Part shown: positions 1-64,000 of the stretch, piece after piece
Position numbering within the stretch: position 1 is the stretch's first letter
Layout: each line of letters begins with the position of its first letter
Source: Nocardioides szechwanensis
GTDB lineage: Bacteria > Actinomycetota > Actinomycetes > Propionibacteriales > Nocardioidaceae
Direction of reading: 5' to 3'
DNA length: 64,000 bases
NCBI RefSeq assembly: GCF_900103935.1
Contig: NZ_FNIC01000004.1
Span: 248,001-312,000 of the forward strand
Notes under the pieces: model-generated
Told to the model about the DNA's origin: nothing
Databases searched by the model: none
Seen by the model: only the letters and a program-made list of their open reading frames with translations
Translations under genes and position numbers: made by a program

Positions 1-441
1 CACCTGCGCCTTCCATACCGTCACCTTCGCCTTGAGTGCCGCCTCGACCGGGAGCGAGTTGACGTCGTCATCGAGCAGGGAGACGGCTGCCGTCGGGGTC
101 GATCGAGCGGGCGGAACCGCGACCGCGGGGCCGACTTCGGCTGCCAGGCGACGCAGGAGCCCCTGCTCGACAACGAACAGCGCCTCCGAGCGGGCACCTG
201 CTGCCAGGGAGGCGGAGTGCCAGGCCATCACCTCGTCGTACAAGCCTCGAGAGATCCCGATGTCCTCGTGGAGTTCGTCGAAGTCGTCACCCAGGCACCC
301 CTCGGAGTACCAGAACGGTCCGCCGTACTCGTCGACCCGTAGGTGGACGTCCCGCACGGGTGGGTCTACGTAGCGGTCATCTGAGCCGGCACGCGGGTAT
401 GCGAACCAGCCGAACCTGTCCTCACTCTCGCCGCCGCTCAC
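1..441 (-). CDS. Hypothetical protein, C-terminus beyond left edge
   Basis: An open frame of 147 codons runs from a GTG at 441 to the left edge without a stop, so the C-terminus is missing. The translation begins MSGGESEDRFGWFAYPRAG and is soluble and acidic, with an aromatic stretch near residues 38-46 (GGPFWYSEGCLG). I see no signal peptide or membrane segment and do not recognise a family. The codon use is typical of the neighbours, whereas the plus-strand frame over the same bases is low-complexity Ser/Arg. The start is uncertain: an in-frame stop lies just upstream, leaving the GTG as the only good choice, but no clear ribosome binding site precedes it. It lies 38 bases downstream of the secreted propeller gene and may be co-transcribed with it. 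Confidence 0.6.
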   Translation of the reverse strand, partial: MSGGESEDRFGWFAYPRAGSDDRYVDPPVRDVHLRVDEYGGPFWYSEGCLGDDFDELHEDIGISRGLYDEVMAWHSASLAAGARSEALFVVEQGLLRRLAAEVGPAVAVPPARSTPTAAVSLLDDDVNSLPVEAALKAKVTVWKAQV

Positions 442-479
442 CGACCCATCTTCGCTCAGCTACCTCGGGGCGCGCGAGG

Positions 480-1733
480 TCAGAGCGGGAGGTCCGGGAG
501 CCCGACGCCGGTGCCCGGGCCGGAGTCGCTGCCGGACGACTGCTGGTGCCCCCTGGGGCGGAGCCTGGTCGGCGTCACGAACCGGCCCAGGTGCGGGCGG
601 CCGCGGCGGTCCCAGCGCAGGTGCGCGGCGTAGAGGACGCGCCGGGCGCCGTACCAACGTGCGCGTTGGAGGTCGCCGGCAGGGCACGGGCGGCCGTGAC
701 AGGTCCAGGCGTGCATCAGCACCATCGAGCCGCCGACCACGTCGGCGCCGCCAGGCCCGCACAGACGCGTGCTCTGGCGGGTGACCAGCGCGCGGGACCG
801 GGCGTGGCGGAGGCCCTTCAGGTTGGGCGCGCGGCGCCAGGTGGTGCGGTAGCCGCAGTCGCCGTAGTAGCCCTGGGAGGTGATCAGCACCCATCCCTTG
901 CGCTGCTGCATGAGCACGGGGTTCTCGACCACTCCCTTGGACGTCGCCAGCACCCGGCTGCGTACGCCGCGTCGGGCACGCGTGCCGTCGGCGGTGAGCC
1001 GCACCATCCGGATCGTCGACGGGGTGCCCTGGGTGCGGTAGAGCAGGTAGCGCTGACCGCCGCGGGTGCGGAAGCCCTCGGGGTCGATCACGCCGGCGCG
1101 GGCGAGCGACGGGCTGGCGGGGCGTACGGGGTCGAAGGCGTTGGGCGTGCGCGCCCAGCGCGGGCAGGTGAGCGGGCGCCGCATCGGACGGAACTTCTGC
1201 AGTGGGGTCCGGGCCACCGCGACCCCGATGCAGCGGCCGAGCGGACCGAGGCCGGCGACGGGGGCGGAGAAGTAGAGCAGGTAGCGGTTGCGCACGGCGA
1301 CGACGTCGGAGGCCCAGATGCCGCGACCGGTCGCCCACCGCGGCATCCGCGACAAGGCGGTACCGGCCTTGCGCCACGGGCCCCGGAACGTGGGGGCGAT
1401 GCTGCGCGGCGCGAGGGAGCCGGTGGCGATCGCGACCACGCGGCCGTGGAAGGCGATGCCGGTCGGGTCGGGGAACTCGGTGTGCCGGAAGAGCGGGCGT
1501 CCCTTGCGCTTGGGGTGTCCGCGGATCACCCGGCTGGCCAGGGGGTTGAGCACCCCGGCGCTCTGCCACGACACCGCAGCGGGGTGCGGCCCGCGGCCGG
1601 AACCGGCGGCCTCGGCAGGAGCGGTGACGCCGAGGGAGAGAAGGGTGGCGATGAGGGTGACGAGGGTCGTCAGGCTCGCGGCGCGTCGCGCAGGGGTCAC
1701 CGGCAGGGTCACTTTCTCGGTCATGGGGTGCAC
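480..1733 (-). CDS. Secreted GH43-like five-bladed propeller protein
   Basis: A 417-residue protein with a Sec signal peptide: basic start, hydrophobic run at about residues 20-38, and AEA-A cleavage near residue 43. The mature part has repeated short blades of the kind seen in glycoside hydrolase family 43/62-type propellers: DPTGIAF near 90, WASDVVAVRNRYLLYFSA, VIDPEGF near 240, RYLLYRTQG, and a VENPVL motif. In that superfamily acidic residues on adjacent blades cleave or bind sugars; here I can only infer a carbohydrate-related role, and the catalytic triad cannot be assigned with certainty. The GTG at 1733 has GGAG five bases upstream; an ATG three codons later is the alternative. It could also be a non-catalytic propeller. 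Confidence 0.72.
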   Translation of the reverse strand: MHPMTEKVTLPVTPARRAASLTTLVTLIATLLSLGVTAPAEAAGSGRGPHPAAVSWQSAGVLNPLASRVIRGHPKRKGRPLFRHTEFPDPTGIAFHGRVVAIATGSLAPRSIAPTFRGPWRKAGTALSRMPRWATGRGIWASDVVAVRNRYLLYFSAPVAGLGPLGRCIGVAVARTPLQKFRPMRRPLTCPRWARTPNAFDPVRPASPSLARAGVIDPEGFRTRGGQRYLLYRTQGTPSTIRMVRLTADGTRARRGVRSRVLATSKGVVENPVLMQQRKGWVLITSQGYYGDCGYRTTWRRAPNLKGLRHARSRALVTRQSTRLCGPGGADVVGGSMVLMHAWTCHGRPCPAGDLQRARWYGARRVLYAAHLRWDRRGRPHLGRFVTPTRLRPRGHQQSSGSDSGPGTGVGLPDLPL

Positions 1734-1845
1734 AGGGTCTCCGGTGCGACGAACCCCGTCCGGGGAGCGCTCGAACCGTGACCTCTTCGTGACCGAGCCC
1801 CACGCGGAGGAGAGAATGGCACCACCAACTGCTGGCGGAGTAACG

Positions 1846-2766
1846 ATGGGACACGGTCACGGTCACGGGCATGCCGCCGGGCGCGCGGCCGACCGCTCCC
1901 GCCTGCGGTGGGTCCTCGCGGCCACCGGCAGCGTCCTGGTCGTAGAGCTGGTCGGCGCGTACCTCACCGGCTCGCTCGCCCTCCTCGCCGACGCGGGCCA
2001 CATGGCCACCGACGCCGGCGCCGTGGTGCTCGCGCTCGGGGCGTCGTACGTCGCGGGGAGGCCGGCGGGACCGCGTTCGACGTTCGGCTACCACCGCGCC
2101 GAGATCCTCGCCGCGATACTCAACGCCCTTGTCCTGCTGGGGGTCTGCGGTTATGTCGGCTACGCCGGGATCACCCGGCTGGGCGACCCGGCGGAGATCG
2201 AGGCTGCCCCGATGGTCGCGTTCGCGGCCTTCGGCCTGCTCGCCAACGCGGTCTCGCTGATGGTGCTCAACCGCTCGGACACCGGGTCACTCAACCTGCG
2301 CGGCGCCGCCAACGAGGTGCTGGCCGACCTGCTCGGCTCGGTGCTCGCCGTCATCGCCGGCGTGGTCGTCTGGACCACCGGCTGGGACCGGGCCGACGCG
2401 GTGGCGTCACTGCTGATCGCGGTGCTGATCCTGCCGCGCGCGCTGCTGCTGCTGCGCGACTCGGCCGTGATCCTGCTGGAGATCGCGCCCGCCGGCCTCG
2501 ACCTGGACGACGTACGGCGCCACCTGGTCGAGGTGCCGGGCGTGGTCGACGTCCACGACCTGCACGCCTGGACGATCACCAGCGGCATGCCCAGCCTGTC
2601 GGCGCACGTGACCGTGACCGACGAGGCGCTGGCAGACCGCGGGGTGGGGCCGATCCTCGACGAGCTGTGCGAGTGCGTCAGCGCGCACTTCGAGGTCCGG
2701 CACGCGACCTTCCAGGTCGAGCCGCTCTCGCACGAGGCCCACGAGGACCTCGGCGAGGTCCACTGA
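1846..2766 (+). CDS. Cation diffusion facilitator, zinc-type efflux transporter
   Basis: Proton-coupled divalent metal exporter of the CDF family, probably exporting zinc (CzcD/ZitB type) from the cytoplasm. It starts with a His-rich tail (MGHGHGHGH), has about six membrane segments, the intramembrane HxxxD metal site in ADAGHMATDAG (His52, Asp56) and the FGYHRAEIL motif (His83). A C-terminal cytoplasmic ferredoxin-like domain begins near residue 215 (LDLDDVRRHLVEVPGVVDVHD). The length of 306 residues is usual. An in-frame ATG at 1816 with a strong GGAGG five bases upstream would add ten residues; I prefer 1846 because the His-rich start is the family norm and GGAG also precedes it. No metal sensor gene is adjacent. 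Confidence 0.9.
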   Translation: MGHGHGHGHAAGRAADRSRLRWVLAATGSVLVVELVGAYLTGSLALLADAGHMATDAGAVVLALGASYVAGRPAGPRSTFGYHRAEILAAILNALVLLGVCGYVGYAGITRLGDPAEIEAAPMVAFAAFGLLANAVSLMVLNRSDTGSLNLRGAANEVLADLLGSVLAVIAGVVVWTTGWDRADAVASLLIAVLILPRALLLLRDSAVILLEIAPAGLDLDDVRRHLVEVPGVVDVHDLHAWTITSGMPSLSAHVTVTDEALADRGVGPILDELCECVSAHFEVRHATFQVEPLSHEAHEDLGEVH

Positions 2767-2778
2767 GCCACGCCGCAT

Positions 2779-2828
2779 GGGTCGTGTGCCCCAGAGAGCT
2801 CCAGGGCGCACGCTCAGGCACACGACCC
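2779..2828. terminator. Perfect 12-bp inverted repeat between convergent genes
   Basis: GGGTCGTGTGCC at 2779-2790 is the exact reverse complement of 2817-2828, with a 26-base loop. It lies between the converging CDF transporter and SRPBCC genes, so it probably acts as a bidirectional terminator. There is no T-run, as is common in high-GC actinobacteria. Confidence 0.65.
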
Positions 2829-2835
2829 GCCAGCG

Positions 2836-3282
2836 TCAGGCGGCGCCGGCCTCGGCGGCCTGCTTCAGCTTGACCAGGGTGCCGTCGATGGCCTTCTGCG
2901 TCTTGCCGGCGAGGGCCGCGGAGAGCCCGAGCCGCAGCGGCAGCGGGTAGCGGGAGAGGTCCCAGGTCTCGGTGACCTCCGTGCCGCCGTCGGCGGTGGG
3001 GGTCAGCTCGTAGCGCCAGCGGTGCAGGCCCTTGTGCCGCCATGCGATCAACCGGTCCTCGTCGTACTCGACGACCTTGTTCTTGATCTTGTACGACGCG
3101 CCCATCTTCATGTCCATGCCGAACTCCGCGCCCAGCGTCAGCCGCTCCGGCCCGGAAACCGTGCCCTGGACGGTGCCGGACCCGTCGATGTGCTGGTGCT
3201 GGCGGGGGTCGGCGAGGATCGCGAAGACCGCTGCGGGCGGTGCGTCGATCGTCGTACTGGCCGAGACGTTGCGAGAGGGCAT
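2836..3282 (-). CDS. SRPBCC (START-like) family protein
   Basis: A 148-residue protein of the SRPBCC/polyketide-cyclase fold, which forms a helix-grip cavity for hydrophobic ligands. The N-terminus SASTTIDAPPAAVFAILADPRQHQ is the classic first strand and helix of this family, followed by DGSGTVQG, the central strands with KNKVVEYDEDRLIAWRH, and the long C-terminal helix (LKQAAEAG). Such proteins bind lipids or polyketides, or act as small cyclases or stress proteins; the ligand here cannot be told. There is no Shine-Dalgarno site; TAGTGT seven bases before the ATG suggests a leaderless message. The gene is transcribed away from the divergent dehydrogenase operon. Confidence 0.82.
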   Translation of the reverse strand: MPSRNVSASTTIDAPPAAVFAILADPRQHQHIDGSGTVQGTVSGPERLTLGAEFGMDMKMGASYKIKNKVVEYDEDRLIAWRHKGLHRWRYELTPTADGGTEVTETWDLSRYPLPLRLGLSAALAGKTQKAIDGTLVKLKQAAEAGAA

Positions 3283-3289
3283 GTCCGCG

Positions 3290-3295
3290 ACACTA
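3290..3295 (-). promoter_or_regulatory. Leaderless -10 element for the SRPBCC gene
   Basis: TAGTGT on the minus strand, seven bases before the ATG, with no ribosome binding site between. It fits the actinobacterial TANNNT -10 that places the transcript start at or next to the start codon. Confidence 0.45.
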
Positions 3296-3462
3296 GCCAG
3301 GAAGGCATCGGATTGGCGACGCCGACGATGCCAACGGTAGGTTGGCGGAGCACGATTGTGTTCCGGGTCACAGGGCGCACCACCCCCGCGCCCCGCGTCC
3401 GGACGACAGCCCTCGGCCATCGCGGAGACCCCGTTTCGGCCGGCGACCTCGAAGGAGTACAC

Positions 3463-4635
3463 GTGACTCAGCAGCCCACGGGTGAGACCCCCGGCTTCGG
3501 CCCCAACCTGGTGGAGGTCTTCGGACCCTCCCAGCAGGACGGCGGCCCCGAGCTGATCCAGCTCCTGACGCCTGAGGGTGAGCGCGTCCACCACCCCGAG
3601 TTCGACCACGACTTCACCGCCGAGGAGCTGCGCGGCTTCTACCGCGACATGGTGCTCACCCGGCGGATCGACACCGAGGCCACCGCGCTCCAGCGCCACG
3701 GCGAGCTCGGCATCTGGGCCCAGCTGCTCGGCCAGGAGGCCGCCCAGATCGGCGCCGGCCGCGCCCTGCGCCCGCAGGACTTCGTCTTCCCGACCTACCG
3801 CGAGCACGGCGTCGCCTGGTGCCGCGGTGTCGACCCGCTGCGCCTGCTCGGCCTCTTCCGCGGCGTCGACCAGGGCGGCTGGAACCCCGACGACAACAAC
3901 TTCGGTCTCTACACGATCGTGATCGGCGCCCAGACGCTCCACGCCACCGGCTACGCCATGGGCATGCAGCGCGACGGGGTCGTCGGCACCGGTGACCCCG
4001 ACCGCGACGCCGCGGTCGTCGCCCACTTCGGCGACGGCGCGTCCTCCCAGGGCGACGTCAACGAGGCCTTCATCTTCGCGGCCTCCTACAACGCTCCGGT
4101 CGTCTTCTTCTGCCAGAACAACCAGTGGGCGATCTCCGAGCCGATCGAGCGCCAGAGCCGGATCCCGCTCTACCAGCGTGCACTCGGCTTCGGCTTCCCC
4201 GGCGTCCGTGTCGACGGCAACGACGTGCTCGCGACGTACGCCGTCACGAAGGCCGCGCTCCAGCGGGCCCGCGACGGCCAGGGCCCCACGTTCGTGGAGG
4301 CCTACACCTACCGGATGGGTGCGCACACGACCACCGACGACCCGACCCGCTACCGGCTCTCCGGCGACGTGGAGAGCTGGAAGCTCAAGGACCCGATCGC
4401 CCGGGTCGAGGTCTACCTGCGCCGCAACGGCCTGGTCGACGACGAGTTCCTGGCCGGCATCCAGGCGGAGGCCGACGACCTCGGCCACACGCTGCGCGAG
4501 GGCTGCAAGGCGATGCCCGACCCGCAGCCGATGAGCATGTTCGACCACGTCTACGCCGAGATGACCGACGAGCTCGCCGCCCAGCGCGACGCCTACGCGG
4601 CCTACCTCGAGACGTTCGAGGGGAGCACCCACTGA
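3463..4635 (+). CDS. bkdA: 2-oxoacid dehydrogenase E1 component, alpha subunit
   Basis: Thiamine-diphosphate-binding alpha subunit of an alpha2beta2 E1 that decarboxylates a branched-chain 2-oxoacid (or pyruvate) and passes the acyl group to E2. The ThDP/Mg motif GDGASSQGDVNEAF lies near residue 190 and ends at the conserved NNQWAIS segment; TYREHGVAW and the phosphorylation-loop-like RMGAHTTTDDPTRYR segment near residue 286 are typical of BCKDH/PDH E1 alpha. The length, 390 residues, is usual. The GTG start has AAGGAG five bases upstream. Its TGA shares a base with the ATG of the beta subunit, showing translational coupling. I chose the bkd name because of the actinobacterial three-gene layout; pyruvate specificity (pdhA) is possible. 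No E3 gene is nearby. Confidence 0.9.
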   Translation: MTQQPTGETPGFGPNLVEVFGPSQQDGGPELIQLLTPEGERVHHPEFDHDFTAEELRGFYRDMVLTRRIDTEATALQRHGELGIWAQLLGQEAAQIGAGRALRPQDFVFPTYREHGVAWCRGVDPLRLLGLFRGVDQGGWNPDDNNFGLYTIVIGAQTLHATGYAMGMQRDGVVGTGDPDRDAAVVAHFGDGASSQGDVNEAFIFAASYNAPVVFFCQNNQWAISEPIERQSRIPLYQRALGFGFPGVRVDGNDVLATYAVTKAALQRARDGQGPTFVEAYTYRMGAHTTTDDPTRYRLSGDVESWKLKDPIARVEVYLRRNGLVDDEFLAGIQAEADDLGHTLREGCKAMPDPQPMSMFDHVYAEMTDELAAQRDAYAAYLETFEGSTH

Positions 4636-5618
4636 TGGCCACGCAGAAGATCACGCTCGCCAAGGGACTCAACATGGGTCTGCGCAAGGCGATGGAGGCC
4701 GACGACAAGGTCCTGCTCATGGGCGAGGACGTCGGCAAGCTCGGTGGCGTCTTCCGGATCACCGACGGCCTGCAGAAGGACTTCGGCGAGGACCGCGTCA
4801 TCGACTCCCCGTTGGCCGAGTCCGGCATCGTCGGCACCGCGGTCGGCATGGCGATGCGCGGCTACCGGCCCGTGGTCGAGATCCAGTTCGACGGCTTCGT
4901 CTACCCCGCCTACGACCAGATCGTGTGCCAGGTCGCCAAGATCCACTTCCGCAGCCAGGGCCGCGTGAAGATGCCGATCGTCATCCGGATCCCCTTCGGC
5001 GGCGGCATCGGCGCGGTCGAGCACCACAGCGAGTCGCCGGAGGCGCAGTTCGCGCACACCCCCGGCCTCAAGGTGGTCGCCTGCTCCAACCCCGTCGACG
5101 GCTACTGGATGATCCAGCAGGCCATCGCCTGTGACGACCCGGTGATCTTCCTCGAGCCCAAGCGGCAGTACCACGCCGACAAGGCCGTGCTCGACGAGTC
5201 GGTCACGCCCGAGCCGCTGTTCACGTCGCGCGTCGTACGCGAGGGCAACGACCTGACGCTGCTGGCCTACGGCCCGATGGTCAAGACCGCCCTCAAGGCC
5301 GCCGAGGCCGCGTCGGGGGAGGGCCGCTCGGTCGAGGTGATCGACCTGCGCACCCTCTCGCCGCTCGACATGGCGCCGGTGCTCGAGTCCGTACGCCGTA
5401 CCGGCCGCGCCGTCGTCACCCACGAGGCGCACGTCAACCTCGGCATGGGCGCCGAGCTCGCCGCCCGGATCACCGAGGAGTGCTTCTACTCCCTCGAGGC
5501 CCCGGTGCTCCGCGTCGGTGGCTTCGACACGCCCTACCCGCCGTCCCGGATCGAGGAGGACTACCTCCCCGACCTCGACCGGGTCCTCGACGCCGTCGAC
5601 CGCAGCTGGGAGTTCTGA
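4635..5618 (+). CDS. bkdB: 2-oxoacid dehydrogenase E1 component, beta subunit
   Basis: A 327-residue transketolase-like beta subunit that completes the E1 active site. Visible family marks are LLMGEDVGKLGGVFRIT near residues 28-44, the DSPLAESGIVGTAVGMA stretch near 58-74 that contacts ThDP, VEIQFDGFVYPAYDQI, HHSESPEAQFAHTPGLKVV, and the C-terminal GGFDTPYPPSRIEEDYLPD. The gene overlaps the alpha subunit by one base (TGATG) and stops one base before the E2 start codon, so the three subunits are made from one message in complex order. The substrate range of the complex cannot be read from sequence; the layout matches mycobacterial BkdABC. Confidence 0.92.
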   Translation: MATQKITLAKGLNMGLRKAMEADDKVLLMGEDVGKLGGVFRITDGLQKDFGEDRVIDSPLAESGIVGTAVGMAMRGYRPVVEIQFDGFVYPAYDQIVCQVAKIHFRSQGRVKMPIVIRIPFGGGIGAVEHHSESPEAQFAHTPGLKVVACSNPVDGYWMIQQAIACDDPVIFLEPKRQYHADKAVLDESVTPEPLFTSRVVREGNDLTLLAYGPMVKTALKAAEAASGEGRSVEVIDLRTLSPLDMAPVLESVRRTGRAVVTHEAHVNLGMGAELAARITEECFYSLEAPVLRVGGFDTPYPPSRIEEDYLPDLDRVLDAVDRSWEF

Positions 5619-5619
5619 G

Positions 5620-7044
5620 ATGCCTGAATACCTCCTGCCCGACGTCGGTGAGGGCCTGATCGAGGCCGAGATCGTGACCTGGAAGGTCAAGGTCGGCGAC
5701 GTCGTCGCCATCAACGACATCGTCGTCGAGATCGAGACCGCCAAGTCCCTGGTCGAGCTGCCCTCGCCCTACGAGGGCGAGGTCACCGCCCTGCTCGCCG
5801 CCGAGGGTGACACGGTCGCCGTCGGCACGCCGATCATCGCGATCGGGGCGCCGGCCGAGGTGCCGGCGGAGATGGAGATCGACCTGTCCAACCCCGCCGC
5901 CAGCGGTCGGGTCGAGGGCGAGAGCCTCGTCGGCCGCAACAAGGCCGAGCGCGGCCCGCAGCGCCGTGCCCGCAAGGGCTCGGCGTCGCCGTCGACCGTG
6001 GCCGGCGCGTCCGCCCAGATGCAGCTCCAGGGTGCGTTCGCCCCCGGCGGCGCGCTGTCCGACGACGTCGTCGCCGACGACGAGCCGGCGGTGCCGGCCA
6101 CGCCGGCCCGCCCACACGCCACGGCCGAGCGTGGAGCGCCGAAGTCGCTCCACGCTCTCGCCAAGCCGCCCGTCCGTAAGCTCGCCAAGGAGCTCGGCGT
6201 CGACCTCGCCGCCCTGGTCGGCACCGGTCCGCAGGGCTCGGTCACCCGCGCCGACCTCGAGGCCGCGGCAGGCGCCAACGGTGACGGGGTTTCGAGGCCC
6301 CTCGCTGGCGCTCGGGGCACCTCGACCACCGTCGAACGCGAGACTCGCGAGCCGATCAAGGGCGTCCGCAAGATGATGGCCACCGCGATGGTGGGGTCGG
6401 CCTTCTCGGCGCCCCACGTCACCGAGTGGGTCACCGTCGACGTCACCCGCACGATGGACTTCGTCGACCGGCTGAAGAAGCGGCGCGAGTTCCGCGACGT
6501 CAAGGTCTCGCCGCTGCTGGTGCTCGCCCGCGCGGTCGCGCTGGCGGTGCGCCGTACGCCGGAGGTCAACTCGTTCTGGGACGAGGCCGCCCAGGAGGTC
6601 GTGCTCAAGCACTACGTCAACCTCGGCATCGCCGCGGCCACCCCGCGCGGGCTGGTCGTCCCCAACGTCAAGGACGCCCAGGACCTCACCCTGCTCGAGC
6701 TCGCCGGCGCCCTCAACGCGCTCACCGCGACCGCGCGCGAGGGCAAAACCCAGCCGGCCGAGATGAGCGGCGGCACGTTCACGATCACCAACGTCGGCGT
6801 CTTCGGCGTTGACGCCGGCACCCCGATCATCAACCCCGGCGAGTCCGCGATCCTGTGCTTCGGCGCGATCAAGAAGCAGCCGTGGGTCGTCACCACCGAC
6901 GGGGTCGACGAGATCGTGCCGCGCCAGGTCACCACGCTGGCGCTGTCGTTCGACCACCGTCACGTCGACGGCGAGAAGGGCTCACGCTTCCTCGCCGACG
7001 TCGCCGGCATCCTCGAGGACCCCGCCTCGGCCCTGCTGTTCTGA
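5620..7044 (+). CDS. bkdC: Dihydrolipoamide acyltransferase E2 component
   Basis: A 474-residue E2 core protein that accepts the acyl group on a lipoyl arm and transfers it to CoA. One N-terminal lipoyl domain (residues 3-76) has the lipoylation site ETAKSLVELP with Lys42. An E3/E1-binding domain lies near residues 182-217 (PPVRKLAKELGVDL...GSVTRADLEAA). The C-terminal catalytic domain ends with the active-site motif SFDHRHVDG (His446). The linker between binding domain and catalytic core contains an unusual segment, GVSRPLAGARGTSTT, encoded by a palindromic repeat (6288-6330) that resembles intergenic repeats elsewhere in this window. The ATG sits one base after the beta-subunit stop. No dihydrolipoamide dehydrogenase follows, so E3 must come from another locus. 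Confidence 0.93.
   Translation: MPEYLLPDVGEGLIEAEIVTWKVKVGDVVAINDIVVEIETAKSLVELPSPYEGEVTALLAAEGDTVAVGTPIIAIGAPAEVPAEMEIDLSNPAASGRVEGESLVGRNKAERGPQRRARKGSASPSTVAGASAQMQLQGAFAPGGALSDDVVADDEPAVPATPARPHATAERGAPKSLHALAKPPVRKLAKELGVDLAALVGTGPQGSVTRADLEAAAGANGDGVSRPLAGARGTSTTVERETREPIKGVRKMMATAMVGSAFSAPHVTEWVTVDVTRTMDFVDRLKKRREFRDVKVSPLLVLARAVALAVRRTPEVNSFWDEAAQEVVLKHYVNLGIAAATPRGLVVPNVKDAQDLTLLELAGALNALTATAREGKTQPAEMSGGTFTITNVGVFGVDAGTPIINPGESAILCFGAIKKQPWVVTTDGVDEIVPRQVTTLALSFDHRHVDGEKGSRFLADVAGILEDPASALLF
6288..6330 (+). repeat. Palindromic repeat inserted in frame in the E2 linker
   Basis: A 43-base element with outer arms TCGAGG (6292-6297) and CCTCGA (6320-6325), inner arms CCCC and GGGG, and the loop core CTCGCTGGCGCTCG (6301-6314). 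The same 14-base core is the second loop of the double hairpin at 12604-12654. It lies in the flexible linker of the E2 protein, where an in-frame insertion would be tolerated. Confidence 0.6.
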
Positions 7045-7054
7045 CCGTCAACAC

Positions 7055-7161
7055 CGCCGAGTCGGCGCTACTGCACGGCTGAGATCGCGCGAATCGGCTC
7101 TACTGCTCGTCATTGGCGCCAACTCGGCGTCCTTTGGGCGTGCACAAGCGCCGACTCGGCG
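7055..7161. terminator. Inverted and repeated palindromes between convergent genes
   Basis: A perfect 15-bp inverted repeat, CGCCGAGTCGGCGCT at 7055-7069 and its complement at 7147-7161, flanks two looser copies of the same motif followed by CTACTGC or similar. Each arm is itself nearly palindromic. It fills the whole space between the converging E2 and SDR genes, so terminator function is likely; the four-fold repetition is unusual. Confidence 0.5.
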
Positions 7162-7166
7162 TCGGG

Positions 7167-7967
7167 TCAGAGCTCGAGGGGGCCGATCTCCCAGCCCTCG
7201 GGGGCGATCGGGTGCAGGATCGCGTCGGTCCCGCCGTCGACGAACAGCACGACCCCGACCACCAGGCTGGAGGCGTCGGAGAGCAGGAAGCCGATCGTCG
7301 CGGCGACCTCCTCCGGCCGCCCGGGCCGGCCGAGCGCGGTCGGGTAGCTGTCGGCGAACGGCCCGAACTGCGGGTCGGCCCGCAGCTGCTCGGTCATCGG
7401 GGTCTCGATCAGGCCGGGCGCCACGGAGTTGATCCGGATGCCGGCGCCGATCCATTCCGGCGTCACGCCCTCGCGCCGCGCCCACCAGGCCAGCGCAGCC
7501 TTGGACGACGGGTAGACCATCACCGAGTCGACCTGGGCCGCGGCCGCGCGCGCCGCGGGCTCGTCGTCGCGCAGGCAGTGGGCGGCGACCTCGGCGTTCC
7601 AGCCGGGCATGCCGGTGATCGAGTTCGACGCCAGCAGTACGACGGCAGCGCCGTCGGCCGCCGCGAGCTGCGGGCGCAGCCCCCGCACCAGCGCGAGCGC
7701 CCCGAAGTAGTTGACCGACACGAGCAGCGCCGAGTCGACCCCGGTCAGCCCGGCGATCCCGGCGCAGGGCACCAGCCCGTGGACGACGTCGGTGAGCGAC
7801 TGCACTCCCGCGACCGCGTCGGCGCGCCCCTGCTCGGTGCTCAGGTCGGCCACGACGTCGGCGTCGCGCTGGTCGACGGTCACCACGCGGTGTCCCTGGT
7901 CGCGGAGCATCTGGGTGGTCGCCGCACCGATCCCGCTGGCCGCACCGCTGACGACGTACGTCTTCAT
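7167..7967 (-). CDS. HsdA-like short-chain dehydrogenase (3-alpha-HSD/carbonyl reductase type)
   Basis: A 266-residue NAD(P)-dependent oxidoreductase. The Rossmann motif GAASGIGAA lies at residues 8-16, and Asp35 in RDADVV suggests NAD preference. The catalytic Tyr152-Lys156 is in YPSSK, and the C-terminal segment FVDGGTDAILHP is intact. The combination RDADVVADLST, SVNYFGA and DGGTDA is very close, from memory, to Comamonas 3-alpha-hydroxysteroid dehydrogenase HsdA; coniferyl-alcohol dehydrogenase CalA is a close relative and an alternative. A perfect KstR-type operator overlaps the promoter, which supports a steroid or related lipid role. The start is a leaderless-type ATG with TACAGT six bases upstream. 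It lies downstream of, and same strand as, the epimerase gene. Confidence 0.85.
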   Translation of the reverse strand: MKTYVVSGAASGIGAATTQMLRDQGHRVVTVDQRDADVVADLSTEQGRADAVAGVQSLTDVVHGLVPCAGIAGLTGVDSALLVSVNYFGALALVRGLRPQLAAADGAAVVLLASNSITGMPGWNAEVAAHCLRDDEPAARAAAAQVDSVMVYPSSKAALAWWARREGVTPEWIGAGIRINSVAPGLIETPMTEQLRADPQFGPFADSYPTALGRPGRPEEVAATIGFLLSDASSLVVGVVLFVDGGTDAILHPIAPEGWEIGPLEL

Positions 7968-7973
7968 GGCGGG

Positions 7974-7979
7974 ACTGTA
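7974..7979 (-). promoter_or_regulatory. Leaderless -10 element for the HsdA-like gene
   Basis: TACAGT on the minus strand, six bases before the ATG at 7967, with no ribosome binding site between. The KstR-like box covers it, so a bound repressor would block RNA polymerase directly. Confidence 0.55.
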
Positions 7980-7989
7980 ACGCGTTCTA
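7976..7989. promoter_or_regulatory. KstR-type operator upstream of the HsdA-like gene
   Basis: TGTAACGCGTTCTA matches every fixed position of the mycobacterial KstR consensus TNNAACNNGTTNNA. It overlaps the -10 element of the downstream dehydrogenase gene and the stop codon of the epimerase gene. KstR is the TetR-family repressor of cholesterol catabolism; no KstR gene lies in this window, so the regulator is inferred. Confidence 0.6.
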
Positions 7990-8985
7990 GTTCTGGGCGG
8001 CGGCGTGCCAGGCGGCGAGCAGCTCCGCCTCCCGGTCGCGGGTGATCCCGCTGACCGCCGCGTCCGGCTCGGCGCGCACCCAGGCGAGCGTGTCGCGTGC
8101 GGTCTCGGCCACCGGTCGCGGACGCAGCCCGGCCGCCAGTGACGGCGTCACGTCGTGGGCCAGCATCCCGTCGTACTCCGGCCGAGGCAGCCACAGCGGG
8201 AGCCCCTCGGGTCCGGACCAGGGCTCGACCCCCTGCTCCGTCAGGAACTTCTGGTCGACCCAGGTCCAGGTCGGCTCCACCCCGACCCCGGAAGCCGACG
8301 CCGCGAGCAGGTCGGCGATCCGGGCTACCGGGCCCACGCCGTCGAAGACACCGGTGAGCCCGGCCTCGGCGCCCTCCACGACCCACGTCGCCAGGTCCCG
8401 CACGTCGATGATCTGGACGGCGTCGTCGGGGCGGCCCGGCGCCAGCACCTCGCCCCCGTTGGCCAGCCCGGCCAGCCGGGCCGGCCAGTAGGTGTAGCGC
8501 CCGGTCGGGTCGCCGGGTCCGCTGATCAGGCCGGGGCGGACGACCATCGAGGAGGCAGCCCCCGACTGGACGATCTGCTCGCACGCGACCTTCATCGGGC
8601 CGTAGGCCTCCATGTCCACCGAGAGGTCGACGTCGTCGACGATCGGCTCCCGCAGCGCCAGCGCCGCGGGCGTGCCGCCGGGCGTGGCCTCGTCCGGGTA
8701 GACGTTGATCGTCGACACGAACACCCAGTGCGCGCCCGGCCACGCGGCGACCGCCGTGCGGACCCGTGACGGGTGCCGCGCGACGTCCACCACGGCGTCG
8801 TACGCCGTGTCGGTGAGGTCGGCCGGCACCGGCTGGTCGCGGTCCCACACGACGAGCCGGGCACCGTCGGGCACCGAGCCGGAGCTGCCGCGTGCGGCGC
8901 AGTCCACTTCGTGTCCACGCGCCGCCGCCTCGGCCGCGACCGCCTTCGACAAGAACACCGTGCCGCCCAGGACCAGGATCCGCAT
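7987..8985 (-). CDS. NAD-dependent epimerase/dehydratase family protein
   Basis: A 332-residue extended short-chain dehydrogenase with an N-terminal Rossmann motif, ILVLGGTVFLSKAVA (GGxxFL rather than the strict GxxGxxG). The segments AYDAVVDVARHPSRV, WVFVSTINVYPDE, and EAYGPMKVACEQ supply the serine and Tyr-x-x-x-Lys positions of the family. Such proteins in actinobacteria are annotated as reductases or epimerases acting on nucleotide sugars, but the substrate here is unknown; it may be a non-sugar reductase. CAGGGT six bases before the ATG hints at a leaderless start and no Shine-Dalgarno site is seen. It ends 19 bases before the HsdA-like gene, and the KstR-type box overlaps its stop codon. 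Confidence 0.8.
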   Translation of the reverse strand: MRILVLGGTVFLSKAVAAEAAARGHEVDCAARGSSGSVPDGARLVVWDRDQPVPADLTDTAYDAVVDVARHPSRVRTAVAAWPGAHWVFVSTINVYPDEATPGGTPAALALREPIVDDVDLSVDMEAYGPMKVACEQIVQSGAASSMVVRPGLISGPGDPTGRYTYWPARLAGLANGGEVLAPGRPDDAVQIIDVRDLATWVVEGAEAGLTGVFDGVGPVARIADLLAASASGVGVEPTWTWVDQKFLTEQGVEPWSGPEGLPLWLPRPEYDGMLAHDVTPSLAAGLRPRPVAETARDTLAWVRAEPDAAVSGITRDREAELLAAWHAAAQN

Positions 8986-9044
8986 GGCCCGACCCTGCGT
9001 CACAGCACGCACCAGCGCAAGCAGTTCCGCCCAAGGCAGACGCG

Positions 9045-10526
9045 TCAGTCGCGCGGCGGCGTGACGTCCCCGAGCAGCCAGGCGTCGAAGAACTCCGTGA
9101 GCTCCTCGCCGGTCTGCTCCTCGAGCCAGGGCAGGTAGTCGTCGCGCCCGGCGTTGCCGTTGGCGTTGGCCTCGGGCCAGCCGCGCACGACGTCGAAGAA
9201 CCGCTCGTCGCCGATCATCTGACGCAGCTCGTGCCACATCAAGGCGGGGCCGTAGTAGATGTTGCCGGAGCCGAACGAGTCCTTGTCGTAGTCGGCCGGG
9301 GGGCCGGCGAAGGTGCGCTCCTCGTCCTCGAACTGCGCCCACCCGTCCATGACCTCGTCGATGGTGCCGGCTCCGTGGTCGGCCTCCCACATGCCCTGGA
9401 GGTACATCGCCATGCCCTCGTTCATCCAGACGTCGCGCCAGTCGTCGGGCGTGACGGTGTCGCCGTACCAGTGGTGCGCGAGCTCGTGGAGCACCACCTT
9501 CGCCGACGTCGTGTACTCCGTGTCGCCCAGCGTCACCAGCGTCTGGGTCTCCATGCCGCTCTCGGAGTCGACGACCAGGACGCCGAACGTGTCGTAGGGG
9601 TAGGGACCCAGAAGGTCCTCCAGCCAGGCCATCGCCTCCGGCGTGACCCGCAGGTCGCTCAGGACCCCCGGGTCTGCGGCGCGGTTGACCCAGTAGCTGA
9701 TCGGGACGCCCGACTCGGAGCGGTCCTCGGTCTGCTCGAAGTCGCCGAAGGCGACCGTGGTGAGGTACGACGCCGCGGGGTCGTCGAGGCTGAACGTCGT
9801 CGTGGTGGTGCCGCCCTCGTCGGTGCGCGACTCGAGGGTGCCGTTGGCGACGCCGACCCAGGGCGAGGCGACCGACAGCGTGAAGTCGTAGAGGGCCTTG
9901 TCGGACGGGTGGTCGTTGACGGCGTACCAGGTGAAGGCGCCGTACGGCTCCTGCATGGTCCACGTCTCGTGGGTCTCGGTGATCGTGAAGCCGGTGCCGC
10001 TGAAGTCGCTGCGCATCGTGGGCACGGGCACCGGGGCCGGCGTGCCGGCGTAGGTCAGCTCGAGCTCGTAGCGCTGGTCCTCGACCACGTCGGCGGTGAC
10101 GACGAGGTCCTTGCCGCGCTCCTGGAACGGCACGCCGACGCCGTCCAGCGTCAGGGTCTCGACGGCCAGCGGGATGCCGAAGTCCAGCTGGAACTTCGGC
10201 CCGGTCGTGGTCGAGCGGAAGGTCAGCACCTCGGTTCCGGTGAGGGTGTCGGTGTCGGGGTCCCAGTCGAGGGTGAGGTCGTAGTGGAGCGCGTCGACAC
10301 TCGGGTCGCCGACCCGCGGGTAGAGGGAGTCCTCCTGGGGCTCGCTCAGCGCGACGTCGAGCTCGGGCGCTGCCTCGGGGTCGGTCGTGGCACCGGACGA
10401 CGACGGGCTGGTCGGCGACGACGAGCGCTCGCCCTCGCCCGCCGTGACGCCGGAGCAGGCGGCGAGCACGGTGGCGGCGACGGCGGCCGCGCCGACGACG
10501 ACGGCACGCCCCACGAGCCGCTTCAC
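9045..10526 (-). CDS. M1-family zinc aminopeptidase, lipoprotein
   Basis: A 493-residue membrane-anchored peptidase. The signal peptide ends in the lipobox LAAC (residues 21-24), followed by a Ser/Thr-rich spacer. The M1 N-terminal beta domain begins near residue 65 (HYDLTLDWDPDTDTLTGTEVLTF). The exopeptidase motif is GMET in place of GAMEN, and the zinc site is HELAHHWYG (His347, Glu348, His351) with the third ligand in MNEGMAMY. It is shorter than ERAP-type M1 enzymes and lacks their C-terminal helical domain, as in other actinobacterial secreted M1 peptidases. It probably trims peptides outside the membrane. The GTG start is eight bases after the sigma-factor stop, so the pair forms an operon; an ECF factor driving an exported peptidase suggests an envelope response. 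Confidence 0.9.
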   Translation of the reverse strand: MKRLVGRAVVVGAAAVAATVLAACSGVTAGEGERSSSPTSPSSSGATTDPEAAPELDVALSEPQEDSLYPRVGDPSVDALHYDLTLDWDPDTDTLTGTEVLTFRSTTTGPKFQLDFGIPLAVETLTLDGVGVPFQERGKDLVVTADVVEDQRYELELTYAGTPAPVPVPTMRSDFSGTGFTITETHETWTMQEPYGAFTWYAVNDHPSDKALYDFTLSVASPWVGVANGTLESRTDEGGTTTTTFSLDDPAASYLTTVAFGDFEQTEDRSESGVPISYWVNRAADPGVLSDLRVTPEAMAWLEDLLGPYPYDTFGVLVVDSESGMETQTLVTLGDTEYTTSAKVVLHELAHHWYGDTVTPDDWRDVWMNEGMAMYLQGMWEADHGAGTIDEVMDGWAQFEDEERTFAGPPADYDKDSFGSGNIYYGPALMWHELRQMIGDERFFDVVRGWPEANANGNAGRDDYLPWLEEQTGEELTEFFDAWLLGDVTPPRD

Positions 10527-10534
10527 AGGGCGCC

Positions 10535-11101
10535 TCACGGGTTGCCTCGCAGCAGCGGCCGGGCCAGTTTGCGGCCGGTGTGGATCTGGGCCTTGATCGT
10601 GCCGAGAGGCGCACCCACCTGCTGGGCGATCTCCTCGTAGGACATGCCGTAGACGTCGCGCAGCAGCAGCGGCTCGACGAGCTGGGGGTGGTCGCGCTCG
10701 ATCGTCTCCATCGCCTCGAGCAGGTCCAGGCGGGTGCCCGCGATGACGCTGGTCGTGCGGGGGTCGGGCTTCTCCAGGTGGATCGCGTCGGTGGCCGCCG
10801 CCTGGTTGCGCATCCGGCGGTACGTCGTACGCGCCGAGTTGACTGCCACGACGTGCATCCAGGTCGTGAACCGCCCGCGGCCGCCCCACGACCCGATCTT
10901 GGTGGCGATGTTGAGCAGCGCCTCCTGGCAGGCGTCCTCGGCGTCGGGCGTGTAGGGCAGGACGCCCCGGCAGACGTTGAGCGCCCGCGGCCTCACCGCG
11001 GTCAGCAGGTCCTCGAGCGCAGCCCGGTCGCCGTCCCGGGCGCGCCGCGCCAGGTCGTCGATTGCGTCGGGCGTGAGCCCCTCGGTGGTCATGCCCGGCA
11101 T
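10535..11101 (-). CDS. ECF-type RNA polymerase sigma factor
   Basis: A 188-residue sigma-70 family protein of extracytoplasmic-function type. Region 2 (residues about 25-95) includes DAEDACQEALLNIATKI and the -10-binding helix GRGRFTTWMHVVAVNSARTTYRR. Region 4 (about 130-180) has the helix-turn-helix LLLRDVYGMSYEEIAQQVGAPLGTIKAQIHTGRKLA. No anti-sigma gene follows; the next gene is the M1 peptidase lipoprotein, so control may be by a partner elsewhere or by the divergent kinase. Two ATGs are possible: the second, at 11092, has GAAGG about nine bases upstream and may be the true start. The promoter region is shared with the kinase gene. Confidence 0.9.
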   Translation of the reverse strand: MPGMTTEGLTPDAIDDLARRARDGDRAALEDLLTAVRPRALNVCRGVLPYTPDAEDACQEALLNIATKIGSWGGRGRFTTWMHVVAVNSARTTYRRMRNQAAATDAIHLEKPDPRTTSVIAGTRLDLLEAMETIERDHPQLVEPLLLRDVYGMSYEEIAQQVGAPLGTIKAQIHTGRKLARPLLRGNP

Positions 11102-11121
11102 CCTTCCCCCTTTGCGTGGAA

Positions 11122-11127
11122 CATAAT
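11122..11127 (+). promoter_or_regulatory. Leaderless -10 element for the Ser/Thr kinase gene
   Basis: CATAAT lies six bases before the GTG at 11134; there is no Shine-Dalgarno site. This is the most AT-rich hexamer of the 32-base divergent region, and its position would start the transcript at the GTG. Confidence 0.5.
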
Positions 11128-11133
11128 GCAGCG

Positions 11134-12594
11134 GTGTCCATGCCCAGCCGGATCGGTCGCTACGTCGTACGACGTCGCATCGGCGCGGGCGGTTTCGCCA
11201 CGGTGTGGCTCGCCTACGACGAGCAGCTCGACTCGCCGGTCGCGGTGAAGGTCCTCGCGGACAACTGGACCGAGGACCACCACGTGCTCCAGCGCTTCGT
11301 CGAGGAGGGGCGCTACCTGCGCCGGGTGGAGTCGCCGCACGTCGTCACCGTCTACGACGCAGGCACGCTGGAGGACGGTCGTCCCTACCTGGTGATGACG
11401 TACGCCGACCAGGGCACCCTCGCCGACCGGCTCGAGGTCGATGGCCTCACCACCGGACAGGCGCTCGAAGTGGTGCGTCAGGTCGGGGCCGGCCTCCAGG
11501 CGCTGCACGACCGCGACATCCTGCACCGCGACGTCAAACCCGCCAACGTGCTGTTCCGCACGGTCGACCACGACATCCGCGCGATGGTCGGCGACCTCGG
11601 GCTGGGCAAGGCGCTCGACATGTCCTCGCGGCTGACGATGGTCGCCGGCACCCCGTCCTTCGTCGCGCCCGAGCAGGCGCAGGCGGAGGCGATCGACGCG
11701 CGCGCCGACCAGTACTCCCTCGGCGTCCTGACCTACCTGCTCCTCGCCGGCCACACGCCGTACGCCCACGCCAACCTCTCCGCCGCCGCGGAGCCGGACC
11801 CGCCGCCGCCGCTGTCCACCCCGGCGCGAACCTTCCCGACGGCGGTCGAGGAGGTCGTGCACCGGGCGATGGCCCGCGACCGCGGTGACCGCTACGACTC
11901 CGTGACCGAGTACGTCGCCGCCCTCACCGCCGCGTTCGGCGAGACGAGCAACCCCGGCCAGATCGCCGAGCCGTGGCTGCCGCTCGACCCCGACCTGACC
12001 CAGCCGGGGCCTCGGCCCTCGCCCCTCCCGGTGGCCGCCGGACAGCAGACGCTCCCCGTGCGCCCTCGCCGTCGCTGGGTGCCGGTGCTCGTGGCCGTCC
12101 TCGCCCTCGTGGTGGGGGCGGGCATCGGCGCCGCCGTCGCGCTGGCCGGCGACAGCGGCGACGTACGGCTCTCCGACGAGACCGGCTCGGTCTCCGTCCT
12201 CGTGCCCGACGACTGGGACCGGGCCGTGGCCGACGACGGCTGGGTTCCGCCCAACGCGCCCGAGGGGCACTACCCGGCCCTGTCGGTCGGCGGCGCCGGC
12301 GACTGGAACGACCTCGACTCCGAGGCGGAGGGCGTCTTCCTCGGCCTGTTCCCCGGCGACACCCTGCCCTCCTACCTGCCCAACCACCCCGAGTGCGAGC
12401 TCTCCGACGACCCGGTCGGCGACGCCAGTGGCGACCCGTCCTTGACCGTGGTCAGCACCGGCTGCCCGGGCGGCGTCACCGTCGAGCGGGTCGTGCAGGT
12501 GGCGTCCAACCGGCTGCTGTGGGTGCAGGTCCGCAGCGCCGACCGCGCCACGGCCAACCAGGTCCTCGACACCGTCCAGACCCACGGCCTGTGA
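11134..12594 (+). CDS. Transmembrane Ser/Thr protein kinase (PknB-like)
   Basis: A 486-residue Hanks-type kinase. The Gly-rich loop is GAGGFATVW, the ATP lysine is Lys39 in VAVKV, the catalytic loop is HRDVKPANV (Asp133), and the DFG motif is DLG, a change common in bacterial kinases. The activation loop ends at GTPSFVAPEQA. A Pro-rich spacer leads to one membrane helix at about residues 313-336 and an external domain of some 150 residues containing VPDDW and two pairs of Cys. The external part has no PASTA repeats, so the signal is unknown; its VPDDW...GWVPPN segment resembles the neighbouring convergent membrane protein. The start is leaderless-type; an in-frame ATG at 11140 is the alternative. 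Confidence 0.9.
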   Translation: MSMPSRIGRYVVRRRIGAGGFATVWLAYDEQLDSPVAVKVLADNWTEDHHVLQRFVEEGRYLRRVESPHVVTVYDAGTLEDGRPYLVMTYADQGTLADRLEVDGLTTGQALEVVRQVGAGLQALHDRDILHRDVKPANVLFRTVDHDIRAMVGDLGLGKALDMSSRLTMVAGTPSFVAPEQAQAEAIDARADQYSLGVLTYLLLAGHTPYAHANLSAAAEPDPPPPLSTPARTFPTAVEEVVHRAMARDRGDRYDSVTEYVAALTAAFGETSNPGQIAEPWLPLDPDLTQPGPRPSPLPVAAGQQTLPVRPRRRWVPVLVAVLALVVGAGIGAAVALAGDSGDVRLSDETGSVSVLVPDDWDRAVADDGWVPPNAPEGHYPALSVGGAGDWNDLDSEAEGVFLGLFPGDTLPSYLPNHPECELSDDPVGDASGDPSLTVVSTGCPGGVTVERVVQVASNRLLWVQVRSADRATANQVLDTVQTHGL

Positions 12595-12603
12595 AGCGAC
12601 TTG

Positions 12604-12654
12604 TGGAAGGACTTCGTCCTTCCATTGGGAGAACTCGCTGGCGCTCGTTCTCCC
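12604..12654 (+). repeat. Double-hairpin element, copy 1
   Basis: Stem 1 TGGAAGGA/TCCTTCCA with loop CTTCG, two bases, then stem 2 GGGAGAA/TTCTCCC with loop CTCGCTGGCGCTCG. It begins nine bases after the kinase stop codon and lies before the convergent gene end at 12663. Copies 2 (47494-47542) and 3 (44286-44335) keep the fold with different stem bases. Confidence 0.8.
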
Positions 12655-12662
12655 GGTCCTGA

Positions 12663-13289
12663 TTATCTGGTGGCGCCGTCGGTGATCCGCTCGAGCAGGT
12701 CGGCCATCCCGACCCGGTCGCTGAGGCGCCCGACCACCACGATCGTGACGTAGGCGCCGGGGCCGCCCAGCGAGAGGTAGCGCTCCATGGCGAGCCGCCG
12801 GTAGCTGTCGTTGATGTAGCTGGCCACGAACGTGTCCTCCGTGCGCGCCTCGAGGTCCCACTCCGAGACGACGGCCTCCAGGTCGTCCAGCCGCTGCGCC
12901 AGCGCCTGCTCGACCGTCAGGTTGAGGCCGCTCACGATCTTGACCCGCAGGAAGTAGGTGTTGAGCGGGGCCCGGGGCGGCAACCACTTGGCCTCGACGA
13001 GGTTGGTGTTGCTGCGGCCCCACCCGTCGGGGACCGGGACGGTCACGCCGAAGTCGCGCGAGCCCACCCGGGCGTCGTGCAGCGGGATCGCCGGCGCGAG
13101 GGCCGGGGTGCCCGGGTCGGGGAGCACCTCGACCTCCGGGTCGGAGGGGTACGACGGCGACTCGCCGGGCACGGGCGCGGCGACCCCGATCTGCTCGGGA
13201 GCCGGCTCGAGCCGGTCGACGAGCAGGTAGCCGCCGACGGCGCCCGCGACGGCGAGCAGCGCCGCCACCCCGAGAGCCCGCGCGTTCAT
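12663..13289 (-). CDS. Membrane-anchored protein of unknown function
   Basis: A 208-residue protein with one N-terminal membrane helix (residues about 5-23, ALGVAALLAVAGAVGGYLLV), a Pro/Glu-rich spacer to about residue 65, and an external alpha-beta domain containing VPVPDGWGRSNTNLVEAKW and DGATR at the end. I do not recognise a named family; the layout recalls mycobacterial LpqN/LpqT-type surface proteins, which is only an analogy. It converges with the Ser/Thr kinase, whose own external domain has a similar VPDDW-GWVPPN segment, so the two may share a fold. The ATG at 13289 has TACGGT seven bases upstream and no Shine-Dalgarno site; a GTG three codons earlier is less likely. Confidence 0.65.
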   Translation of the reverse strand: MNARALGVAALLAVAGAVGGYLLVDRLEPAPEQIGVAAPVPGESPSYPSDPEVEVLPDPGTPALAPAIPLHDARVGSRDFGVTVPVPDGWGRSNTNLVEAKWLPPRAPLNTYFLRVKIVSGLNLTVEQALAQRLDDLEAVVSEWDLEARTEDTFVASYINDSYRRLAMERYLSLGGPGAYVTIVVVGRLSDRVGMADLLERITDGATR

Positions 13290-13296
13290 GCCGATC

Positions 13297-13302
13297 ACCG
13301 TA
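13297..13302 (-). promoter_or_regulatory. Leaderless -10 element
   Basis: TACGGT on the minus strand, seven bases before the ATG at 13289. It supports that start over the upstream GTG. Confidence 0.4.
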
Positions 13303-13402
13303 GCGGGGGCGAGCGATGACTAAATCGGTTGGGAGTGGTCTGTCGTATCTGTGACCCTCCCTTCGTGGAAGAGATGAAGCCTCTCCTCCAGACCAAGGAC
13401 TG

Positions 13403-14869
13403 ATGATGACCGACCTCACCACCCGCAGCCGCTGGCTCGCGCTCTACGTGCTCTGCCTGGGCGACCTGATGATCGTGCTCGACTCGAGCATCGTCAACGT
13501 CGCCCTGCCCTCGATCCAGTCGGACCTGGGCTTCTCGCAGTCCGCGCTCGCGTGGGTCGTCAACGCCTACCTGCTGACCTTCGGCGGCTTCCTGCTGCTC
13601 TCGGGCCGGCTCGGCGACCTGCTCGGCAGCAAGCGGGTCTTCCAGGGCGGCGTCGTGTCGTTCACCGTGGCGTCGGTGGCCTGCGGCCTGGCGCCGACCT
13701 CGGAGCTGCTGGTCCTCGGCCGGGCAGTCCAGGGGCTCGGCGGCGCGGCGGTCTCCGCCGTCGCTCTCTCCCTGATCATGGGGCTCTTCTCCGAAGCGGG
13801 CGAGCGGGCCAAGGCGATGGGCTTCTTCGGCTTCGTGATGTCCGGCGGCGGGGCCGTCGGCGTGCTCCTCGGCGGAGTCCTGACCGGTCTCTTCTCCTGG
13901 CACTGGATCTTCCTGGTCAACGTCCCGGTCGGGATCGCGGTGTGGTTCGCCGCCCGCCGGGTGCTGCCCGACGACGAGGTGGTGCCGCAGGAGGGCCGGC
14001 TCGACATCTCCGGTGCGGCGCTGGTGACCGTGGCGCTGATGGTGTCGGTCTACGCGATCGTGGGCGGCAACGAGGCCGGCTGGACCAGCGCGCGCACGCT
14101 GCTGCTCCTCGGGCTCGGTGTCCTGCTGCTCGCGGGCTTCGTGGCGCGGGAGGCCACCGCGTCCAACCCCCTGGTGCCGCTGCGTCTTTTCGGGCTGCGC
14201 AACGTGTCGGTGTCGCAGGTCGTGGGCGTGCTCTGGGCAGGCGCGATGTTCGCGTGGTTCTTCCTCGCTGCGCTCTACCTCCAGCAGGTGCTGGGTTACG
14301 AGGCGCTCGAGGTCGGCCTGGCGTTCATTCCGACCAGCGTGGTGATGGCCTTCTGCTCGCTGCGGGTCAGCGACCGGCTGGTGATGCGCTTCGGCATCCG
14401 CCCGCCACTGGTCGTTGGTCTGACCCTGGCTGCGACCAGCCTGGCGCTGTTCTCACAGGCCCCCGTGGGCGGCCGGTTCGTGACCGACGTACTGCCCTCG
14501 ATGGTGCTGCTCGGTGCGGGTGCCGGGATCGCGTTCAACCCGGTCCTGCTCGCTGCGATGGGCGACGTCGAGCCGCACGAGTCGGGGCTCGCGTCGGGTG
14601 TGGTCAACACCAGCTTCATGATGGGCGGCGCCCTCGGGCTGGCCGTGCTCGTGAGCATCTCGTCGGCCCGCACCGAGAGCCTGCTCACGGGTGGGGCGAG
14701 CGAGGTGGCGGCGCTCAACGGCGGCTACCAGGTCGCCTTCGGGGTCGGCGCCGGGTGTGCGCTGCTGGCCGCGGTGGTCGGCGGGGTCTTCCTGCGGCCC
14801 AAGCCGATGATGGGCGGCGACCCCCACGACCCCACCCCGGCCGACGAGGTGGTCCCGGCCTGTCCGTAG
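13403..14869 (+). CDS. DHA2-type MFS drug exporter (EmrB/QacA-like)
   Basis: A 488-residue, 14-helix proton-coupled multidrug exporter. Motif D1 is LDSSIVNVALPSI near residue 27, motif A is GRLGDLLGSKRVF near residue 74, and the antiporter motif C-like stretch is GFVMSGGGAVGVLLGGVLTG near residue 147. The length and the long central loop fit the QacA/EmrB family. Substrates cannot be told. AAGGA precedes two adjacent ATGs (13403 and 13406); the second has the better spacing. The upstream region contains GGTC and GACC half-sites, but no regulator gene of TetR or MarR type is next to it. Confidence 0.9.
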   Translation: MMTDLTTRSRWLALYVLCLGDLMIVLDSSIVNVALPSIQSDLGFSQSALAWVVNAYLLTFGGFLLLSGRLGDLLGSKRVFQGGVVSFTVASVACGLAPTSELLVLGRAVQGLGGAAVSAVALSLIMGLFSEAGERAKAMGFFGFVMSGGGAVGVLLGGVLTGLFSWHWIFLVNVPVGIAVWFAARRVLPDDEVVPQEGRLDISGAALVTVALMVSVYAIVGGNEAGWTSARTLLLLGLGVLLLAGFVAREATASNPLVPLRLFGLRNVSVSQVVGVLWAGAMFAWFFLAALYLQQVLGYEALEVGLAFIPTSVVMAFCSLRVSDRLVMRFGIRPPLVVGLTLAATSLALFSQAPVGGRFVTDVLPSMVLLGAGAGIAFNPVLLAAMGDVEPHESGLASGVVNTSFMMGGALGLAVLVSISSARTESLLTGGASEVAALNGGYQVAFGVGAGCALLAAVVGGVFLRPKPMMGGDPHDPTPADEVVPACP

Positions 14870-14872
14870 CGT
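14867..14872 (+). promoter_or_regulatory. Leaderless -10 element for the amidohydrolase gene
   Basis: TAGCGT begins in the stop codon of the MFS gene and ends seven bases before the GTG at 14880. No ribosome binding site is present. Confidence 0.4.
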
Positions 14873-14879
14873 TTGCCCG

Positions 14880-16364
14880 GTGCTGATCCGCGACGCCCGT
14901 CTGGTGCCCGTGACCCCCGTCGCGGACCTGCCCGACCGACCCGTCGACGTGCTCGTCGAGGGCAGCCGCGTGACCGCCGTCGGTTTGGGGCTGGAGCGGC
15001 CCGCCGGTGTCGAGGAGTACGACGCCGGGGGACGCTGGCTGGTCCCCGGGCTGTGGGACCAGCACACCCACCTGGGTCAGTGGTCGCTCACCTCGACGCG
15101 GCTCGACCTCAGCGCCGCCGACTCCCCGGAGCACGCTCTCGACCTCGCCCGCGCCTGGCTCGCCGAGCAGCCGGGACGGCCGCTGGTGGGCTTCGGCCAC
15201 CGGCCCGCGGTGTGGGACCGCCAACCCACGGTGGCTGAGCTCGACGAGGTGGCCGGCAACGTGCCGGTGGTGCTGATCGCAGGCGACGCCCACCACGCCT
15301 GGCTGAGCAGCTCGGCCCAGCGGGCGCTGGGGCTCGCCGTACGCGACGACAACATCTACGAGAACGAGTGGTTCGGCGCCTACGCCGACCTCCCGGGCCT
15401 GGTCGGCAACGACGGGATCTCACCCGCGGGTTACCAGAACGCGCTCAACCGGGCGGCGTCCAAGGGCGTCGTCGGGCTGGTCGACTTCGAGTTCGGCGGC
15501 GGCCCCCAGGACTGGGTGGAGCGCTGGTCCGAGGGCTGCGACGTGCTCCGCGTCCGCGTCGCGATGTACGCCGACCGGCTCGAGGAGGTCATCGCCGCGG
15601 GCCTCCGCAGCGGCGACCGTCTGCTCCCCGACGACGACCGCCTCACGATGGGTCCGTTGAAGATCATCAGCGACGGCTCCCTCAACACCCGCACGGCCTG
15701 GTGCTGCGAGCCCTACGCCGACGGCGGCCTGGGCGCCGCCAACCAGAGCGCGGCGGAGCTGCGCCGCCTGATCTCACGCGCCTCGGCGTCGGGTCTCGAG
15801 GTCGCCACCCACGCCATCGGCGACGCGGCCGTCGCCCACGCGCTCGACGTCTACGCCGCCACCGGCGCCCGCGGCAGCATCGAGCACGCGCAGCTCGTCA
15901 CGCGTGACGACGTACGCCGGATGGCCGGGGTCGCCGTCCGCGCCAGCGTCCAGCCCGCCCACCTCCTCGACGACCGCGACCTCTCGGAGCAGATCTGGCC
16001 GGGGCTCGGAGGCCGCTGCTTCGCGTTCCGCTGGATGCTCGACGACGGCGTTCCGCTGGTGCTGGGCTCCGACGCCCCTGTCGCCCCGCTCGACCCGTGG
16101 CTGGCGATCGCGGCCGCCGTGCACCGCAGCGGCGACGCCCGCGACGCCTGGCACGCCGAGCAAGCACTCACGCCCGCCGAGGCGCTCGCCGCCTCCGTCG
16201 ACTTCCAGCCGACCGTCGGCGTCGGCTCGCGCGCCGACCTCGTCCTCCTCGACCGCGACCCGCTGCTCGCGACCGGCGACTCCGCTGAGCTCGGTGAGCA
16301 GCTGCGCACCATGCCCGTGGCGCTCACCGTCGTCGCCGGCGTCGTACGTCACTCGACGCTGTAG
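14880..16364 (+). CDS. YtcJ-like metal-dependent amidohydrolase
   Basis: A 494-residue enzyme of the amidohydrolase superfamily (amidohydro_3/YtcJ group). The first metal motif is LVPGLWDQHTHLGQW near residue 53 (HxH), followed by LKIISDGSLNTRTAW near 260, the later metal histidines in EVATHAIGDAAVAHA near 307 and SIEHAQLVTRDD near 335, and the catalytic Asp in LVLGSDAPVAPLDPW near 398. The C-terminal PTVGVGSRADLVLLDRDP completes the composite beta domain. These enzymes hydrolyse amide or imidic bonds in small molecules; the substrate here is unknown. The GTG lies ten bases after the MFS stop, with TAGCGT seven bases upstream. Confidence 0.88.
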   Translation: MLIRDARLVPVTPVADLPDRPVDVLVEGSRVTAVGLGLERPAGVEEYDAGGRWLVPGLWDQHTHLGQWSLTSTRLDLSAADSPEHALDLARAWLAEQPGRPLVGFGHRPAVWDRQPTVAELDEVAGNVPVVLIAGDAHHAWLSSSAQRALGLAVRDDNIYENEWFGAYADLPGLVGNDGISPAGYQNALNRAASKGVVGLVDFEFGGGPQDWVERWSEGCDVLRVRVAMYADRLEEVIAAGLRSGDRLLPDDDRLTMGPLKIISDGSLNTRTAWCCEPYADGGLGAANQSAAELRRLISRASASGLEVATHAIGDAAVAHALDVYAATGARGSIEHAQLVTRDDVRRMAGVAVRASVQPAHLLDDRDLSEQIWPGLGGRCFAFRWMLDDGVPLVLGSDAPVAPLDPWLAIAAAVHRSGDARDAWHAEQALTPAEALAASVDFQPTVGVGSRADLVLLDRDPLLATGDSAELGEQLRTMPVALTVVAGVVRHSTL

Positions 16365-16377
16365 CCCTAGTGCGGCA

Positions 16378-17325
16378 CTAGCCTGCCAGCAGCTCCAGCA
16401 GCAGCCCCGCGACGGCCCGCTGCTCCACCGGGAACGGGTGGAACGCGAGCGCCCGAGACGGGTCGGTGTCGATGCCGTTGACCCAGGGCTGGTCGGAGCA
16501 GATGTCGTGGCCCTCGCTGGCGGCGTACATGTCGAGCACCTCGGCGCCGCCCGCCTCCGCGCCCGCCTTCTGTGCCTCCACGAGCGCGAGGGTGACCTCG
16601 CGGACGAAGGCGTAGTCGCCCTTGGCGAGCGGCACCAGGTCGGGGCAGACGCCCCAGGTCGGCAGGAACTTGGGATAGGTCACCAGCACCACCCGTGCCC
16701 CGGGTGCTCGCTCCCGGACCTCGGCGACGACCGACTCCACGCGCCCCTGGATCTCCGACACCTGGTCGAGCAGGCGGTTGGCGCCGTCCTGGTCGTAGGA
16801 GTCCCGGCACGGGGAGCCCGCCCGGTCGGTCCCCGCGAGGTTGAGGCAGCGGTAGACCAGGAAGCTGAAGAGGCTGAAGTCGTTGGCGCCGATGCCGAGG
16901 GTCACCACGTCGACGTCGTCGCTGAGCGCGTCGAACTGTGGCGGGTGCTCGACGCCGCCGACCACCTGCGGCTGCGTCATCTCGGCGCTGGAGGCGCCCG
17001 AGCAGCTGACGTCGACCAGCTCGTAGCCCGCGAGCTCGCGCACGGCGAGCTGGGGGTAGTTGTGGTCGGAGCGCAGGCAGCCGTGCGTCATGTTCGTCTT
17101 CGGCACCAGTGGCGCCGCCACGAACGAGTCACCCAGCGCGACGTAGACCGAGCCGGTCGGGCTCGGCGGCTCGGGCGCGGTCGACGTCGCGGTCGGCAAC
17201 GTCGGCTCGGTCGGAACGGGTGAGCCCGCCCCGGGCGTGGCGCCGTTGCTCTGACAGGCGGTCAGCAGCAGCATCGCCGCCAGCCCGCCGAGCGCGCGCT
17301 GGAGGCCGGAGCGGGACGCGGTCAT
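16378..17325 (-). CDS. SGNH/GDSL-type lipoprotein esterase
   Basis: A 315-residue secreted lipoprotein. The lipobox is LTAC at residues 21-24, followed by a Pro/Thr/Ser-rich spacer. The SGNH blocks are YVALGDSFVAAPLV near residue 62 (catalytic Ser), CSGASSAEM near 107, TLGIGANDFSLF near 142 (Asn), and FHPFPVEQRA near residue 294 with the catalytic His. Six or more cysteines suggest disulphides. It resembles actinobacterial extracellular SGNH esterases; the substrate is unknown. The ATG overlaps the 3' end region of the PucR-type gene upstream, and TAGCGT six bases before the ATG indicates its own leaderless promoter within that gene. Confidence 0.9.
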   Translation of the reverse strand: MTASRSGLQRALGGLAAMLLLTACQSNGATPGAGSPVPTEPTLPTATSTAPEPPSPTGSVYVALGDSFVAAPLVPKTNMTHGCLRSDHNYPQLAVRELAGYELVDVSCSGASSAEMTQPQVVGGVEHPPQFDALSDDVDVVTLGIGANDFSLFSFLVYRCLNLAGTDRAGSPCRDSYDQDGANRLLDQVSEIQGRVESVVAEVRERAPGARVVLVTYPKFLPTWGVCPDLVPLAKGDYAFVREVTLALVEAQKAGAEAGGAEVLDMYAASEGHDICSDQPWVNGIDTDPSRALAFHPFPVEQRAVAGLLLELLAG

Positions 17326-17329
17326 GCGG

Positions 17330-18526
17330 TCACGCTACGACGCCCGCACCGAACCCCGGCCCGACACCCAGCGCGAGCGTCAGCGCGAGGACTGTCTCGG
17401 GCTCCTCGAGCCGGTCGCCGTACAGCTCGCGGAGCTGGCCCATCCGGTAGCGCACGGTCTGCGGGTGCACGAACAGGGCGCCCGCCACCTCGTCGCGCCG
17501 CCCGTGGTGCAGCAGCCAGGTCCGCAGGGTCTCGGTGAGCTTCTCGGCGACGGCCGGCCGGAGGTCGGCCAGCGGCGCGAGCACGCTGGTGCGCAGGTCG
17601 GCCAGCGCGGCGGCGTCGGCGGTCAGCACCAGCTGGACCAGGTGGGCGTCGGTGTCGCCCAGCAGCCCGAGGGCGCTGGCCCGTAGCGCCCGTTCGTACG
17701 ACGCCCGCACCTCGAGCCACGGCCGGGCCGGGCCGGCCACGCAGCCGCGGTCGGCGAGCACTCGGAGCAGGGCGGCGCGGCGTCGTCCGTGGGCGTCGGG
17801 CACCAGCAGCAGCGCGCCCTCGTCCAGGTCGGGCACCTCGGTCTGGAGGGTGTGCGCCGAGACCTCCGCCAGCACCGGCCGCACCTGCGACTCGGGCACG
17901 ATCACCGCGGTGAGCGTGGTCGGCGCTGGCCACCCGGCCCGCTCAGCAGCGCTGGTGACGGTCTCGACCGGGGCGCCGTTGAGCAGGTGGTGGGCGATCC
18001 GCTCCACCAGCCGCTGCCGGACCCGCCCGGAGGTGGCCAGCTCGTCGGTGTGCCCGGCGACGCTGGCCGCCGACAGCTCGTCGATATAGGCGAAGACCAG
18101 CTCCGCGAACGACACCAGCGTCTCGGCCGACAGGCCGTTCTCGACCGCCCGCATCGACATCTCCCGCCAGGAGACGCGCGCGCCGATCCGGTAGGCCGCC
18201 AGCAGGGCGTCGGTCGAGCGGCCGCTGCGGGCCTCGCCCCGCCCGAGCTGGTAGGCACCCTCGACGGCGGGGGCGGCCGGCGTACGCGGGTCGGCGCCGC
18301 GGGTGCCGCCGGCCAACGAGAGGAACCCGCCGAGCGCGAGCTGGACGGCGTTGCGGATGGTCTCGCCCATCGGGCCGCTGAACGCGTCCTCGTAGCTGGG
18401 CACCTCGGCGATGATCGCGACCACGACGTCGTCGGCCACGCTCGGCAGGTGGGAGCGGATCTCGGCGACGGCCTCGGGCGGGATGAGCAGGCCGTGGCTG
18501 GCCGTCGAGCGGGAACGAGGGGGCAT
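17330..18526 (-). CDS. PucR-family transcriptional regulator
   Basis: A 398-residue regulator. The C-terminal PucR helix-turn-helix is clear: LRTWLLHHGRRDEVAGALFVHPQTVRYRMGQLRELYG (written here in two adjoining parts, residues about 335-355 and 356-371). The N-terminal half has an RsbT-co-antagonist-like helical domain (SYEDAFSGPMGETIRNAVQLAL) and a GGDEF-like middle segment, the usual PucR/CdaR layout. It faces the ferredoxin reductase-desaturase pair across an 85-base region and is the likely regulator of that pair. AGGAG is seven bases before the ATG. An inverted repeat TTTGT-9-ACAAA covers this ribosome binding site, suggesting autoregulation. Confidence 0.87.
   Translation of the reverse strand: MPPRSRSTASHGLLIPPEAVAEIRSHLPSVADDVVVAIIAEVPSYEDAFSGPMGETIRNAVQLALGGFLSLAGGTRGADPRTPAAPAVEGAYQLGRGEARSGRSTDALLAAYRIGARVSWREMSMRAVENGLSAETLVSFAELVFAYIDELSAASVAGHTDELATSGRVRQRLVERIAHHLLNGAPVETVTSAAERAGWPAPTTLTAVIVPESQVRPVLAEVSAHTLQTEVPDLDEGALLLVPDAHGRRRAALLRVLADRGCVAGPARPWLEVRASYERALRASALGLLGDTDAHLVQLVLTADAAALADLRTSVLAPLADLRPAVAEKLTETLRTWLLHHGRRDEVAGALFVHPQTVRYRMGQLRELYGDRLEEPETVLALTLALGVGPGFGAGVVA
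17332..17337 (-). promoter_or_regulatory. Leaderless -10 element for the GDSL lipoprotein
   Basis: TAGCGT on the minus strand, six bases before the ATG at 17325, inside the last codons of the upstream PucR-type gene. No Shine-Dalgarno site is seen. Confidence 0.45.
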
Positions 18527-18527
18527 T

Positions 18528-18546
18528 TTTGTCTCCTACGAACAAA
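18528..18546. promoter_or_regulatory. Candidate operator in the PucR/desaturase divergent region
   Basis: TTTGT (18528-18532) and ACAAA (18542-18546) form an inverted repeat with nine bases between, in the most AT-rich part of the divergent region. It overlaps the PucR-gene ribosome binding site. Binding by the PucR-type protein is inferred. Confidence 0.35.
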
Positions 18547-18611
18547 GTTGGCCGAGATCTTCACGTCCACCGGTCAGGACTTTACCCTTCCCGGTGCACC
18601 ACAGTAGAGAT

Positions 18612-19739
18612 ATGACCCCCGTAGCCCTGATGCGCGCCTCCCAAGGCCCCGGCGCACCCCGGTCCAGGTCGTTGCGAGACCGCCTGATGCGGGTCGCCGA
18701 GGCGGCCGTGACGCCCCTGATGCCCTCCGACGTGCTCGACATGTTCGACCCGCTGCGCTCCGGCGCCGACCTGCGCGGGCGCATCGTCGCCGTGGTCGCT
18801 GAGACCGCCGACTCCGCCACCATCGTGCTCAAGCCCGGCAAGGACTGGGCCGGCCACAAGCCCGGCCAGTACCTCCGCGTCGGCGTCGACGTCGACGGCG
18901 TTCGCCTGTGGCGCACCTACTCGCTGACCCACGGCCCCCGCGCCGACCGCTGCATCAGCATCACCGTCAAGGCGATCCCCGACGGCAAGGTGTCCAACCA
19001 CCTCGTGCGCCACGCCCGCGCCGGCCAGATGCTCCAGCTCGGCCAGGCCGAGGGCGACTTCGTGCTCTCCGACCCGCCCGCCGACAAGCTGCTGCTCGTT
19101 ACCGCCGGCTCGGGCATCACCCCGGTGATCGGGATGCTGCGCAACATGTTCTCGCGCGCCGTGCCGGTCGTCGCCGACATCGTGCTGCTCCACTCGGCGC
19201 TCTCGCGCTCCGAGGTGATCTTCGGCGACGAGCTGCGACGCTACGCCGCCGAGGGCAAGCTGCGGCTCGTCGAGCTGCACACCGACGTCGACGGCATGCT
19301 CGACGTCGCCGACCTCGACACGATCGTCCCGGACCTCGCCGAACGTACGACGTACGCCTGCGGCCCGGTGGGCCTGCTCGACGCCCTCGAGGGCCACCAC
19401 GGCGAGCGCGAGCTGCCGCTGCACATCGAGCGCTTCCGTACCGCGGTCGTCGCGGCCGCCGGAGACGAGCAGAGCGGTGGCACCGTCACCTTCTCCAGGA
19501 CCGGCATCACCGTCGAGGGCGACGGCTCCACCCCGATCCTCGACGCCGCCGAGTCCGGTGGCGTCCTGATGCCGAGCGGCTGCCGCATGGGCGTCTGCTT
19601 CGGCTGTGTGCTGCCGCTGCGCGAGGGCGCCGTACGCGACCTGCGCAACGGCGAGCTCACCGTCGCCGCGCCCGGTGACGGCGTGATCATCCAGACCTGC
19701 ATCAACGCAGCCGCCGGCGCCTGCGACATCGACCACTGA
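18612..19739 (+). CDS. Ferredoxin reductase with C-terminal 2Fe-2S domain
   Basis: A 375-residue electron-transfer protein. Residues about 55-160 form the FAD domain (GQYLRVGVDVDGVRLWRTYSL, with the RxYS motif). Residues 160-280 form the NAD(P)-binding domain (LLVTAGSGITPVIGMLRNM; YACGPVGLLDAL). The C-terminal plant-type ferredoxin domain has cysteines in SGCRMGVCFGC and QTC. It resembles the mycobacterial Rv3230c reductase that feeds electrons to the acyl-CoA desaturase DesA3, and the desaturase gene follows 30 bases downstream. The start is the ATG at 18612; CACAGT six bases upstream may be a leaderless -10. A second ATG lies at 18630. Confidence 0.92.
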   Translation: MTPVALMRASQGPGAPRSRSLRDRLMRVAEAAVTPLMPSDVLDMFDPLRSGADLRGRIVAVVAETADSATIVLKPGKDWAGHKPGQYLRVGVDVDGVRLWRTYSLTHGPRADRCISITVKAIPDGKVSNHLVRHARAGQMLQLGQAEGDFVLSDPPADKLLLVTAGSGITPVIGMLRNMFSRAVPVVADIVLLHSALSRSEVIFGDELRRYAAEGKLRLVELHTDVDGMLDVADLDTIVPDLAERTTYACGPVGLLDALEGHHGERELPLHIERFRTAVVAAAGDEQSGGTVTFSRTGITVEGDGSTPILDAAESGGVLMPSGCRMGVCFGCVLPLREGAVRDLRNGELTVAAPGDGVIIQTCINAAAGACDIDH

Positions 19740-19769
19740 CCGATCGACCCACACCCCGAGGAGATCGAC

Positions 19770-21014
19770 ATGACCGTCCTTCAGAAGAAGACCGAGAGCA
19801 CCAACCCGATCGCGCACCTGAGCGCCGACGAGATCGAGCAGCTCGGCGTGGAGCTCGACGCCATCCGGCAGTCGATCCTCGACAGCCGCGGCGAGGCCGA
19901 CGCGGCCTACATCCGCAAGGTGATCGCCGCGCAGCGCAAGCTCGAGCTCGGCAGCCGCGTCGTACTGCTCGCCAGCGTGTTCCCCCCGGCCTGGGTGCTC
20001 GGCACCGCCGGCCTGAGCGTCGCCAAGATCATCGAGAACATGGAGATCGGGCACAACATCATGCACGGCCAGTGGGACTGGATGCGTGACCCGAAGATCC
20101 ACTCGACCACCTGGGAGTGGGACAACGCCTCCCCGTCGGACCAGTGGAAGCACTCGCACAACGAACTGCACCACACCTACACGAACGTCGTCGGCAAGGA
20201 CAACGACCTCGGCTACGGCATCATGCGCGTCGACGAGGACCAGCGCTGGTATCCGCTCTACCTCGCCCAGCCGCTGTGGAACTTCATCAACGCCTGCTTC
20301 TTCGAGTACGGCATCGCGGCCTACGACCTCGAGCTCGGCAAGAACCTCGCGAGCGAGAAGCGCCGCAAGACCCCGGAGTTCAAGGCGCGCTACCAGCAGA
20401 CGCTGAAGAAGATCCGCAACCAGGTGACCAAGGACTACGTCGTCCACCCCGCGCTGTCGCTGCCCACCGGCTCGTTCCTGCCGACCGTGGCCGCCAACTT
20501 CACCGCCAACCTGGTGCGCAACCTGTGGACGCACTCGGTGATCATGTGCGGTCACTTCCCCGAGGGCGTCGAGACCTTCGAGCGCACTTCGATCGAGGGC
20601 GAGACCCGCGGCGAGTGGTACCTCCGCCAGATGCTCGGCTCCGCCAACATCTCCGGCAGCAAGGCCATGCACTTCATGACCGGCAACCTGTCGCACCAGA
20701 TCGAGCACCACCTGTTCCCCGACCTGCCCAGCAACCGCTACGCCGAGATCGCCCCGCAGGTGCAGGACGTGTTCCAGCGCTACGGCCTGAGCTACCACAT
20801 GGCGTCGCTGCCCAAGCAGGTCGGCAGCGCCTGGCACAAGGTCGTGCGGCTCTCGCTGCCCAACGACTTCCTGGCCACCACCACGGTCAAGAACCTCCCC
20901 AGCCAGCTCAAGATCCTCTACGGCATGACCACCAAGGGCCCCAAGGTCCGCCGCGCCGCGCAGGCCCGCCTCACCCAGCAGGCCCGGCGCCTGAAGGTCG
21001 CTGCCGCCGCCTGA
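19770..21014 (+). CDS. Membrane acyl-CoA desaturase (DesA3-like)
   Basis: A 414-residue di-iron fatty-acid desaturase. The three histidine boxes are HNIMH (residues 95-99), HNELHH (130-135) and HQIEHH (309-314), with membrane segments between them (VVLLASVFPPAWVLGTAGL; LWNFINACFFEYGI). It probably introduces a double bond in acyl-CoA at the membrane, taking electrons from the reductase encoded just upstream. The family match to mycobacterial DesA3 (Rv3229c) is from motif order and the gene pair. A GAGGAG site is six bases before the ATG. The regulator is likely the divergent PucR-type protein. The transcript ends at the palindrome at 21026. Confidence 0.93.
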   Translation: MTVLQKKTESTNPIAHLSADEIEQLGVELDAIRQSILDSRGEADAAYIRKVIAAQRKLELGSRVVLLASVFPPAWVLGTAGLSVAKIIENMEIGHNIMHGQWDWMRDPKIHSTTWEWDNASPSDQWKHSHNELHHTYTNVVGKDNDLGYGIMRVDEDQRWYPLYLAQPLWNFINACFFEYGIAAYDLELGKNLASEKRRKTPEFKARYQQTLKKIRNQVTKDYVVHPALSLPTGSFLPTVAANFTANLVRNLWTHSVIMCGHFPEGVETFERTSIEGETRGEWYLRQMLGSANISGSKAMHFMTGNLSHQIEHHLFPDLPSNRYAEIAPQVQDVFQRYGLSYHMASLPKQVGSAWHKVVRLSLPNDFLATTTVKNLPSQLKILYGMTTKGPKVRRAAQARLTQQARRLKVAAAA

Positions 21015-21025
21015 TCCGCACCTAG

Positions 21026-21093
21026 ACGTTGACCCGCCCGAAACTTTCGGGCGGGTCAACGTGCATTTCGGTCAGTTTCGGGCGGGTCAACGT
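21026..21093. terminator. Palindromic repeat downstream of the desaturase, copy 1
   Basis: An 18-base arm at 21026-21043 (ACGTTGACCCGCCCGAAA) and its exact complement at 21045-21062 form an almost perfect 37-base palindrome; a further right arm follows at 21076-21093. The same arm pair occurs at 44968-45000. Likely a terminator carried on a repeat. Confidence 0.7.
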
Positions 21094-21152
21094 GTGCCGT
21101 ACCTGTGACGCCGGTCGCGCGTTAACCTCCCGTACCCCCAGGAGGAACCACC

Positions 21153-23528
21153 ATGGACCGACGTCTCGTCGCGCTCGGAGCGGCACTGCTGCTCCCGCTC
21201 GTCGCCGCACCCGCCCTGCCCGCCGCCAGCGCCCCGCCGCCGTCCGCGTCGTCGGTGGCCGTCGAGGCGCCGGCCCCGGTGTCGACGAGTACGCCGGTCG
21301 CGGAGCGCAAGGCGCCGGGCCAGCGCCGGGCGCTGGTGATCCGGGTGCTGTCCAACCGGGCGGACCTGATCTCCGAGGGCGACGCCCGTATCTCGGTGAT
21401 GCCGGCCAAGGGCATCAAGCTCCACACGATCAAGGTCTTCGTGGGCAACCGCAACGTGACCGACCGGTTCGCACTGCGGGCGAGCAAGCGCTTCGAGGGG
21501 TTGGTCACCGGGCTGCGCGTGGGGCGCAACGTGATCACGGCGACGGCCAGGGGCTACACGACCCGCGTGGTCGTCACCAACCACCCGACCGGGGGTCCGA
21601 TCTTCTCCGGGCCGCAGCTGGGGCCCTACCAGTGCCAGGAGACCGCGCGCGACGCGAAGTGCAACGAGCCGGCGACGTACTCCTTCCTCTACCGCTCCAC
21701 CGACCCGACCACCGGCGGCCTCCAGCCCTACGACCCGCAGGACCCGCCGAGCGACGTCGCCACGACGACCACCGACACCGGCGTGACGGTCCCGTTCATC
21801 GTGCGTCGCGAGGACGGCTTCCAGGACCGCGACCGCTACACGATCCTCACGCTCTTCCAGCCCGGGAAGCCGTGGGCGCCGTGGAAGCCGCAGTCGCAGT
21901 TCAACCACAAGGTGCTGGTGACGCACGGCGGCAACTGCGGGGCGTCGTACGCCCCCGGCAACCCGCCGCTCGAGGACTACTCCGGCACCATCCCGTCGGA
22001 GACGCCGGGCTTCACGCAGAGCTACGTCACGGCGCTGGGCAAGGGCTTCTCGGTCATCTCGACCGCCCTCGACAACACCGGGCACAACTGCAACGTCGCG
22101 ATGCAGGCGGAGTCGCTGGTGATGGCCAAGGAGCGCTTCGTCGAGCGCTACGGCCTGATCCGCTACACGATCGGCACCGGCTGCTCGGGCGGCTCGATCG
22201 CCCAGCACACGGTCGCCAACGCCTACCCCGGCGTCTACCAGGGCCTGATCACCACCTGCTCCTACCCCGACACCCTGACCGCCGGCGCGCAGTTCGCCGA
22301 CTACCACCTGATGCGGCTCTACTTCGAGGACCCGAGCCGCTGGGCGCCGGGCGTCGTCTGGTCACCCACGCAGATGGCCGACGTCGAGGGGCACATCTCG
22401 ATCATCAACTCGGTCGCCGCCGACGAGGGTTTGTTCAAGGAAGCGCTCAACCCGGAGTCCGAGTGCAGCGGCACCAAGCCGCCGGTCGCCGGTGACCGCT
22501 CCACGCGCTACGACTCCGAGATCAACCCGGGCGGCGTGCGCTGCTCGGTGCTCGACATCATGATCAACGCGATCGGGCCGCGTCCGGAGTCGGTCTGGAG
22601 CCCGCAGGAGAAGGCCGCCGACCGCGGCTTCGGCGGCATCCCCTTCGCCAACACCGGCATCCAGTACGGCCTCGAGGCGCTCAAGGCCGGACGGATCACC
22701 ACCGCGCAGTTCATCGACCTCAACACGAAGGTCGGCGGGCTCGACGTCGACTCGCAGCTCATCGAGGACCGCACCGCCGGCGACCTCGCGTCGGTACGGC
22801 GGGCCTACCGGACCGGGCTGGTCAACGAGGCCACCAACCTCGACCAGGTCGCGATGCTCAACTTCGGCGGCCCCGACCCGGGCATCGCCCACGACTACGC
22901 CCACGCCTTCTGGACCGAGGAGCGGTTGCTGCGCGACCAGGGCCACACCGACAACCGGGTGATGTGGTTCGGCGTGACGCCGCTGATCGGCGACCCCGGC
23001 TGGGCCAACGAAGCACTCACCGAGATGGACCGCTGGCTGCGCGCCGTCGAGCGTGACCGTCGTACCGTGCCGCTGGCCGCCAAGATCGTGCAGGACAAGC
23101 CGGACGACCTCACCGACCGCTGCTCCAACGTCCCGGGCGTCCTCGAGGTGCCCGGCGAGAACGACGAGGTCGACTGCGTGCTGCCCGAGCCGCTCCAGCT
23201 ACGCCTCAGCACCCCGCGCGAGATGGCCGGCGACGAGGTCTTCAACGACCGGCTCTCCTGCGCGCTCAAGCCGCTCGAGCGCAGCTCGTTCGACTTCCTG
23301 CTGCTCCCGCTGACCGACGACGAGTGGGCCCAGCTCCAGGCGCTCTTCCCCGACGGGGTGTGCGACTACAGCTTGCCGGGGCTCGGGACGACGGGAGCAG
23401 AGACTTGGCTGACCTACTCCGACGCCGACGGCAAGGTCGTGTACGGCGGGCGCAACCTGCCGGCCGTCCCGTCCAACTCCGCCGACGGCTGGGCCAGCCC
23501 GTCCTTCCGGGGGCTCATCCGCTCCTGA
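21153..23528 (+). CDS. Secreted DUF6351 family protein, alpha/beta-hydrolase-like
   Basis: A 791-residue protein with a signal peptide (MDRRLVALGAALLLPLVAAP, cleavage near AAS-A at residue 27). An N-terminal Ig-like domain (RVLSNRADLISEGDARISV) is followed by a large hydrolase-like part containing KVLVTHGGNCGASY near residue 255, and GTGCSGGSIAQHTVAN with a putative nucleophile Ser345 (GCSGG, a variant of GxSxG). A late His is in FGGPDPGIAHDYAHAF. This agrees with the actinobacterial DUF6351 family, whose substrate is not known to me; tannase or polyester hydrolase relatives are possible. AGGAGG lies six bases before the ATG. The gene follows the desaturase but is separated by the palindromic terminator. 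Confidence 0.82.
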   Translation: MDRRLVALGAALLLPLVAAPALPAASAPPPSASSVAVEAPAPVSTSTPVAERKAPGQRRALVIRVLSNRADLISEGDARISVMPAKGIKLHTIKVFVGNRNVTDRFALRASKRFEGLVTGLRVGRNVITATARGYTTRVVVTNHPTGGPIFSGPQLGPYQCQETARDAKCNEPATYSFLYRSTDPTTGGLQPYDPQDPPSDVATTTTDTGVTVPFIVRREDGFQDRDRYTILTLFQPGKPWAPWKPQSQFNHKVLVTHGGNCGASYAPGNPPLEDYSGTIPSETPGFTQSYVTALGKGFSVISTALDNTGHNCNVAMQAESLVMAKERFVERYGLIRYTIGTGCSGGSIAQHTVANAYPGVYQGLITTCSYPDTLTAGAQFADYHLMRLYFEDPSRWAPGVVWSPTQMADVEGHISIINSVAADEGLFKEALNPESECSGTKPPVAGDRSTRYDSEINPGGVRCSVLDIMINAIGPRPESVWSPQEKAADRGFGGIPFANTGIQYGLEALKAGRITTAQFIDLNTKVGGLDVDSQLIEDRTAGDLASVRRAYRTGLVNEATNLDQVAMLNFGGPDPGIAHDYAHAFWTEERLLRDQGHTDNRVMWFGVTPLIGDPGWANEALTEMDRWLRAVERDRRTVPLAAKIVQDKPDDLTDRCSNVPGVLEVPGENDEVDCVLPEPLQLRLSTPREMAGDEVFNDRLSCALKPLERSSFDFLLLPLTDDEWAQLQALFPDGVCDYSLPGLGTTGAETWLTYSDADGKVVYGGRNLPAVPSNSADGWASPSFRGLIRS

Positions 23529-23558
23529 TCCTCTATTGGGCCTGATCGATCGAAGACC

Positions 23559-23587
23559 TTGTGATTTCGATTGTTTATCGATAGCTT
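23559..23587 (+). promoter_or_regulatory. Promoter with internal inverted repeat for the DUF2975 operon
   Basis: TTGTGA (23559-23564) and TAGCTT (23582-23587) are spaced by 17 bases. The spacer holds the inverted repeat TCGAT-5-ATCGA (23567-23581). The region is much more AT-rich than its surroundings. Binding by the Xre protein encoded second in the operon is inferred. Confidence 0.45.
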
Positions 23588-23622
23588 CACGTCGTAAGTC
23601 AATAGACGGAAGGAGTGGTCAC

Positions 23623-24123
23623 ATGGGCAAGGTGACGGTGCTGGCGCTGCGGGTGGTGCTCGCCCTGGGGCTCGCGGGCTCGCTGTTCGTGCAGGCGGTG
23701 ATGGTGCCGCTGCTGGCGATCGACCTCGACGAGGACTTCAACCAGGACGTCGCCGACGTGCGCGTGCCGATCATCGTCATCGTGCTGCTCGGGATCCTGA
23801 CCGTGCAGGTCGCGATGGTCTGCGTGTGGCGGCTGCTGACGATGGTCAGGCGCGGCACGGTCTTCTCCCACGGCGCGTTCCGCTACGTCGACATCGTGTT
23901 CGGCGCGATCGCGGCGGCGTCGCTGCTCATGTTCGCCCTCGGGGTCGTGCTCGCGCCGGGAGAGACCGTGGCGCCGGGCATCGTGCTGCTGATCGGCGGG
24001 GCGGCCGGGCTGATCGCGGGGGTGGCCCTGGTCGTCGCCGTGCTGCGGATGCTGCTCGCGCAGGCGGTCGACCGTGACGCCGAGGCCCAGCACCTCCAGT
24101 CCGAGCTGGACGAGGTGATCTGA
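23623..24123 (+). CDS. DUF2975 membrane protein
   Basis: A 166-residue protein with four membrane helices (about residues 5-25, 45-65, 85-105, 118-142), matching the DUF2975 family known in Bacillus as the YoaS neighbour of a small Xre regulator. Its role is unknown; it may sense or respond to membrane state together with the regulator. AAGGAG is six to seven bases before the ATG. Its TGA overlaps the ATG of the next gene by one base, so the two are translationally coupled. Confidence 0.82.
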   Translation: MGKVTVLALRVVLALGLAGSLFVQAVMVPLLAIDLDEDFNQDVADVRVPIIVIVLLGILTVQVAMVCVWRLLTMVRRGTVFSHGAFRYVDIVFGAIAAASLLMFALGVVLAPGETVAPGIVLLIGGAAGLIAGVALVVAVLRMLLAQAVDRDAEAQHLQSELDEVI

Positions 24124-24353
24124 TGCCGATCGTCGTCGACATCGACGTGATGCTGGCCCGGCGCAAGATGTCGGTGGGCGCGCTCGCCGAGCGGGTCGGG
24201 ATCACTCCGGCCAACCTGGCGGTGCTCAAGAATGGGCGCGCCAAGGCGGTGCGGTTCACCACCCTCGAGGCCCTGTGCGAGGCGCTCGACTGCCAGCCCG
24301 GCGACCTGATCCGCTGGGAGCCCGATCCGGCTACTCGTCCCCGGTCAGGTTGA
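24123..24353 (+). CDS. Small Xre/YozG-type transcriptional regulator
   Basis: A 76-residue helix-turn-helix protein of the Cro/CI class: MLARRKMSVGALAERVGIT, then the recognition region ANLAVLKNGRAKAVRF, and CEALDCQPGDLIRWE, the usual YozG ending. The 1-base overlap with the DUF2975 gene (TGATG) makes a two-gene module seen in many Gram-positive genomes. It probably represses its own promoter through the TCGAT/ATCGA repeat upstream. The last 23 bases overlap the end of the convergent ABC permease gene. Confidence 0.87.
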   Translation: MPIVVDIDVMLARRKMSVGALAERVGITPANLAVLKNGRAKAVRFTTLEALCEALDCQPGDLIRWEPDPATRPRSG

Positions 24354-25047
24354 ACGCCCGCAGCCGCTGGCCGGTGAGCCAGGTGCCGAGCACGAGTACG
24401 ACGGCGGTCGCGATGACGGCGTACGTCACGGGCAGGTCCTCGACCAGCTCGAGGTCCGCGAGCTCGCCGATGACCGCCTCCGACCACCGGGTGATGCTCA
24501 GCCAGCGCACCCCGTCGAGGAGGCCACCGAGCAGGCCCTCCCAGATCAGCAGGTAGATCAGGCCGATCACGACGGCGTGCCGGCTCATCACCGACAGCAG
24601 CGCGAAGAGCGCGCAGTAGGCCAGCCCGCCGGCCACCGAGCCGACCCCGAAGCCGACGGCGAGCGACGGGGACGAGGTCAGCATGACCAGGCCGGCGATG
24701 AACAGCGGCACGGCGGCGAACACCACGACGCAGACCGCCGCGACCACGAGCTTGCTCATCACGATCGTGTAGCGCGAGATCGGCTTGGCCAGCAGGTAGG
24801 AGACCGACCCGTCGTCGATCTCCGGCGCCAGCAGACCCGAGGTCGCGAGCAGGGCGACCAGCGGCACGATCACCACCAGGCCGAGCCCCTGGAGCGTGTG
24901 CTGGGCACCGGTCTCGTTCTCGCCGACCAGCACCCGGACCAGCACCGACACCGCGATCAGCACGAGCGGCAGCACGAACAGCAGCGCGCCGCGCCAGCGC
25001 CCGAAGACACTACGGACGCCGAGCCGGACGATCGTGCGCGAGATCAT
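24331..25047 (-). CDS. ABC transporter permease (ABC-2 type), module 1
   Basis: A 238-residue membrane protein with six helices, of the ABC-2/NosY-like group: LFVLPLVLIAVSVLV, VVIVPLVALLATSGLLAPEIDDGSVSYLLAKPISRYTIV (in the family, the EIDDGS-LLAKPISR motif marks the cytoplasmic loop), VVFAAVPLFIAGLVML, LLSVMSRHAVVIGLIYLLIWE, and a last helix near 210-225. It forms a pair with the ATPase gene that overlaps it by four bases. Cargo is unknown; related systems export antibiotics, lantibiotics or lipids. It is the last gene of a four-gene operon. Confidence 0.87.
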   Translation of the reverse strand: MISRTIVRLGVRSVFGRWRGALLFVLPLVLIAVSVLVRVLVGENETGAQHTLQGLGLVVIVPLVALLATSGLLAPEIDDGSVSYLLAKPISRYTIVMSKLVVAAVCVVVFAAVPLFIAGLVMLTSSPSLAVGFGVGSVAGGLAYCALFALLSVMSRHAVVIGLIYLLIWEGLLGGLLDGVRWLSITRWSEAVIGELADLELVEDLPVTYAVIATAVVLVLGTWLTGQRLRAFNLTGDE

Positions 25048-25958
25048 GTCGACACCAGGTAGGCGAAGACGCTCTCCAGCGACTCGTCGGTCGGGGTGAC
25101 CTCGTGGAGCCGGATGCCGTGCTCGCGCGCCAGCCGCGGCAGCACCTCGCTGAAGCGGCCGAAGTCGGAGGCCTCGAGCTCGATCCCGCCCTCCGAGCGC
25201 AGCCGCGCGCCGCGCACGGAGGCGTCGGCCAGCAGTGCGGAGGCCATCGTCCGGTCGTCGGAGGTGCGCAGCACGAACCGGTTGGGCCGGTCGGTCATCA
25301 GGCGGCGGATCGCGCCGAAGTCGCCGGACGCCGCATGCCGCCCCGCGACCACGACCTCGATCTGGCGGGCCACCTGCTCGACCTCCTCCAGGATGTGTGA
25401 GCTGAACAGCACGGTCCGGCCCTCGGCGCCCATGGTGCGCAGCAGCTCCATCAGGTGGATGCGCTGGCGCGGGTCCATGCCGTTGAAGGGCTCGTCGAGC
25501 AGCAGCACCGACGGGTCGTGCACGAGCGCGGACGCCATCTTGATCCGCTGCTTCATCCCCTTGGAGTACGTCGAGATCGTGCGGTCCTGGGCGTCGGTCA
25601 TCTCGATCAGCGCGAGCGCCCGCTGCGCCGCGGCGCCCGGGTCGGGCAGCCCGTGCAGCTCGGCGTTGGCCACCACGAACTGCCGCCCGGTCAGGTAGTC
25701 GAAGAGCGCCTCGCGCTCCGGGACCAGCCCGATCTCGCGGTAGACCTGCTCGTTGCGCCAGAGGGGGTCTCCGTCCAGCGTCACCGTGCCCGTCGACGGG
25801 GCCAGGAAGCCCGACATCAACGCGATCAGCGTGGACTTGCCGGCCCCGTTGGGCCCGAGCAGCCCGGTCACGCCCGGTCCGATCGTCATGGTGATGTCGT
25901 TGACCGCGACGACGTTGCGGTACCAGCGCGAGACGTGGTCGATCTGGATGGTCGTCAC
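25044..25958 (-). CDS. ABC transporter ATP-binding protein, module 1
   Basis: A 304-residue ATPase. Walker A is GPNGAGKST near residue 36, the Q-loop region follows, the signature is YSKGMKQRI near residue 132, Walker B is SVLLLDEPFNGMD near residue 151, and the switch His is in FSSHILEEVEQVA near 190. A C-terminal tail of about 80 residues ends the protein, as in the CcmA/NatA group. The start overlaps the upstream permease stop by four bases and its own stop overlaps the next permease start by four, so expression is coupled. It powers the module-1 permease. Confidence 0.92.
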   Translation of the reverse strand: MTTIQIDHVSRWYRNVVAVNDITMTIGPGVTGLLGPNGAGKSTLIALMSGFLAPSTGTVTLDGDPLWRNEQVYREIGLVPEREALFDYLTGRQFVVANAELHGLPDPGAAAQRALALIEMTDAQDRTISTYSKGMKQRIKMASALVHDPSVLLLDEPFNGMDPRQRIHLMELLRTMGAEGRTVLFSSHILEEVEQVARQIEVVVAGRHAASGDFGAIRRLMTDRPNRFVLRTSDDRTMASALLADASVRGARLRSEGGIELEASDFGRFSEVLPRLAREHGIRLHEVTPTDESLESVFAYLVST

Positions 25959-26881
25959 GGGTGCACCGTCCGGTAGCGGGCGAGCAGGCCGCCGATCGCG
26001 CCGCCCACCGTCAGCACCACGGCGAGCAGGTAGACCAGGCCCATCGCGTCACTTGACGGCGGCGTGTTGGTGGCCGCGGGCGAGTCGAAGAGGAACACCT
26101 GGACGCCGTTGACGAGCGTGTAGGGCGAGAAGAGTCCCGCGACCTCCCCGACGGCCGGGCGGCCGGCGTCCCCCGAGATGCCTTGGATGGTCGCCACCAC
26201 CGTGTAGCTGACGAGCAGCACCACGATCACCGCCGCCACCGCCAGCCCGCGCCGGACCGTCAGTGCCGCCACGAGTGCCGCCAGTCCGGACAGGCAAGCG
26301 GCCAGCAGTGCCGCGCCCACGATCGCGCCGAGGAAGCGCCCGGTCTCGCGGCCGACCGGCAGGTCGGCGAGCAACCCACCGACGTACATCAGCAGCAGCG
26401 GCGCCCCGATCAGCAGGAACGTCGCGACGGTCAGCGACGCCAGGCGCACCAGCACGTACGTCGTCCGGCGCATCGGGCGCGCCAGGTAGAGCGTGATCGT
26501 GCGGAAGCGCAGGTCGCGCGAGATCAGCGCCGGTGCCTGCGACGCGACGAAGACCGAGATCAGCAGCTGCGTGGTGAGCGGGTAGGTGGAGTAGGCCACG
26601 ATCTGCTCGTTGAGACCGAGGATGTTGCGCGCCTGCACCAGCACCCCGACCAGGATCAGCGCCGGCAGCAGCATCACCCCGAGCAGGATGAACGGCAGCA
26701 CCTTCGAGCGCCCCGAGCGGCCGAGGCCGTAGGTGTTGCGCAGGCCGGTCACGAAGAACGCCCGCGCGACCGCGCGCTCGCCGAGCCGCGGCCCGCCGTA
26801 GGGCCGGTAGCCGAGGTCGTGGATGACGCCCGTGGGTGCTCCGGCCGGTTCGCTGTCAGACGGGCTGGACACTGCCGGCAC
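25955..26881 (-). CDS. ABC transporter permease (ABC-2 type), module 2
   Basis: A 308-residue permease with a Ser/Pro-rich cytoplasmic start and six helices, including FILLGVMLLPALILVGVLVQ, the ISRDLRFRTITLYLARPMRRTTYVLVRLAS loop motif (ABC-2 type), and the final VYLLAVVLTVGGAIGGLLARY. It forms a pair with the ATPase gene whose end overlaps its first 26 bases. Start choice is uncertain: the GTG at 26881 is the longest frame. It lies between two ATPase genes in an ATPase-permease-ATPase-permease operon, so two related exporters are made together. Cargo is unknown. Confidence 0.87.
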   Translation of the reverse strand: MPAVSSPSDSEPAGAPTGVIHDLGYRPYGGPRLGERAVARAFFVTGLRNTYGLGRSGRSKVLPFILLGVMLLPALILVGVLVQARNILGLNEQIVAYSTYPLTTQLLISVFVASQAPALISRDLRFRTITLYLARPMRRTTYVLVRLASLTVATFLLIGAPLLLMYVGGLLADLPVGRETGRFLGAIVGAALLAACLSGLAALVAALTVRRGLAVAAVIVVLLVSYTVVATIQGISGDAGRPAVGEVAGLFSPYTLVNGVQVFLFDSPAATNTPPSSDAMGLVYLLAVVLTVGGAIGGLLARYRTVHP

Positions 26882-27788
26882 CTCCGTCCCGGAAGACGTC
26901 CTCGATGCGGTGGTGACGCTCCTGCATCCGGACCAGGCCGAGGCCGAGGTCGACGGTGAGGTCGCGGACGACGTCGGGCGTCGCGTCGTCGCGCACCTCG
27001 ACCTCGATCATCCGGCCCTCCGCCGGCCGGGCGACCAGACCCGCGTCGACGAGCGCCTGCCCGAGCAGCCGGTCGGCGTCGGGACGCCCCTGCACCTCGA
27101 CCAGCAGGCTGCCGGTGGCGTGCAGGAAGTCGGTGGTGGCGGAGGAGCGCAGCAGGCGCCCGCTGTCGAGCACGACCACGTGGTCGCTCATCCGCTCCAG
27201 CTCGCCGAGCAGGTGCGAGGTCACGAGCACGGCGATCCCGAACTCCGACCCGATCCGCCGCACCAGCGCGAGCATGTCGTCGCGCGACGAGGGGTCGAGG
27301 CCGTTGGTCGGCTCGTCCAGCAGCACCAGCCGCGGGTCGTGCACGAGTGCCTGGGCCAGCTTGGCCCGCTGCTTCATGCCGGTGGAGTAACCGCCCATGG
27401 GCCGGTAGCGCTCCTCGGCCAGGCCGACGTGGCGCAGTACGTCGGACGCCCGCTCGCGCGCCGCGGCGTACGGCAGGCCGGACATCTGGCCCAGGTGCAC
27501 GACCAGGTCGCTCGCAGAGACGTCGGCGGGGAGGCAGTCGTGCTCGGGCATGTAGCCCACCAGCGCCCGGATCTCGGCGCCCTCGGTGGCGACGTCGTAC
27601 CCGAGGACCGAGGCGGTGCCGCTGGTCGCGGGGACCAGTCCCAGCAGGATCTTGATCAGCGTCGACTTGCCGGCGCCGTTGGCGCCCACGAGGCCGGTGA
27701 CGCCGTCGCCGACGGTGACGTCGAGGTGGTCGAGCGCGGTGACACGCGGGTAGCTCTTGGTCAGCCCCGCGGTCTCGATCACGCCCAC
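26856..27788 (-). CDS. ABC transporter ATP-binding protein, module 2
   Basis: A 310-residue ATPase. Walker A is GANGAGKST near residue 37, the Q-loop is VGYMPEHDCLP, the signature is YSTGMKQRAK near residue 135, Walker B is LVLLDEPTNGLD near residue 155, and the switch His is in VTSHLLGELERM. The GTG at 27788 was chosen because TACCGT lies six bases upstream, a leaderless-type arrangement, and the longer frame upstream is low-complexity. It is the first gene of a four-gene operon with two permeases and a second ATPase. The C-terminal 80 residues are of the kind found in NatA-like exporters. Confidence 0.9.
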   Translation of the reverse strand: MGVIETAGLTKSYPRVTALDHLDVTVGDGVTGLVGANGAGKSTLIKILLGLVPATSGTASVLGYDVATEGAEIRALVGYMPEHDCLPADVSASDLVVHLGQMSGLPYAAARERASDVLRHVGLAEERYRPMGGYSTGMKQRAKLAQALVHDPRLVLLDEPTNGLDPSSRDDMLALVRRIGSEFGIAVLVTSHLLGELERMSDHVVVLDSGRLLRSSATTDFLHATGSLLVEVQGRPDADRLLGQALVDAGLVARPAEGRMIEVEVRDDATPDVVRDLTVDLGLGLVRMQERHHRIEDVFRDGGAGSVQPV

Positions 27789-27794
27789 GGCATC

Positions 27795-27800
27795 ACGGTA
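27795..27800 (-). promoter_or_regulatory. Leaderless -10 element for the ABC operon
   Basis: TACCGT on the minus strand, six bases before the GTG at 27788; no Shine-Dalgarno site is present. Confidence 0.45.
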
Positions 27801-27885
27801 TCCGGTGCCTCTCGTCGCCGGTCCCCCTGTCGCCGCGAGCCTGCGTGCACGACAATCCCAGAGGGACGAAGGTGGGGGAGCCATC

Positions 27886-29685
27886 GTGGCGCAGCAACAC
27901 GGCACGCAAGCGACGGACGGGCAGGTGACCCGGACCGACCACTCCGGCTGGTCGGACTCGTCGGCCCGGGCGGTGCTCCAGCTGATGGTCGAGTCGGTCG
28001 CGGAGATGATCGGTTTCGAGGTCGCGACGCTGTCGGTGGTCCTCGGCGACCAGCTCGTGACGGTGGCCTACACCGGTCCCGACGAGTTCCGGGAGTACCT
28101 CGAGCAGCCCGACCCGGTCTCCGTCCTCGACCCAGTCGCCGAGCACGCGGAGTCGTGGGGACGCTTCCGGTTCCTCGCGTCCGAGACCTACGACGACGCC
28201 GACCTCGAGGGCCACTGGCTGGTGGTGGACGACGAGCACCCCGACGTGCCCGACGCATGGCACCCGCACGATGCCCTGGTCGCGTTCCTCACCGACGACG
28301 AGGGCCGGCTGGTGGGGGCCATGTCGGTCGACCGTCCCGTGACCCACCGGCGGCCGGACGCGGCGCAGCGGCGGCTGCTCGAGCGGTACGCCGCGCAGGC
28401 GGAGCGGGCGGTGATCACCGCTTTCGAGCGCGAGGAGCTGGTGCGACAGGTGGCCGACGCGGAGACCGCTCGCCAGCTGATCCGCTCCGCCTCGATGCCG
28501 GCCCAGGCCTCCCTCGAGGCGGTGCTCCAGCACACGCACCGCCCGCTGATCGAGGGCTTCCGCGCCACCGGCTCGTGGATCCAGGTGTTCGACCCCGACG
28601 GTGAGGGGCGTGGCTACGCGCGGGCGCATGACGGGGAACCCGTCGCGCTCTCGGACCGGATGGTCGACCTCGCGCTCCACTTCGCGCCGCGGTTGTGGGC
28701 CGAGCAGCGGGTTTTCGTGATCACGGAGGACTGCGAGTCCGACGTGCCCGACGGCACCGGGCCGCTGCTGGACCAGGCCCGTCGCCAACTGGCGGAGCTG
28801 GGGCTCAGCACGGCGCTCGGCATCCCGCTCGGCGTCGCCAGGGAGTGCCTCGGGTTCCTGGTGCTGTGCCGCCGTCCCCGGGACCCCGCCTGGACGCCGG
28901 GCGAGATCGGCTCGGCCCTGCAGATCGGGCACGACCTCGGCGCCGCCCTGATGACCGCACGCGCACTGGAGCGCGAGCGCAACCTGGTGCGCGAGCTCCA
29001 GCAGCTCGCCGACTACCGCACCCAGCTCATCGCCACGCTCTCCCACGAGCTCCGCACCCCCCTCTCCGTCATCTCCGGGAACCTGGAGATGCTCGGCGAG
29101 CTGGACCTGGAGCACCCGGCGACGCAGTACCGCGAGGCGATGGCGCGCGGCACGGGCCGGATGGCGAAGGTCGTCGACGACCTGCTGCTCCTCGCCCGCG
29201 TCAGCGACCCGCGGCACCCCCTGGAGCGCACGCCCGTCGACCTGCGGCTGGTGGCCGAGGACGTCCTCGCGCTCGTCGGCTCGTCCGCCCGGTCGAAGGA
29301 GCTGACCCTGCGCGTCGAGCTCGGCGACGAGCCGTTGCTGGTCCCCGGCGACCCCACGGAGCTGGACCGCCTGGTGGCCAACCTGGTGAGCAACGCCGTG
29401 AAGTACACCGGGAGCGGTGGGACGGTCGTCGTGGCGGCCGCCCGCCGCGCTGCTGACGTCGTACTCCAGGTCGGCGACGACGGCCTGGGGATCTCGGAGG
29501 AGGACCAGATCGGTCTGTTCAGCCCGTTCTTCCGGACCACCAACCCCGACGCGCTGAGCCAGCCCGGCACGGGCCTCGGCCTGTCGATCGTGGCCACCAT
29601 CGTCGAGCGGCACCACGGTCGGGTCGAGGTCAGCTCGCGCGTCGGCGTGGGTACGACGTTCACCGTCACCCTCCCCGTCGCCTGA
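27886..29685 (+). CDS. GAF-domain sensor histidine kinase
   Basis: A 599-residue soluble kinase with no membrane segment. Two GAF-like sensor domains occupy about residues 20-175 (SVAEMIGFEVATLSVVLG; GAMSVDRP) and 200-360 (TGSWIQVFDPDG; TALGIPLG). HisKA follows with the phospho-acceptor His387 in SHELRTPLSVISG, then the HATPase domain with NAVKYTGSG, VGDDGLGISEED and GTGLGLSIV. It has no adjacent response regulator, so its partner is elsewhere. GGGGAG sits six bases before the GTG start. It converges with a second orphan kinase, leaving only 13 bases between the stops. Confidence 0.9.
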   Translation: MAQQHGTQATDGQVTRTDHSGWSDSSARAVLQLMVESVAEMIGFEVATLSVVLGDQLVTVAYTGPDEFREYLEQPDPVSVLDPVAEHAESWGRFRFLASETYDDADLEGHWLVVDDEHPDVPDAWHPHDALVAFLTDDEGRLVGAMSVDRPVTHRRPDAAQRRLLERYAAQAERAVITAFEREELVRQVADAETARQLIRSASMPAQASLEAVLQHTHRPLIEGFRATGSWIQVFDPDGEGRGYARAHDGEPVALSDRMVDLALHFAPRLWAEQRVFVITEDCESDVPDGTGPLLDQARRQLAELGLSTALGIPLGVARECLGFLVLCRRPRDPAWTPGEIGSALQIGHDLGAALMTARALERERNLVRELQQLADYRTQLIATLSHELRTPLSVISGNLEMLGELDLEHPATQYREAMARGTGRMAKVVDDLLLLARVSDPRHPLERTPVDLRLVAEDVLALVGSSARSKELTLRVELGDEPLLVPGDPTELDRLVANLVSNAVKYTGSGGTVVVAAARRAADVVLQVGDDGLGISEEDQIGLFSPFFRTTNPDALSQPGTGLGLSIVATIVERHHGRVEVSSRVGVGTTFTVTLPVA

Positions 29686-29698
29686 CCGGCGACCGAGG

Positions 29699-31180
29699 TC
29701 AGGCCTCGAGCAGGGGCAGGGTCACCCGGAAGGTGCTGCCTCGCCCGACCTCGCTCTCGACCGAGATCGTCCCCTCGTGCGCGGCCACGATCGAGCCGAC
29801 GATGTCGAGGCCGAGCCCGGTTCCGGGGATGTGCTTCGCGAGCGCGTCCCCGCCCCGGAAGAAGCGGTCGAAGACCTGGTCGACCTCGTCCGGAGCGATG
29901 CCGATGCCCGTGTCGCGCACCTCGAGCTCGACCCCGCCCTCCGTCTCCCGCAGGACGACGGTGACCGAGTCGTTCGTCTCGCTGTACTTCACGGCGTTGG
30001 AGAGCAGGTTGTCCAGGACCTGGCGGATCCGTTGCTCATCGACCACGGTCACCAGTCGCTCCGGCACGTCGAGCGTGAGGCTCACCCCGGACGCGCCGGC
30101 GACCGGCCGGGCCACCTCGCTGGCCTGCCGCACGAGTGCGACCAGGTCGACGGGTTCGGGACGCAGCCGAAGGTCTCCGTCGCCGGCCCGGCCCACGTGG
30201 AGCAGGTCGGAGACCAGGGACTCCAGGCGGGCCGCGTTGCGCTGCACGACGCGCAGCTGACGGGTGACGTCGGCCGGCAGGTCACCGCGCCCGGCCAGGA
30301 TCTCGAGGTAGCCGAGCACCGTGGTGAGCGGCGTACGCAGCTCGTGGGAGACCGACGCGACGAACTCGTCCTTAACCTGGACGGCGCGCATCAGCTCGGT
30401 GATCTCCTGACAGGCCAGGGTCGCCCCGATCCGCTCGCCGGAGGCGTTGCGCACCTGGCGGGCGGACGTGGAGTAGGCCGAGCGGGTCCGGGGGTCCGCC
30501 CCCGCCCAGTAGGAGTAGTCGTCGAACTCCTCGCCCTGGACCGCGCGGTAGGACGGCATCTCCTCCCGGGACATGGGCGTGCGGCCGTCGAGGTGGTAGA
30601 CGTGCCCGAGCTGTCCGGCCTCCCCGGCATGGCCGTCGGGGAACGCGACCTCGATGGCCTCCTGGTGGCGCCGGTTGGTCCGCTCGTAACGGCCGTCCTG
30701 GCCGATCAGCAGGAGCCCGACGCCCACGGTCTCGAAGATCGCCTCGAGCGCCTGCCGCTCGCGCTCGACGTCGGCGTGGGCGGCCCTCAGGCGCTCCGCC
30801 TGCTCCTGGTGCTCGGTGACGTCGAGGATCTGCGAGATGAAGTGCAGGGGTAGGCCGTCCTGGCCGCGCACGAGAGCCACCGACAGGTCACCCCACACGA
30901 CGTAGCCCTCGGCGTGCAGGTAGCGCTTGCGCAGGCGGTAGGAGTCGATCTCGCCGGCCAGCGCCTGGGTGACGAGAGCGAGGTCCTCCGCGAGGTCGTC
31001 GGGGTGGGTGATCTCCTGGAAGCCACGCTTCGTGAGGTCCGCGACGGCGTACCCGAGCATGTCGGCCATCGCCGGGTTGACCCTCAGCAGGCGCCCGTTG
31101 GGGGCGACGAGCGCCATGCCGATCGGCGAGTGCTGGAGCGTGAGGTTCCACAGGGCTGAGCCGTCAGATGTGCTCTCCAA
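29699..31180 (-). CDS. PAS-domain sensor histidine kinase
   Basis: A 493-residue soluble kinase. PAS1 covers about residues 8-130 (LQHSPIGMALVAPNGRLLRVN; TKRGFQEITHPDDL; HFISQILDVTEHQ), a second PAS-like domain covers about 150-265 (FETVGVGLLLIGQDGRYERTN), HisKA has His279 in SHELRTPLTTVLGYLE, and the HATPase has NLLSNAVKYSETN, RDTGIGIAPDEV and GTGLGLDIV. The start is probably the TTG at 31180, which has a GGAGG-type site eight bases upstream; a GTG at 31204 is in frame but has no such site. No response regulator is adjacent. The two PAS domains suggest cytosolic redox, light or ligand sensing. Confidence 0.88.
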   Translation of the reverse strand: MESTSDGSALWNLTLQHSPIGMALVAPNGRLLRVNPAMADMLGYAVADLTKRGFQEITHPDDLAEDLALVTQALAGEIDSYRLRKRYLHAEGYVVWGDLSVALVRGQDGLPLHFISQILDVTEHQEQAERLRAAHADVERERQALEAIFETVGVGLLLIGQDGRYERTNRRHQEAIEVAFPDGHAGEAGQLGHVYHLDGRTPMSREEMPSYRAVQGEEFDDYSYWAGADPRTRSAYSTSARQVRNASGERIGATLACQEITELMRAVQVKDEFVASVSHELRTPLTTVLGYLEILAGRGDLPADVTRQLRVVQRNAARLESLVSDLLHVGRAGDGDLRLRPEPVDLVALVRQASEVARPVAGASGVSLTLDVPERLVTVVDEQRIRQVLDNLLSNAVKYSETNDSVTVVLRETEGGVELEVRDTGIGIAPDEVDQVFDRFFRGGDALAKHIPGTGLGLDIVGSIVAAHEGTISVESEVGRGSTFRVTLPLLEA

Positions 31181-31264
31181 CGGAACCCCCCTCCCGGTAG
31201 GCACGGTGTGTCGGGTCCACCGTAGGGGACCGGCGCCGTCCCCGCAGGGTGCCAGGGTGTCCCC

Positions 31265-32941
31265 ATGACCCGGGTCTCGCTCTCGCGCCTGCCGGGCGAG
31301 CGGGTGCTGGCGGTCGACGGCGGGTCCGAGCGCGACATGGCGATGGCAGACCTGGCGGCGTACGTCGAAGCGCGCGAGGCGGACGCCGGGGAGACGCGCT
31401 GGGCGTGGGACGACACCGCACGGTGGTACCCGCCGCTGCTGGCGGCCGGTGTGCGGGTGGAGCGCTGCCACGACCTGCGGCTGGGCCACCACCTGCTGCG
31501 CCGGGCACCCGCGGTGGACCAGCAGCTGCTGGAGGGGGAGCAGTCGGAGCACTGGGACCGGCTCGGGCCGAGCGCACCGTCCGCGCCGACGCTGTTCTCG
31601 ATCGACGACACGGCCGAGCACCTGCGGGCCGACCTCGAGGACGCCCGCCAGCTGGCCGCGGTGGCGGCCTCGCCGGAGGCTCCGCGGCTCGGGCTGCTGC
31701 TCGCGGCCGAGTCGTCGGGTGCGTTGGTCGCCGCCGAGATGACGCACGCCGGGGTGCCGTGGCGGGTGGACGTCCACGAGCGCCTGCTCCGCGACCTGCT
31801 CGGGCCGAGGCCGCCGCGCGGTGCGCGGCCGCAGCGGCTCGAGGCTCTCGTGGCCGAGGTGCGTGAGGCGTTCGAGGCGCCCGGCCTCAACCCGGACTCA
31901 CGGCCCGAGCTGCTGGCGGCGCTGCGCCGGGCGGGTCTGGAGGTCGCCGACACCCGGGCGTCGTCGCTGCGCGTGCTCGACCACCCGGGCATCGAGCCGC
32001 TGCTGCGCTACAAGCAGCTGGCGCACCTGTTCTCGACCAACGGTTGGGTCTGGATCGACCAGTGGGTGAGCGACGGCCGGTTCCGACCGTCGTACCAACC
32101 GGCCGGCTCGACCACCGGCCGCTGGTCGTCCAACGGCGGCGGTGCCCTGTCGTTCCCGGCGCAGGTGCGGCCGGCGGCCGTGGCCGACGAGGGCTGGGTC
32201 TTCGTCGTCGCCGACGTGGCCCAGCTCGAGCCGCGCGTGCTCGCCGGGATGAGCGGCGACCGCGCGTTGGCCCAGGCCGCCCGGGGCGCCGACCTCTACC
32301 AGGGGATGGTCGACGCCGGCGCGGTCGCCAGCCGCATGGACGCCAAGCTCGGTCTGCTCGGCGCGATGTACGGCGCCACCAGCGGCGAGAGCGGCCGCAT
32401 GGTCGCCGGCCTCACCCGGCGCTACCCCCTGGCGTTCGGTCTCGTCGAGGAGGCGGCGCGTGCGGGTGAGCGGGGCCAGATCGTGCGCACCCTGCTGGGC
32501 CGCGGCTCACCCAGCCTCGGCGACGCGTGGGACCGCGACCCCGACGACCCACCGGGCGACCCGGACGCGCAGGCCCGCTACCGGCGCGCCTACGGCCGCT
32601 TTACCCGCAACTTCGTCGTGCAGGGCACCGGCGCCGAGTGGGCGCTGTGCTGGATCGCCGACCTGCGCAACCGGCTGTGGCGGTTGGGCTCGTCTGGGCC
32701 CCTGGATGCCCGCCCGCACCTGGTGTTCTTCCTCCACGACGAGGTCGTCGTCCACACGCCCGTCCGCCTGGCTAGTGCTGTGACTGCTGCGGTCACCGAG
32801 GCGGCAGCGACTGCCGGTGGGTTGCTGTTCCGCGACCTCGCCATCGACTTCCCGCTCAACATCTCGACCGTTCGTTCCTACGCCGACGCCGGCAAGCCGG
32901 GCGCACCCGAGTCCGCGGGGGACGGAGGCCCGCGCGCGTAG
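31265..32941 (+). CDS. Compact family A DNA polymerase with degenerate exonuclease domain
   Basis: A 558-residue PolA-like protein, much shorter than DNA polymerase I (about 900) and without a 5'-3' nuclease domain. The N-terminal 200 residues correspond to the 3'-5' exonuclease region but the expected acidic DxE pair is replaced by AVDGG. The polymerase motifs are STTGRWSSNGG, motif A VVADVAQLEPRVLAG (canonical D..QIELR is changed to DVAQLEPR), motif B RMDAKLGLLGAMYG (R...K......YG kept, the usual Phe replaced by Leu), and motif C FLHDEVVVHTP with the catalytic Asp. Actinobacteria carry such an extra PolA-like enzyme, annotated as a bifunctional exonuclease/polymerase; a repair or translesion role is a guess. 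CAGGGT six bases before the ATG may be a leaderless -10. Confidence 0.87.
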   Translation: MTRVSLSRLPGERVLAVDGGSERDMAMADLAAYVEAREADAGETRWAWDDTARWYPPLLAAGVRVERCHDLRLGHHLLRRAPAVDQQLLEGEQSEHWDRLGPSAPSAPTLFSIDDTAEHLRADLEDARQLAAVAASPEAPRLGLLLAAESSGALVAAEMTHAGVPWRVDVHERLLRDLLGPRPPRGARPQRLEALVAEVREAFEAPGLNPDSRPELLAALRRAGLEVADTRASSLRVLDHPGIEPLLRYKQLAHLFSTNGWVWIDQWVSDGRFRPSYQPAGSTTGRWSSNGGGALSFPAQVRPAAVADEGWVFVVADVAQLEPRVLAGMSGDRALAQAARGADLYQGMVDAGAVASRMDAKLGLLGAMYGATSGESGRMVAGLTRRYPLAFGLVEEAARAGERGQIVRTLLGRGSPSLGDAWDRDPDDPPGDPDAQARYRRAYGRFTRNFVVQGTGAEWALCWIADLRNRLWRLGSSGPLDARPHLVFFLHDEVVVHTPVRLASAVTAAVTEAAATAGGLLFRDLAIDFPLNISTVRSYADAGKPGAPESAGDGGPRA

Positions 32942-33028
32942 CAGGGTGGAGCCAACTCACCCCTTGCTGTCGCTGGGCCGCCGCATGCGTACCTTCGGAG
33001 TACCGACAACCGAAGAAGGAAGTGCCTC

Positions 33029-33307
33029 ATGGGTCTCTTCAAGATCAGTAGAAGTCCGCAGGCACAGGCAGAACGGGATCTCAAGATCGGGGGGCGGACC
33101 AGTCACCGGAGTCTCCGAGAGCTCCAGGACCAGCTTCACGCCGTCGGAGATCTTGGCCTCGACCTGGACGAGACCGTGCGGAGCCCGAGCCAACGCCAGA
33201 AGGTCGATATCGCCACGCTGCTCAAGGCATTGACCATCGCGACTGAAACCGCTGAGCAGGCGCTCGCGGAGGTCATCGCACTCCGGCAGGCACTCGAGGG
33301 ACCCTGA
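33029..33307 (+). CDS. Small hypothetical protein, low third-position GC
   Basis: A 92-residue soluble protein with no signal peptide or membrane helix and no family I recognise. The C-terminal half (residues about 58-90) is a regular amphipathic helix, ATLLKALTIATETAEQALAE, which could form a coiled coil. A GGAAG site is seven bases before the ATG. Codon use differs from the neighbours: AGA, AGT, CTT, GAT and CAA occur, and third-position GC is visibly lower, which suggests recent acquisition or a fast-evolving orphan gene. A small CTTCGG/CCGAAG hairpin lies 14 bases upstream (32993-33015). It sits between two unrelated genes and its 3' end is 25 bases from the convergent amine oxidase stop. 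Confidence 0.62.
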   Translation: MGLFKISRSPQAQAERDLKIGGRTSHRSLRELQDQLHAVGDLGLDLDETVRSPSQRQKVDIATLLKALTIATETAEQALAEVIALRQALEGP

Positions 33308-33332
33308 CAGACGGCAATCCGGGGCGCCGCGG

Positions 33333-34679
33333 TCACGGACGCTGGGTGAGGACCTCTCGGGCCGTGGCCGAGCCGGAGCGCACGGCTCCTTCCATGTAGC
33401 CGTTCCACTCCACGGCGTACTCGGCGCCGGCCCAGTGGATCCGGTCGACGGGCGGGCGGAGGGCGTGGCCGTAGCTGGTCCACACGCCCGGGGCGAAGTG
33501 GGCGCCGTAACAGCCTCGGGTGAACTCCTCGGCACTCCAGTCCTTCTCGACGTAGTCGGTGGGGGTGGCGGCCTGCGGGCCGAAGTAGCTCGTGAAGCAG
33601 TCCAGCACGGCACGGCGGCGCTCGTCCGCGGGGAGCCGCTGCCACTGACGTGCCTCGTTGCCTTCGACGAAGCCGAGGAGGATGCCGACCTCGCCGTCGG
33701 GTGGCGAGACGTCGAAGGTGACCTTGACCGGTCCGGTGTCGGTGGCGGCCTGGCCGTTGAGTCCCTGGTCGCGCCAGAACGGCGTCTGGTAGGCGGCGAA
33801 GGTCTTCGCGACCGTTCCCGCCGGCACCCGCTGGGTGAGCTGGTCGCGCCAGGCCGGCAGCAGCGGGTCGTAGTGCAGGCGTCCGGCGAGCGTGGGCGGG
33901 AGCGCGACCACGACACGGCCGGCGGTGATCGTCTCCCCGGACCTCGTGATGATCCGGGTGCCCGACGCATCCTGGGCGACCGTCGTGACCGGCGTCGAGA
34001 GTCGTACGTCGAGGCCCTCAGCGAGCCGCTGGGCCACGAGCACCGAGCCACCCACGACCCGGTCCTGCTGGGCGCCGTGGTCGACGGCGAGCAGTGTCTC
34101 GAGGTCGGCGTTGCTCACGGCGTAGAACAGCGCGTGCAGGAGCGAGAGGTCGCTGGCGTCGGCGGCGAACACCGCCTCGGTCGCGATCCGGAAGTAGGCC
34201 CGGCCGGCGGGGGTGCGCAGGTTGCGGCTTACCCAGGTCTCGAAGGTCTGGCCGTCCAGCTGGTGGGCGCGCGGGTGCGCCCACGGCTGGGCAGGGTCGA
34301 CGCTGCGGGCGAGCCGCCCGAAGCGAGCCATGCCCTGCGCGAGGTCGGCGATCGCGACCGGGTTCAGACGGGGGATCGCGCCCTTCTTGCCGGAGACGAG
34401 CGCGCGCTTCCTCCCGAGCCGGATCAGCAGCTTGCCCTCGTCGTTCCACGTCCGGAACGTCTCCAGCCCGAGCTCGTCGACCAGTGCGTACATCCGCGAG
34501 TGCCCCTCGCCGATCCAGGTGCCGCCGAGCTCGATCGGCTGCCCCTCGAGGGTGCCGCCCTCCAGGCGGCCGCCCACGCGGTCGCGGGCCTCGACGACGA
34601 CCACCTCGCCGCCGGCCTGTTGGAGCTCACGCGCCGCCGACAGACCCGCCAGGCCGGCACCGATCACCACGACCTTCAT
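33333..34679 (-). CDS. Flavin-containing amine oxidase
   Basis: A 448-residue FAD enzyme of the monoamine/putrescine oxidase family. The FAD-binding motif is VVVIGAGLAGLSAARELQ at the N-terminus, followed by VVEARDRVGGRLEGG and ELGGTWIGEGHSRMYALVDE. The C-terminal FAD contact is RIHWAGAEYAVEWNGYMEGAVRSG near residue 415, and KDW near 370 is a conserved turn. It oxidises a primary or polyamine to an aldehyde with release of ammonia and peroxide; the substrate cannot be told, although putrescine or tyramine oxidases of actinobacteria look alike. The ATG at 34679 was chosen over the GTG at 34685. It begins seven bases after the phosphoglucomutase stop and may share its transcript. Confidence 0.9.
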   Translation of the reverse strand: MKVVVIGAGLAGLSAARELQQAGGEVVVVEARDRVGGRLEGGTLEGQPIELGGTWIGEGHSRMYALVDELGLETFRTWNDEGKLLIRLGRKRALVSGKKGAIPRLNPVAIADLAQGMARFGRLARSVDPAQPWAHPRAHQLDGQTFETWVSRNLRTPAGRAYFRIATEAVFAADASDLSLLHALFYAVSNADLETLLAVDHGAQQDRVVGGSVLVAQRLAEGLDVRLSTPVTTVAQDASGTRIITRSGETITAGRVVVALPPTLAGRLHYDPLLPAWRDQLTQRVPAGTVAKTFAAYQTPFWRDQGLNGQAATDTGPVKVTFDVSPPDGEVGILLGFVEGNEARQWQRLPADERRRAVLDCFTSYFGPQAATPTDYVEKDWSAEEFTRGCYGAHFAPGVWTSYGHALRPPVDRIHWAGAEYAVEWNGYMEGAVRSGSATAREVLTQRP

Positions 34680-34685
34680 GGCCAC

Positions 34686-36320
<1,635 letters not shown>

Positions 36321-36384
36321 GGCCCCATCATGCACGGACCCGACGACGAGGGTTTCCTCGCTTCTGGTGCGGCGACGCCGTGCC

Positions 36385-37692
<1,308 letters not shown>

Positions 37693-37702
37693 CCCTCCCG
37701 AG

Positions 37703-37769
37703 GGGAAAGTACGGAACGTTTTCGACCTGGAAAGGTCCGATCCGGGTCGATTTCGTTCCGTACTTTCCC
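37703..37769 (+). terminator. Long stem-loop downstream of the M28 peptidase
   Basis: A perfect 16-bp stem (37703-37718 with 37754-37769, GGGAAAGTACGGAACG) encloses a 3x3 T/T internal loop, then a second 6-bp stem TCGACC/GGTCGA. It begins 11 bases after the stop codon. The AAAG-CTTT palindromic arms are AT-richer than the neighbourhood, which is odd for a plain terminator. Confidence 0.65.
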
Positions 37770-37812
37770 GGGTGGCCGACAGGCGGTGAGCCGCAACCGG
37801 TAGAACTTCCCT

Positions 37813-39411
37813 GTGAAGTTCCAGCGCACGGCCGCCCTGCTCGGAGTGGTGTTGCTGATCTGGGCCCTCGGTCCGCTGGTGCTGCTCGCCGCTCTGGTGG
37901 CGCTCGGCTTCCCGCGCGTACGCCGTTGGCTGCGCCCGACCCGCCGGGTGGTGGCCATCTGGGCGGCCACCGTCGTCGTCCTGGTCGGCGTCGTGGTCCT
38001 GGTCCCCGACGGCTACCTGCCGATCCCCCCGGGACCGGGCGCGCTGGTGACGCCGGGCTACGTCGGCAGCCCGGCCACGCCAGACCCGATCGACCTGCGC
38101 ATCCCGCAGCACCCACGGCTCGCCTCCAACGGCAACAGCTCCATGCACAACGACGGCTGGGCGTCCGACGCGTACGCCGGGCCCGGCCCGCTCGGGGAGT
38201 CGCCCCGGGTCGACACCGCCTGGTACGGCCTCGAGGAGTGCGCGACGCTCGCCTTCGACTCCCGCGACCGGCTGATCGCCCTGTGCGGCAACATCTCCGG
38301 GCCGGTGATCCACGTGCTCGACCCCGAGTCGATGCGCGCCCAGGCCACCCTCGAGCTGCCCGGCCGCCGCGACAACGGCAACGGCAAGAAGCCCTGGGAG
38401 AACCTCTGCGGCGGCTCCTACTTCTTCCTCGACGACCAGGACCGTGCGGTCACCGCCACCACCGAGCGCAGCATCGTCGCGATCACCACCGCCGACGGCG
38501 AGGGGGAGCCGGACCTCACCATCCAGACGTCGTACGACCTCACCGAGCAGGTGCCCGAGGACGACTGCCTGATCGCGCTGATGCCCGACTGGGGCGGCCG
38601 GATCTGGTACGAGACCGAGGACGGCCGGGTCGGCTTCGTCGACCCCGGCACGGGCCGGGCGACGGTGCTGGACCTCGGTGAGGAGATCGCCAACTCCTTC
38701 TCGGTCGGCGCCGACGGCGGCGTCTATGTCGTCACGGTCAACGCGCTCTACAAGCTCGGCGTCGACGCCGCGGGGCGTCCCGCGGTCACGTGGCGCACCA
38801 CCTACGACCGCGGCACCGACACCAAGCCCGGGCAGCTCAGCCGCGGCAGCGGTACGACGCCGACCCTGATGCCCGGCGGCCTGGTCGCGATCACCGACAA
38901 CGCCGAGCCCCGGATGAACGTGCAGTTCTACGAGACCGGCGACGGCAGCCTGGTCTGCCAGCGCGCGGTCTTCGGTGACGGTGCCAGCGCGACCGACAAC
39001 TCCCTGGTGTCCGTGGGCGACGGCGTCATCGTCGAGAACAACTACGGATACGGCGGCCCGCTGAGCACCATGTTCGGCAGGGCCACCCCGGGTGGGTTCG
39101 CCCGCGTCGACGTCGCCGGCGGGGAGTGCGAGCTCGTCTGGACCTCCGAGCAGGTGGCGCCGACGTCGGTCGCCAAGGTGTCGCTGGAGACCGGCCTGGT
39201 CTACGCCTACACCAAGCGCAAGAGCTGGCTGGGCGTCAACGCCTGGTACTTCACGGCGATCAGCGCCCGCACCGGCCGCACGGAGTTCTCGGTGCGCACC
39301 GGTCTCGGCACGCTGTTCAACAACCACTACTCCGCGGTGACGCTGGCCCCCGACGGCTCGGCGTACGTCGCCACCCTCGCCGGCCTGGTCCGGATCCGCG
39401 ACCGTGAGTGA
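37813..39411 (+). CDS. Membrane-anchored beta-propeller protein of unknown function
   Basis: A 532-residue protein with two N-terminal membrane helices (about residues 7-34, LLGVVLLIWALGPLVLLAAL, and 46-64) and an external part of about 460 residues. Repeated units such as LAFDSRDRLIALCGN, FFLDDQDRAVTATT, FSVGADGGVYVVTVNALY, VTLAPDGSAYVATLAGL are the blades of a PQQ/NHL-type propeller. The segment WENLCGGSYFF near residue 195 and three other Cys may form disulphides. I cannot name the family or a ligand. The GTG at 37813 follows TAGAAC-6, a weak leaderless signal. It is not obviously linked to the peptidase upstream, because the long stem-loop lies between them. Confidence 0.7.
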   Translation: MKFQRTAALLGVVLLIWALGPLVLLAALVALGFPRVRRWLRPTRRVVAIWAATVVVLVGVVVLVPDGYLPIPPGPGALVTPGYVGSPATPDPIDLRIPQHPRLASNGNSSMHNDGWASDAYAGPGPLGESPRVDTAWYGLEECATLAFDSRDRLIALCGNISGPVIHVLDPESMRAQATLELPGRRDNGNGKKPWENLCGGSYFFLDDQDRAVTATTERSIVAITTADGEGEPDLTIQTSYDLTEQVPEDDCLIALMPDWGGRIWYETEDGRVGFVDPGTGRATVLDLGEEIANSFSVGADGGVYVVTVNALYKLGVDAAGRPAVTWRTTYDRGTDTKPGQLSRGSGTTPTLMPGGLVAITDNAEPRMNVQFYETGDGSLVCQRAVFGDGASATDNSLVSVGDGVIVENNYGYGGPLSTMFGRATPGGFARVDVAGGECELVWTSEQVAPTSVAKVSLETGLVYAYTKRKSWLGVNAWYFTAISARTGRTEFSVRTGLGTLFNNHYSAVTLAPDGSAYVATLAGLVRIRDRE

Positions 39412-39426
39412 CCCGCGGCTTGTCGG

Positions 39427-39475
39427 CCCAGGGTCGACGGTGACCCGACTTCGGTCGCGGAGTCACCGACCTGGG
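39427..39475. terminator. Terminator hairpin between convergent genes, UUCG loop
   Basis: CCCAGG/CCTGGG (39427-39432, 39470-39475), CGGTGAC/GTCACCG (39438-39444, 39462-39468) and an inner CGAC-TTCG-GTCG hairpin form a branched stem between the propeller gene and the patatin-type gene. The right arm runs into the last codons of the latter. Confidence 0.6.
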
Positions 39476-42414
39476 TCCAGCGTCCGGACCAGCTCGTCGA
39501 TGTTGCCGTAGCTGAGCTTGGCGACCAGCCGCTGGTCCGCGAGGGCGTCGTCCATCGGTCGCTGGCTCGCCGTGGACAGCACCCAGCCGAGCGGGCCGGC
39601 GATCCCGGGGCTGGTCGCCTGGTAGACCACGAACACCGAGTGCGCCCGCCACTCGTCGACGCGGGACACGAGGTCGGAGCCGTCCACGCTCCACAGCTGG
39701 TCGGTGGCCAGCGCCGCGGTCGCCCGCTGGAGCTGTGAGTCGGTGGAGTACAGCGACTTCTTGGCCTTCAGCGCGGTGGCGACCGGCACCAGCACCTCGA
39801 GCGCCGGCTCTGGCGTGGGGGCGGCCAGGTCGGAGCCGCTGCCGTTGTCGAAGTAGACGAGCAGCGGCACGACCAGGGTCGTCGGCCGGGCACCGCAGTC
39901 CGGTCCGGCCATCAGGACGCAGTCGTTGTGGGCGCGCACCCAGGGCAGGACCTGTGGCGCGAGGTCCACCAGGGTGCCGATCCCGGTGTTCTCGGCGTAC
40001 CCGCCGTCGACGTACTGCTGGTCGACGCCGGCGCACTCCTCGGACCCCGCGGGGGTGACGAACGGGAAGCGGGACGCCAGCAGGGCCGCGGTCGAGGTAT
40101 ACAGCTGCCCGGTGCACGCGACCAGGTCGGAGCTGCCGGCGACGTCCGTCGGCTCACCGCAGCCGGATCTCGTCATCTCCCCCAGCGCGACCTGGCTCAC
40201 GAGCGCGCGGCAGCCTGTGGTCGAGGAGGTCGAGTTGAGCACCAACGGCCCGGTGATGCCCCAGCTCCACGACCCCCGGGCCTGCAGCCACGGCTCTCGC
40301 AGCTCCGGGATCTGCTCCTCCCAGGACTCCTCGATCAGCGCCGCACGGTCGGCCCACGTCGCGTCGTCGCGTCCCTCCGCTCCGAAGGACGGCAGCCCGA
40401 TCCCGGTGGCGGCGAAGATCGTGTCGCGCAGCACCATCCCGGTGACCGCCTCGGTCAGCCCGTCCGGTCCACTGATCTGCCGCACCGCCTCGCGGGCATC
40501 CCCGGGGTCGCGCACCGAGGCGATGGCCAGGCCCAGCGCCCCGCCGGACGCCCCGGACGAGACGAACGCGCCACCGCAGACCTCGGGCCCGGGGGTGAGG
40601 GCGGCGATCTGGTCGACCCCGGACGCGGTCCAGTACGCCGCCCGGATCCCGCCGCCCTCGGCGGCGTACATCACGAGCGGTCGGACCCGCTGGCCTTCGA
40701 GCTCGGTCTCGCAGACGCCGTCCGGGTCGGCGGCCAGCCACTGGTCGAGGAGCACGGGCACCCCGGCGCGTACCCCGATCCCGGCGTCGTTGGGGCCGTC
40801 GCGCACCGGGTGCACGTCGTCGCCGGTGCCCGCGACGGCCGTCGCGAGGCAGGCCAGGACCACCAGTGACGTGGTGGGTGTGAAGGCGAGGGTGCGCGGG
40901 GTGAACCAGAACGCCTCGGGGGCACCCGGACGCTGGGTGATGACGACGACCGACGCGATCAGGATGCTGAGCGAGCCGAGGGCCAGCTGGAAGGTGGCGA
41001 TCACGCCGAGTCCGGCGGCGGCCCAGCCCGGCAGCAACGCGAGGAGCAGCCCGGCCAGGGTGCTCAGGGCGAGTGCCAGCCAGCTGACGGGGTGCTGCTT
41101 GAGGCTGGCCAGGCTCGCGCTGCGCGAGGTGCGGCTGCGTGCTGGGGAGTCGATGCCAGGCGTCAGGAGCACCGTCGCCGCGTTGCGGTCGGCGGCATCC
41201 GCGAGCCGCCCGAGGCACCACCCGTACAGGGGCCAGGTGACCGCCACGGTGACGACGCCGATGAGCATGAGCGCGAGCGCCTGCCATCGGTCGTCGCCGA
41301 GCGCGACGACCGCGGTGAACGACCGGATCGCCCCGAGCCCGGTGACCACGAGCAGCACACCCGGCAGCACATCGCCCACCAGGGAGGCCGCCCGGAACCG
41401 GTCGGCTGTCACCTTCGGCCGTGTGGGGCGCCGGGCCGCCGACCCGCTGGAGCGCACGCGCCTGACCCAGGAGCAGAAGCCGACGAGGATCGGGATCGCG
41501 GCGAAGCCGCCTGCACGCCGCCACGCCACCTCACCTCCACCGACCTGCACGGCCACGCCGGCGACGAGCAGGACGACCGGCCCCGCGAACCACAGGAGCA
41601 GGGGCGACAGGGGGTCGGCCTCCTCCGGCAGCTCGACCGTCGTACGACGCCAGAGGTGGTCGGTGCGCTGCCGCCCGACGACGAACGTCGCGCCCGCCAG
41701 CACCGCCGTGACGAACGCCGCGGCGACCACGTGCCAGGGCCCGTCGTCGACCCAGCGACGCTGGATGTCCGGGACCTGCTCGACGATGTCCGGCCCGGCC
41801 ACCAGCCCCAGCAGTGCCAGCGGCAGCACGATGATGGCTGAGTAGCGATGCGTGTAGAACGCCCCGGCCCCGAGCCGGAGCCCGGAGACCAGGTCCCGTC
41901 CCCGCATGACGACGAGGACGAGGACCGCGACCGCGAGGCCGGCCCACTTCACGTAGGACGCGAACGGCAGCGGGGTCTCCCAGCGCCCGAGGATCAGGAC
42001 CCCCTCGGTCAGGTCCGCGGCGACCGCGACCACGGCGGCGGCCCCGGAGGCGACCGCCGCCCAGGCGCGCCCGAACGTCGTGGCCCGCGCGAGCTCGTGG
42101 ACGACCCACCGCATCAGGAGCGCCCCGTAGGTCAGGGCGAAGGCCACGTCCAGGAAGACGTAGCCGGTGAGCCAGGCGTCGAGGCGGTGCTCCGCGGCGT
42201 CGGCCGGCCCGAAGAGGAAGCGCCAACCCTCGTGCGCGGTCTCGGGCCAGTGCAGGCCGGTCAGGTCGGTCGGGGTCCAGCGGGTGCCGTCCTGGAGCAC
42301 CTGACCGACCAGCCCGTCGAGCTGGCGCAGGGCGATGGCGAGCGCGGCCGCCAGCGAGAGCAGGGTCGCGAGCCCGGCGTCGATGCGGGCCAGTGGTGCA
42401 GGTCGGTCGGGCAT
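39463..42414 (-). CDS. Polytopic membrane protein with C-terminal patatin-like lipase domain
   Basis: A 983-residue protein. The first 530 residues hold about 12 hydrophobic helices (e.g. IDAGLATLLSLAAALAIAL, AVASGAAAVVAVAADLTEG, SYVKWAGLAVAVLVLVVM, LSTLAGLLLALLPGWAAAGLG). The C-terminal 400 residues show the patatin blocks in order: oxyanion motif AEGGGIRAAYW near residue 584, nucleophile SSGASGGALG near 620 (GxSxG as GASGG), and DGGYAEN near 802 supplying the catalytic Asp. Patatin-like enzymes are phospholipases or acylhydrolases; here the domain is fused to a large membrane part, so it probably acts on membrane lipids. The start ATG at 42414 has GGGAT ten bases upstream. I cannot name a characterised homologue. 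Confidence 0.8.
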   Translation of the reverse strand: MPDRPAPLARIDAGLATLLSLAAALAIALRQLDGLVGQVLQDGTRWTPTDLTGLHWPETAHEGWRFLFGPADAAEHRLDAWLTGYVFLDVAFALTYGALLMRWVVHELARATTFGRAWAAVASGAAAVVAVAADLTEGVLILGRWETPLPFASYVKWAGLAVAVLVLVVMRGRDLVSGLRLGAGAFYTHRYSAIIVLPLALLGLVAGPDIVEQVPDIQRRWVDDGPWHVVAAAFVTAVLAGATFVVGRQRTDHLWRRTTVELPEEADPLSPLLLWFAGPVVLLVAGVAVQVGGGEVAWRRAGGFAAIPILVGFCSWVRRVRSSGSAARRPTRPKVTADRFRAASLVGDVLPGVLLVVTGLGAIRSFTAVVALGDDRWQALALMLIGVVTVAVTWPLYGWCLGRLADAADRNAATVLLTPGIDSPARSRTSRSASLASLKQHPVSWLALALSTLAGLLLALLPGWAAAGLGVIATFQLALGSLSILIASVVVITQRPGAPEAFWFTPRTLAFTPTTSLVVLACLATAVAGTGDDVHPVRDGPNDAGIGVRAGVPVLLDQWLAADPDGVCETELEGQRVRPLVMYAAEGGGIRAAYWTASGVDQIAALTPGPEVCGGAFVSSGASGGALGLAIASVRDPGDAREAVRQISGPDGLTEAVTGMVLRDTIFAATGIGLPSFGAEGRDDATWADRAALIEESWEEQIPELREPWLQARGSWSWGITGPLVLNSTSSTTGCRALVSQVALGEMTRSGCGEPTDVAGSSDLVACTGQLYTSTAALLASRFPFVTPAGSEECAGVDQQYVDGGYAENTGIGTLVDLAPQVLPWVRAHNDCVLMAGPDCGARPTTLVVPLLVYFDNGSGSDLAAPTPEPALEVLVPVATALKAKKSLYSTDSQLQRATAALATDQLWSVDGSDLVSRVDEWRAHSVFVVYQATSPGIAGPLGWVLSTASQRPMDDALADQRLVAKLSYGNIDELVRTLDPGR

Positions 42415-42499
42415 GGGCGATCCCGTTCGTGCGGGGGAGCGGTGCGGCCCAGACAACCGTGGGGGGAGTGTGCCACTGCGCGGCCCCGCCGGGGAAGGC

Positions 42500-43425
42500 C
42501 TAGGGGTAGTCGATGCCGGTGGTCCGCTCGCTGATCTCCCACAGCCGTCGCTGCGCGATCCGGTCGTAGGAGGCCTTGCCGCTGGTGACGATCTGCGGCG
42601 CCCCGGCCATCTGGGCCAGGCCGCTCGGTCCGCAGTAGGTGCCACCCGGCAGGTCAGCGGTCGCGGCCATCAGGCTCGGCCACGCGCCGGCCGCCGCCGA
42701 CTGCGACACGGCCCGGATCGCGGCGTCGAGGATCGACGCGGTGCCACCGGAGGACCGGCCGTACTGGCCGTTGGCGGCCAGGTGCGTGCCGGCGAAGCCG
42801 GGGTGGGCGGCCAGCGCCTTCAGCGGCAGACCCGCCTCGCGCGCCCGGCGGTCGAGCTCGTAGGTGAAGAGCAGGTTGGCGAGCTTGGTCGCGCCGTAGG
42901 TGGGCCACTTGGAGTACCTGCCCTGCTGCGCCTTCGGGTCGCCCAGCGGCGCGCCCTTGGCATAGCGGTGGAACTGCGACGACACCGCCACCACCCGCGC
43001 GTCGCCGCTGGCGGCGAGCTGCGGGAGCAGCAGCCCGGTCAGCAGGAACGGGCCGAAGTGGTTGGTCGCGAGCTGGAGCTCGAGACCGTCGGCGGTGCGG
43101 GAGTAGGGCGTGCCCATGACGCCGGCGTTGTTGATGAGTACGTCGATCGGGCGAAGGCGGCCGCGTCGCCAGCGGCCCGACGTACGGACGCCAGGTCGGA
43201 GACGTCGACGGTGAGCCGCTCGAGCTCGGCGTCGGGAACCTCTCCGTGGATCGCCTCGTCGGTCTCGGCGATCTTGCTCTCGGTGCGGCCGGCCAGGATC
43301 ACCCGGGCGCCGCGGCGGGCCAGCTCGAGCGCGGTGTGGTGGCCGAGGCCCCCGACCGTGGTGCCGGTGACCAGGATGGTGCGCCCGCTCTGGTCGGGTA
43401 CGGCGTCCAGCCGCCAGTCGCTCAC
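42500..43425 (-). pseudogene. Short-chain dehydrogenase/reductase broken by a one-base frameshift
   Basis: The N-terminal half starts at the GTG at 43425 ([21 protein letters not shown], with the Rossmann [10 protein letters not shown]) and runs in one frame to about 43150, where it loses homology. The C-terminal half continues in another frame with [27 protein letters not shown], and the catalytic [11 protein letters not shown]. The length 926 is one short of a multiple of three, so one lost base near 43148-43150 explains it. The intact protein would be a 308-residue classical SDR of the retinol-dehydrogenase/WWOX-like type. It overlaps the upstream gene by four bases (GTGA). A sequencing error in this GC-rich spot is possible, so the call pseudogene is provisional. 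Confidence 0.8.
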
Positions 43426-44237
43426 GGGGTCGTCGCCATCGCGTCGACGACCCGCTGTCCGACGGCTCGGTCGCCCTCGATGCTCACCACTCCCGGCTCG
43501 ACCGGGGAGCGGCCGCCGGCCAGCACCACGAACGTCGGCCGGTCCATCCGCAGCCGGACCGTCGGCTCGGTCGGCACCTCGCTGAGACGCTCCCCGCGGC
43601 CGGCGTCGTTGACCGTGAACGCGAACGGGTTGCTGCCGGCCATCTCGAGGACCAGGGTGGTGCCCGGGTCGGCGCCGACCTTCTTGGCCAGCACGAAGCC
43701 GAGGCTCTCGGCGAGGTACTCCGCCGTGTGCTTGGCCGGGACGGTGTCCATGCCGCCGGGGAGGCCGACCGCGCGGCGTACGTCCTGCTCGTGCATCCAC
43801 ACGTCGAGCGGCCGGTTGCGCAGCAGCACCTCCCAGGTCCACGGGACACCGCCGAAGATCACCTCGGGCTTGGCCTTGGCATCGGTCGGCGGGTCGGCCA
43901 GGAGCCTGGTGTGGCGCGCGGTGGTCGCCTCGCGGATCTCGTTGATGATCGCGTCGGGGCTGCTGTCGCGCCGGTTGACGACCCCGATCTCGGTGTAGAG
44001 CCCCATGAAGCCGGTGACGTGGGCCGGCTCGCCGACCTCGGCGGTCTCCTCGGGGCCACCGGCGAGGATGCCCTCGAGGTGCGCGACGTGGGAGGCGCAG
44101 GCGCGGACGTCCCACCCCGGAAGGTCGGTGGGCGTCGCCCACTGCTCGGGGGTCAGCTGCTCGAGCAACGTGGTGAAGTCGTTGATCGCCTCCCACCAGA
44201 CCTCGATGTAGCCGGCAAGACGCTCCTGGTCGCTCAT
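43422..44237 (-). CDS. Maleylpyruvate isomerase-family (DinB-like) mycothiol-dependent enzyme
   Basis: A 271-residue protein of the actinobacterial TIGR03083/DinB group. The N-terminal four-helix bundle has [43 protein letters not shown] (read in parts), where the His in SHVAHLEG is a metal ligand, and [18 protein letters not shown] gives the second His pair. The C-terminal 90 residues form a small sterol-carrier-like domain ([20 protein letters not shown]). Such enzymes use mycothiol for isomerisation or thiol transfer. The start has TAGGGT seven bases upstream and no Shine-Dalgarno site. Its last bases overlap the SDR start, so the two were probably co-expressed. Confidence 0.87.
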
Positions 44238-44244
44238 GTCAGCC

Positions 44245-44250
44245 ACCCTA
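44245..44250 (-). promoter_or_regulatory. Leaderless -10 element for the DinB-like gene
   Basis: TAGGGT on the minus strand, seven bases before the ATG at 44237. Confidence 0.45.
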
Positions 44251-44285
44251 GTGAAGATCACTGGCGCTGCTCGACCGTCCGAGGA

Positions 44286-44335
44286 GGGAGTGCGAGCGCA
44301 GCGAGCACTCCCAATGGAATGACGGAGTCATTCCA
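44286..44335 (-). repeat. Double-hairpin element, copy 3
   Basis: Read on the minus strand: stem 1 TGGAATGA/TCATTCCA with loop CTCCG, two bases, then stem 2 GGGAGTG/CACTCCC with loop CTCGCTGCGCTCG. It begins two bases after the stop codon of the LysE gene. Compared with copies 1 and 2, several stem base pairs have changed on both sides. Confidence 0.8.
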
Positions 44336-44337
44336 CG

Positions 44338-44937
44338 TCACCCTAGGGCCAGGTTGAGCGCGATCCCCAGCATGGTGAGCCCGATGAGTACGTCGAGCAC
44401 GCGCCACGCCCCGGCGGTGGCGAAGAGCCGCTGCGCGAAGCGGGCCCCGTAGCCGAGCGTGGTGAACCACAGCAGGCTGGCGGCGCAGGCGCCGACCGCG
44501 AACCACCAGCGCCCGTCGCCCTCCGCGGTCGCGATCGAGCCGAGCAGCAGCACGGTGTCGAGGTAGACGTGCGGGTTGAGCCAGGTGAGGGCGACGGCGG
44601 TCCCGACCGCTCGGCGCAGGGTCGGCGCCCCGGCCCGCGCGGCCTCGAGCGGCTGCGGACGCCGGGCCCGCAGCAGGGACGAGAGTCCGTACCAGGTGAG
44701 GAAGGCGACGCCGAGCCAGCGCACGACGTCGAGCACCCACGGCGCCTGCTCCACCACGGTCCCGATGCCGCTCACCCCGGCCAGGATCAGTACCAGGTCC
44801 GAGACCGCGCAGACCGCGACGACCGGACCGACGTACTGACGCACGAGGCCCTGCCGCAGCACGAACGCGTTCTGTGCGCCGATCGCGACGATCAGGGTCA
44901 GGCCGGTCGCCAGACCGGTCAGGAGCGAGTGCAGCAC
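44338..44937 (-). CDS. LysE/ArgO-family amino-acid exporter
   Basis: A 199-residue protein with six membrane helices, usual for the family. Marks are LTLIVAIGAQNAFVLRQGL near residue 14, VSDLVLILAGVSG near 46, and LTWLNPHVYLDTVLLLGS near 118, which contains the conserved Asn-Pro. ArgO/LysE proteins export basic amino acids such as arginine or lysine. The gene has a GTG start with TAGGTT six bases upstream. No LysG-type regulator is adjacent. A double-hairpin repeat follows the stop codon by two bases, probably as a terminator. Confidence 0.93.
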   Translation of the reverse strand: MLHSLLTGLATGLTLIVAIGAQNAFVLRQGLVRQYVGPVVAVCAVSDLVLILAGVSGIGTVVEQAPWVLDVVRWLGVAFLTWYGLSSLLRARRPQPLEAARAGAPTLRRAVGTAVALTWLNPHVYLDTVLLLGSIATAEGDGRWWFAVGACAASLLWFTTLGYGARFAQRLFATAGAWRVLDVLIGLTMLGIALNLALG

Positions 44938-44943
44938 GCCCCG

Positions 44944-44949
44944 AACCTA
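44944..44949 (-). promoter_or_regulatory. Leaderless -10 element for the LysE gene
   Basis: TAGGTT on the minus strand, six bases before the GTG at 44937. Confidence 0.5.
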
Positions 44950-44967
44950 GGGCACCCCGAAATGCAC

Positions 44968-45000
44968 GTTGACCCGCCCGAAAGTTTCGGGCGGGTCAAC
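44968..45000. terminator. Palindromic repeat downstream of fadE5, copy 2
   Basis: The 16-base arm GTTGACCCGCCCGAAA at 44968-44983 pairs exactly with 44985-45000. With its left flank (44957-44983) it is the exact reverse complement of 21045-21071, so this is a repeat family. It sits just after the fadE5 stop and before the LysE promoter. Confidence 0.7.
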
Positions 45001-45010
45001 CGTGGGTGGA

Positions 45011-46870
45011 TCAGAAAGCGGCTTCGTCGAGGTCCATCAGCGAGAGGTCGGTGGCCTCCGCGATGGCGCGCTCGGCGCTGAGCCGGGGCAGGTTGGTCTG
45101 CGCGAAGAACTGCGCCGCCGCGACCTTGCCCTCGTAGAACGCCTTGTCCTTGCCGGGATCACCGGCGAGCTTCTCGAGGGCCACCTCGGCACCTCGCAGC
45201 AGCAGCCAGGCACACACGACGTCACCCAGGGCCATCAGCAGGCGGGTCGTGTTGAGGCCCACCTTGTAGATGTTGCGGATCTCGCCCTCGGCCGACATCA
45301 GGTCGTTGATCATGTGACCGACGATGGCGTTGGCGTCCTCGAGGGCCTGGGCCAGCAGGTCCCGCTCGACCTTGAGCCGACCGTTGCCGGCCTCGGACTT
45401 GATGAAGCCCTCGATCTCGCCGGCGAGGTGGCCGAGCGCCTTGCCCTGGTCCTTGACGATCTTGCGGAAGAAGAAGTCCTGGCCCTGGATCGCGGTCGTG
45501 CCCTCGTAGAGGGTGTCGATCTTGGCATCGCGGACGTACTGCTCGATCGGGTACTCGGACAGGAAGCCCGAGCCGCCGAAGGTCTGCAGCGACTCCGTGC
45601 CGAGCAGGACCCACGAGCGCTCCGAGCCGTAGCCCTTGACGATCGGCAGCAGCAGGTCGTTGACCTTCTCGGCCAGCTCGTCGCGCTCGCCGGCGTGCTC
45701 GGCCAGCATCACCTTGTCCTGCCAGGACGCGGTGTAGAGCACCAGCGACCGCATGGCCTCGGCGAACGACTTCTGCGTCATCAGCGAGCGGCGTACGTCG
45801 GGGTGGTGCGTGATCGTGACCCGCGGGGCGGTCTTGTCGCCCGACTGAGTGAGGTCGGCGCCCTGCTGGCGCTCCTTGGCGTAGTCGAGGGCGTTGAGGT
45901 AGCCGGTCGAGAGCGTGGCGATGGCCTTGGAGCCGACCATCATCCGGGCGTTCTCGATCACCTGGAACATCTGCGCGATGCCGTTGTGGACCTCGCCGAG
46001 CAGCCAGCCCTGGGCCGGCTCCCCGCCGTAGACCGAGGAGTCACCGAAGGTGACCTCGCAGGTGTTGGAGACCTTGATGCCCATCTTGTGCTCGACGTTG
46101 GTGACGTAGGCGCCGTTGCGCTCGCCGGTGAGCTCGCCGGTCTGGTGGTCGAAGTGGTACTGCGGGACCAGGAACAGGCTGAGGCCCTTGGTGCCAGGGC
46201 CGCCGACGCCGTCGATGCCGACGGGGCGGGCGAGCACCAGGTGCATGATGTTCTCGCTCATGTCGTGCTCGGCCGAGGTGATGAAGCGCTTGACGCCCTC
46301 GATGTTCCACGAGCCGTCGTCGTTGAGCGTGGCCTTGGCGCGACCGGCGCCGACGTCGGAGCCCGCGTCGGGCTCGGTCAGGACCATCGTGCAGCCCCAC
46401 TGACGGTCGACCATGATCTGGGCGATCTGCTTGTCGCGCTCGTTGCCGTTGCGGTAGACGACGTTGGCGAATGCCGGGCCGGCGGCGTACATCCACACGG
46501 GGGCGTTGGCGCCGAGCACCATCTCGCCGAGCGCCCACACCAGGCTCGAGGGGGCGGGCTGGCCGCCGAGCTCCTCGAAGACCTGCAGGCGCCACCACTC
46601 GGAGTCCATCCAGGCCTGGTAGCTCTTCTTGAACGACTCGGGGATGTCGGCCTTGCCGGTCTTGGGGTCGAACACCGGCGGGTTGCGGTCGCTGTCCTCG
46701 TACGACGCCGCGAGCTCCTCGCGGGAGAGGCGGTCGACCTCGGCGAGGATCGAGCGAGCGGTCTCGCTGTCGACCTCGGCGAACGGGCCGGTGCCCAGGA
46801 CCTCGTCGCGCCCCAGCATCTCGAAGAGGTTGAACTCGATGTCGCGAAGGTTGCTCTTGTAGTGGCTCAC
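45011..46870 (-). CDS. fadE5: Acyl-CoA dehydrogenase, FadE5 type
   Basis: A 619-residue FAD enzyme that introduces the 2,3-double bond in acyl-CoA. The N-terminus ([19 protein letters not shown]) is the signature start of mycobacterial FadE5. FAD/substrate contacts are [20 protein letters not shown] near residue 170 and [10 protein letters not shown]; the catalytic base Glu lies in [16 protein letters not shown] near residue 440. A C-terminal extra domain ([12 protein letters not shown]) gives the long form. I chose the GTG at 46870 because it gives this conserved start; an upstream ATG at 46903 adds 11 residues. The Rrf2-type gene is divergent and may regulate it. It is likely a broad-chain-length beta-oxidation enzyme. 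Confidence 0.95.
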
Positions 46871-46943
46871 GGAACCCACCGTTTCTGTGTCTTGAGGATT
46901 CATCGACGCGCGCGGCAGCGGATTGCTACTGGTCGGTAACATA

Positions 46944-46972
46944 ATGATAGGCAGGGGTTCAGCGGCGCGCAA
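46944..46972 (-). promoter_or_regulatory. Candidate promoter for fadE5
   Basis: On the minus strand, TTGCGC (46967-46972) and TATCAT (46944-46949) are separated by 17 bases. It would give a leader of about 65 bases before the GTG at 46870. Confidence 0.4.
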
Positions 46973-47021
46973 GCCAGCGATGGTCAGGGCCTTGGTCCAG
47001 TAACTGAGTCGAGACATCTGA

Positions 47022-47027
47022 CACACT
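47022..47027 (+). promoter_or_regulatory. Possible leaderless -10 for the Rrf2 gene
   Basis: CACACT, six bases before the ATG at 47034; no Shine-Dalgarno site. This is a CANNNT variant and weaker than the TANNNT examples. Confidence 0.3.
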
Positions 47028-47033
47028 TGCTTC

Positions 47034-47492
47034 ATGCGAGTCTCCGCCAAGTCCGACTACGCCCTCCGCGCGCTGATCGAGATGGCTTCGCGCGTCGACG
47101 GTCGCGCGGTCAGCGCCGAGGAGCTGGGCAAGCTCCAGGAGATCCCTCACGGCTTCCTCCAGGCGATCCTGGCCGACCTACGCCGCTCCGGAATCGTGAT
47201 GTCGCAGCGCGGCCAGTCCGGTGGCTGGCGGATGGGTCGGCCCGCGGCCGACGTGTCGGTGGCCGACGTGATCCGCGCTGTCGACGGCCCGCTGGTCTCC
47301 GTCTACGGCCTGCGCCCCGAGGCGGTCAGCTACAACGCCTCGGCCGAGGTGCTCCAGCACGTGTGGATCGCCGCCCGCCGATCGCTGCGCGACGTCTTCG
47401 AGGCGGTCTCCATCCAGCAGCTCGCCGACGGCAAGCTCCCCAAGGCGGTCACCACGCGCACCGCCGACGAAGACGCCTGGCAGCCTCACTGA
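47034..47492 (+). CDS. Rrf2-family transcriptional regulator lacking Fe-S cysteines
   Basis: A 152-residue regulator. The winged helix at the N-terminus is typical ([60 protein letters not shown], read in parts), followed by [16 protein letters not shown] and the long dimer helix. Rrf2 members such as IscR, NsrR and RsrR hold an Fe-S cluster on three cysteines; this protein has no cysteine at all, so it must respond to another signal, as CymR and RirA-like members can. It is divergent from fadE5 and probably controls it or itself. A double-hairpin repeat begins one base after its stop codon. Confidence 0.9.
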
Positions 47493-47493
47493 G

Positions 47494-47542
47494 TGGAGGA
47501 CTTCGTCCTCCATCGGGAGTACTCGCTTCGCTCGTACTCCCG
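47494..47542 (+). repeat. Double-hairpin element, copy 2
   Basis: Stem 1 TGGAGGA/TCCTCCA with loop CTTCG, then stem 2 CGGGAGTA/TACTCCCG with loop CTCGCTTCGCTCG. It begins one base after the Rrf2 stop and lies before the convergent gene end at 47559. Confidence 0.8.
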
Positions 47543-47558
47543 GGCCAGCCGCCCCACG

Positions 47559-48422
47559 TCAGGCGACCGACGGGTCGTCCGCACCCCGCTTGAACCGGCG
47601 CTTGCGCTCGAGCCCGACCAGCCTGGTCTCCAGGGTGTCGTTGCGGCGCGCGAGCCGGTCGACCGTACGCAGCGCCTCGGCGAGCGCCGCGTCGGTGGAC
47701 GTCACCAGCGTGACCGGGTCCGGGACCTCCATCGCCTCGGGGACGAGGTCGGAAAGGTCGCCGTGGACGTCGAGCTCGCGGCTGGCCAGCTGGCAGGCCC
47801 ACCGGCGGCCGAGGTCGCGCAGGGCGTCGTACCGCTCCGTCGACACCAGCCGCGGCGGCCGGGGCACGGCCGGCTTGCCGACGCCGTCCAGCGGCAGCGA
47901 CGCGGTGCCGAAGCCCACGACCCGGCCGAAGGCCTTCCAGATCGTGCGGCGGCTGCGGTCGGCCGGGGCGACGAGCACGTGGAGCCGCTCGGTCTTGCCC
48001 AGGGCGGTCGCCCACCGGTCGAGGAGGGCGCCCAGGTCGAGGTCGGGCTCGGTCCAGGTGTCGGGGGCGGCCACGGTCATGAGGACGTGCACCTTGAAGC
48101 CGCGCAGTCCGTCGAGCAGCAGCGCGATCTGGTCGGGGGTCGAGTCCGCGAGCAGAGGCTGGCTGAAGACCAGCGTGTCGTTGCCCTTGTAGCCGCGCCG
48201 GCAGATCTGCGCCCAGGCGCCCTCCACCTCGGCGCGGCGGAAACCCCAGGCGCGGTGCTCGCGCCGGATCTCGATCGCCGCCCGGAACATCTCCTCGGTC
48301 GCGCCGGGGCGGCGTACGCCGAGCGCCGCGAGCGCGTGCTGGTGCCGCTCCAGAGCGGCGTCGAGGAAGTTGCCGGAGTGGTCGTCCAGCCCGACGTGCA
48401 GGAAAGCCTTGCGCTTGGCCAT
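47559..48422 (-). CDS. Sulfotransferase-like protein with degenerate PAPS loop
   Basis: A 287-residue protein. The start RKAFLHVGLDDHSGNFLDAAL resembles the first strand and helix of actinobacterial sulfotransferase-like proteins (normally KVFLHVGAPKSGTT), but the GTT/SGT nucleotide-binding loop is replaced by DDHSG. The middle portion (DTLVFSQPLLA; GFKVHVLMTVAAP; ERLHVLVAP) keeps the alpha-beta pattern of the fold. The C-terminal third is helical with a basic end (GLERKRRFKRG). It may have lost PAPS binding and use another ligand, or be a scaffold. I am not certain of the family. The start ATG has CACCGT six bases upstream and no Shine-Dalgarno site. Confidence 0.6.
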   Translation of the reverse strand: MAKRKAFLHVGLDDHSGNFLDAALERHQHALAALGVRRPGATEEMFRAAIEIRREHRAWGFRRAEVEGAWAQICRRGYKGNDTLVFSQPLLADSTPDQIALLLDGLRGFKVHVLMTVAAPDTWTEPDLDLGALLDRWATALGKTERLHVLVAPADRSRRTIWKAFGRVVGFGTASLPLDGVGKPAVPRPPRLVSTERYDALRDLGRRWACQLASRELDVHGDLSDLVPEAMEVPDPVTLVTSTDAALAEALRTVDRLARRNDTLETRLVGLERKRRFKRGADDPSVA

Positions 48423-48505
48423 GCCGTCACGGTGACAGTCTCCGGCGAGGGCGGTCCGAGCGTGCGGTGAACGCACGGTGGCCGGCGCCGGAAGCCTCGG
48501 AGATC

Positions 48506-48519
48506 TAGAACGTGTTCCA
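48506..48519. promoter_or_regulatory. KstR-type operator upstream of the NTF2-like gene
   Basis: TAGAACGTGTTCCA matches all fixed positions of TNNAACNNGTTNNA, the KstR consensus. It covers the place of the -35 for the -10 at 48529, so binding would repress. Confidence 0.65.
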
Positions 48520-48528
48520 GTTCCGTCC

Positions 48529-48534
48529 TACGAT
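48529..48534 (+). promoter_or_regulatory. Leaderless -10 element for the NTF2-like gene
   Basis: TACGAT, six bases before the ATG at 48541; there is no Shine-Dalgarno site. Confidence 0.5.
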
Positions 48535-48540
48535 GCCTCC

Positions 48541-48993
48541 ATGATCACGTCGGACGCCATCATCTGGAACGCCCCCAACGACCCCCACCCCGCCCGCGCC
48601 GCGTCGCAGCGGTCCTACTCAGCGGTCGCCAAGGGGGACCTGGCCGAGTGGCTGACGGTCTACGCCGCCGATGCCGTCCTCGAGGACCCGGTCGGCCCCT
48701 CGATGTTCGACGCCGAGGGCAAGGGCCACCGCGGCCACGAGGGCATCTCGGCCTTCTGGGACGCAGCGATCGCGCCGATCGAGACCTTCGAGTTCACCAT
48801 CACCGACTCGTTCGCCAACCCCGGCAGCAACACCTGCGCCAACATCGGCTCGATCCGTACGACGTTCCCCGACGGCAGCCACACCACCACCGACCTGATC
48901 ATGGTCTACGTCGTCAATGACGACGGCACCGTCGCCTCCATGAAGGCCTACTGGGAGCCCGACCGCACCATGGCCAGCTTCACCAAGGCCTGA
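48541..48993 (+). CDS. NTF2-like/SnoaL-type protein, possible ketosteroid isomerase relative
   Basis: A 150-residue cone-fold protein of the NTF2 superfamily: helix ARAASQRSYSAVAKGDLAEWLTVYAADAVLEDPVG near residues 20-54 (read in parts), EGISAFWDAAIAPIETFEF, and the strands TCANIGSIRTTFPDGS and SMKAYWEPDRT. The fold includes steroid delta-isomerase, limonene hydrolase and polyketide cyclases. The Asp after the first helix (LEDPVG) is where ketosteroid isomerases have a catalytic or structural acid. The KstR-like box in the promoter supports a role in steroid breakdown; that is inference. The frame starts at ATG 48541; the longer upstream frame is not supported. Confidence 0.82.
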   Translation: MITSDAIIWNAPNDPHPARAASQRSYSAVAKGDLAEWLTVYAADAVLEDPVGPSMFDAEGKGHRGHEGISAFWDAAIAPIETFEFTITDSFANPGSNTCANIGSIRTTFPDGSHTTTDLIMVYVVNDDGTVASMKAYWEPDRTMASFTKA

Positions 48994-48994
48994 C

Positions 48995-49633
48995 CTACTC
49001 AGCGGCGGCGAAGGCGCGCTCGAGCCAGGAGACGAGGGGCTTGAGTGCGCGCCAGTCAGTGCGCACGTGGTCGACCAGCTCGGCGGTGTGGATGAAGTCC
49101 GCGAAGCCGTAGGGCTTGCCGGCCAGGAGCTGCTTGTGGCGCAGCAGGTCGATGCGCGGGTGGTCGGCGTCGTAGCCGCGCGGAGTGGTCTTGAGCCGCT
49201 CGCCGCTGATCTCGAAGCCGTCCTTCTCGAGCTTGGTGAGGATGCGCTTCAGGGCCGGTCCGGTCTTGTCGTCGGCCACCGCGTCTCGTACGGCGGCCAG
49301 TCGCGGCCCGGCGGCCTCGTAGTAGCCGGCGCCGACGCGCATGCCCTGCGGGGCGATCTCGACGTACCAGCCGGTGGCGGGACCGGCCGCGACAAACGCG
49401 CCCTGGTGCGTCTTGTACGGCGTCTTGTCCTTCGCGAAGCGCACGTCGCGGTAGGGCCGGAAGATCTTGGCCGCACCGAACTCCGGCTCCAGCGCGGCGG
49501 TCAGCCCCTGCATCGGGGTGAGCACGGCCTGCTCGTAGACGGCCTTGTGCGCGGCCCAGTACGACTTGGTGTTGTCGACCTCGAGGTCGTCGTAGAAGTC
49601 GAAGGCCGCGACGGGAAAGCCAGTGAACTCCAC
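48995..49633 (-). CDS. DUF2461 family protein
   Basis: A 212-residue protein of the TIGR02453/DUF2461 family. The pattern EFTGFPVAAFDFYDDLEVDNTKSYWAAHKAVYEQ near the N-terminus (read in parts), IFRPYRDVRFAKDKTPYKTHQGAF, GWYVEIAPQGMRVGAGYY and PRGYDADHPRIDLLRHKQL are all family-typical. The biochemical role is not known to me; many bacteria have one copy. I chose the GTG at 49633 because TAGGGT lies seven bases upstream and the family starts near this point; the GTG at 49642 would add three residues. The stop is two bases from the convergent NTF2-like stop. Confidence 0.9.
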   Translation of the reverse strand: MEFTGFPVAAFDFYDDLEVDNTKSYWAAHKAVYEQAVLTPMQGLTAALEPEFGAAKIFRPYRDVRFAKDKTPYKTHQGAFVAAGPATGWYVEIAPQGMRVGAGYYEAAGPRLAAVRDAVADDKTGPALKRILTKLEKDGFEISGERLKTTPRGYDADHPRIDLLRHKQLLAGKPYGFADFIHTAELVDHVRTDWRALKPLVSWLERAFAAAE

Positions 49634-49640
49634 GGTGCCC

Positions 49641-49646
49641 ACCCTA
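49641..49646 (-). promoter_or_regulatory. Leaderless -10 element for the DUF2461 gene
   Basis: TAGGGT on the minus strand, seven bases before the GTG at 49633. It would overlap the alternative start at 49642. Confidence 0.35.
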
Positions 49647-49672
49647 CGGAGGCGCCGCCCGCCCCCTCGAGG

Positions 49673-50737
49673 TCAGGCCCGGTAGGCGTCGCGCGGCACG
49701 ACCACGGCGCGCCCCGCGACCTCGCCGGCCGCGAGCCGTCGGTAGGCCTCAGGCGCGTCGGCCAGCGAGAAGCGCGTGATGTCGGGCCGGAGCAGCCCGC
49801 GCGCAGCCAGGTCGAGAACCTCGACCAGCTCGCCACGGGTGCCCCAGTAGGTCGTCTGCAGGCTCACCTCGTAGGCCTGGCTGAAGAACGAGAACGGCAC
49901 GCTGCCACCCGCGATCCCGACCAGGGTGAAGTCGCCGAGCATCCGGGTCGCGGCCAGGCCGGTCTGCATGGTCGCCTCGGACCCGACGAAGTCGAGCACC
50001 ACGTCGGCTCCCCGGCCGTGCGCCGCCTGGCGGATCGTCGCCGCGGTGTCGGCGTCCGGCGACAGGCTCAGGTCGGCCCCCGCCTCATCGGCGAGCTGCC
50101 TGGCCTCAGCGCGCGGGTCGACCGCGATCACCTGGGCCGCGCAGACTGCCTTGAGGAGCTGCACGGCGAGGTGGCCGAGCCCGCCCACGCCGATCACGAC
50201 CGCGGTCGCGTCCGGGGTCAGCTTGGGCAGCGAGCGCTTGATCGCGTGGTACGGCGTGAGGCCGGCGTCGGTCAGCGGCGCGGCGTGCACGGGATCCAGG
50301 CCGTCGGGCAGCGGCACCAGGAAGCGCGCGGCCGGCACCAGCAGGTACTCCGCCATCCCGCCGTCCAGGCCGAGCCCGCCGCCTCCGGCGGGGACGGGGG
50401 CGTTGGCGGGGTCCTCGCAGTAGGTCTCGAAGCCGACCCGGCAGCGCGCGCAGGCGCCGCAGCCCCAGGCTCCGACGACCGCCACCGGCTGCCCGGGCTC
50501 CGGGCCGGTCACGCCGGTGCCCAGCGTGTGCACCCAGCCGGCGTTCTCGTGGCCGAGGGTGAACGGCAGGTGCCAGGGCAGCAGTCCGTCCTCGAAGTCG
50601 TGCATCAGGTGGAGGTCGGAGTGGCACGCGCCCGCGCCACCCACCTGGACGAGCACCTGGCCGGGGCCGGGCTCGGGGACCGGCACGTCCTCCAGGACCG
50701 CCTCGGACTTCCAGCCGTTGAGTCGTAGAGCATGCAT
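49673..50737 (-). CDS. Zinc-dependent alcohol dehydrogenase
   Basis: A 354-residue medium-chain dehydrogenase. Catalytic zinc ligands are Cys in GACHSDLHLM near residue 37 and His-Glu in LGHENAGWV near residue 62; the structural zinc site is CGACARCRVGFETYC near residues 94-108 with all four cysteines. The NAD-binding motif is VVIGVGGLGHLAVQLLKA near residue 175, and Asp in IAVDPRAEARQ points to NAD rather than NADP. It probably oxidises primary or aromatic alcohols (AdhP/AdhA-like); the exact substrate is unknown. The ATG at 50737 has a GGGAAGGG site about eight bases upstream. A tRNA-Gly gene is 77 bases upstream on the same strand. Confidence 0.93.
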   Translation of the reverse strand: MHALRLNGWKSEAVLEDVPVPEPGPGQVLVQVGGAGACHSDLHLMHDFEDGLLPWHLPFTLGHENAGWVHTLGTGVTGPEPGQPVAVVGAWGCGACARCRVGFETYCEDPANAPVPAGGGGLGLDGGMAEYLLVPAARFLVPLPDGLDPVHAAPLTDAGLTPYHAIKRSLPKLTPDATAVVIGVGGLGHLAVQLLKAVCAAQVIAVDPRAEARQLADEAGADLSLSPDADTAATIRQAAHGRGADVVLDFVGSEATMQTGLAATRMLGDFTLVGIAGGSVPFSFFSQAYEVSLQTTYWGTRGELVEVLDLAARGLLRPDITRFSLADAPEAYRRLAAGEVAGRAVVVPRDAYRA

Positions 50738-50814
50738 GGCGACACCCTTCCCTCAGGGCGATCGTCCGCCGAGGGTTCGACAATGGGAAGGGTCGGAGGT
50801 CCCGACGTGAGAGC

Positions 50815-50890
50815 TGGAGCGGACGACGAGATTCGAACTCGCGACATCGACCTTGGGAAGGTCGCGCTCTACCAACTGAGCTACGTCCGC
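50815..50890 (-). tRNA. tRNA-Gly (CCC)
   Basis: The 76-base sequence folds as a cloverleaf: acceptor GCGGACG with CGTCCGC, D-arm GCTC-AGTTGGTA-GAGC, anticodon stem CGACC/GGTCG with loop TTCCCAA (anticodon CCC), T-loop TTCGAAT, discriminator U73 as expected for glycine, and an encoded CCA end. It lies between the alcohol dehydrogenase and GDSL genes. No integrase or duplicated end is present, so there is no sign of an integrated element. Confidence 0.95.
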
Positions 50891-50919
50891 ACGGCCCGGT
50901 GTACCGGGTCGGCGTCAGA

Positions 50920-51705
50920 CTATATCGACGCGTCCACGCCGCCGGGGCCCACCCGCCCGAGGGTCGGGTGGCGGGGCGAGACGGTGTCGCCGGACGACCG
51001 ACCGGTGAGGCGGCGGTGCACCCACGGCGCCGCGGACCCGCGCACCCAGGTCGCGTGCTCGCGCAGCTGCTCGCGGCGCCCGGCGACCGTGAGGTCGCGC
51101 AGGGGCAGCGGCTCCAGGCCGTGGTCGACGCCCAGGACGTCGAGGACCTCGATCGCCATCCGCTGGTGACCGGCCGGCCCCATGTGCATCCGGTCGTCGT
51201 CCCACAGCCGCCAGTCGCGGTACTCCCGCAGTCGCCAGAAGTCGACGATCGACGCCCCGTGCCGGTCGCCGCTCTCGCGGACCAGCTCGTTGTAGAGCGC
51301 GAAGCGACCACGAAGCATCCTGTACGTCGCCGAGCCGCCCGGGTCGAAGGCCGTGAACACGAGCAGCCGGGCGCCGGTGGCCGCGAGGCGGCCGAGCGCT
51401 TCGTCGTACCGCCCGACCAGGGTGTCGAGGTCGACCTTGGGGCGCAGGATGTCGTTGGCGCCGGCGTAGACGGTGACCAGGTCGGGCTCGAGCGCGAGGG
51501 CCGGCGCGACCTGCTCGTCGAGCACACCGGCCATCTTGCGGCCGCGGATCGCGAGGTTGGCGTAGCCGAAGTCGTCGTTCTGCTCGGACAGCACCTCGGC
51601 GACGCGGTCGGCCCAGCCGCGCAGCCCGTTGGGTCGGGTGTGGTCGGGATCGCCGACCCCCTCGGTGAAGGAGTCACCCAGTGCGACAAACCTGTGGAAC
51701 GACAT
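50920..51705 (-). CDS. SGNH/GDSL hydrolase, cytosolic
   Basis: A 261-residue enzyme without a signal peptide. SGNH block I is FVALGDSFTEGVGD near residue 6 (Ser nucleophile), block II LAIRGRKM, block III VYAGANDILRP near residue 77 (Asn), and block V DRMHMGPAGHQRMA near residue 193 with the catalytic Asp-His. Actinobacterial homologues are predicted esterases or lipases of unknown substrate. The ATG at 51705 was chosen over the longer frame because the catalytic block starts immediately after; CAGAAT six bases upstream is a possible leaderless -10. The C-terminal 50 residues are Arg/Gly-rich and may be disordered. Confidence 0.88.
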   Translation of the reverse strand: MSFHRFVALGDSFTEGVGDPDHTRPNGLRGWADRVAEVLSEQNDDFGYANLAIRGRKMAGVLDEQVAPALALEPDLVTVYAGANDILRPKVDLDTLVGRYDEALGRLAATGARLLVFTAFDPGGSATYRMLRGRFALYNELVRESGDRHGASIVDFWRLREYRDWRLWDDDRMHMGPAGHQRMAIEVLDVLGVDHGLEPLPLRDLTVAGRREQLREHATWVRGSAAPWVHRRLTGRSSGDTVSPRHPTLGRVGPGGVDASI

Positions 51706-51737
51706 GGCCCCATTCTGCTGGGCGCTCGGCTGCGGGC

Positions 51738-54482
51738 TCAGCCGAGGTCGGTGAAGGCCTCGTCGGCGCGCGCCACCTCGAGGTGGATGAGGGAGGCGGT
51801 GACCATCAGGTCGAGGGGCTCGTCCGCGCGTACGGCGTCGTCGACCGACGCGCACAGGGCGGCGAGCGCGAGCGCGCCCAGCGACGCGCTCGACGACCGC
51901 AGGCTGTGCGCGACCCCGCCGACCGCCTCCCGGTCGCCGGAGGCCGCGCCGCTGTCCAGCTGCTCCAGGAGGTGCCGCGACTCGCGGCGCCATGCGGAGA
52001 CGAGCGTGTCGCGGAACCCGGGACCGTTCGCCCCGAGGTGGCGGGTCAGCGCGTCGAGCGCCGCCGGGTCGACCGCCGGCCCGCCGGGTGCAGGTGTGAG
52101 CGCGGGCGCGGCGGGCGGCGCCGCGGAAGCGCGGGTGGTCACGCGGGCCAGCACGTCGGCCAGCTCCTCGGCGCGCACGGGCTTGGCCAGGTGGTCGTCC
52201 ATGCCCGCCGCGAGGCTGGCCTCACGGTCCTCGACCAGGGCGTTGGCGGTCATCGCCACGATCCGCGGCTGGCGGTCGGCCGGCAGGTCGGCCCGGATCC
52301 TGCGGGTCGCCTCGAGGCCGTCCATCACGGGCATCTGCACGTCCATCAGCACCAGGTCGTACGCCGCGTTCCTGAGTGCCTCGACCGCCTCGGCGCCGTC
52401 GCTCACGACGACCGGACGCTGACCCAGTCGCTCGAGCATGAGGACGGCGACCTTCTGGTTGACCGCGTTGTCCTCGGCGAGCAGGATCCGCAGCCGCCCC
52501 ACCCGTTCGGGGCGTTCGGTCGCGCGGTGCTCGGGCTCGGTGGAGCCCAGGGCGCGGGCCACGACCGCCCGCAGGGCAGCGGCCTTGACCGGCTTGGTGA
52601 GGTGCACCAGGTCGGGCACCTCCGCGAGGGTGATCCGGTCTCCCAGAGACGTGAGCAGGACCAGCGGGATCTGCTCCCAGCCCGGGAGGGCGCGGAGCGT
52701 CACGGCGAGCTCGGCGCCGTCCATGTCGGGCATGTGCATGTCCAAGATCGCCACGTCGTACGCCGCGTCGGCGCCACGCACGCGGTCGAGGGCCTCGAGC
52801 GGCAGGCCGTCGTCGTCGACCGACATCCCCCACGCCTCCAGCTGGGCCCGCAGGATGCGCCGGTTGGTGGGGTTGTCGTCGACGATCAGGGCGCGCTTGC
52901 CGGGCAGCTGCGCGGGCGCGATGCGGACCCGGTCCTCGAGCTCGTGGCCCGGCGTGAACGGCGCGACCAGGGTGAACGTCGAGCCGGTGCCGACCTCGCT
53001 GCTGACGTCGAGCCGGCCACCCATCGCCTCGGCGAGGCGCAGGCTGATCGCCAGCCCGAGTCCGGTGCCGCCGTGCGTGCGGGTGGTGCTGCTGTCGACC
53101 TGGCTGAAGGAGCGGAAGAGCCGGTCCATCCGGTCCGCGGGGATCCCGATCCCGCTGTCGCGCACTGCGAACGAGAGCACGGGACGTCCGTCTGGCCCGG
53201 CCGATTCCGCGGTCACCGACACGAGGATCTCGCCCTGCTCGGTGAACTTGACGGCGTTGCCGAGCAGGTTGACCAGGACCTGGCGCAGTCGGGTGACGTC
53301 GCCCTCGACCACCGGCGGCACCTCGAGGTCGATCTGGGCGACCAGGTCGAGCCCCTTCGCGGTCGCCTGCGCGGCCACGAGGTCCAGCGAGCTCTCGACG
53401 CAGTCGCGCAGGACGAACGCCTGGTGCTCGAGCTCGAGCTGCCCGGACTCGATCTTCGAGAAGTCCAGCACGTCGTTGATGATTGTCAGCAGCGCATCGC
53501 CGCTCTGGCGCACGGTCTCGGCGAACTCGCGCTGCTCGTCGGTGAGCGGACTGTCCAGCAGCAGCCCGGTCATCCCGACGACGGCGTTCATGGGCGTGCG
53601 GATCTCGTGGGACATGGTGGCCAGGAAGGCGGACTTGGCCGCGTTGGCGTCCTCGGCCTCACGTCGGGCCTCGCGCAGCTGCTGCGCGCGTCGTTCGGTG
53701 CCGGCGCGCTCGGTGCCGAGCGCCTCGGCGAGCTCGTCCAGGCCGTCACCCACGGCGCGCAGCTCGGCCGGCCCCTGGGGTCGGCTGCGGGCCGAGAGGT
53801 TCCCGTCGCGCAGCTCGCTGATCGTGCCCAGCAACCCCTGGACCGGCTCGAGGATGGCGCCACGCAGGCTCCTGAGCTGCCGCCCCACGATCAGCAGCCC
53901 GGCGCACAGGAGCACCACCTGGAGCGCCAGGGCGCCCTTCACGACCCGGCCCCGCTCCGCCTCGGTGTCCTCGCGCAGGACGTTGGCTGCGACCTCGACG
54001 TCGTCGTGGGCCGCACGGTAGTCGTCGAACAGCAGCCGGCCCTCGGTCACGAACTCTCGTTTGTAGGGGCTCACCCCCGAGGAGGAGATGGACCCGCCGA
54101 CCTGCACGGCCCGGTTGGCCCACTGCGAGGTCCAGGCGCGGCGGCGCTCGTCCTGGACGTCGATGAGCCCGAGCAGCTCGTCGTTGTCGGTGAGGAGGTC
54201 ACGGGCCGCTGCGAGGTGCTGCACGACCACGTTGCGGCCCTCGAGGTACGGCGCCAGGGACTCTGCGTCGCCGGTGATGAGGAAGGCGCGGAGCCCGGTC
54301 TCCTGGTCGAGCATGGCCAGGTGCGCCAGCCGCAGCTCGCGCCCCGCGTCGGTGGCGCGCACCTCCTCGGCGTCGAGGTGGAGGTTGAGGTAGGCGAGCA
54401 TCGCCATGTTGATCAGGGCCGCGACGGCCACCACCAGGAACGCCGTCCGCGTGACGCGGGCGACCTGGCGGGCGAGGGTCAT
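51738..54482 (-). CDS. Hybrid sensor histidine kinase: CHASE3-HAMP-HisKA-HATPase-REC-REC-Hpt
   Basis: A 914-residue multidomain kinase. A membrane helix at about residues 10-32, an external CHASE3-like domain (residues 35-185, with [14 protein letters not shown]), and a second helix near 192-210 lead to HAMP. HisKA has His292 in [16 protein letters not shown]; HATPase has [20 protein letters not shown] and GTGLGLAIS. Two receiver domains follow, with Asp581 in [10 protein letters not shown] and Asp714 in [10 protein letters not shown], and a final Hpt domain with His859 in [12 protein letters not shown]. All relay steps are thus in one protein, resembling ArcB/BarA-type phosphorelays, but the output regulator is not nearby. 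It is divergent from dcd. GGGAG lies nine bases before the ATG. Confidence 0.94.
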
Positions 54483-54536
54483 GGGCAAAGACTCCCACGC
54501 CGACGAGACCGTGAGTATCAGGTACGGGTTTCGGAC

Positions 54537-54542
54537 TAGGCT
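54537..54542 (+). promoter_or_regulatory. Leaderless -10 element for dcd
   Basis: TAGGCT, six bases before the GTG at 54549, with no Shine-Dalgarno site. Confidence 0.5.
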
Positions 54543-54548
54543 CGGGGT

Positions 54549-55124
54549 GTGCTGCTGAGCGACCGCGACATCCTGGCCGAGATCGACGCGGGCCGGGTGG
54601 CTCTGGACCCCTGGGACCCCGCGATGCTCCAGCCGTCGTCGATCGACGTGCGGCTCGACCGGTTCTTCCGCGTCTTCGAGAACCACCGCTACCCCCACAT
54701 CGACCCCGCGACCGACCAGTCCGACCTGACCCGGGAGGTCCAGCCGGAGGGCGACGAGCCGTTCATCCTCCACCCGGGCGAGTTCGTGCTCGGCTCGACG
54801 TACGAGGTCGTGTCGTTGCCCGACGACATCGCGGCGCGGGTCGAGGGCAAGTCGTCGCTCGGCCGGCTGGGGCTGCTCACCCACGCGACCGCGGGCTTCG
54901 TGGACCCCGGGTTCTCCGGCCACGTCACCCTCGAGCTGGCCAACGTGGCCACCCTGCCGATCAAGCTCTACCCGGGCATGAAGATCGGGCAGTTCTGCTT
55001 CTTCCGGCTGTCGTCGCCCTCCGAGCACCCGTACGGGTCGGAGAAGTACGGCTCCCGCTACCAGGGCCAGCGCGGCCCGACACCGTCGCGCTCGTTCCAG
55101 AACTTCCACCGCACCCAGATCTGA
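54549..55124 (+). CDS. dcd: dCTP deaminase, possibly bifunctional (dUMP-forming)
   Basis: A 191-residue enzyme that deaminates dCTP for thymidylate synthesis. The trimeric dUTPase-like core shows [85 protein letters not shown] (active-site region) and the C-terminal nucleotide-closing loop [17 protein letters not shown]. tuberculosis Dcd of the same size also hydrolyses the triphosphate to dUMP, and this protein may do so. The GTG start has TAGGCT six bases upstream, so it is probably leaderless. It is divergent from the hybrid kinase and followed 63 bases later by the siderophore-interacting gene. Confidence 0.97.
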
Positions 55125-55144
55125 CATCCTCACGACGCTCGGGG

Positions 55145-55163
55145 TAAGGTCGTCCTAACTTAG
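55145..55163. promoter_or_regulatory. Imperfect IdeR/DtxR iron box
   Basis: TAAGGTCGTCCTAACTTAG fits 13 of 19 positions of the consensus TTAGGTTAGSCTAACCTAA. A second overlapping palindrome, TTAGG-4-CCTAA (55160-55173), lies next to it. It is placed 25 bases before the start of a siderophore-interacting protein gene. A candidate -10, TAGGAT (55161-55166), overlaps it. Confidence 0.45.
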
Positions 55164-55187
55164 GATTACCTAACGCCGAGGATCGCG

Positions 55188-56129
55188 ATGACGACCACTG
55201 CCTCCACCGCCACCCTTCCGCTGCTGCTCGCGGAGGTCGAGGTCGTGCGCGTCGAGCGGCTCTCGCCCAGCTTCGTCCGGGTGGAGCTGGCCTCCCCGGT
55301 GCTCGCCGACTTCGGCGTCGACGGGCCGCGCTACGACCAGCGGATCAAGCTGATCTTCCCGGGCGAGGGCCCGCTGGCGAGCTTCGAGGGGGTCGACGAG
55401 GCCTGGATGCAGGCGTGGTTCGAGCAGCCCGCGGAGGAGCGCGGCCACATGCGCACCTACACCGTGCGCGACGTGCTGGGCTCCGGGGCCGACACCCGCC
55501 TCGTGGTCGACTTCGTGCTCCATGTCGGCGACGGACCGTGCGGCCCCGGTGCCTCCTGGGCCGACGGTGCCCGGGTCGGCGACCGGATCGCGACCATGGC
55601 CCCCCGCGCCGGAGTGCCGTTCGGTGGCATCGAGTTCGTGCCAGGTACGGCGGACCGGCTGCTGCTGGTGGGCGACGAGACCGCCGTACCGGCCGTCGCC
55701 GGCATCCTGGCCGACCTGTCCTCGGACGCCCAGGGAGCGGCCTTCCTCGAGGTGCCGGTGGCGGGCGACGTCCAGAGCGTCGTGCACCCCGAGGGCGTGA
55801 GCGTGACCTGGCTGCCGCGCGACGGCGCGCCGCGCGGCGTGGCCCTGCATCGGGCGGTGCTCGACCACCTCGGTGCCCCCGTCGCCGTACCCGAGGTCGA
55901 CGAGGTGGACCCCGACCTGTGGGAGACACCGACCTACTCCTCCTCCGGCGAGGAGATCGACGACGCCGTCGTGGTGGGCCACGACTTCGACGGCCTCTAC
56001 GCCTGGATCGCCGGCGAGTCCAAGGTCGTCACCGGCCTGCGTCGCGCGCTGGTCAACGACCTCGGCATCGACCGCCGCCAGGTGGCGTTCATGGGCTACT
56101 GGCGCGTCGGCGTCGCGATGAGGTCCTGA
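55188..56129 (+). CDS. Siderophore-interacting protein (ferric-siderophore reductase)
   Basis: A 313-residue flavoprotein of the ViuB/SIP family, which reduces ferric siderophores in the cytoplasm to release iron. The FAD-binding domain (residues about 10-130) contains VRVELASPVLADF, MRTYTVRDV (RxYTxR flavin motif), and DGPCGPGASWADGARVGDRIATMAPR. The C-terminal SIP domain (135-313) begins LLLVGDETAVPAVAGIL and ends AFMGYWRVGVAM, which is the family end. GAGGA is about six bases before the ATG. An imperfect iron box in the promoter suggests control by a DtxR/IdeR-type repressor. No siderophore transport gene is in the window, so this is an isolated gene. Confidence 0.93.
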   Translation: MTTTASTATLPLLLAEVEVVRVERLSPSFVRVELASPVLADFGVDGPRYDQRIKLIFPGEGPLASFEGVDEAWMQAWFEQPAEERGHMRTYTVRDVLGSGADTRLVVDFVLHVGDGPCGPGASWADGARVGDRIATMAPRAGVPFGGIEFVPGTADRLLLVGDETAVPAVAGILADLSSDAQGAAFLEVPVAGDVQSVVHPEGVSVTWLPRDGAPRGVALHRAVLDHLGAPVAVPEVDEVDPDLWETPTYSSSGEEIDDAVVVGHDFDGLYAWIAGESKVVTGLRRALVNDLGIDRRQVAFMGYWRVGVAMRS

Positions 56130-56136
56130 CCCGTCC

Positions 56137-57057
56137 TCATCCTGGCGGGACCACCGGCTCCTCGCGGAGCCCGGCGACCGCCAGCAGGATCAGGACGCCG
56201 CCGGCGATGCCGAGCGGACCGATCCGCTCGTCGAGGAACAGCGCCGCCACGATCGCCGCGGTGACCGGCTCGAGCAGGGTCGCTATGACCGCCGAGCTGC
56301 CCGGCGTCGTACGCAGCCCGGCGTAGAGCAGGCCGTAGGCCAGCGCCATCGTGAGCACGCCGAGATAGGCCAGGGTGCCGACGACGACGGGGTCCGCGCT
56401 GACGACCGGGCTGCCGGCCAGGCCGCTCACGAGGCCGAGCGGCAGCAGCGCCAGGGCTCCGACGGTCGTCGTCGTCGTGGTGAGGGCGAGCGGGCCGGCG
56501 CCCCGGGCGAGCGGGCGACCGAGCACCGTGGTGAGGGCGTACGCCGTACCGGAGCCCGCCGCGGCGAGGACGCCGAGCCCCGGGTGCGGACCGGTCGCCG
56601 CGGAGCCGGCGCCCACGCTCACCAGGACCAGGCCGCCCAGGGCGGCGGCCAGCACCGCCAGGCGGCGGGGGTCCGGGCGCCGCCCGGCGTGGAGCGACTC
56701 GCCCACGGTGAGCAGCACGGGCGCCAGCCCGAGGCTCACCACGGTGGCGACGGTGACGCCGACGTTGACGACGGAGGCGAAGTAGAGCGCCTGGTAGGCG
56801 GCCGTGCTGACGCCGACCAGGGCCGCGTGCCCGGGTCGTTCGCGCAGCAGCCGGGCCACGCCACCCAGCTGGCGGAGTGCGAGGACCGCGGCGCCGAGGA
56901 CGACGGCCGCGATCGCCATCCGGTAGGCGCTGATGACGAGGACCGACATCGGCGTGACCTCGCGGATCACCTGGACGGCGAGGCCGCCCGTGCCCCAGAG
57001 CACCCCGGCTGCGGAGATCTGCAGCAGCCCGACGCGGGCTGCCGAGGAGTGGGACAC
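56137..57057 (-). CDS. EamA/DMT-type transporter
   Basis: A 306-residue protein with ten membrane helices in two EamA repeats (about residues 10-140 and 150-300). Marks are QISAAGVLWGTGGLAVQVI near residue 12 and AYLGVLTMALAYGLLYAGLRTTPGSSAVIATLLEPVTAAIVAALFLDERIG near 230-280 (read in parts), with the Glu-Pro-Val pattern of the family. Such proteins export small metabolites or amino acids; the substrate here is unknown. The GTG at 57057 is a weak choice because no ribosome binding site or -10 is clear upstream. It is convergent with the siderophore-interacting gene, seven bases apart. Confidence 0.92.
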   Translation of the reverse strand: MSHSSAARVGLLQISAAGVLWGTGGLAVQVIREVTPMSVLVISAYRMAIAAVVLGAAVLALRQLGGVARLLRERPGHAALVGVSTAAYQALYFASVVNVGVTVATVVSLGLAPVLLTVGESLHAGRRPDPRRLAVLAAALGGLVLVSVGAGSAATGPHPGLGVLAAAGSGTAYALTTVLGRPLARGAGPLALTTTTTTVGALALLPLGLVSGLAGSPVVSADPVVVGTLAYLGVLTMALAYGLLYAGLRTTPGSSAVIATLLEPVTAAIVAALFLDERIGPLGIAGGVLILLAVAGLREEPVVPPG

Positions 57058-57109
57058 CCCAGGAGCCTGACGGATCAGCGCTCGTGGAGCATCCGCTTTT
57101 GGGGTTGGC

Positions 57110-57259
57110 TCAGGAGTCGAGACGGTCGGCGAGGGTGCGCAGGCGGCGCGCCATCCGGGCGCCCCGGCGTGACGTGATCCGCGGGGCGGCGGCCTTTGCG
57201 AGCCGCTCGCTGATGCGGTGGCGGGCCTCGGCCTCGCTCAGGGGGTGGTAGTCGAACAT
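57110..57259 (-). CDS. Small basic protein of 49 residues
   Basis: An open frame of 49 codons, beginning MFDYHPLSEAEARHRI and ending RRLRTLADRLDS. It is very basic in the middle (ITSRRGARMARRLRT) and probably helical. A GAGAGG ribosome binding site overlaps the DUF4097 stop codon five bases before the ATG, so the frame is the last gene of that operon. I do not recognise a family; small Arg-rich proteins of this kind follow DUF4097 genes in other actinobacteria to my recollection, but I cannot confirm it. Confidence 0.65.
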   Translation of the reverse strand: MFDYHPLSEAEARHRISERLAKAAAPRITSRRGARMARRLRTLADRLDS

Positions 57260-57268
57260 GGCGGCCTC

Positions 57269-58093
57269 TCAGATCTCGGTGAGGACGACGTCGCCGCTCA
57301 CGGTCTTGGCGCGGACCTCGATGTGGTCGGCGCCCTCCTCGGGCTGCCCGGCGCCCTGCAGGGTCGAGTGGATGCGGCCCGTGACGGTGGAGATGTCGGT
57401 CCAGACGGGGACGCCGGCCGGGATGCCGATCCGGACGTCGCCCGACGCGCCCTTCGCGGTGAACCGCCCGCGCGTCGCCGTACTGATGAGCAGGTCGCCG
57501 CTCCCGGTCGACATCGACACGTCGTGGCTGGCCTGCACCACCTTGAGGTCGCCGGAGCCGGTCTTGACGATCGCGGGGGCGCTGTTGGTGCCGACCTGGA
57601 CGTCGCCCGAGCCGGTGGACACGACCACGGCGCCGGAGGTGCGCTCGACGTGCACGTCGCCGGAGCCGCTCTTGACCCGCAGCTCGCCGCGCGCCTCCTC
57701 GATGCGGATGTCGCCGGAGCCGGTGTCGATGGTTCCCGGCCCCCCGAGTGTCTCGACGTTGACCTGACCGGACCCGCTCTTGAGCTGGCCGGAGCCGAAC
57801 GCGCCGCGGCAGTCGATGTCGGCGCTGCCGGTCTTGACGGCGAGCTCGCTGTCGTTGGGCACGGTGACCACGACGTGCAGGGCCGCGTCGCCGCTGAGGA
57901 AGCTGGCCCGCTGTCGGGGCGCGACCACGCTGATCTGGTCGCCGTCCTGCTCGACCTGGACGTCGTCGGCGTCGCGGCCGGTGACTTCGACGAGGGACTC
58001 GGTGGTGTCGGTGGCGCGGACGCGCACCGAGCCCTTGCCGAGCTCGACGTACAGGCTGACGGGGCGCAGGGTCTCGTAGTGGTAGCTGGTCAT
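57269..58093 (-). CDS. DUF4097 beta-strand-repeat protein
   Basis: A 274-residue protein made almost entirely of short repeats of the form xVxTGSGDVxV, e.g. VKSGSGDVHV, VSTGSGDVQV, VKTGSGDLKV, MSTGSGDLLI, which form the parallel beta-solenoid of DUF4097/DUF2154-like proteins. The N-terminal domain (residues 1-70, SVRVRATDTTESLVEVTGRDADDV) is also beta-rich. There is no signal peptide, so it is probably cytosolic. The role of the family is not established. It lies downstream of a ribbon-helix-helix protein and upstream of a 49-residue protein. AGAGGAC precedes the ATG. Confidence 0.9.
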   Translation of the reverse strand: MTSYHYETLRPVSLYVELGKGSVRVRATDTTESLVEVTGRDADDVQVEQDGDQISVVAPRQRASFLSGDAALHVVVTVPNDSELAVKTGSADIDCRGAFGSGQLKSGSGQVNVETLGGPGTIDTGSGDIRIEEARGELRVKSGSGDVHVERTSGAVVVSTGSGDVQVGTNSAPAIVKTGSGDLKVVQASHDVSMSTGSGDLLISTATRGRFTAKGASGDVRIGIPAGVPVWTDISTVTGRIHSTLQGAGQPEEGADHIEVRAKTVSGDVVLTEI

Positions 58094-58169
58094 GGCGGTC
58101 CTCTTTCGGGTGTGCTCGTCCGCGGGACCGGCCTGTCGCCGGACCCGGGTGGGTGGGTGGGTGGTGGGT

Positions 58170-58706
58170 CTAGATCCAGCCGGTCATGCGGCGGCCGGGC
58201 TTGTTGCCGCCGCCGAAGGGGTCCTTGCCGAGGAAGGGGATGCTCGACAGGTCGATGTCGACGGTGACGGCTCCGCGCTGCGTGGCCGAGCGAACGACGT
58301 TGACCAGCCAGGTGTTGAGCGACTGGCCGGCCTCGGCGGCGGCCTCCTCGGCCTTGGCCTTGACCGACTCGGGCAGCCGCAGGGTGATCCGGGCGACGCC
58401 GCCGTCCTCGTCGGTCTCCCCGGGGGGCGGCGGGGCAGGCGGAGCCGGGGGCGCCGGGGGCGTCATGGGTGCGTGGACGACGAAGTCGAGCTCGCGGCCG
58501 TTGAGCCGGACGTCGACCCCGCCCGCGGGCATCTCGGCGGTGATCTCGGCGGCCGCCTGGGAGACGGCCTCCATCAGCGCGAGGCGCGCGGCCGGGTCGA
58601 GCGCGAAGCCGAGCCGCTCGGCGGCCTGCCGGGCCTCGGGCCCGGCCCCTTCGGCAGCGGCCAGCAGGTCGCGCCGGAGGCTGTCGACGTACGGCGTGAT
58701 GTCCAT
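58170..58706 (-). CDS. HicB-like ribbon-helix-helix protein with proline-rich hinge
   Basis: A 178-residue protein. The N-terminal 85 residues (DITPYVDSLRRDLLAAAEGAG; LNGRELDFVVHAP) form a dimer-like domain, followed by a Pro/Ala-rich hinge (PPAPPAPPAPPPPG) and a ribbon-helix-helix DNA-binding segment, ARITLRLPESVKAKAEEAAAEAGQSLNTWLVNVVRSAT (read in parts). This resembles HicB-type antitoxins and DUF4097-linked regulators, but no HicA toxin is present. The promoter region holds a perfect 12-base palindrome and repeats of TGACGTCA, the likely binding sites for autoregulation. The GTG at 58712 is two codons upstream of the chosen ATG. Confidence 0.8.
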   Translation of the reverse strand: MDITPYVDSLRRDLLAAAEGAGPEARQAAERLGFALDPAARLALMEAVSQAAAEITAEMPAGGVDVRLNGRELDFVVHAPMTPPAPPAPPAPPPPGETDEDGGVARITLRLPESVKAKAEEAAAEAGQSLNTWLVNVVRSATQRGAVTVDIDLSSIPFLGKDPFGGGNKPGRRMTGWI

Positions 58707-58715
58707 GTGCACCAG

Positions 58716-58758
58716 TATGACGTCATAGTGGCGTCACGTCAAGGCATGGTGATGTCAT
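58716..58758. promoter_or_regulatory. Operator cluster of TGACGTCA-type sites
   Basis: A perfect palindrome TATGACGTCATA (58716-58727), the repeated half-site CGTCACGTCA (58732-58741) and TGATGTCAT (58750-58758). The set lies in the divergent region of the ribbon-helix-helix and symporter genes, right before the former. Repeated short sites fit cooperative binding by a ribbon-helix-helix dimer. Confidence 0.55.
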
Positions 58759-58804
58759 TTCTGGTGTCACGTTTTGCGGCCGGGGTGAGCGGGCACGGGG
58801 CGGT

Positions 58805-60532
58805 GTGGCCTCAGACACTCTCATCGACGCCAACGCCGTCGACTACCTGATCGTCCTGCTCTACTTCGGCGTCGTCCTCGGGATCGGGGTCGTCGCGCGG
58901 CGGCAGGTCTCCGACTCGGTCGACTTCTTCCTGTCGGGCCGGTCCCTGCCGGCGTGGGTCACCGGGCTGGCGTTCATCTCCGCCAACCTCGGCGCCGTCG
59001 AGATCATGGGCATGTCGGCGTCGGGCGCGGAGTTCGGGCTGCCGACGGTGCACTACTTCTGGGTCGGCGCCATCCCGGCGATGCTCTTCCTGGGCATCGT
59101 GATGATGCCGTTCTACTACGGCTCCAAGGTGCGCTCGGTCCCCGAGTTCATGCGCCGCCGCTTCGGCACGGGTGCCCACCTGGTCAACTCGCTGTCCTTC
59201 GCCGTCGCGCAGCTGCTGATCGCCGGCATCAACCTCTACCTTCTCGGCAGCATCATCCATGCGCTGCTGGGCTGGCCGCTGTGGGTGGCGCTCGTGGTGG
59301 CCGCGGCGATCGTGCTGTCCTACATCACGCTGGGCGGCTTGAGTGCCGCGATCTACAACGAGGTGCTGCAGTTCTTCGTGATCGTGGCGGCCCTGCTGCC
59401 GCTGACGCTGATCGGCCTCCACCGGGTCGGTGGCTACGGCGGGCTCAAGGACAAGATCACCGAGGCCGCGTCGGCCGGCGGTGACATCGCGCCGGCCGAG
59501 CAGCAGCTCAACTCCTGGCCGGGCCAGGCGCTGTCCGGCTTCGACTCCCCGCTGTTCTCGGTGATCGGGATCGTGTTCGGGCTCGGTTTCGTCCTGTCCT
59601 TCGGCTACTGGACGACCAACTTCGTCGAGGTCCAGCGGGCGATGGCCTCCGACTCGATCTCCTCGGCCCGCAAGACGCCGATCATCGGCGCCTTCCCCAA
59701 GATGTTCGTCCCCTTCATCACGATCCTCCCCGGCATGATCGCGGCGGTTCTCGTGAGCGAGATCGCCGACGTCAAGGCCGGCGAGACGGTGCCTGGCGGC
59801 GCCTCCGGTGAGGGCGTCGCCTACAACGACGCCCTGCTCTACCTGATGCGCGACACCCTGCCCAACGGCCTGCTGGGGTTGGCGATCGCCGGCCTGCTGG
59901 CGGCGTTCATGGCCGGCATGGCCGCCAACATCTCGGCGTTCAACACCGTGCTCAGCTACGACCTGTGGCAGCAGTACGTCGTCAAGGAGCGCGACGACAG
60001 CTACTACCTGCTGGTGGGGCGTCTGGCCACGGTCGCCGCCACGTTCATCGCGATCTTCACCGCGACCCTGGCCAGCAACTTCTCCAACATCATGGAGTAC
60101 CTCCAGGTCCTGTTCGGCTTCTTCAACGCCCCGCTGTTCGCGACGTTCATCCTCGGCATGTTCTGGAAGCGGATGACACCGACCGCCGGCTGGGTCGGCC
60201 TGGTCTCCGGAACGCTCTCGGCCGTGGCCGTGGCGTTCCTCAGCGAGGACGCCTTCGGCTCCTGGAGCAGTGGCGTCATCCCGATCGGCGGCCAGGGCGC
60301 GGCCTTCCTCGCAGCGGCCGCGGCCTTTGTCGTCGACATCGTCGTCAGCGTCGCGGTCTCGCTGGTCACCAAGCCGAAGCCGGTCTCCGAGCTGCGGGGG
60401 CTCGTCTACTCCGAGACCCCCCGCGAGGACCTGGTCGACGCCGACGAGGCGTCGTACCCCTGGTACCGCCGCACGCTCCCGCTCGCCGGCGTCGCGCTCG
60501 CGATGGTCGTCATCCTGAACTTCGCCTTCTGA
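58805..60532 (+). CDS. Sodium:solute symporter (SSS/SGLT family)
   Basis: A 575-residue symporter with about 14 membrane helices. The first part contains VDYLIVLLYFGVVLGIGVVARR, SVDFFLSGRSLPAWVTGLAFISANLGAVEIMGMSASGAEFGLP (family-typical unwound helix 1 with the sodium site; read in parts) and YGSKVRSVPEFMRRRFG. Later, SFGYWTTNFVEVQRAMAS and AFMAGMAANISAFNTVLSYDLWQQYV match the SSS signature. The substrate (sugar, inositol, proline or similar) cannot be assigned from sequence. The GTG at 58805 lacks a clear Shine-Dalgarno site. The next gene, a small membrane protein, follows ten bases later, so the pair is one unit. Confidence 0.92.
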   Translation: MASDTLIDANAVDYLIVLLYFGVVLGIGVVARRQVSDSVDFFLSGRSLPAWVTGLAFISANLGAVEIMGMSASGAEFGLPTVHYFWVGAIPAMLFLGIVMMPFYYGSKVRSVPEFMRRRFGTGAHLVNSLSFAVAQLLIAGINLYLLGSIIHALLGWPLWVALVVAAAIVLSYITLGGLSAAIYNEVLQFFVIVAALLPLTLIGLHRVGGYGGLKDKITEAASAGGDIAPAEQQLNSWPGQALSGFDSPLFSVIGIVFGLGFVLSFGYWTTNFVEVQRAMASDSISSARKTPIIGAFPKMFVPFITILPGMIAAVLVSEIADVKAGETVPGGASGEGVAYNDALLYLMRDTLPNGLLGLAIAGLLAAFMAGMAANISAFNTVLSYDLWQQYVVKERDDSYYLLVGRLATVAATFIAIFTATLASNFSNIMEYLQVLFGFFNAPLFATFILGMFWKRMTPTAGWVGLVSGTLSAVAVAFLSEDAFGSWSSGVIPIGGQGAAFLAAAAAFVVDIVVSVAVSLVTKPKPVSELRGLVYSETPREDLVDADEASYPWYRRTLPLAGVALAMVVILNFAF

Positions 60533-60542
60533 GGAGAACCCG

Positions 60543-60821
60543 ATGCCCACTCCCCGCACCCGCAAGCCGGTCGTCGCCCCCGAGCGCCGCCACAAGGCCG
60601 GCATCCTCGACATCCGCAACATCATCGGCCTCCTGCTGACGACGTACGGCGTGATCCTCACCCTCACCGGGATCGTCGCCGACCCCCAGCACGACAAGAC
60701 CGGCGGCGTCAACGCCAACCTCTGGGCCGGCCTCGCCCTCCTCGTCGTCGGCCTCGCCTTCGTCGCCTGGGCCAGGCTGCGGCCGGTGCTGGTGCCGGAG
60801 CAGCCAGCCGAGGACGACTAG
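60543..60821 (+). CDS. Small two-helix membrane protein linked to the symporter
   Basis: A 92-residue protein with a basic start (PTPRTRKPVVAPERRHKAG) and two membrane helices (about residues 27-46, IIGLLLTTYGVILTLTGIVA, and 60-79, LWAGLALLVVGLAFVAWARL). GAGGAGA is five bases before the ATG, which is ten bases after the symporter stop. I do not know its function; small partners of SSS transporters can help assembly or stability. Its last four bases overlap the end of the convergent PASTA gene. Confidence 0.85.
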   Translation: MPTPRTRKPVVAPERRHKAGILDIRNIIGLLLTTYGVILTLTGIVADPQHDKTGGVNANLWAGLALLVVGLAFVAWARLRPVLVPEQPAEDD

Positions 60822-62431
60822 GGAGCACCCATCAGCAGATTGACGGCGGTGATCTGGCCGACGTCGTTGTAGCCGATCTGCACTGCCCACGTGTCCAGCA
60901 GCGCCCGGTTCTCGTCCCGGGTTGGCGCCACGGTGACGGCGTTCCTATCGCGGAACTGGGGTGGGGTCTCGGGCTCGAGCAGGCTCAGGAGCTCGTAGGG
61001 GTTGTCGGCCAGCAGCTCGACATCGCCGCCCTCGGCGAGGAGCGGGATGGACGAGAGCGGGCAGGAACGCTCGGCGTATCCGCCAGGAACGCAGAGTTCG
61101 TACGACGAACGGACGCCGGAATCCTCAGCACTGATGGTCTTCACGAACCGGTTGCCGAGGTAGAGGTCGACGGGGGTGTCGACAGGTGGGAGGTCACGCT
61201 CACCGCGGGCGAACTCCACGAACAGGCGGCCGATGCGGTCCCGTTCCCCGGCGGCGGGACCCGGCGGGCCTCCACAGCCGTCGTCCTGGTTCCGGTTCAC
61301 GACGAGGTGCACCCGGTCGCCGTGAGGTGCAGGCTCGCCAGCGGTGGGCTGTTGGCGCAGCACCACCCCGTCCGGCAGGCACCCGGCGCGGTCCTTGTAG
61401 TCCACGGACACGTCGATGCCCAGGTCCAGGAGCACCGCCCGCGCCGCTGCCTCGTCGATTCCGACAACCTTCGGAACCGCCAGCTGCCCAGGGTTGGTGC
61501 TGCGAGGCTTGGGCGCCGCGGAGTAGGCGATGACTGTGTCGATGCGGCCCCCGGTCTCGTACAGGTCGACTGCGGCAGGGCAGTCGTCGCTCGTAATGAG
61601 GGAGAGCTCGATCGACCACGCCTGGCGTCCTGCCGGGGGCGCGGGGACGCGGCCCCAGCGACAGGCGTCGACCGGGTTGCCGACACGGGTCGTCAGGAAG
61701 GGGCCTCGGTAGGCGCCGTACGTCCTGGTGACGAACTCGCCGCGGTCGGATGCGGGTACGACCACCTGACGAGCACGCTCAAGGATCGTGAGGGCCGATG
61801 ACTCGCCCCAGGCCTCCTGGTCGGCCGCCTCGTCGGCGGACAGTGTTGCCGTCAGCGCGCCATCGACGTAAAGCGTCACCTGGTCGGCGAACGTCGGTCC
61901 CGGCCCTCGGGAGCCAGCGAAGTCGAGGAACGCGTAGGACTCCTGCCGGCGCGGCTGAGGGATGCAGTAGGCGCCGCTCATGTCGACGCCACTCGGCACG
62001 AGTGTGACCGGGTCACCCGGTTCGAACCGGGTGCCGATCGGCGGCTCGGTTCGCCAGGCGCGACCTGGAGGCTCGCCGCACTCCTGCGCGATGTCATCCG
62101 GGTAGCGGCTGGGCTGCACCTCGAGGCCGAGGTCGGTGAGCATCGCCTCGGCGTGCTGCACCGAGAGGCCGAAGACCGACGGGATCTGATCGGCCTGGAG
62201 AACTGAGTCTGGCGTCATGGATGGAGATGGTGCCGGGTCGGGGCGGTCGCCGTCGGAGCCTCGTGCGACCACAGCCGCCGCACCGGAAACCAGGACCAGC
62301 ACAGCCGCGGCTGCGGCCAGCGCCTGCCAGCGCGGTCGGCGGCCAGACGTCTCGATCGGTCCGGAGGGTGCGACGTCGATCGTGGTTGCGGCCTCGCGCA
62401 ACAGGGCGCGAGCCTCAGAGTCAGTGAGCAT
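60818..62431 (-). CDS. PASTA-domain membrane protein in the anti-sigma position
   Basis: A 537-residue single-pass protein. The cytosolic N-terminus (residues 1-33, LTDSEARALLREAATTIDVAPSGP) is followed by a membrane helix (about 35-58, ALAAAAAVLVLVSGAAAVVA). The external part has a PASTA domain near 84-150 (PSVFGLSVQHAEAMLTDLGLEV) and another near 315-375 (PKVVGIDEAAARAVLLDLGIDV). PASTA domains bind peptidoglycan or beta-lactams. Its ATG overlaps the ECF sigma gene's end by 11 bases, exactly where an anti-sigma gene usually lies, and the short N-terminal segment could bind the sigma factor. No zinc-binding anti-sigma motif (HxxxCxxC) is present. Confidence 0.83.
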   Translation of the reverse strand: MLTDSEARALLREAATTIDVAPSGPIETSGRRPRWQALAAAAAVLVLVSGAAAVVARGSDGDRPDPAPSPSMTPDSVLQADQIPSVFGLSVQHAEAMLTDLGLEVQPSRYPDDIAQECGEPPGRAWRTEPPIGTRFEPGDPVTLVPSGVDMSGAYCIPQPRRQESYAFLDFAGSRGPGPTFADQVTLYVDGALTATLSADEAADQEAWGESSALTILERARQVVVPASDRGEFVTRTYGAYRGPFLTTRVGNPVDACRWGRVPAPPAGRQAWSIELSLITSDDCPAAVDLYETGGRIDTVIAYSAAPKPRSTNPGQLAVPKVVGIDEAAARAVLLDLGIDVSVDYKDRAGCLPDGVVLRQQPTAGEPAPHGDRVHLVVNRNQDDGCGGPPGPAAGERDRIGRLFVEFARGERDLPPVDTPVDLYLGNRFVKTISAEDSGVRSSYELCVPGGYAERSCPLSSIPLLAEGGDVELLADNPYELLSLLEPETPPQFRDRNAVTVAPTRDENRALLDTWAVQIGYNDVGQITAVNLLMGAP

Positions 62432-62900
62432 CGGGGCTCCTCAGGTTCTGGTCGGCGGCGAGGGCGGCGAGCGCTCGCGAGGTGCGGCTCTTGACCGTCC
62501 CGGGCGGGATCCGCAGCACGTCGGCGGTCTCGCGTTCGGAGAGGTCGGCGTAGTAGCGCAGGACGAGTACCTCGCGGTGCTCGGGGCGCATGGCCGCGAG
62601 CGCGCGGCGTACGCCGAGACCGACGGTCGCGTCGACCTCGCCGTCGGGTCGGTCCGGGAGCGTCTCCGTGGGCAGCTCGCCGTTCCAGCGACGGTTACGG
62701 GCGTCAGTCAGGGTGTTGACCAGGACGCGGTAGACGTAGGCATCGGGCTGGTCGGCGCGCTGGACGCGGCGCCAGGAGCGGTAGCACCGGAGCAGCGCGG
62801 TCTGCACCACGTCCTCCGCGTCGGGCTGCGGACACCCGAGCAGCACGGCGGAGCGCACCAGGCTGGTGCGGCGCGCCACGACGTACTCGCTGAAGTCCAC
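62421..62900 (-). CDS. SigE-family ECF RNA polymerase sigma factor
   Basis: A 159-residue ECF factor. Region 2 (residues about 15-80) has AEDVVQTALLRCYRSWRRVQRADQPDAYVYRVLVNTLTDARNRR (read in parts), and region 4 (about 100-150) has PEHREVLVLRYYADLSERETADVLRIPPGTVKSRTSRALAAL. The GTG start has GGGAG six bases upstream. Downstream, with an 11-base overlap, is a PASTA-domain membrane protein, suggesting that this factor responds to cell-wall state. The SigE family in actinobacteria often pairs with non-zinc anti-sigma proteins, so the arrangement is plausible. Confidence 0.94.
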   Translation of the reverse strand: MDFSEYVVARRTSLVRSAVLLGCPQPDAEDVVQTALLRCYRSWRRVQRADQPDAYVYRVLVNTLTDARNRRWNGELPTETLPDRPDGEVDATVGLGVRRALAAMRPEHREVLVLRYYADLSERETADVLRIPPGTVKSRTSRALAALAADQNLRSPDAH

Positions 62901-62957
62901 GCGTTCTCCCGTCCGGTCACCACTATGACCGGCGGGACGGGTGGATCGGTTCCCGCC

Positions 62958-63738
62958 TCATGCGCAGGCGGCACATCGTTGGGCCTGACCGGGCCAGCCT
63001 TGTCGCTGCAGCACCAGCCCGAGCCGGGCCGCGGTCGAGCATCCGCGCTCGAACACCTGGCCGTAGCCGAGACGGATGGTCTCGGCCCCGCTGACCGCGG
63101 CATCCAGGTCACGCTCCAGGTCGAGGTCGCGGGCGTGGGCGGAGTCGTGGAAGACCCTGCGCGACGTCGTCGAGGATGTTCTCCAGCCAGGTACGGCGGG
63201 GGACCCGAGGCCGTTGGGCGAGGGTGCGCAGCAGCCGCGCCGCCGTGGTGCGCCGCGACCCGCAGGCGTCGGCCAGCGCCGCCACCGCGTCGAGGTCGGA
63301 GGGGGCGTCCGCCGCCACGTCGATGATCGCGTCGTCGTAGCGGACCCTCGGCGGGCCGAGGTTCCACTGCACGCGAGCCTCGAAGTCGCGCATCCGGCGG
63401 ATGCGTACGCCGTCCGCGTCACCGGACAGGTGACGCTGGCGGTCGACCGTCACCTCGATCAGTCGGTCCTCCCCGCTGCGTCGACCGGGCCCCTCCGCTG
63501 CCCGCACCGCCGATCGGTGGGTCAGCGCCGCCGGCCAGGCGAAGAGCACGCCGGCCCACGCGCGCTGCTGCCAGGTGAGCGGCCCGGTGTGTTCGACGTA
63601 GACGCCGGGGTGCACCCGCGCCAGCTCGCGCCGCCGGAGCATCCTCGCGAGGTCTCCCGGGGTCAGCCCGGCCTCGTGCAGCTGTCTTCGACTGACCACG
63701 CCGTCCTGGTCGCGCAGCAGCTGGCTGATCTGGTCCAT
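62958..63738 (-). pseudogene. Decayed AbiEi/DUF559-like gene with internal deletion
   Basis: The N-terminal half (from ATG 63738) carries an AbiEi-type winged helix, MDQISQLLRDQDGVVSRRQLHEAGLT, then RVHPGVYVEHTGP and the following alpha-beta part to RRTWLENILDDVAQG near 63150. There the frame runs on into low-complexity Arg/Pro. In the next frame the natural ending appears: VFHDSAHARDLDLERDLDAAV, LGYGQVFERGCSTAA, LVLQRQGWPGQ and a final CAACA, which is the C-terminus of DUF559/Vsr-like nuclease-fold proteins. The expected central segment (catalytic acids) of about 60 residues is absent, so a deletion of non-triplet length seems to have joined the ends. The protein is probably non-functional. 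CAGGCT six bases before the ATG is a possible -10. Confidence 0.72.
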
Positions 63739-63802
63739 GCGGGAAGCCTGCGTCCCGGGTGACCGCCTGAAACTCCGGGCAGCGGGGCCTGTGGACGAAC
63801 AA

Positions 63803-63843
63803 CGCGGTTGATCTGACACACGGGGTGTGTCAGATCAACCGCG
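63803..63843 (-). terminator. Perfect 19-bp hairpin after the edge gene
   Basis: The arms 63803-63821 and 63825-63843 are exact reverse complements with a three-base loop (GGG). The hairpin lies eight bases beyond the stop codon of the minus-strand gene at the right edge. Confidence 0.7.
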
Positions 63844-63850
63844 CTATTGC

Positions 63851-64000
63851 TCAGAGGTCGAAGAGGGACCCGGAGTCGCTGATGTCGACGTCGGTCTTCG
63901 GCTGGTGGGACTCCCCGGAGCTGGCCGGCTTCGGCTTCTCCTCCGGCTTGTCCTCCGCCTCGGGCTCGGGCTCGGGCTCGGGTTCCGGCTCCGGCTCGGC
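63851..64000 (-). CDS. C-terminal tail of a gene cut by the right edge (EP-rich)
   Basis: The last 49 codons of a minus-strand gene that starts beyond the window. The visible part is acidic and proline-rich: alternating Glu-Pro dipeptides for about 14 residues, then EDKPEEKPKP, and the end SESHQPKTDVDISD-GSLFDL region (read in parts). EP repeats form stiff extended spacers, often found in membrane-anchored or cell-division proteins, but the rest of the gene would be needed to identify it. The frame is supported by strong G/C at third positions and by the hairpin following its stop. Confidence 0.65.
   Translation of the reverse strand, partial: AEPEPEPEPEPEPEAEDKPEEKPKPASSGESHQPKTDVDISDSGSLFDL

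Follow-up and report, generated by a model that had tools for sequence, protein, structure and literature searches.

Organization of the operon

The window analyzed here is a 64,000-nucleotide stretch of the genome of the soil bacterium Nocardioides szechwanensis (contig NZ_FNIC01000004.1, positions 248,001 to 312,000). On its minus strand, the gene for an ECF sigma factor overlaps the gene for a membrane protein, hereafter the partner, and two plus-strand genes converge on this pair. The features, in window coordinates, are listed below.

58805-60532, plus strand: convergent neighbour, SSF sodium/solute symporter
60543-60821, plus strand: convergent neighbour, small membrane protein
60818-62431, minus strand: membrane partner, single-pass, 537 aa (tail, TM, PASTA1, X1, PASTA2, X2)
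60821-61258, minus strand: X domain copy 2 (partner residues ~392-537)
61295-61477, minus strand: PASTA domain 2 (residues 319-379)
61511-61951, minus strand: first copy of the X domain (residues ~161-307), without a Pfam match and tentatively NTF2-like
61991-62188, minus strand: PASTA domain 1 (residues 82-147)
62264-62329, minus strand: transmembrane (TM) segment predicted from hydropathy (residues ~35-56, end approximate)
62330-62431, minus strand: tail in the cytosol (residues 1-34) with a predicted helix (residues 4-15), putatively binding the sigma factor
62421-62431, minus strand: 11-nt overlap of sigma stop and partner start
62421-62900, minus strand: ECF sigma factor, SigE family, 159 aa, GTG start (sigma-2 ~5-72, sigma-4 ~95-149)
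62927-62953, minus strand: GGAACC-N16-CGGTC, a putative ECF promoter for autoregulation, 26 nt upstream of the sigma start codon

The sigma ORF matched Sigma70_r2 and Sigma70_r4_2 in Pfam (PF04542 and PF08281/PF04545) and the SigE family TIGR02983 at 149.6 bits (cut-off 141.55). The ATG of the partner is the earliest available start within an open frame of 540 codons, so the 11-nt overlap is not an artefact of start choice. The partner has a single hydrophobic segment, from residue ~35, and the Pfam search matched PASTA alone (PF03793, two stretches, 58.7 bits against a cut-off of 23.2), with no kinase domain. The 34-residue tail contains neither Cys nor an HxxxCxxC motif. The initial annotation had described an 11-base overlap, a short cytosolic segment without a zinc motif, and two PASTA domains, all of which were recovered. 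AlphaFold modeled tail residues 4-15 as a helix (mean pLDDT 65-75), with the remaining tail mostly below 50. Against the ~100-residue, four-helix domain of class I anti-sigma factors, the tail has 34 residues and one predicted helix, and, with the TM segment beginning at residue ~35, it is shorter than the 50-residue guide reported for class II (PMC7406223).

Distribution and conservation of the pair

Sigma loci were collected by a contig scan with the sigma alignment. Among those of at least 62% identity, the window included, 24 of 26 carried an overlapping single-TM gene, which bears out the coupling of the two genes proposed at the outset; the two partnerless loci are broken, one by frame changes (L092) and the other by a deletion that puts the X domain next to sigma residue ~123 (L096). 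The 24 loci picked for having a partner ORF constitute the ortholog set, which comprises 26 with L092 and L096. In a wider set, a TM partner was found at 343 of 362 distinct sigma loci, and its TM segment started at residues 18-62 in 334 of the 343; a short-tailed partner was thus present at 334 of the 362 and is the rule among the sigma loci examined. The 19 distinct loci without a TM partner ORF include some that are broken or at contig ends. In an earlier set, the TM partner was missing at 25 of 266 loci, 19 of which fell in a distant, mostly Streptomyces group (L161-L195), and the others showed a stop inside sigma (L048), frame changes (L092 and L126), the deletion (L096), a sigma match stopping at residue 83 (L133), or a contig end (L315).

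The tail motif ARxLLxxAAxTIxV was conserved across the ortholog group. HxxxCxxC occurred in 1 of 241 partner tails (L056); the missing zinc motif is therefore usual among the loci examined and not special to this pair. When the partner protein was used as the query against the genome contigs, no relatives were found. Matches to zf-HC2 were absent near the pair and numbered three in the genome, each adjoining another sigma match and the nearest lying ~89 kb away on the contig. A separate zinc anti-sigma factor close by was rejected, given that no zf-HC2 match, the one family searched, lay within 89 kb on the contig.

A strict GGAACC-N15/16-CGGTC motif was located upstream in 23 of 26 ortholog operons (21 of the 24 intact orthologs), and the motif also preceded the broken L092 and L096. 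The promoter is probably recognised by the sigma factor that it drives. A scan of the genome for GGAACC-N15-17-CGGTC gave 13 sites as compared with 20 in the reversed control, which is chance level; by this motif scan no regulon was found beyond the operon, whose own site was the only one that looked credible.

Variation of the ectodomain

PASTA was detected in 19 of the 24 ortholog partners (5 without) and the X domain in 22, some X matches arising by construction, as the profile was partly built from the same loci. Two partners (L081 and L085) consisted of tail, TM, and X with no PASTA match, and in two others (L090 and L091) the tail was kept while PASTA and X both went unmatched. As a module, the ectodomain is changeable. 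Because X was more constant than PASTA, peptidoglycan sensing was set aside as the defining feature, and the "direct peptidoglycan-sensing" switch of the initial annotation is not supported as stated.

The AF2 model of X2 alone had a pLDDT of 83 and a pTM of 0.82. Its 50 listed structure matches were mostly NTF2/KSI/SnoaL-like folds at Z 6.2-7.0, a range that the tool classes as common, and X matches among those listed for the full partner model reached Z 8.0. Foldseek with X alone gave, among the matches listed, a best E of 0.013 (LDB2 domain) and a best SnoaL-like E of 0.020. We tentatively regard the X domain as an NTF2-like fold.

These observations bear on the stimulus, for which there is a slightly less than even chance that the signal is, instead of peptidoglycan, a ligand or protein bound by X, the PASTA domains acting as spacers or wall anchors. 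The higher count of X than of PASTA, the partners built of tail, TM, and X, and the resemblance of the X models to NTF2-like pocket folds (Z 6-8) favor this reading, against which stand the reported binding of muropeptides by the PASTA domains of PknB (PMC13147305), the partial origin of the X profile in the same loci, and the weak fold assignment. An X-bound signal is compatible with an anti-sigma role of the partner.

Covariation between the sigma factor and the tail

In a first run with 210 pairs, transmembrane columns were coupled about as strongly as the tail; the conclusions rest on an enlarged set of 334 sigma/tail pairs. In the plmDCA fit of the final set, halted at 35 iterations, the top sigma-tail coupling was 7.11 (mean of the top five, 5.84), on par with the best within-sigma coupling of 7.08. 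The corresponding maximum and top-five mean were 4.07 and 3.11 in one near-neighbour-swapped set, 3.28 and 2.82 in one random set, and 4.58 and 4.02 for transmembrane control columns under true pairing. Mean-field DCA gave a top-five mean of 5.5, as compared with at most 2.85 across 30 neighbour-swapped sets. The strongest coupling joined sigma R41 to tail column 29, in a segment absent from the window's own tail; the top coupled sigma-tail pairs included R45-E13, L112-L11, L37-S29, Y117-A15, and R98-A14, covering both sigma-2 and sigma-4. Of the ten top-ranked couplings between the proteins, two (V128-Q36 and D86-A41) fell on transmembrane columns, and the transmembrane control still exceeded its own null in mean-field DCA (3.35 versus at most 2.69), so that some relatedness signal remains.

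Because the covariation beat the controls and reached sigma-4 and sigma-2, the tail is probably an anti-sigma domain. No resemblance to known anti-sigma domains was detected: when a profile of 20 tails was searched against PDB sequences, it retrieved no anti-sigma chain, and the NCBIfam anti-sigma match of the partner (16.6 bits, E 0.006) was far under the cut-off of 100. We infer from the covariation that the tail touches the sigma factor. Of the tail-sigma binding proposed by the initial annotation, the contact is thereby retained and the zinc-free tail as a peculiarity is dropped.

Apparent fusion of sigma remnants to the membrane protein

About 40 of 215 Nocardioides genomes matched a one-gene derivative in which the start of a sigma factor continues directly into this membrane/PASTA ectodomain. 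The sigma-2 part of the copies examined mostly lacked the conserved region-2.2 residues and the promoter, most of the E29/D30/Q33 patch and the half past residue ~62 were gone, and the remnant showed stronger conservation than the ectodomain. A longer degenerate sigma factor, together with the tail, persists in two of the ~40. Single ORFs combine degenerate sigma, tail, and TM at L017 and L339, and sigma-2 and tail at L011. In three genomes, an intact sigma/partner pair is followed on its own strand by the remnant gene. Two loci were not counted as fusions, namely L126 (Nocardioides sp. TF02-7, same place as L092), where a frame is shared via frame changes only, and L096, where sigma is linked to X by the deletion. 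The SSF symporter and the small membrane protein also flank many remnant genes in other species.

Judged from these sequences, the same pair seems in relatives to have fused and decayed to a membrane protein with a dead sigma piece. It is possible, though less likely than not, that the sigma factor was recast as part of a membrane receptor, either as a sigma mimic catching anti-sigma tails (a membrane anti-anti-sigma factor, after the PhyR idea) or as a module passing the signal to another partner. Such receptors, if real, would mean that a transcription factor domain was re-used as a membrane signalling part.

Proposed mechanism and relation to known systems

We consider the pair to be an ECF sigma factor and an anti-sigma factor of a short-tailed type anchored in the membrane, translationally coupled and expressed from a sigma-type promoter, with a probability of roughly 0.7. 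The coupled genes would be driven by this promoter, probably read by the sigma factor itself. The 34-residue tail would embrace the sigma factor: its first helix would meet sigma-4 and, near R45/R48, the surface of sigma-2, joined in most paralogs by a short second tail segment that meets sigma region 2.2 (L37 and R41). Covariation and the parallel with CnrY suggest that the tail keeps the sigma factor inactive at the membrane, from which it may be freed by a shape change or by proteolysis when the tandem PASTA-X ectodomain receives a signal.

Operons that regulate themselves and encode a membrane partner are, in general, usually of the inhibitory type. Beyond this general point, nothing specific speaks against a rather improbable alternative in which the partner binds the sigma factor yet is needed for its activity, as a co-activator or dual regulator that recruits it to the membrane and then releases it in an active state; the covariation points to contact and not to its sign, and RskA-SigK is a reported case of a dual-function anti-sigma factor, both activator and inhibitor (PMC7509140). 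Less probable still is that the partner is an envelope protein made together with the sigma factor but never contacting it, in which case the overlap would only set expression and the sigma factor would be ruled by transcription or another protein: ECF factors under transcriptional control are reported (PMC8999054), 19 of the 362 loci have no TM partner ORF, and the transmembrane columns also exceed their null, but tail-sigma covariation is above both the nulls and those columns, the tail is kept while the ectodomain is swapped, and single ORFs fuse sigma parts to exactly this protein.

SigE-family ECF factors can look orphan, since their neighbourhood shows no recognisable anti-sigma domain. 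Should the short tails serve as anti-sigma domains, as we favor, hundreds of sigma factors would each be matched to a cognate membrane sensor whose ectodomain can be swapped, and the pairs R45/E13, L112/L11, L37/S29, and Y117/A15 would be direct test points.

We compared the pair with known systems. As in class I and zinc anti-sigma systems (RseA, RsiW, RskA, and RsrA), the putative inhibitor gene adjoins its ECF gene, whereas class I domains have ~101 residues in four helices, often with HxxxCxxC (PMC7406223), and the window's tail has 34 residues and no Cys. The PASTA ectodomain is shared with the kinases PknB/PrkC, and in PknS-EcfK a transmembrane kinase likewise acts together with an ECF factor (PMC13147305); the partner lacks a kinase domain. 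IutY of Pseudomonas putida resembles the fusions in related species in placing sigma and anti-sigma on a single chain, but it is activated by proteolysis (PMC8999054), and the fusions carry degenerate or partial sigma factors. The neighbour of Streptomyces venezuelae RS00060 is also single-TM, co-transcribed with an ECF gene, and suggested to be an anti-sigma factor of unknown family; it differs in its 102 aa, and the accessible text names no sensor domain and shows no interaction (PMC11256431). Class II CnrH-CnrY of Cupriavidus metallidurans differs in that no sequence match was found, CnrY uses the separate sensor CnrX while the window's ectodomain is on the same chain, and the window's sigma factor belongs to the SigE family TIGR02983. 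With regard to the two-helix pattern of CnrY, the window's tail has one predicted helix, and family covariation reaches sigma-2 and sigma-4. CnrY, as well as class I anti-sigma domains, binds both sigma-2 and sigma-4 (PMC7406223, PMC4598750). Like the partner, CnrY is membrane-bound with a short cytoplasmic domain, two helices of which hold sigma-2 and sigma-4 (PMC4598750, PMC7406223), and it is to both of these sigma domains that covariation in the window's family points.

Organization of the sigma factor and membrane partner genes

The sigma factor in the window is an ordinary SigE-family ECF sigma factor, and the gene 3' of it encodes a single-pass membrane partner.

Features of the pair (partner domains in residues of the partner)
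62421-62900, minus strand: ECF sigma factor, SigE family (159 aa; TIGR02983 149.6 bits, cut-off 141.55)
60818-62431, minus strand: single-pass membrane partner (537 aa)
11 nt, minus strand: overlap of sigma stop and partner ATG
62927-62953: promoter motif
Residues 1-34: cytosolic tail
Residues ~35-56: transmembrane (TM) segment
Residues 82-147: PASTA1
Residues ~161-307 (window 61511-61951): X1
Residues 319-379: PASTA2
Residues ~392-537 (window 60821-61258): X2

The initial annotation had described a sigma gene overlapping a zinc-free PASTA membrane gene, and this was borne out: the overlap is 11 nt, PASTA domains were the only Pfam domains detected in the partner, and its ATG is the earliest start available in the open frame. 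The X domain had no Pfam match. An AlphaFold model of the partner built on 13 sequences (pLDDT 71 overall) predicted a helix at tail residues 4-15, with residues 18-75 mostly below pLDDT 50. An AbiEi_4 antitoxin-like gene (63109-63819) adjoins the sigma gene, and its orientation differs between species.

Prevalence of such pairs

The window pair is not unusual for its family. Its own genome contained 47 TIGR02983 matches, 13 of them above the cut-off, and a downstream single-TM gene was present at 17 of the 18 best-scoring sigma loci (L039-L056); one of these 17 partners (L056) carried HxxxCxxC. The zf-HC2 anti-sigma domain was matched three times in the genome, each time adjoining another sigma match; none was near the window pair, the closest being ~89 kb off. 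We then compiled 462 loci by similarity to the window sigma and to other SigE-family sigmas of its genome, of which 362 remained after removal of 100 repeats of identical sigmas. An overlapping or adjacent single-TM ORF was found at 343 of the 362, most frequently with a 4-nt overlap (236/343), and 334 of these 343 partners had a short tail (TM start 18-62); any Cys was found in 4 of 226 short tails of an earlier, smaller set. The window pair is one member of a large, poorly described class.

A distant sigma group (L161-L195), mostly from Streptomyces, included many members lacking a TM partner gene. The own genome also has a kinase plus sigma cluster on contig C10 (L003:314-2979, minus strand), in which an ORF for a PknB-like kinase containing four PASTA domains precedes, by ~84 nt, a sigma gene resembling the SigE family (L052; at 139 bits slightly below the cut-off of TIGR02983) with a single-TM partner of its own.

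Conservation of the tail and its covariation with the sigma factor

The conserved portion of the partner was the tail: among 13 aligned proteins with 25-36% overall identity to that of the window, L11 was invariant and A7, R8, L10, and A14 were nearly so. In a first covariation run with 210 pairs (Neff ~144), couplings of TM columns were roughly equal in strength to those of tail columns. The second run (Neff 235; 35 iterations) used 334 of the 343 pairs, leaving out nine with other tail lengths. The top sigma-tail pseudo-likelihood couplings were 7.1, 6.6, 5.5, 5.2, and 4.8, with 7.1 as the best intra-sigma value. Their mean was 5.84 under true pairing, compared with 4.02 for truly paired TM control columns, 3.11 after one exchange of tails between near neighbours, and 2.82 after a single random re-pairing. 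With mean-field coupling, the top five averaged 5.5 versus a maximum of 2.85 across 30 neighbour-swapped sets; the TM control (3.35) exceeded its own null (at most 2.69), indicating that some shared-ancestry signal is left.

The top pairs (window numbering) were R41-column 29, whose columns are absent from the window's own tail, R45-E13, L112-L11, L37-S29, and Y117-A15, followed at lower rank by R98-A14, L20-A15, V46-P25, A103-E13, and R48-I18; TM columns occurred in two of the ten highest couplings (V128-Q36 and D86-A41). Tail helix 1 was coupled to both sigma-4 (R98, A103, L112, Y117) and sigma-2 (L20, R45, R48); region 2.2 of the sigma factor (L37, R41) was coupled to the tail's second segment. 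With sigma-tail covariation above that of the swapped sets, the earlier idea that the cytosolic segment binds the sigma factor is probably right in outline, and we put at roughly 70% the probability that the partner acts as an anti-sigma factor broadly by this mechanism.

Promoter motif

Among 26 orthologous sigma loci (at least 62% identity, window included), 24 had a partner ORF, and 21 of these carried GGAACC-N15/16-CGGTC (N16 in 20), at a distance of 28-50 nt upstream of codon 3 in the aligned sigma, which places it roughly 22-44 nt ahead of the start. Variant motifs stood in its place in L088, L090, and L091. The motif was also kept in both broken orthologs, giving 23/26: the Nocardioides sp. 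TF02-7 pair L126/L092, with frame changes in sigma and partner, and L096 (G212), in which a deletion joins the sigma with the X domain. Of 98 other pairs, four had a looser form (shuffling gives an expectation of 1.3%). The presence of the motif upstream of 23 of the 26 ortholog operons makes it likely that the sigma factor autoregulates its own operon. Elsewhere in its genome the motif was no commoner than expected by chance (13 sites, against 20 for the control), and no wider regulon was found.

Ectodomain variation

PASTA domains were detected in 19 of 24 ortholog partners (own profile of eight PASTA domains, E <= 0.01) and X in 22 of 24, the latter with a profile of 13 stretches, several from the same loci, such that some matches arise by construction. 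L081, L085, and L089 had X without PASTA. The stimulus may be peptidoglycan, as the initial annotation proposed, or something else. L090 and L091 retained the tail with an ectodomain matching neither, an ectodomain exchange. X2 modeled alone reached pLDDT 83 and pTM 0.82; the solved folds listed for it were mostly NTF2/ketosteroid-isomerase-like (Z 6.2-7.0), and the best Foldseek rows were an LDB2 domain (E 0.013) and a SnoaL-like protein (0.020). Given these scores, we only tentatively call X NTF2-like.

Fused and decayed relatives

In other Nocardioides species, a single ORF adjoining the symporter and small membrane protein genes that also neighbour the window pair began with the start of a sigma factor and continued into a TM segment and an ectodomain of the PASTA-X type. 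One of these remnant proteins (L028), used as a query, matched 51 of 215 genomes. By count from the match table, matches began at query residue 1 or 2 in 38 of the 51; in G118 and G196 (L017/L338 and L339) the fusion joined the tail motif to a degenerate sigma of greater length, and the rest matched in the ectodomain only. Remnants opened 27 of 30 fetched loci, and a sigma profile matched the first 75 residues of all 27 (E < 0.001 in a 30-sequence search; weakest 0.0001-0.0009). All 30 proteins contained X, as does the query itself. In three genomes a remnant lay downstream of an intact pair and was encoded on that pair's strand; it followed immediately in G144 and G009 and within ~0.6 kb in G209. 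Six further ORFs (L013, L014, L019, L033, L037, and the first of L022) matched mainly the second half of the window partner (PASTA2-X2 or X2); several had a lipoprotein-like start, and their fetched stretches contained no sigma match.

The relatives can be read from their sequences as a series.

Series from separate genes to sigma-2 plus TM
1. Separate sigma and partner genes: window
2. Whole degenerate sigma, tail, and TM: L017, L339
3. Sigma-2 and tail, most of sigma-4 gone: L011 (360-contig draft); L016, L018, L020 by eye
4. Sigma-2 and TM, no tail: L021, L024, L028, L030, and others

Residues kept (26 remnants; 241 intact sigmas)
E29: 0; 208
D30: 2; 237
Q33: 2; 240
W43: 0; 224
Y55: 0; 239
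R58: 3; 203
N62: 0; 211

We take E29, D30, and Q33 to lie in the patch of region 2.2 that binds core polymerase. Between 23 and 26 of the 26 remnants had A28, I46 (mostly V in sigmas), R48, P52, D53, V56, and L60. GGAAC-N13-19-GTC occurred within ~100 nt of the remnant start at none of the 27 loci judged, L338, L339, and L341 being left out since the measured point fell inside the ORF; such a site lay ~110 nt away in L332 and ~210 nt away in L333. Over 93 non-independent remnant pairs with overall identity >0.5, mean identity was 0.71 in the sigma-2 part versus 0.58 in the ectodomain, and median pN/pS 0.47 versus 0.70. Being better conserved than the ectodomain, the sigma-2 part seems to be more than a passive relic. 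In the boldest reading, the remnant may mimic a sigma factor and thereby bind the tails of anti-sigma factors. The surprise in these results is the branch of sigma-2 receptors.

Comparison with known anti-sigma factors

Tests of the partner against the features of zinc-binding anti-sigma factors and of class I anti-sigma factors were negative, and both assignments were rejected. A profile of 20 tails matched no anti-sigma chain among PDB sequences. Titles and opening lines of abstracts in the open-licence literature yielded no description of the pair, of the family in Nocardioides, or of sigma-2 receptors, and an earlier one is possible. In Streptomyces venezuelae, a co-transcribed single-TM protein has been proposed as an anti-sigma factor of unknown family (PMC11256431). 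CnrY and class I anti-sigma domains are described as placing their first helix on sigma-4 and their last on sigma-2 (PMC7406223, PMC4598750), an arrangement resembling the coupling pattern of helix 1 and the second segment of the tails. Counting against the parallel, the strongest coupled pair falls in columns missing from the window's tail. From the tail couplings we infer a putative two-helix embrace of the sigma factor; on this evidence, the partner would work in the manner of class II (CnrY-type) anti-sigma factors, with its sensor built into the same protein.
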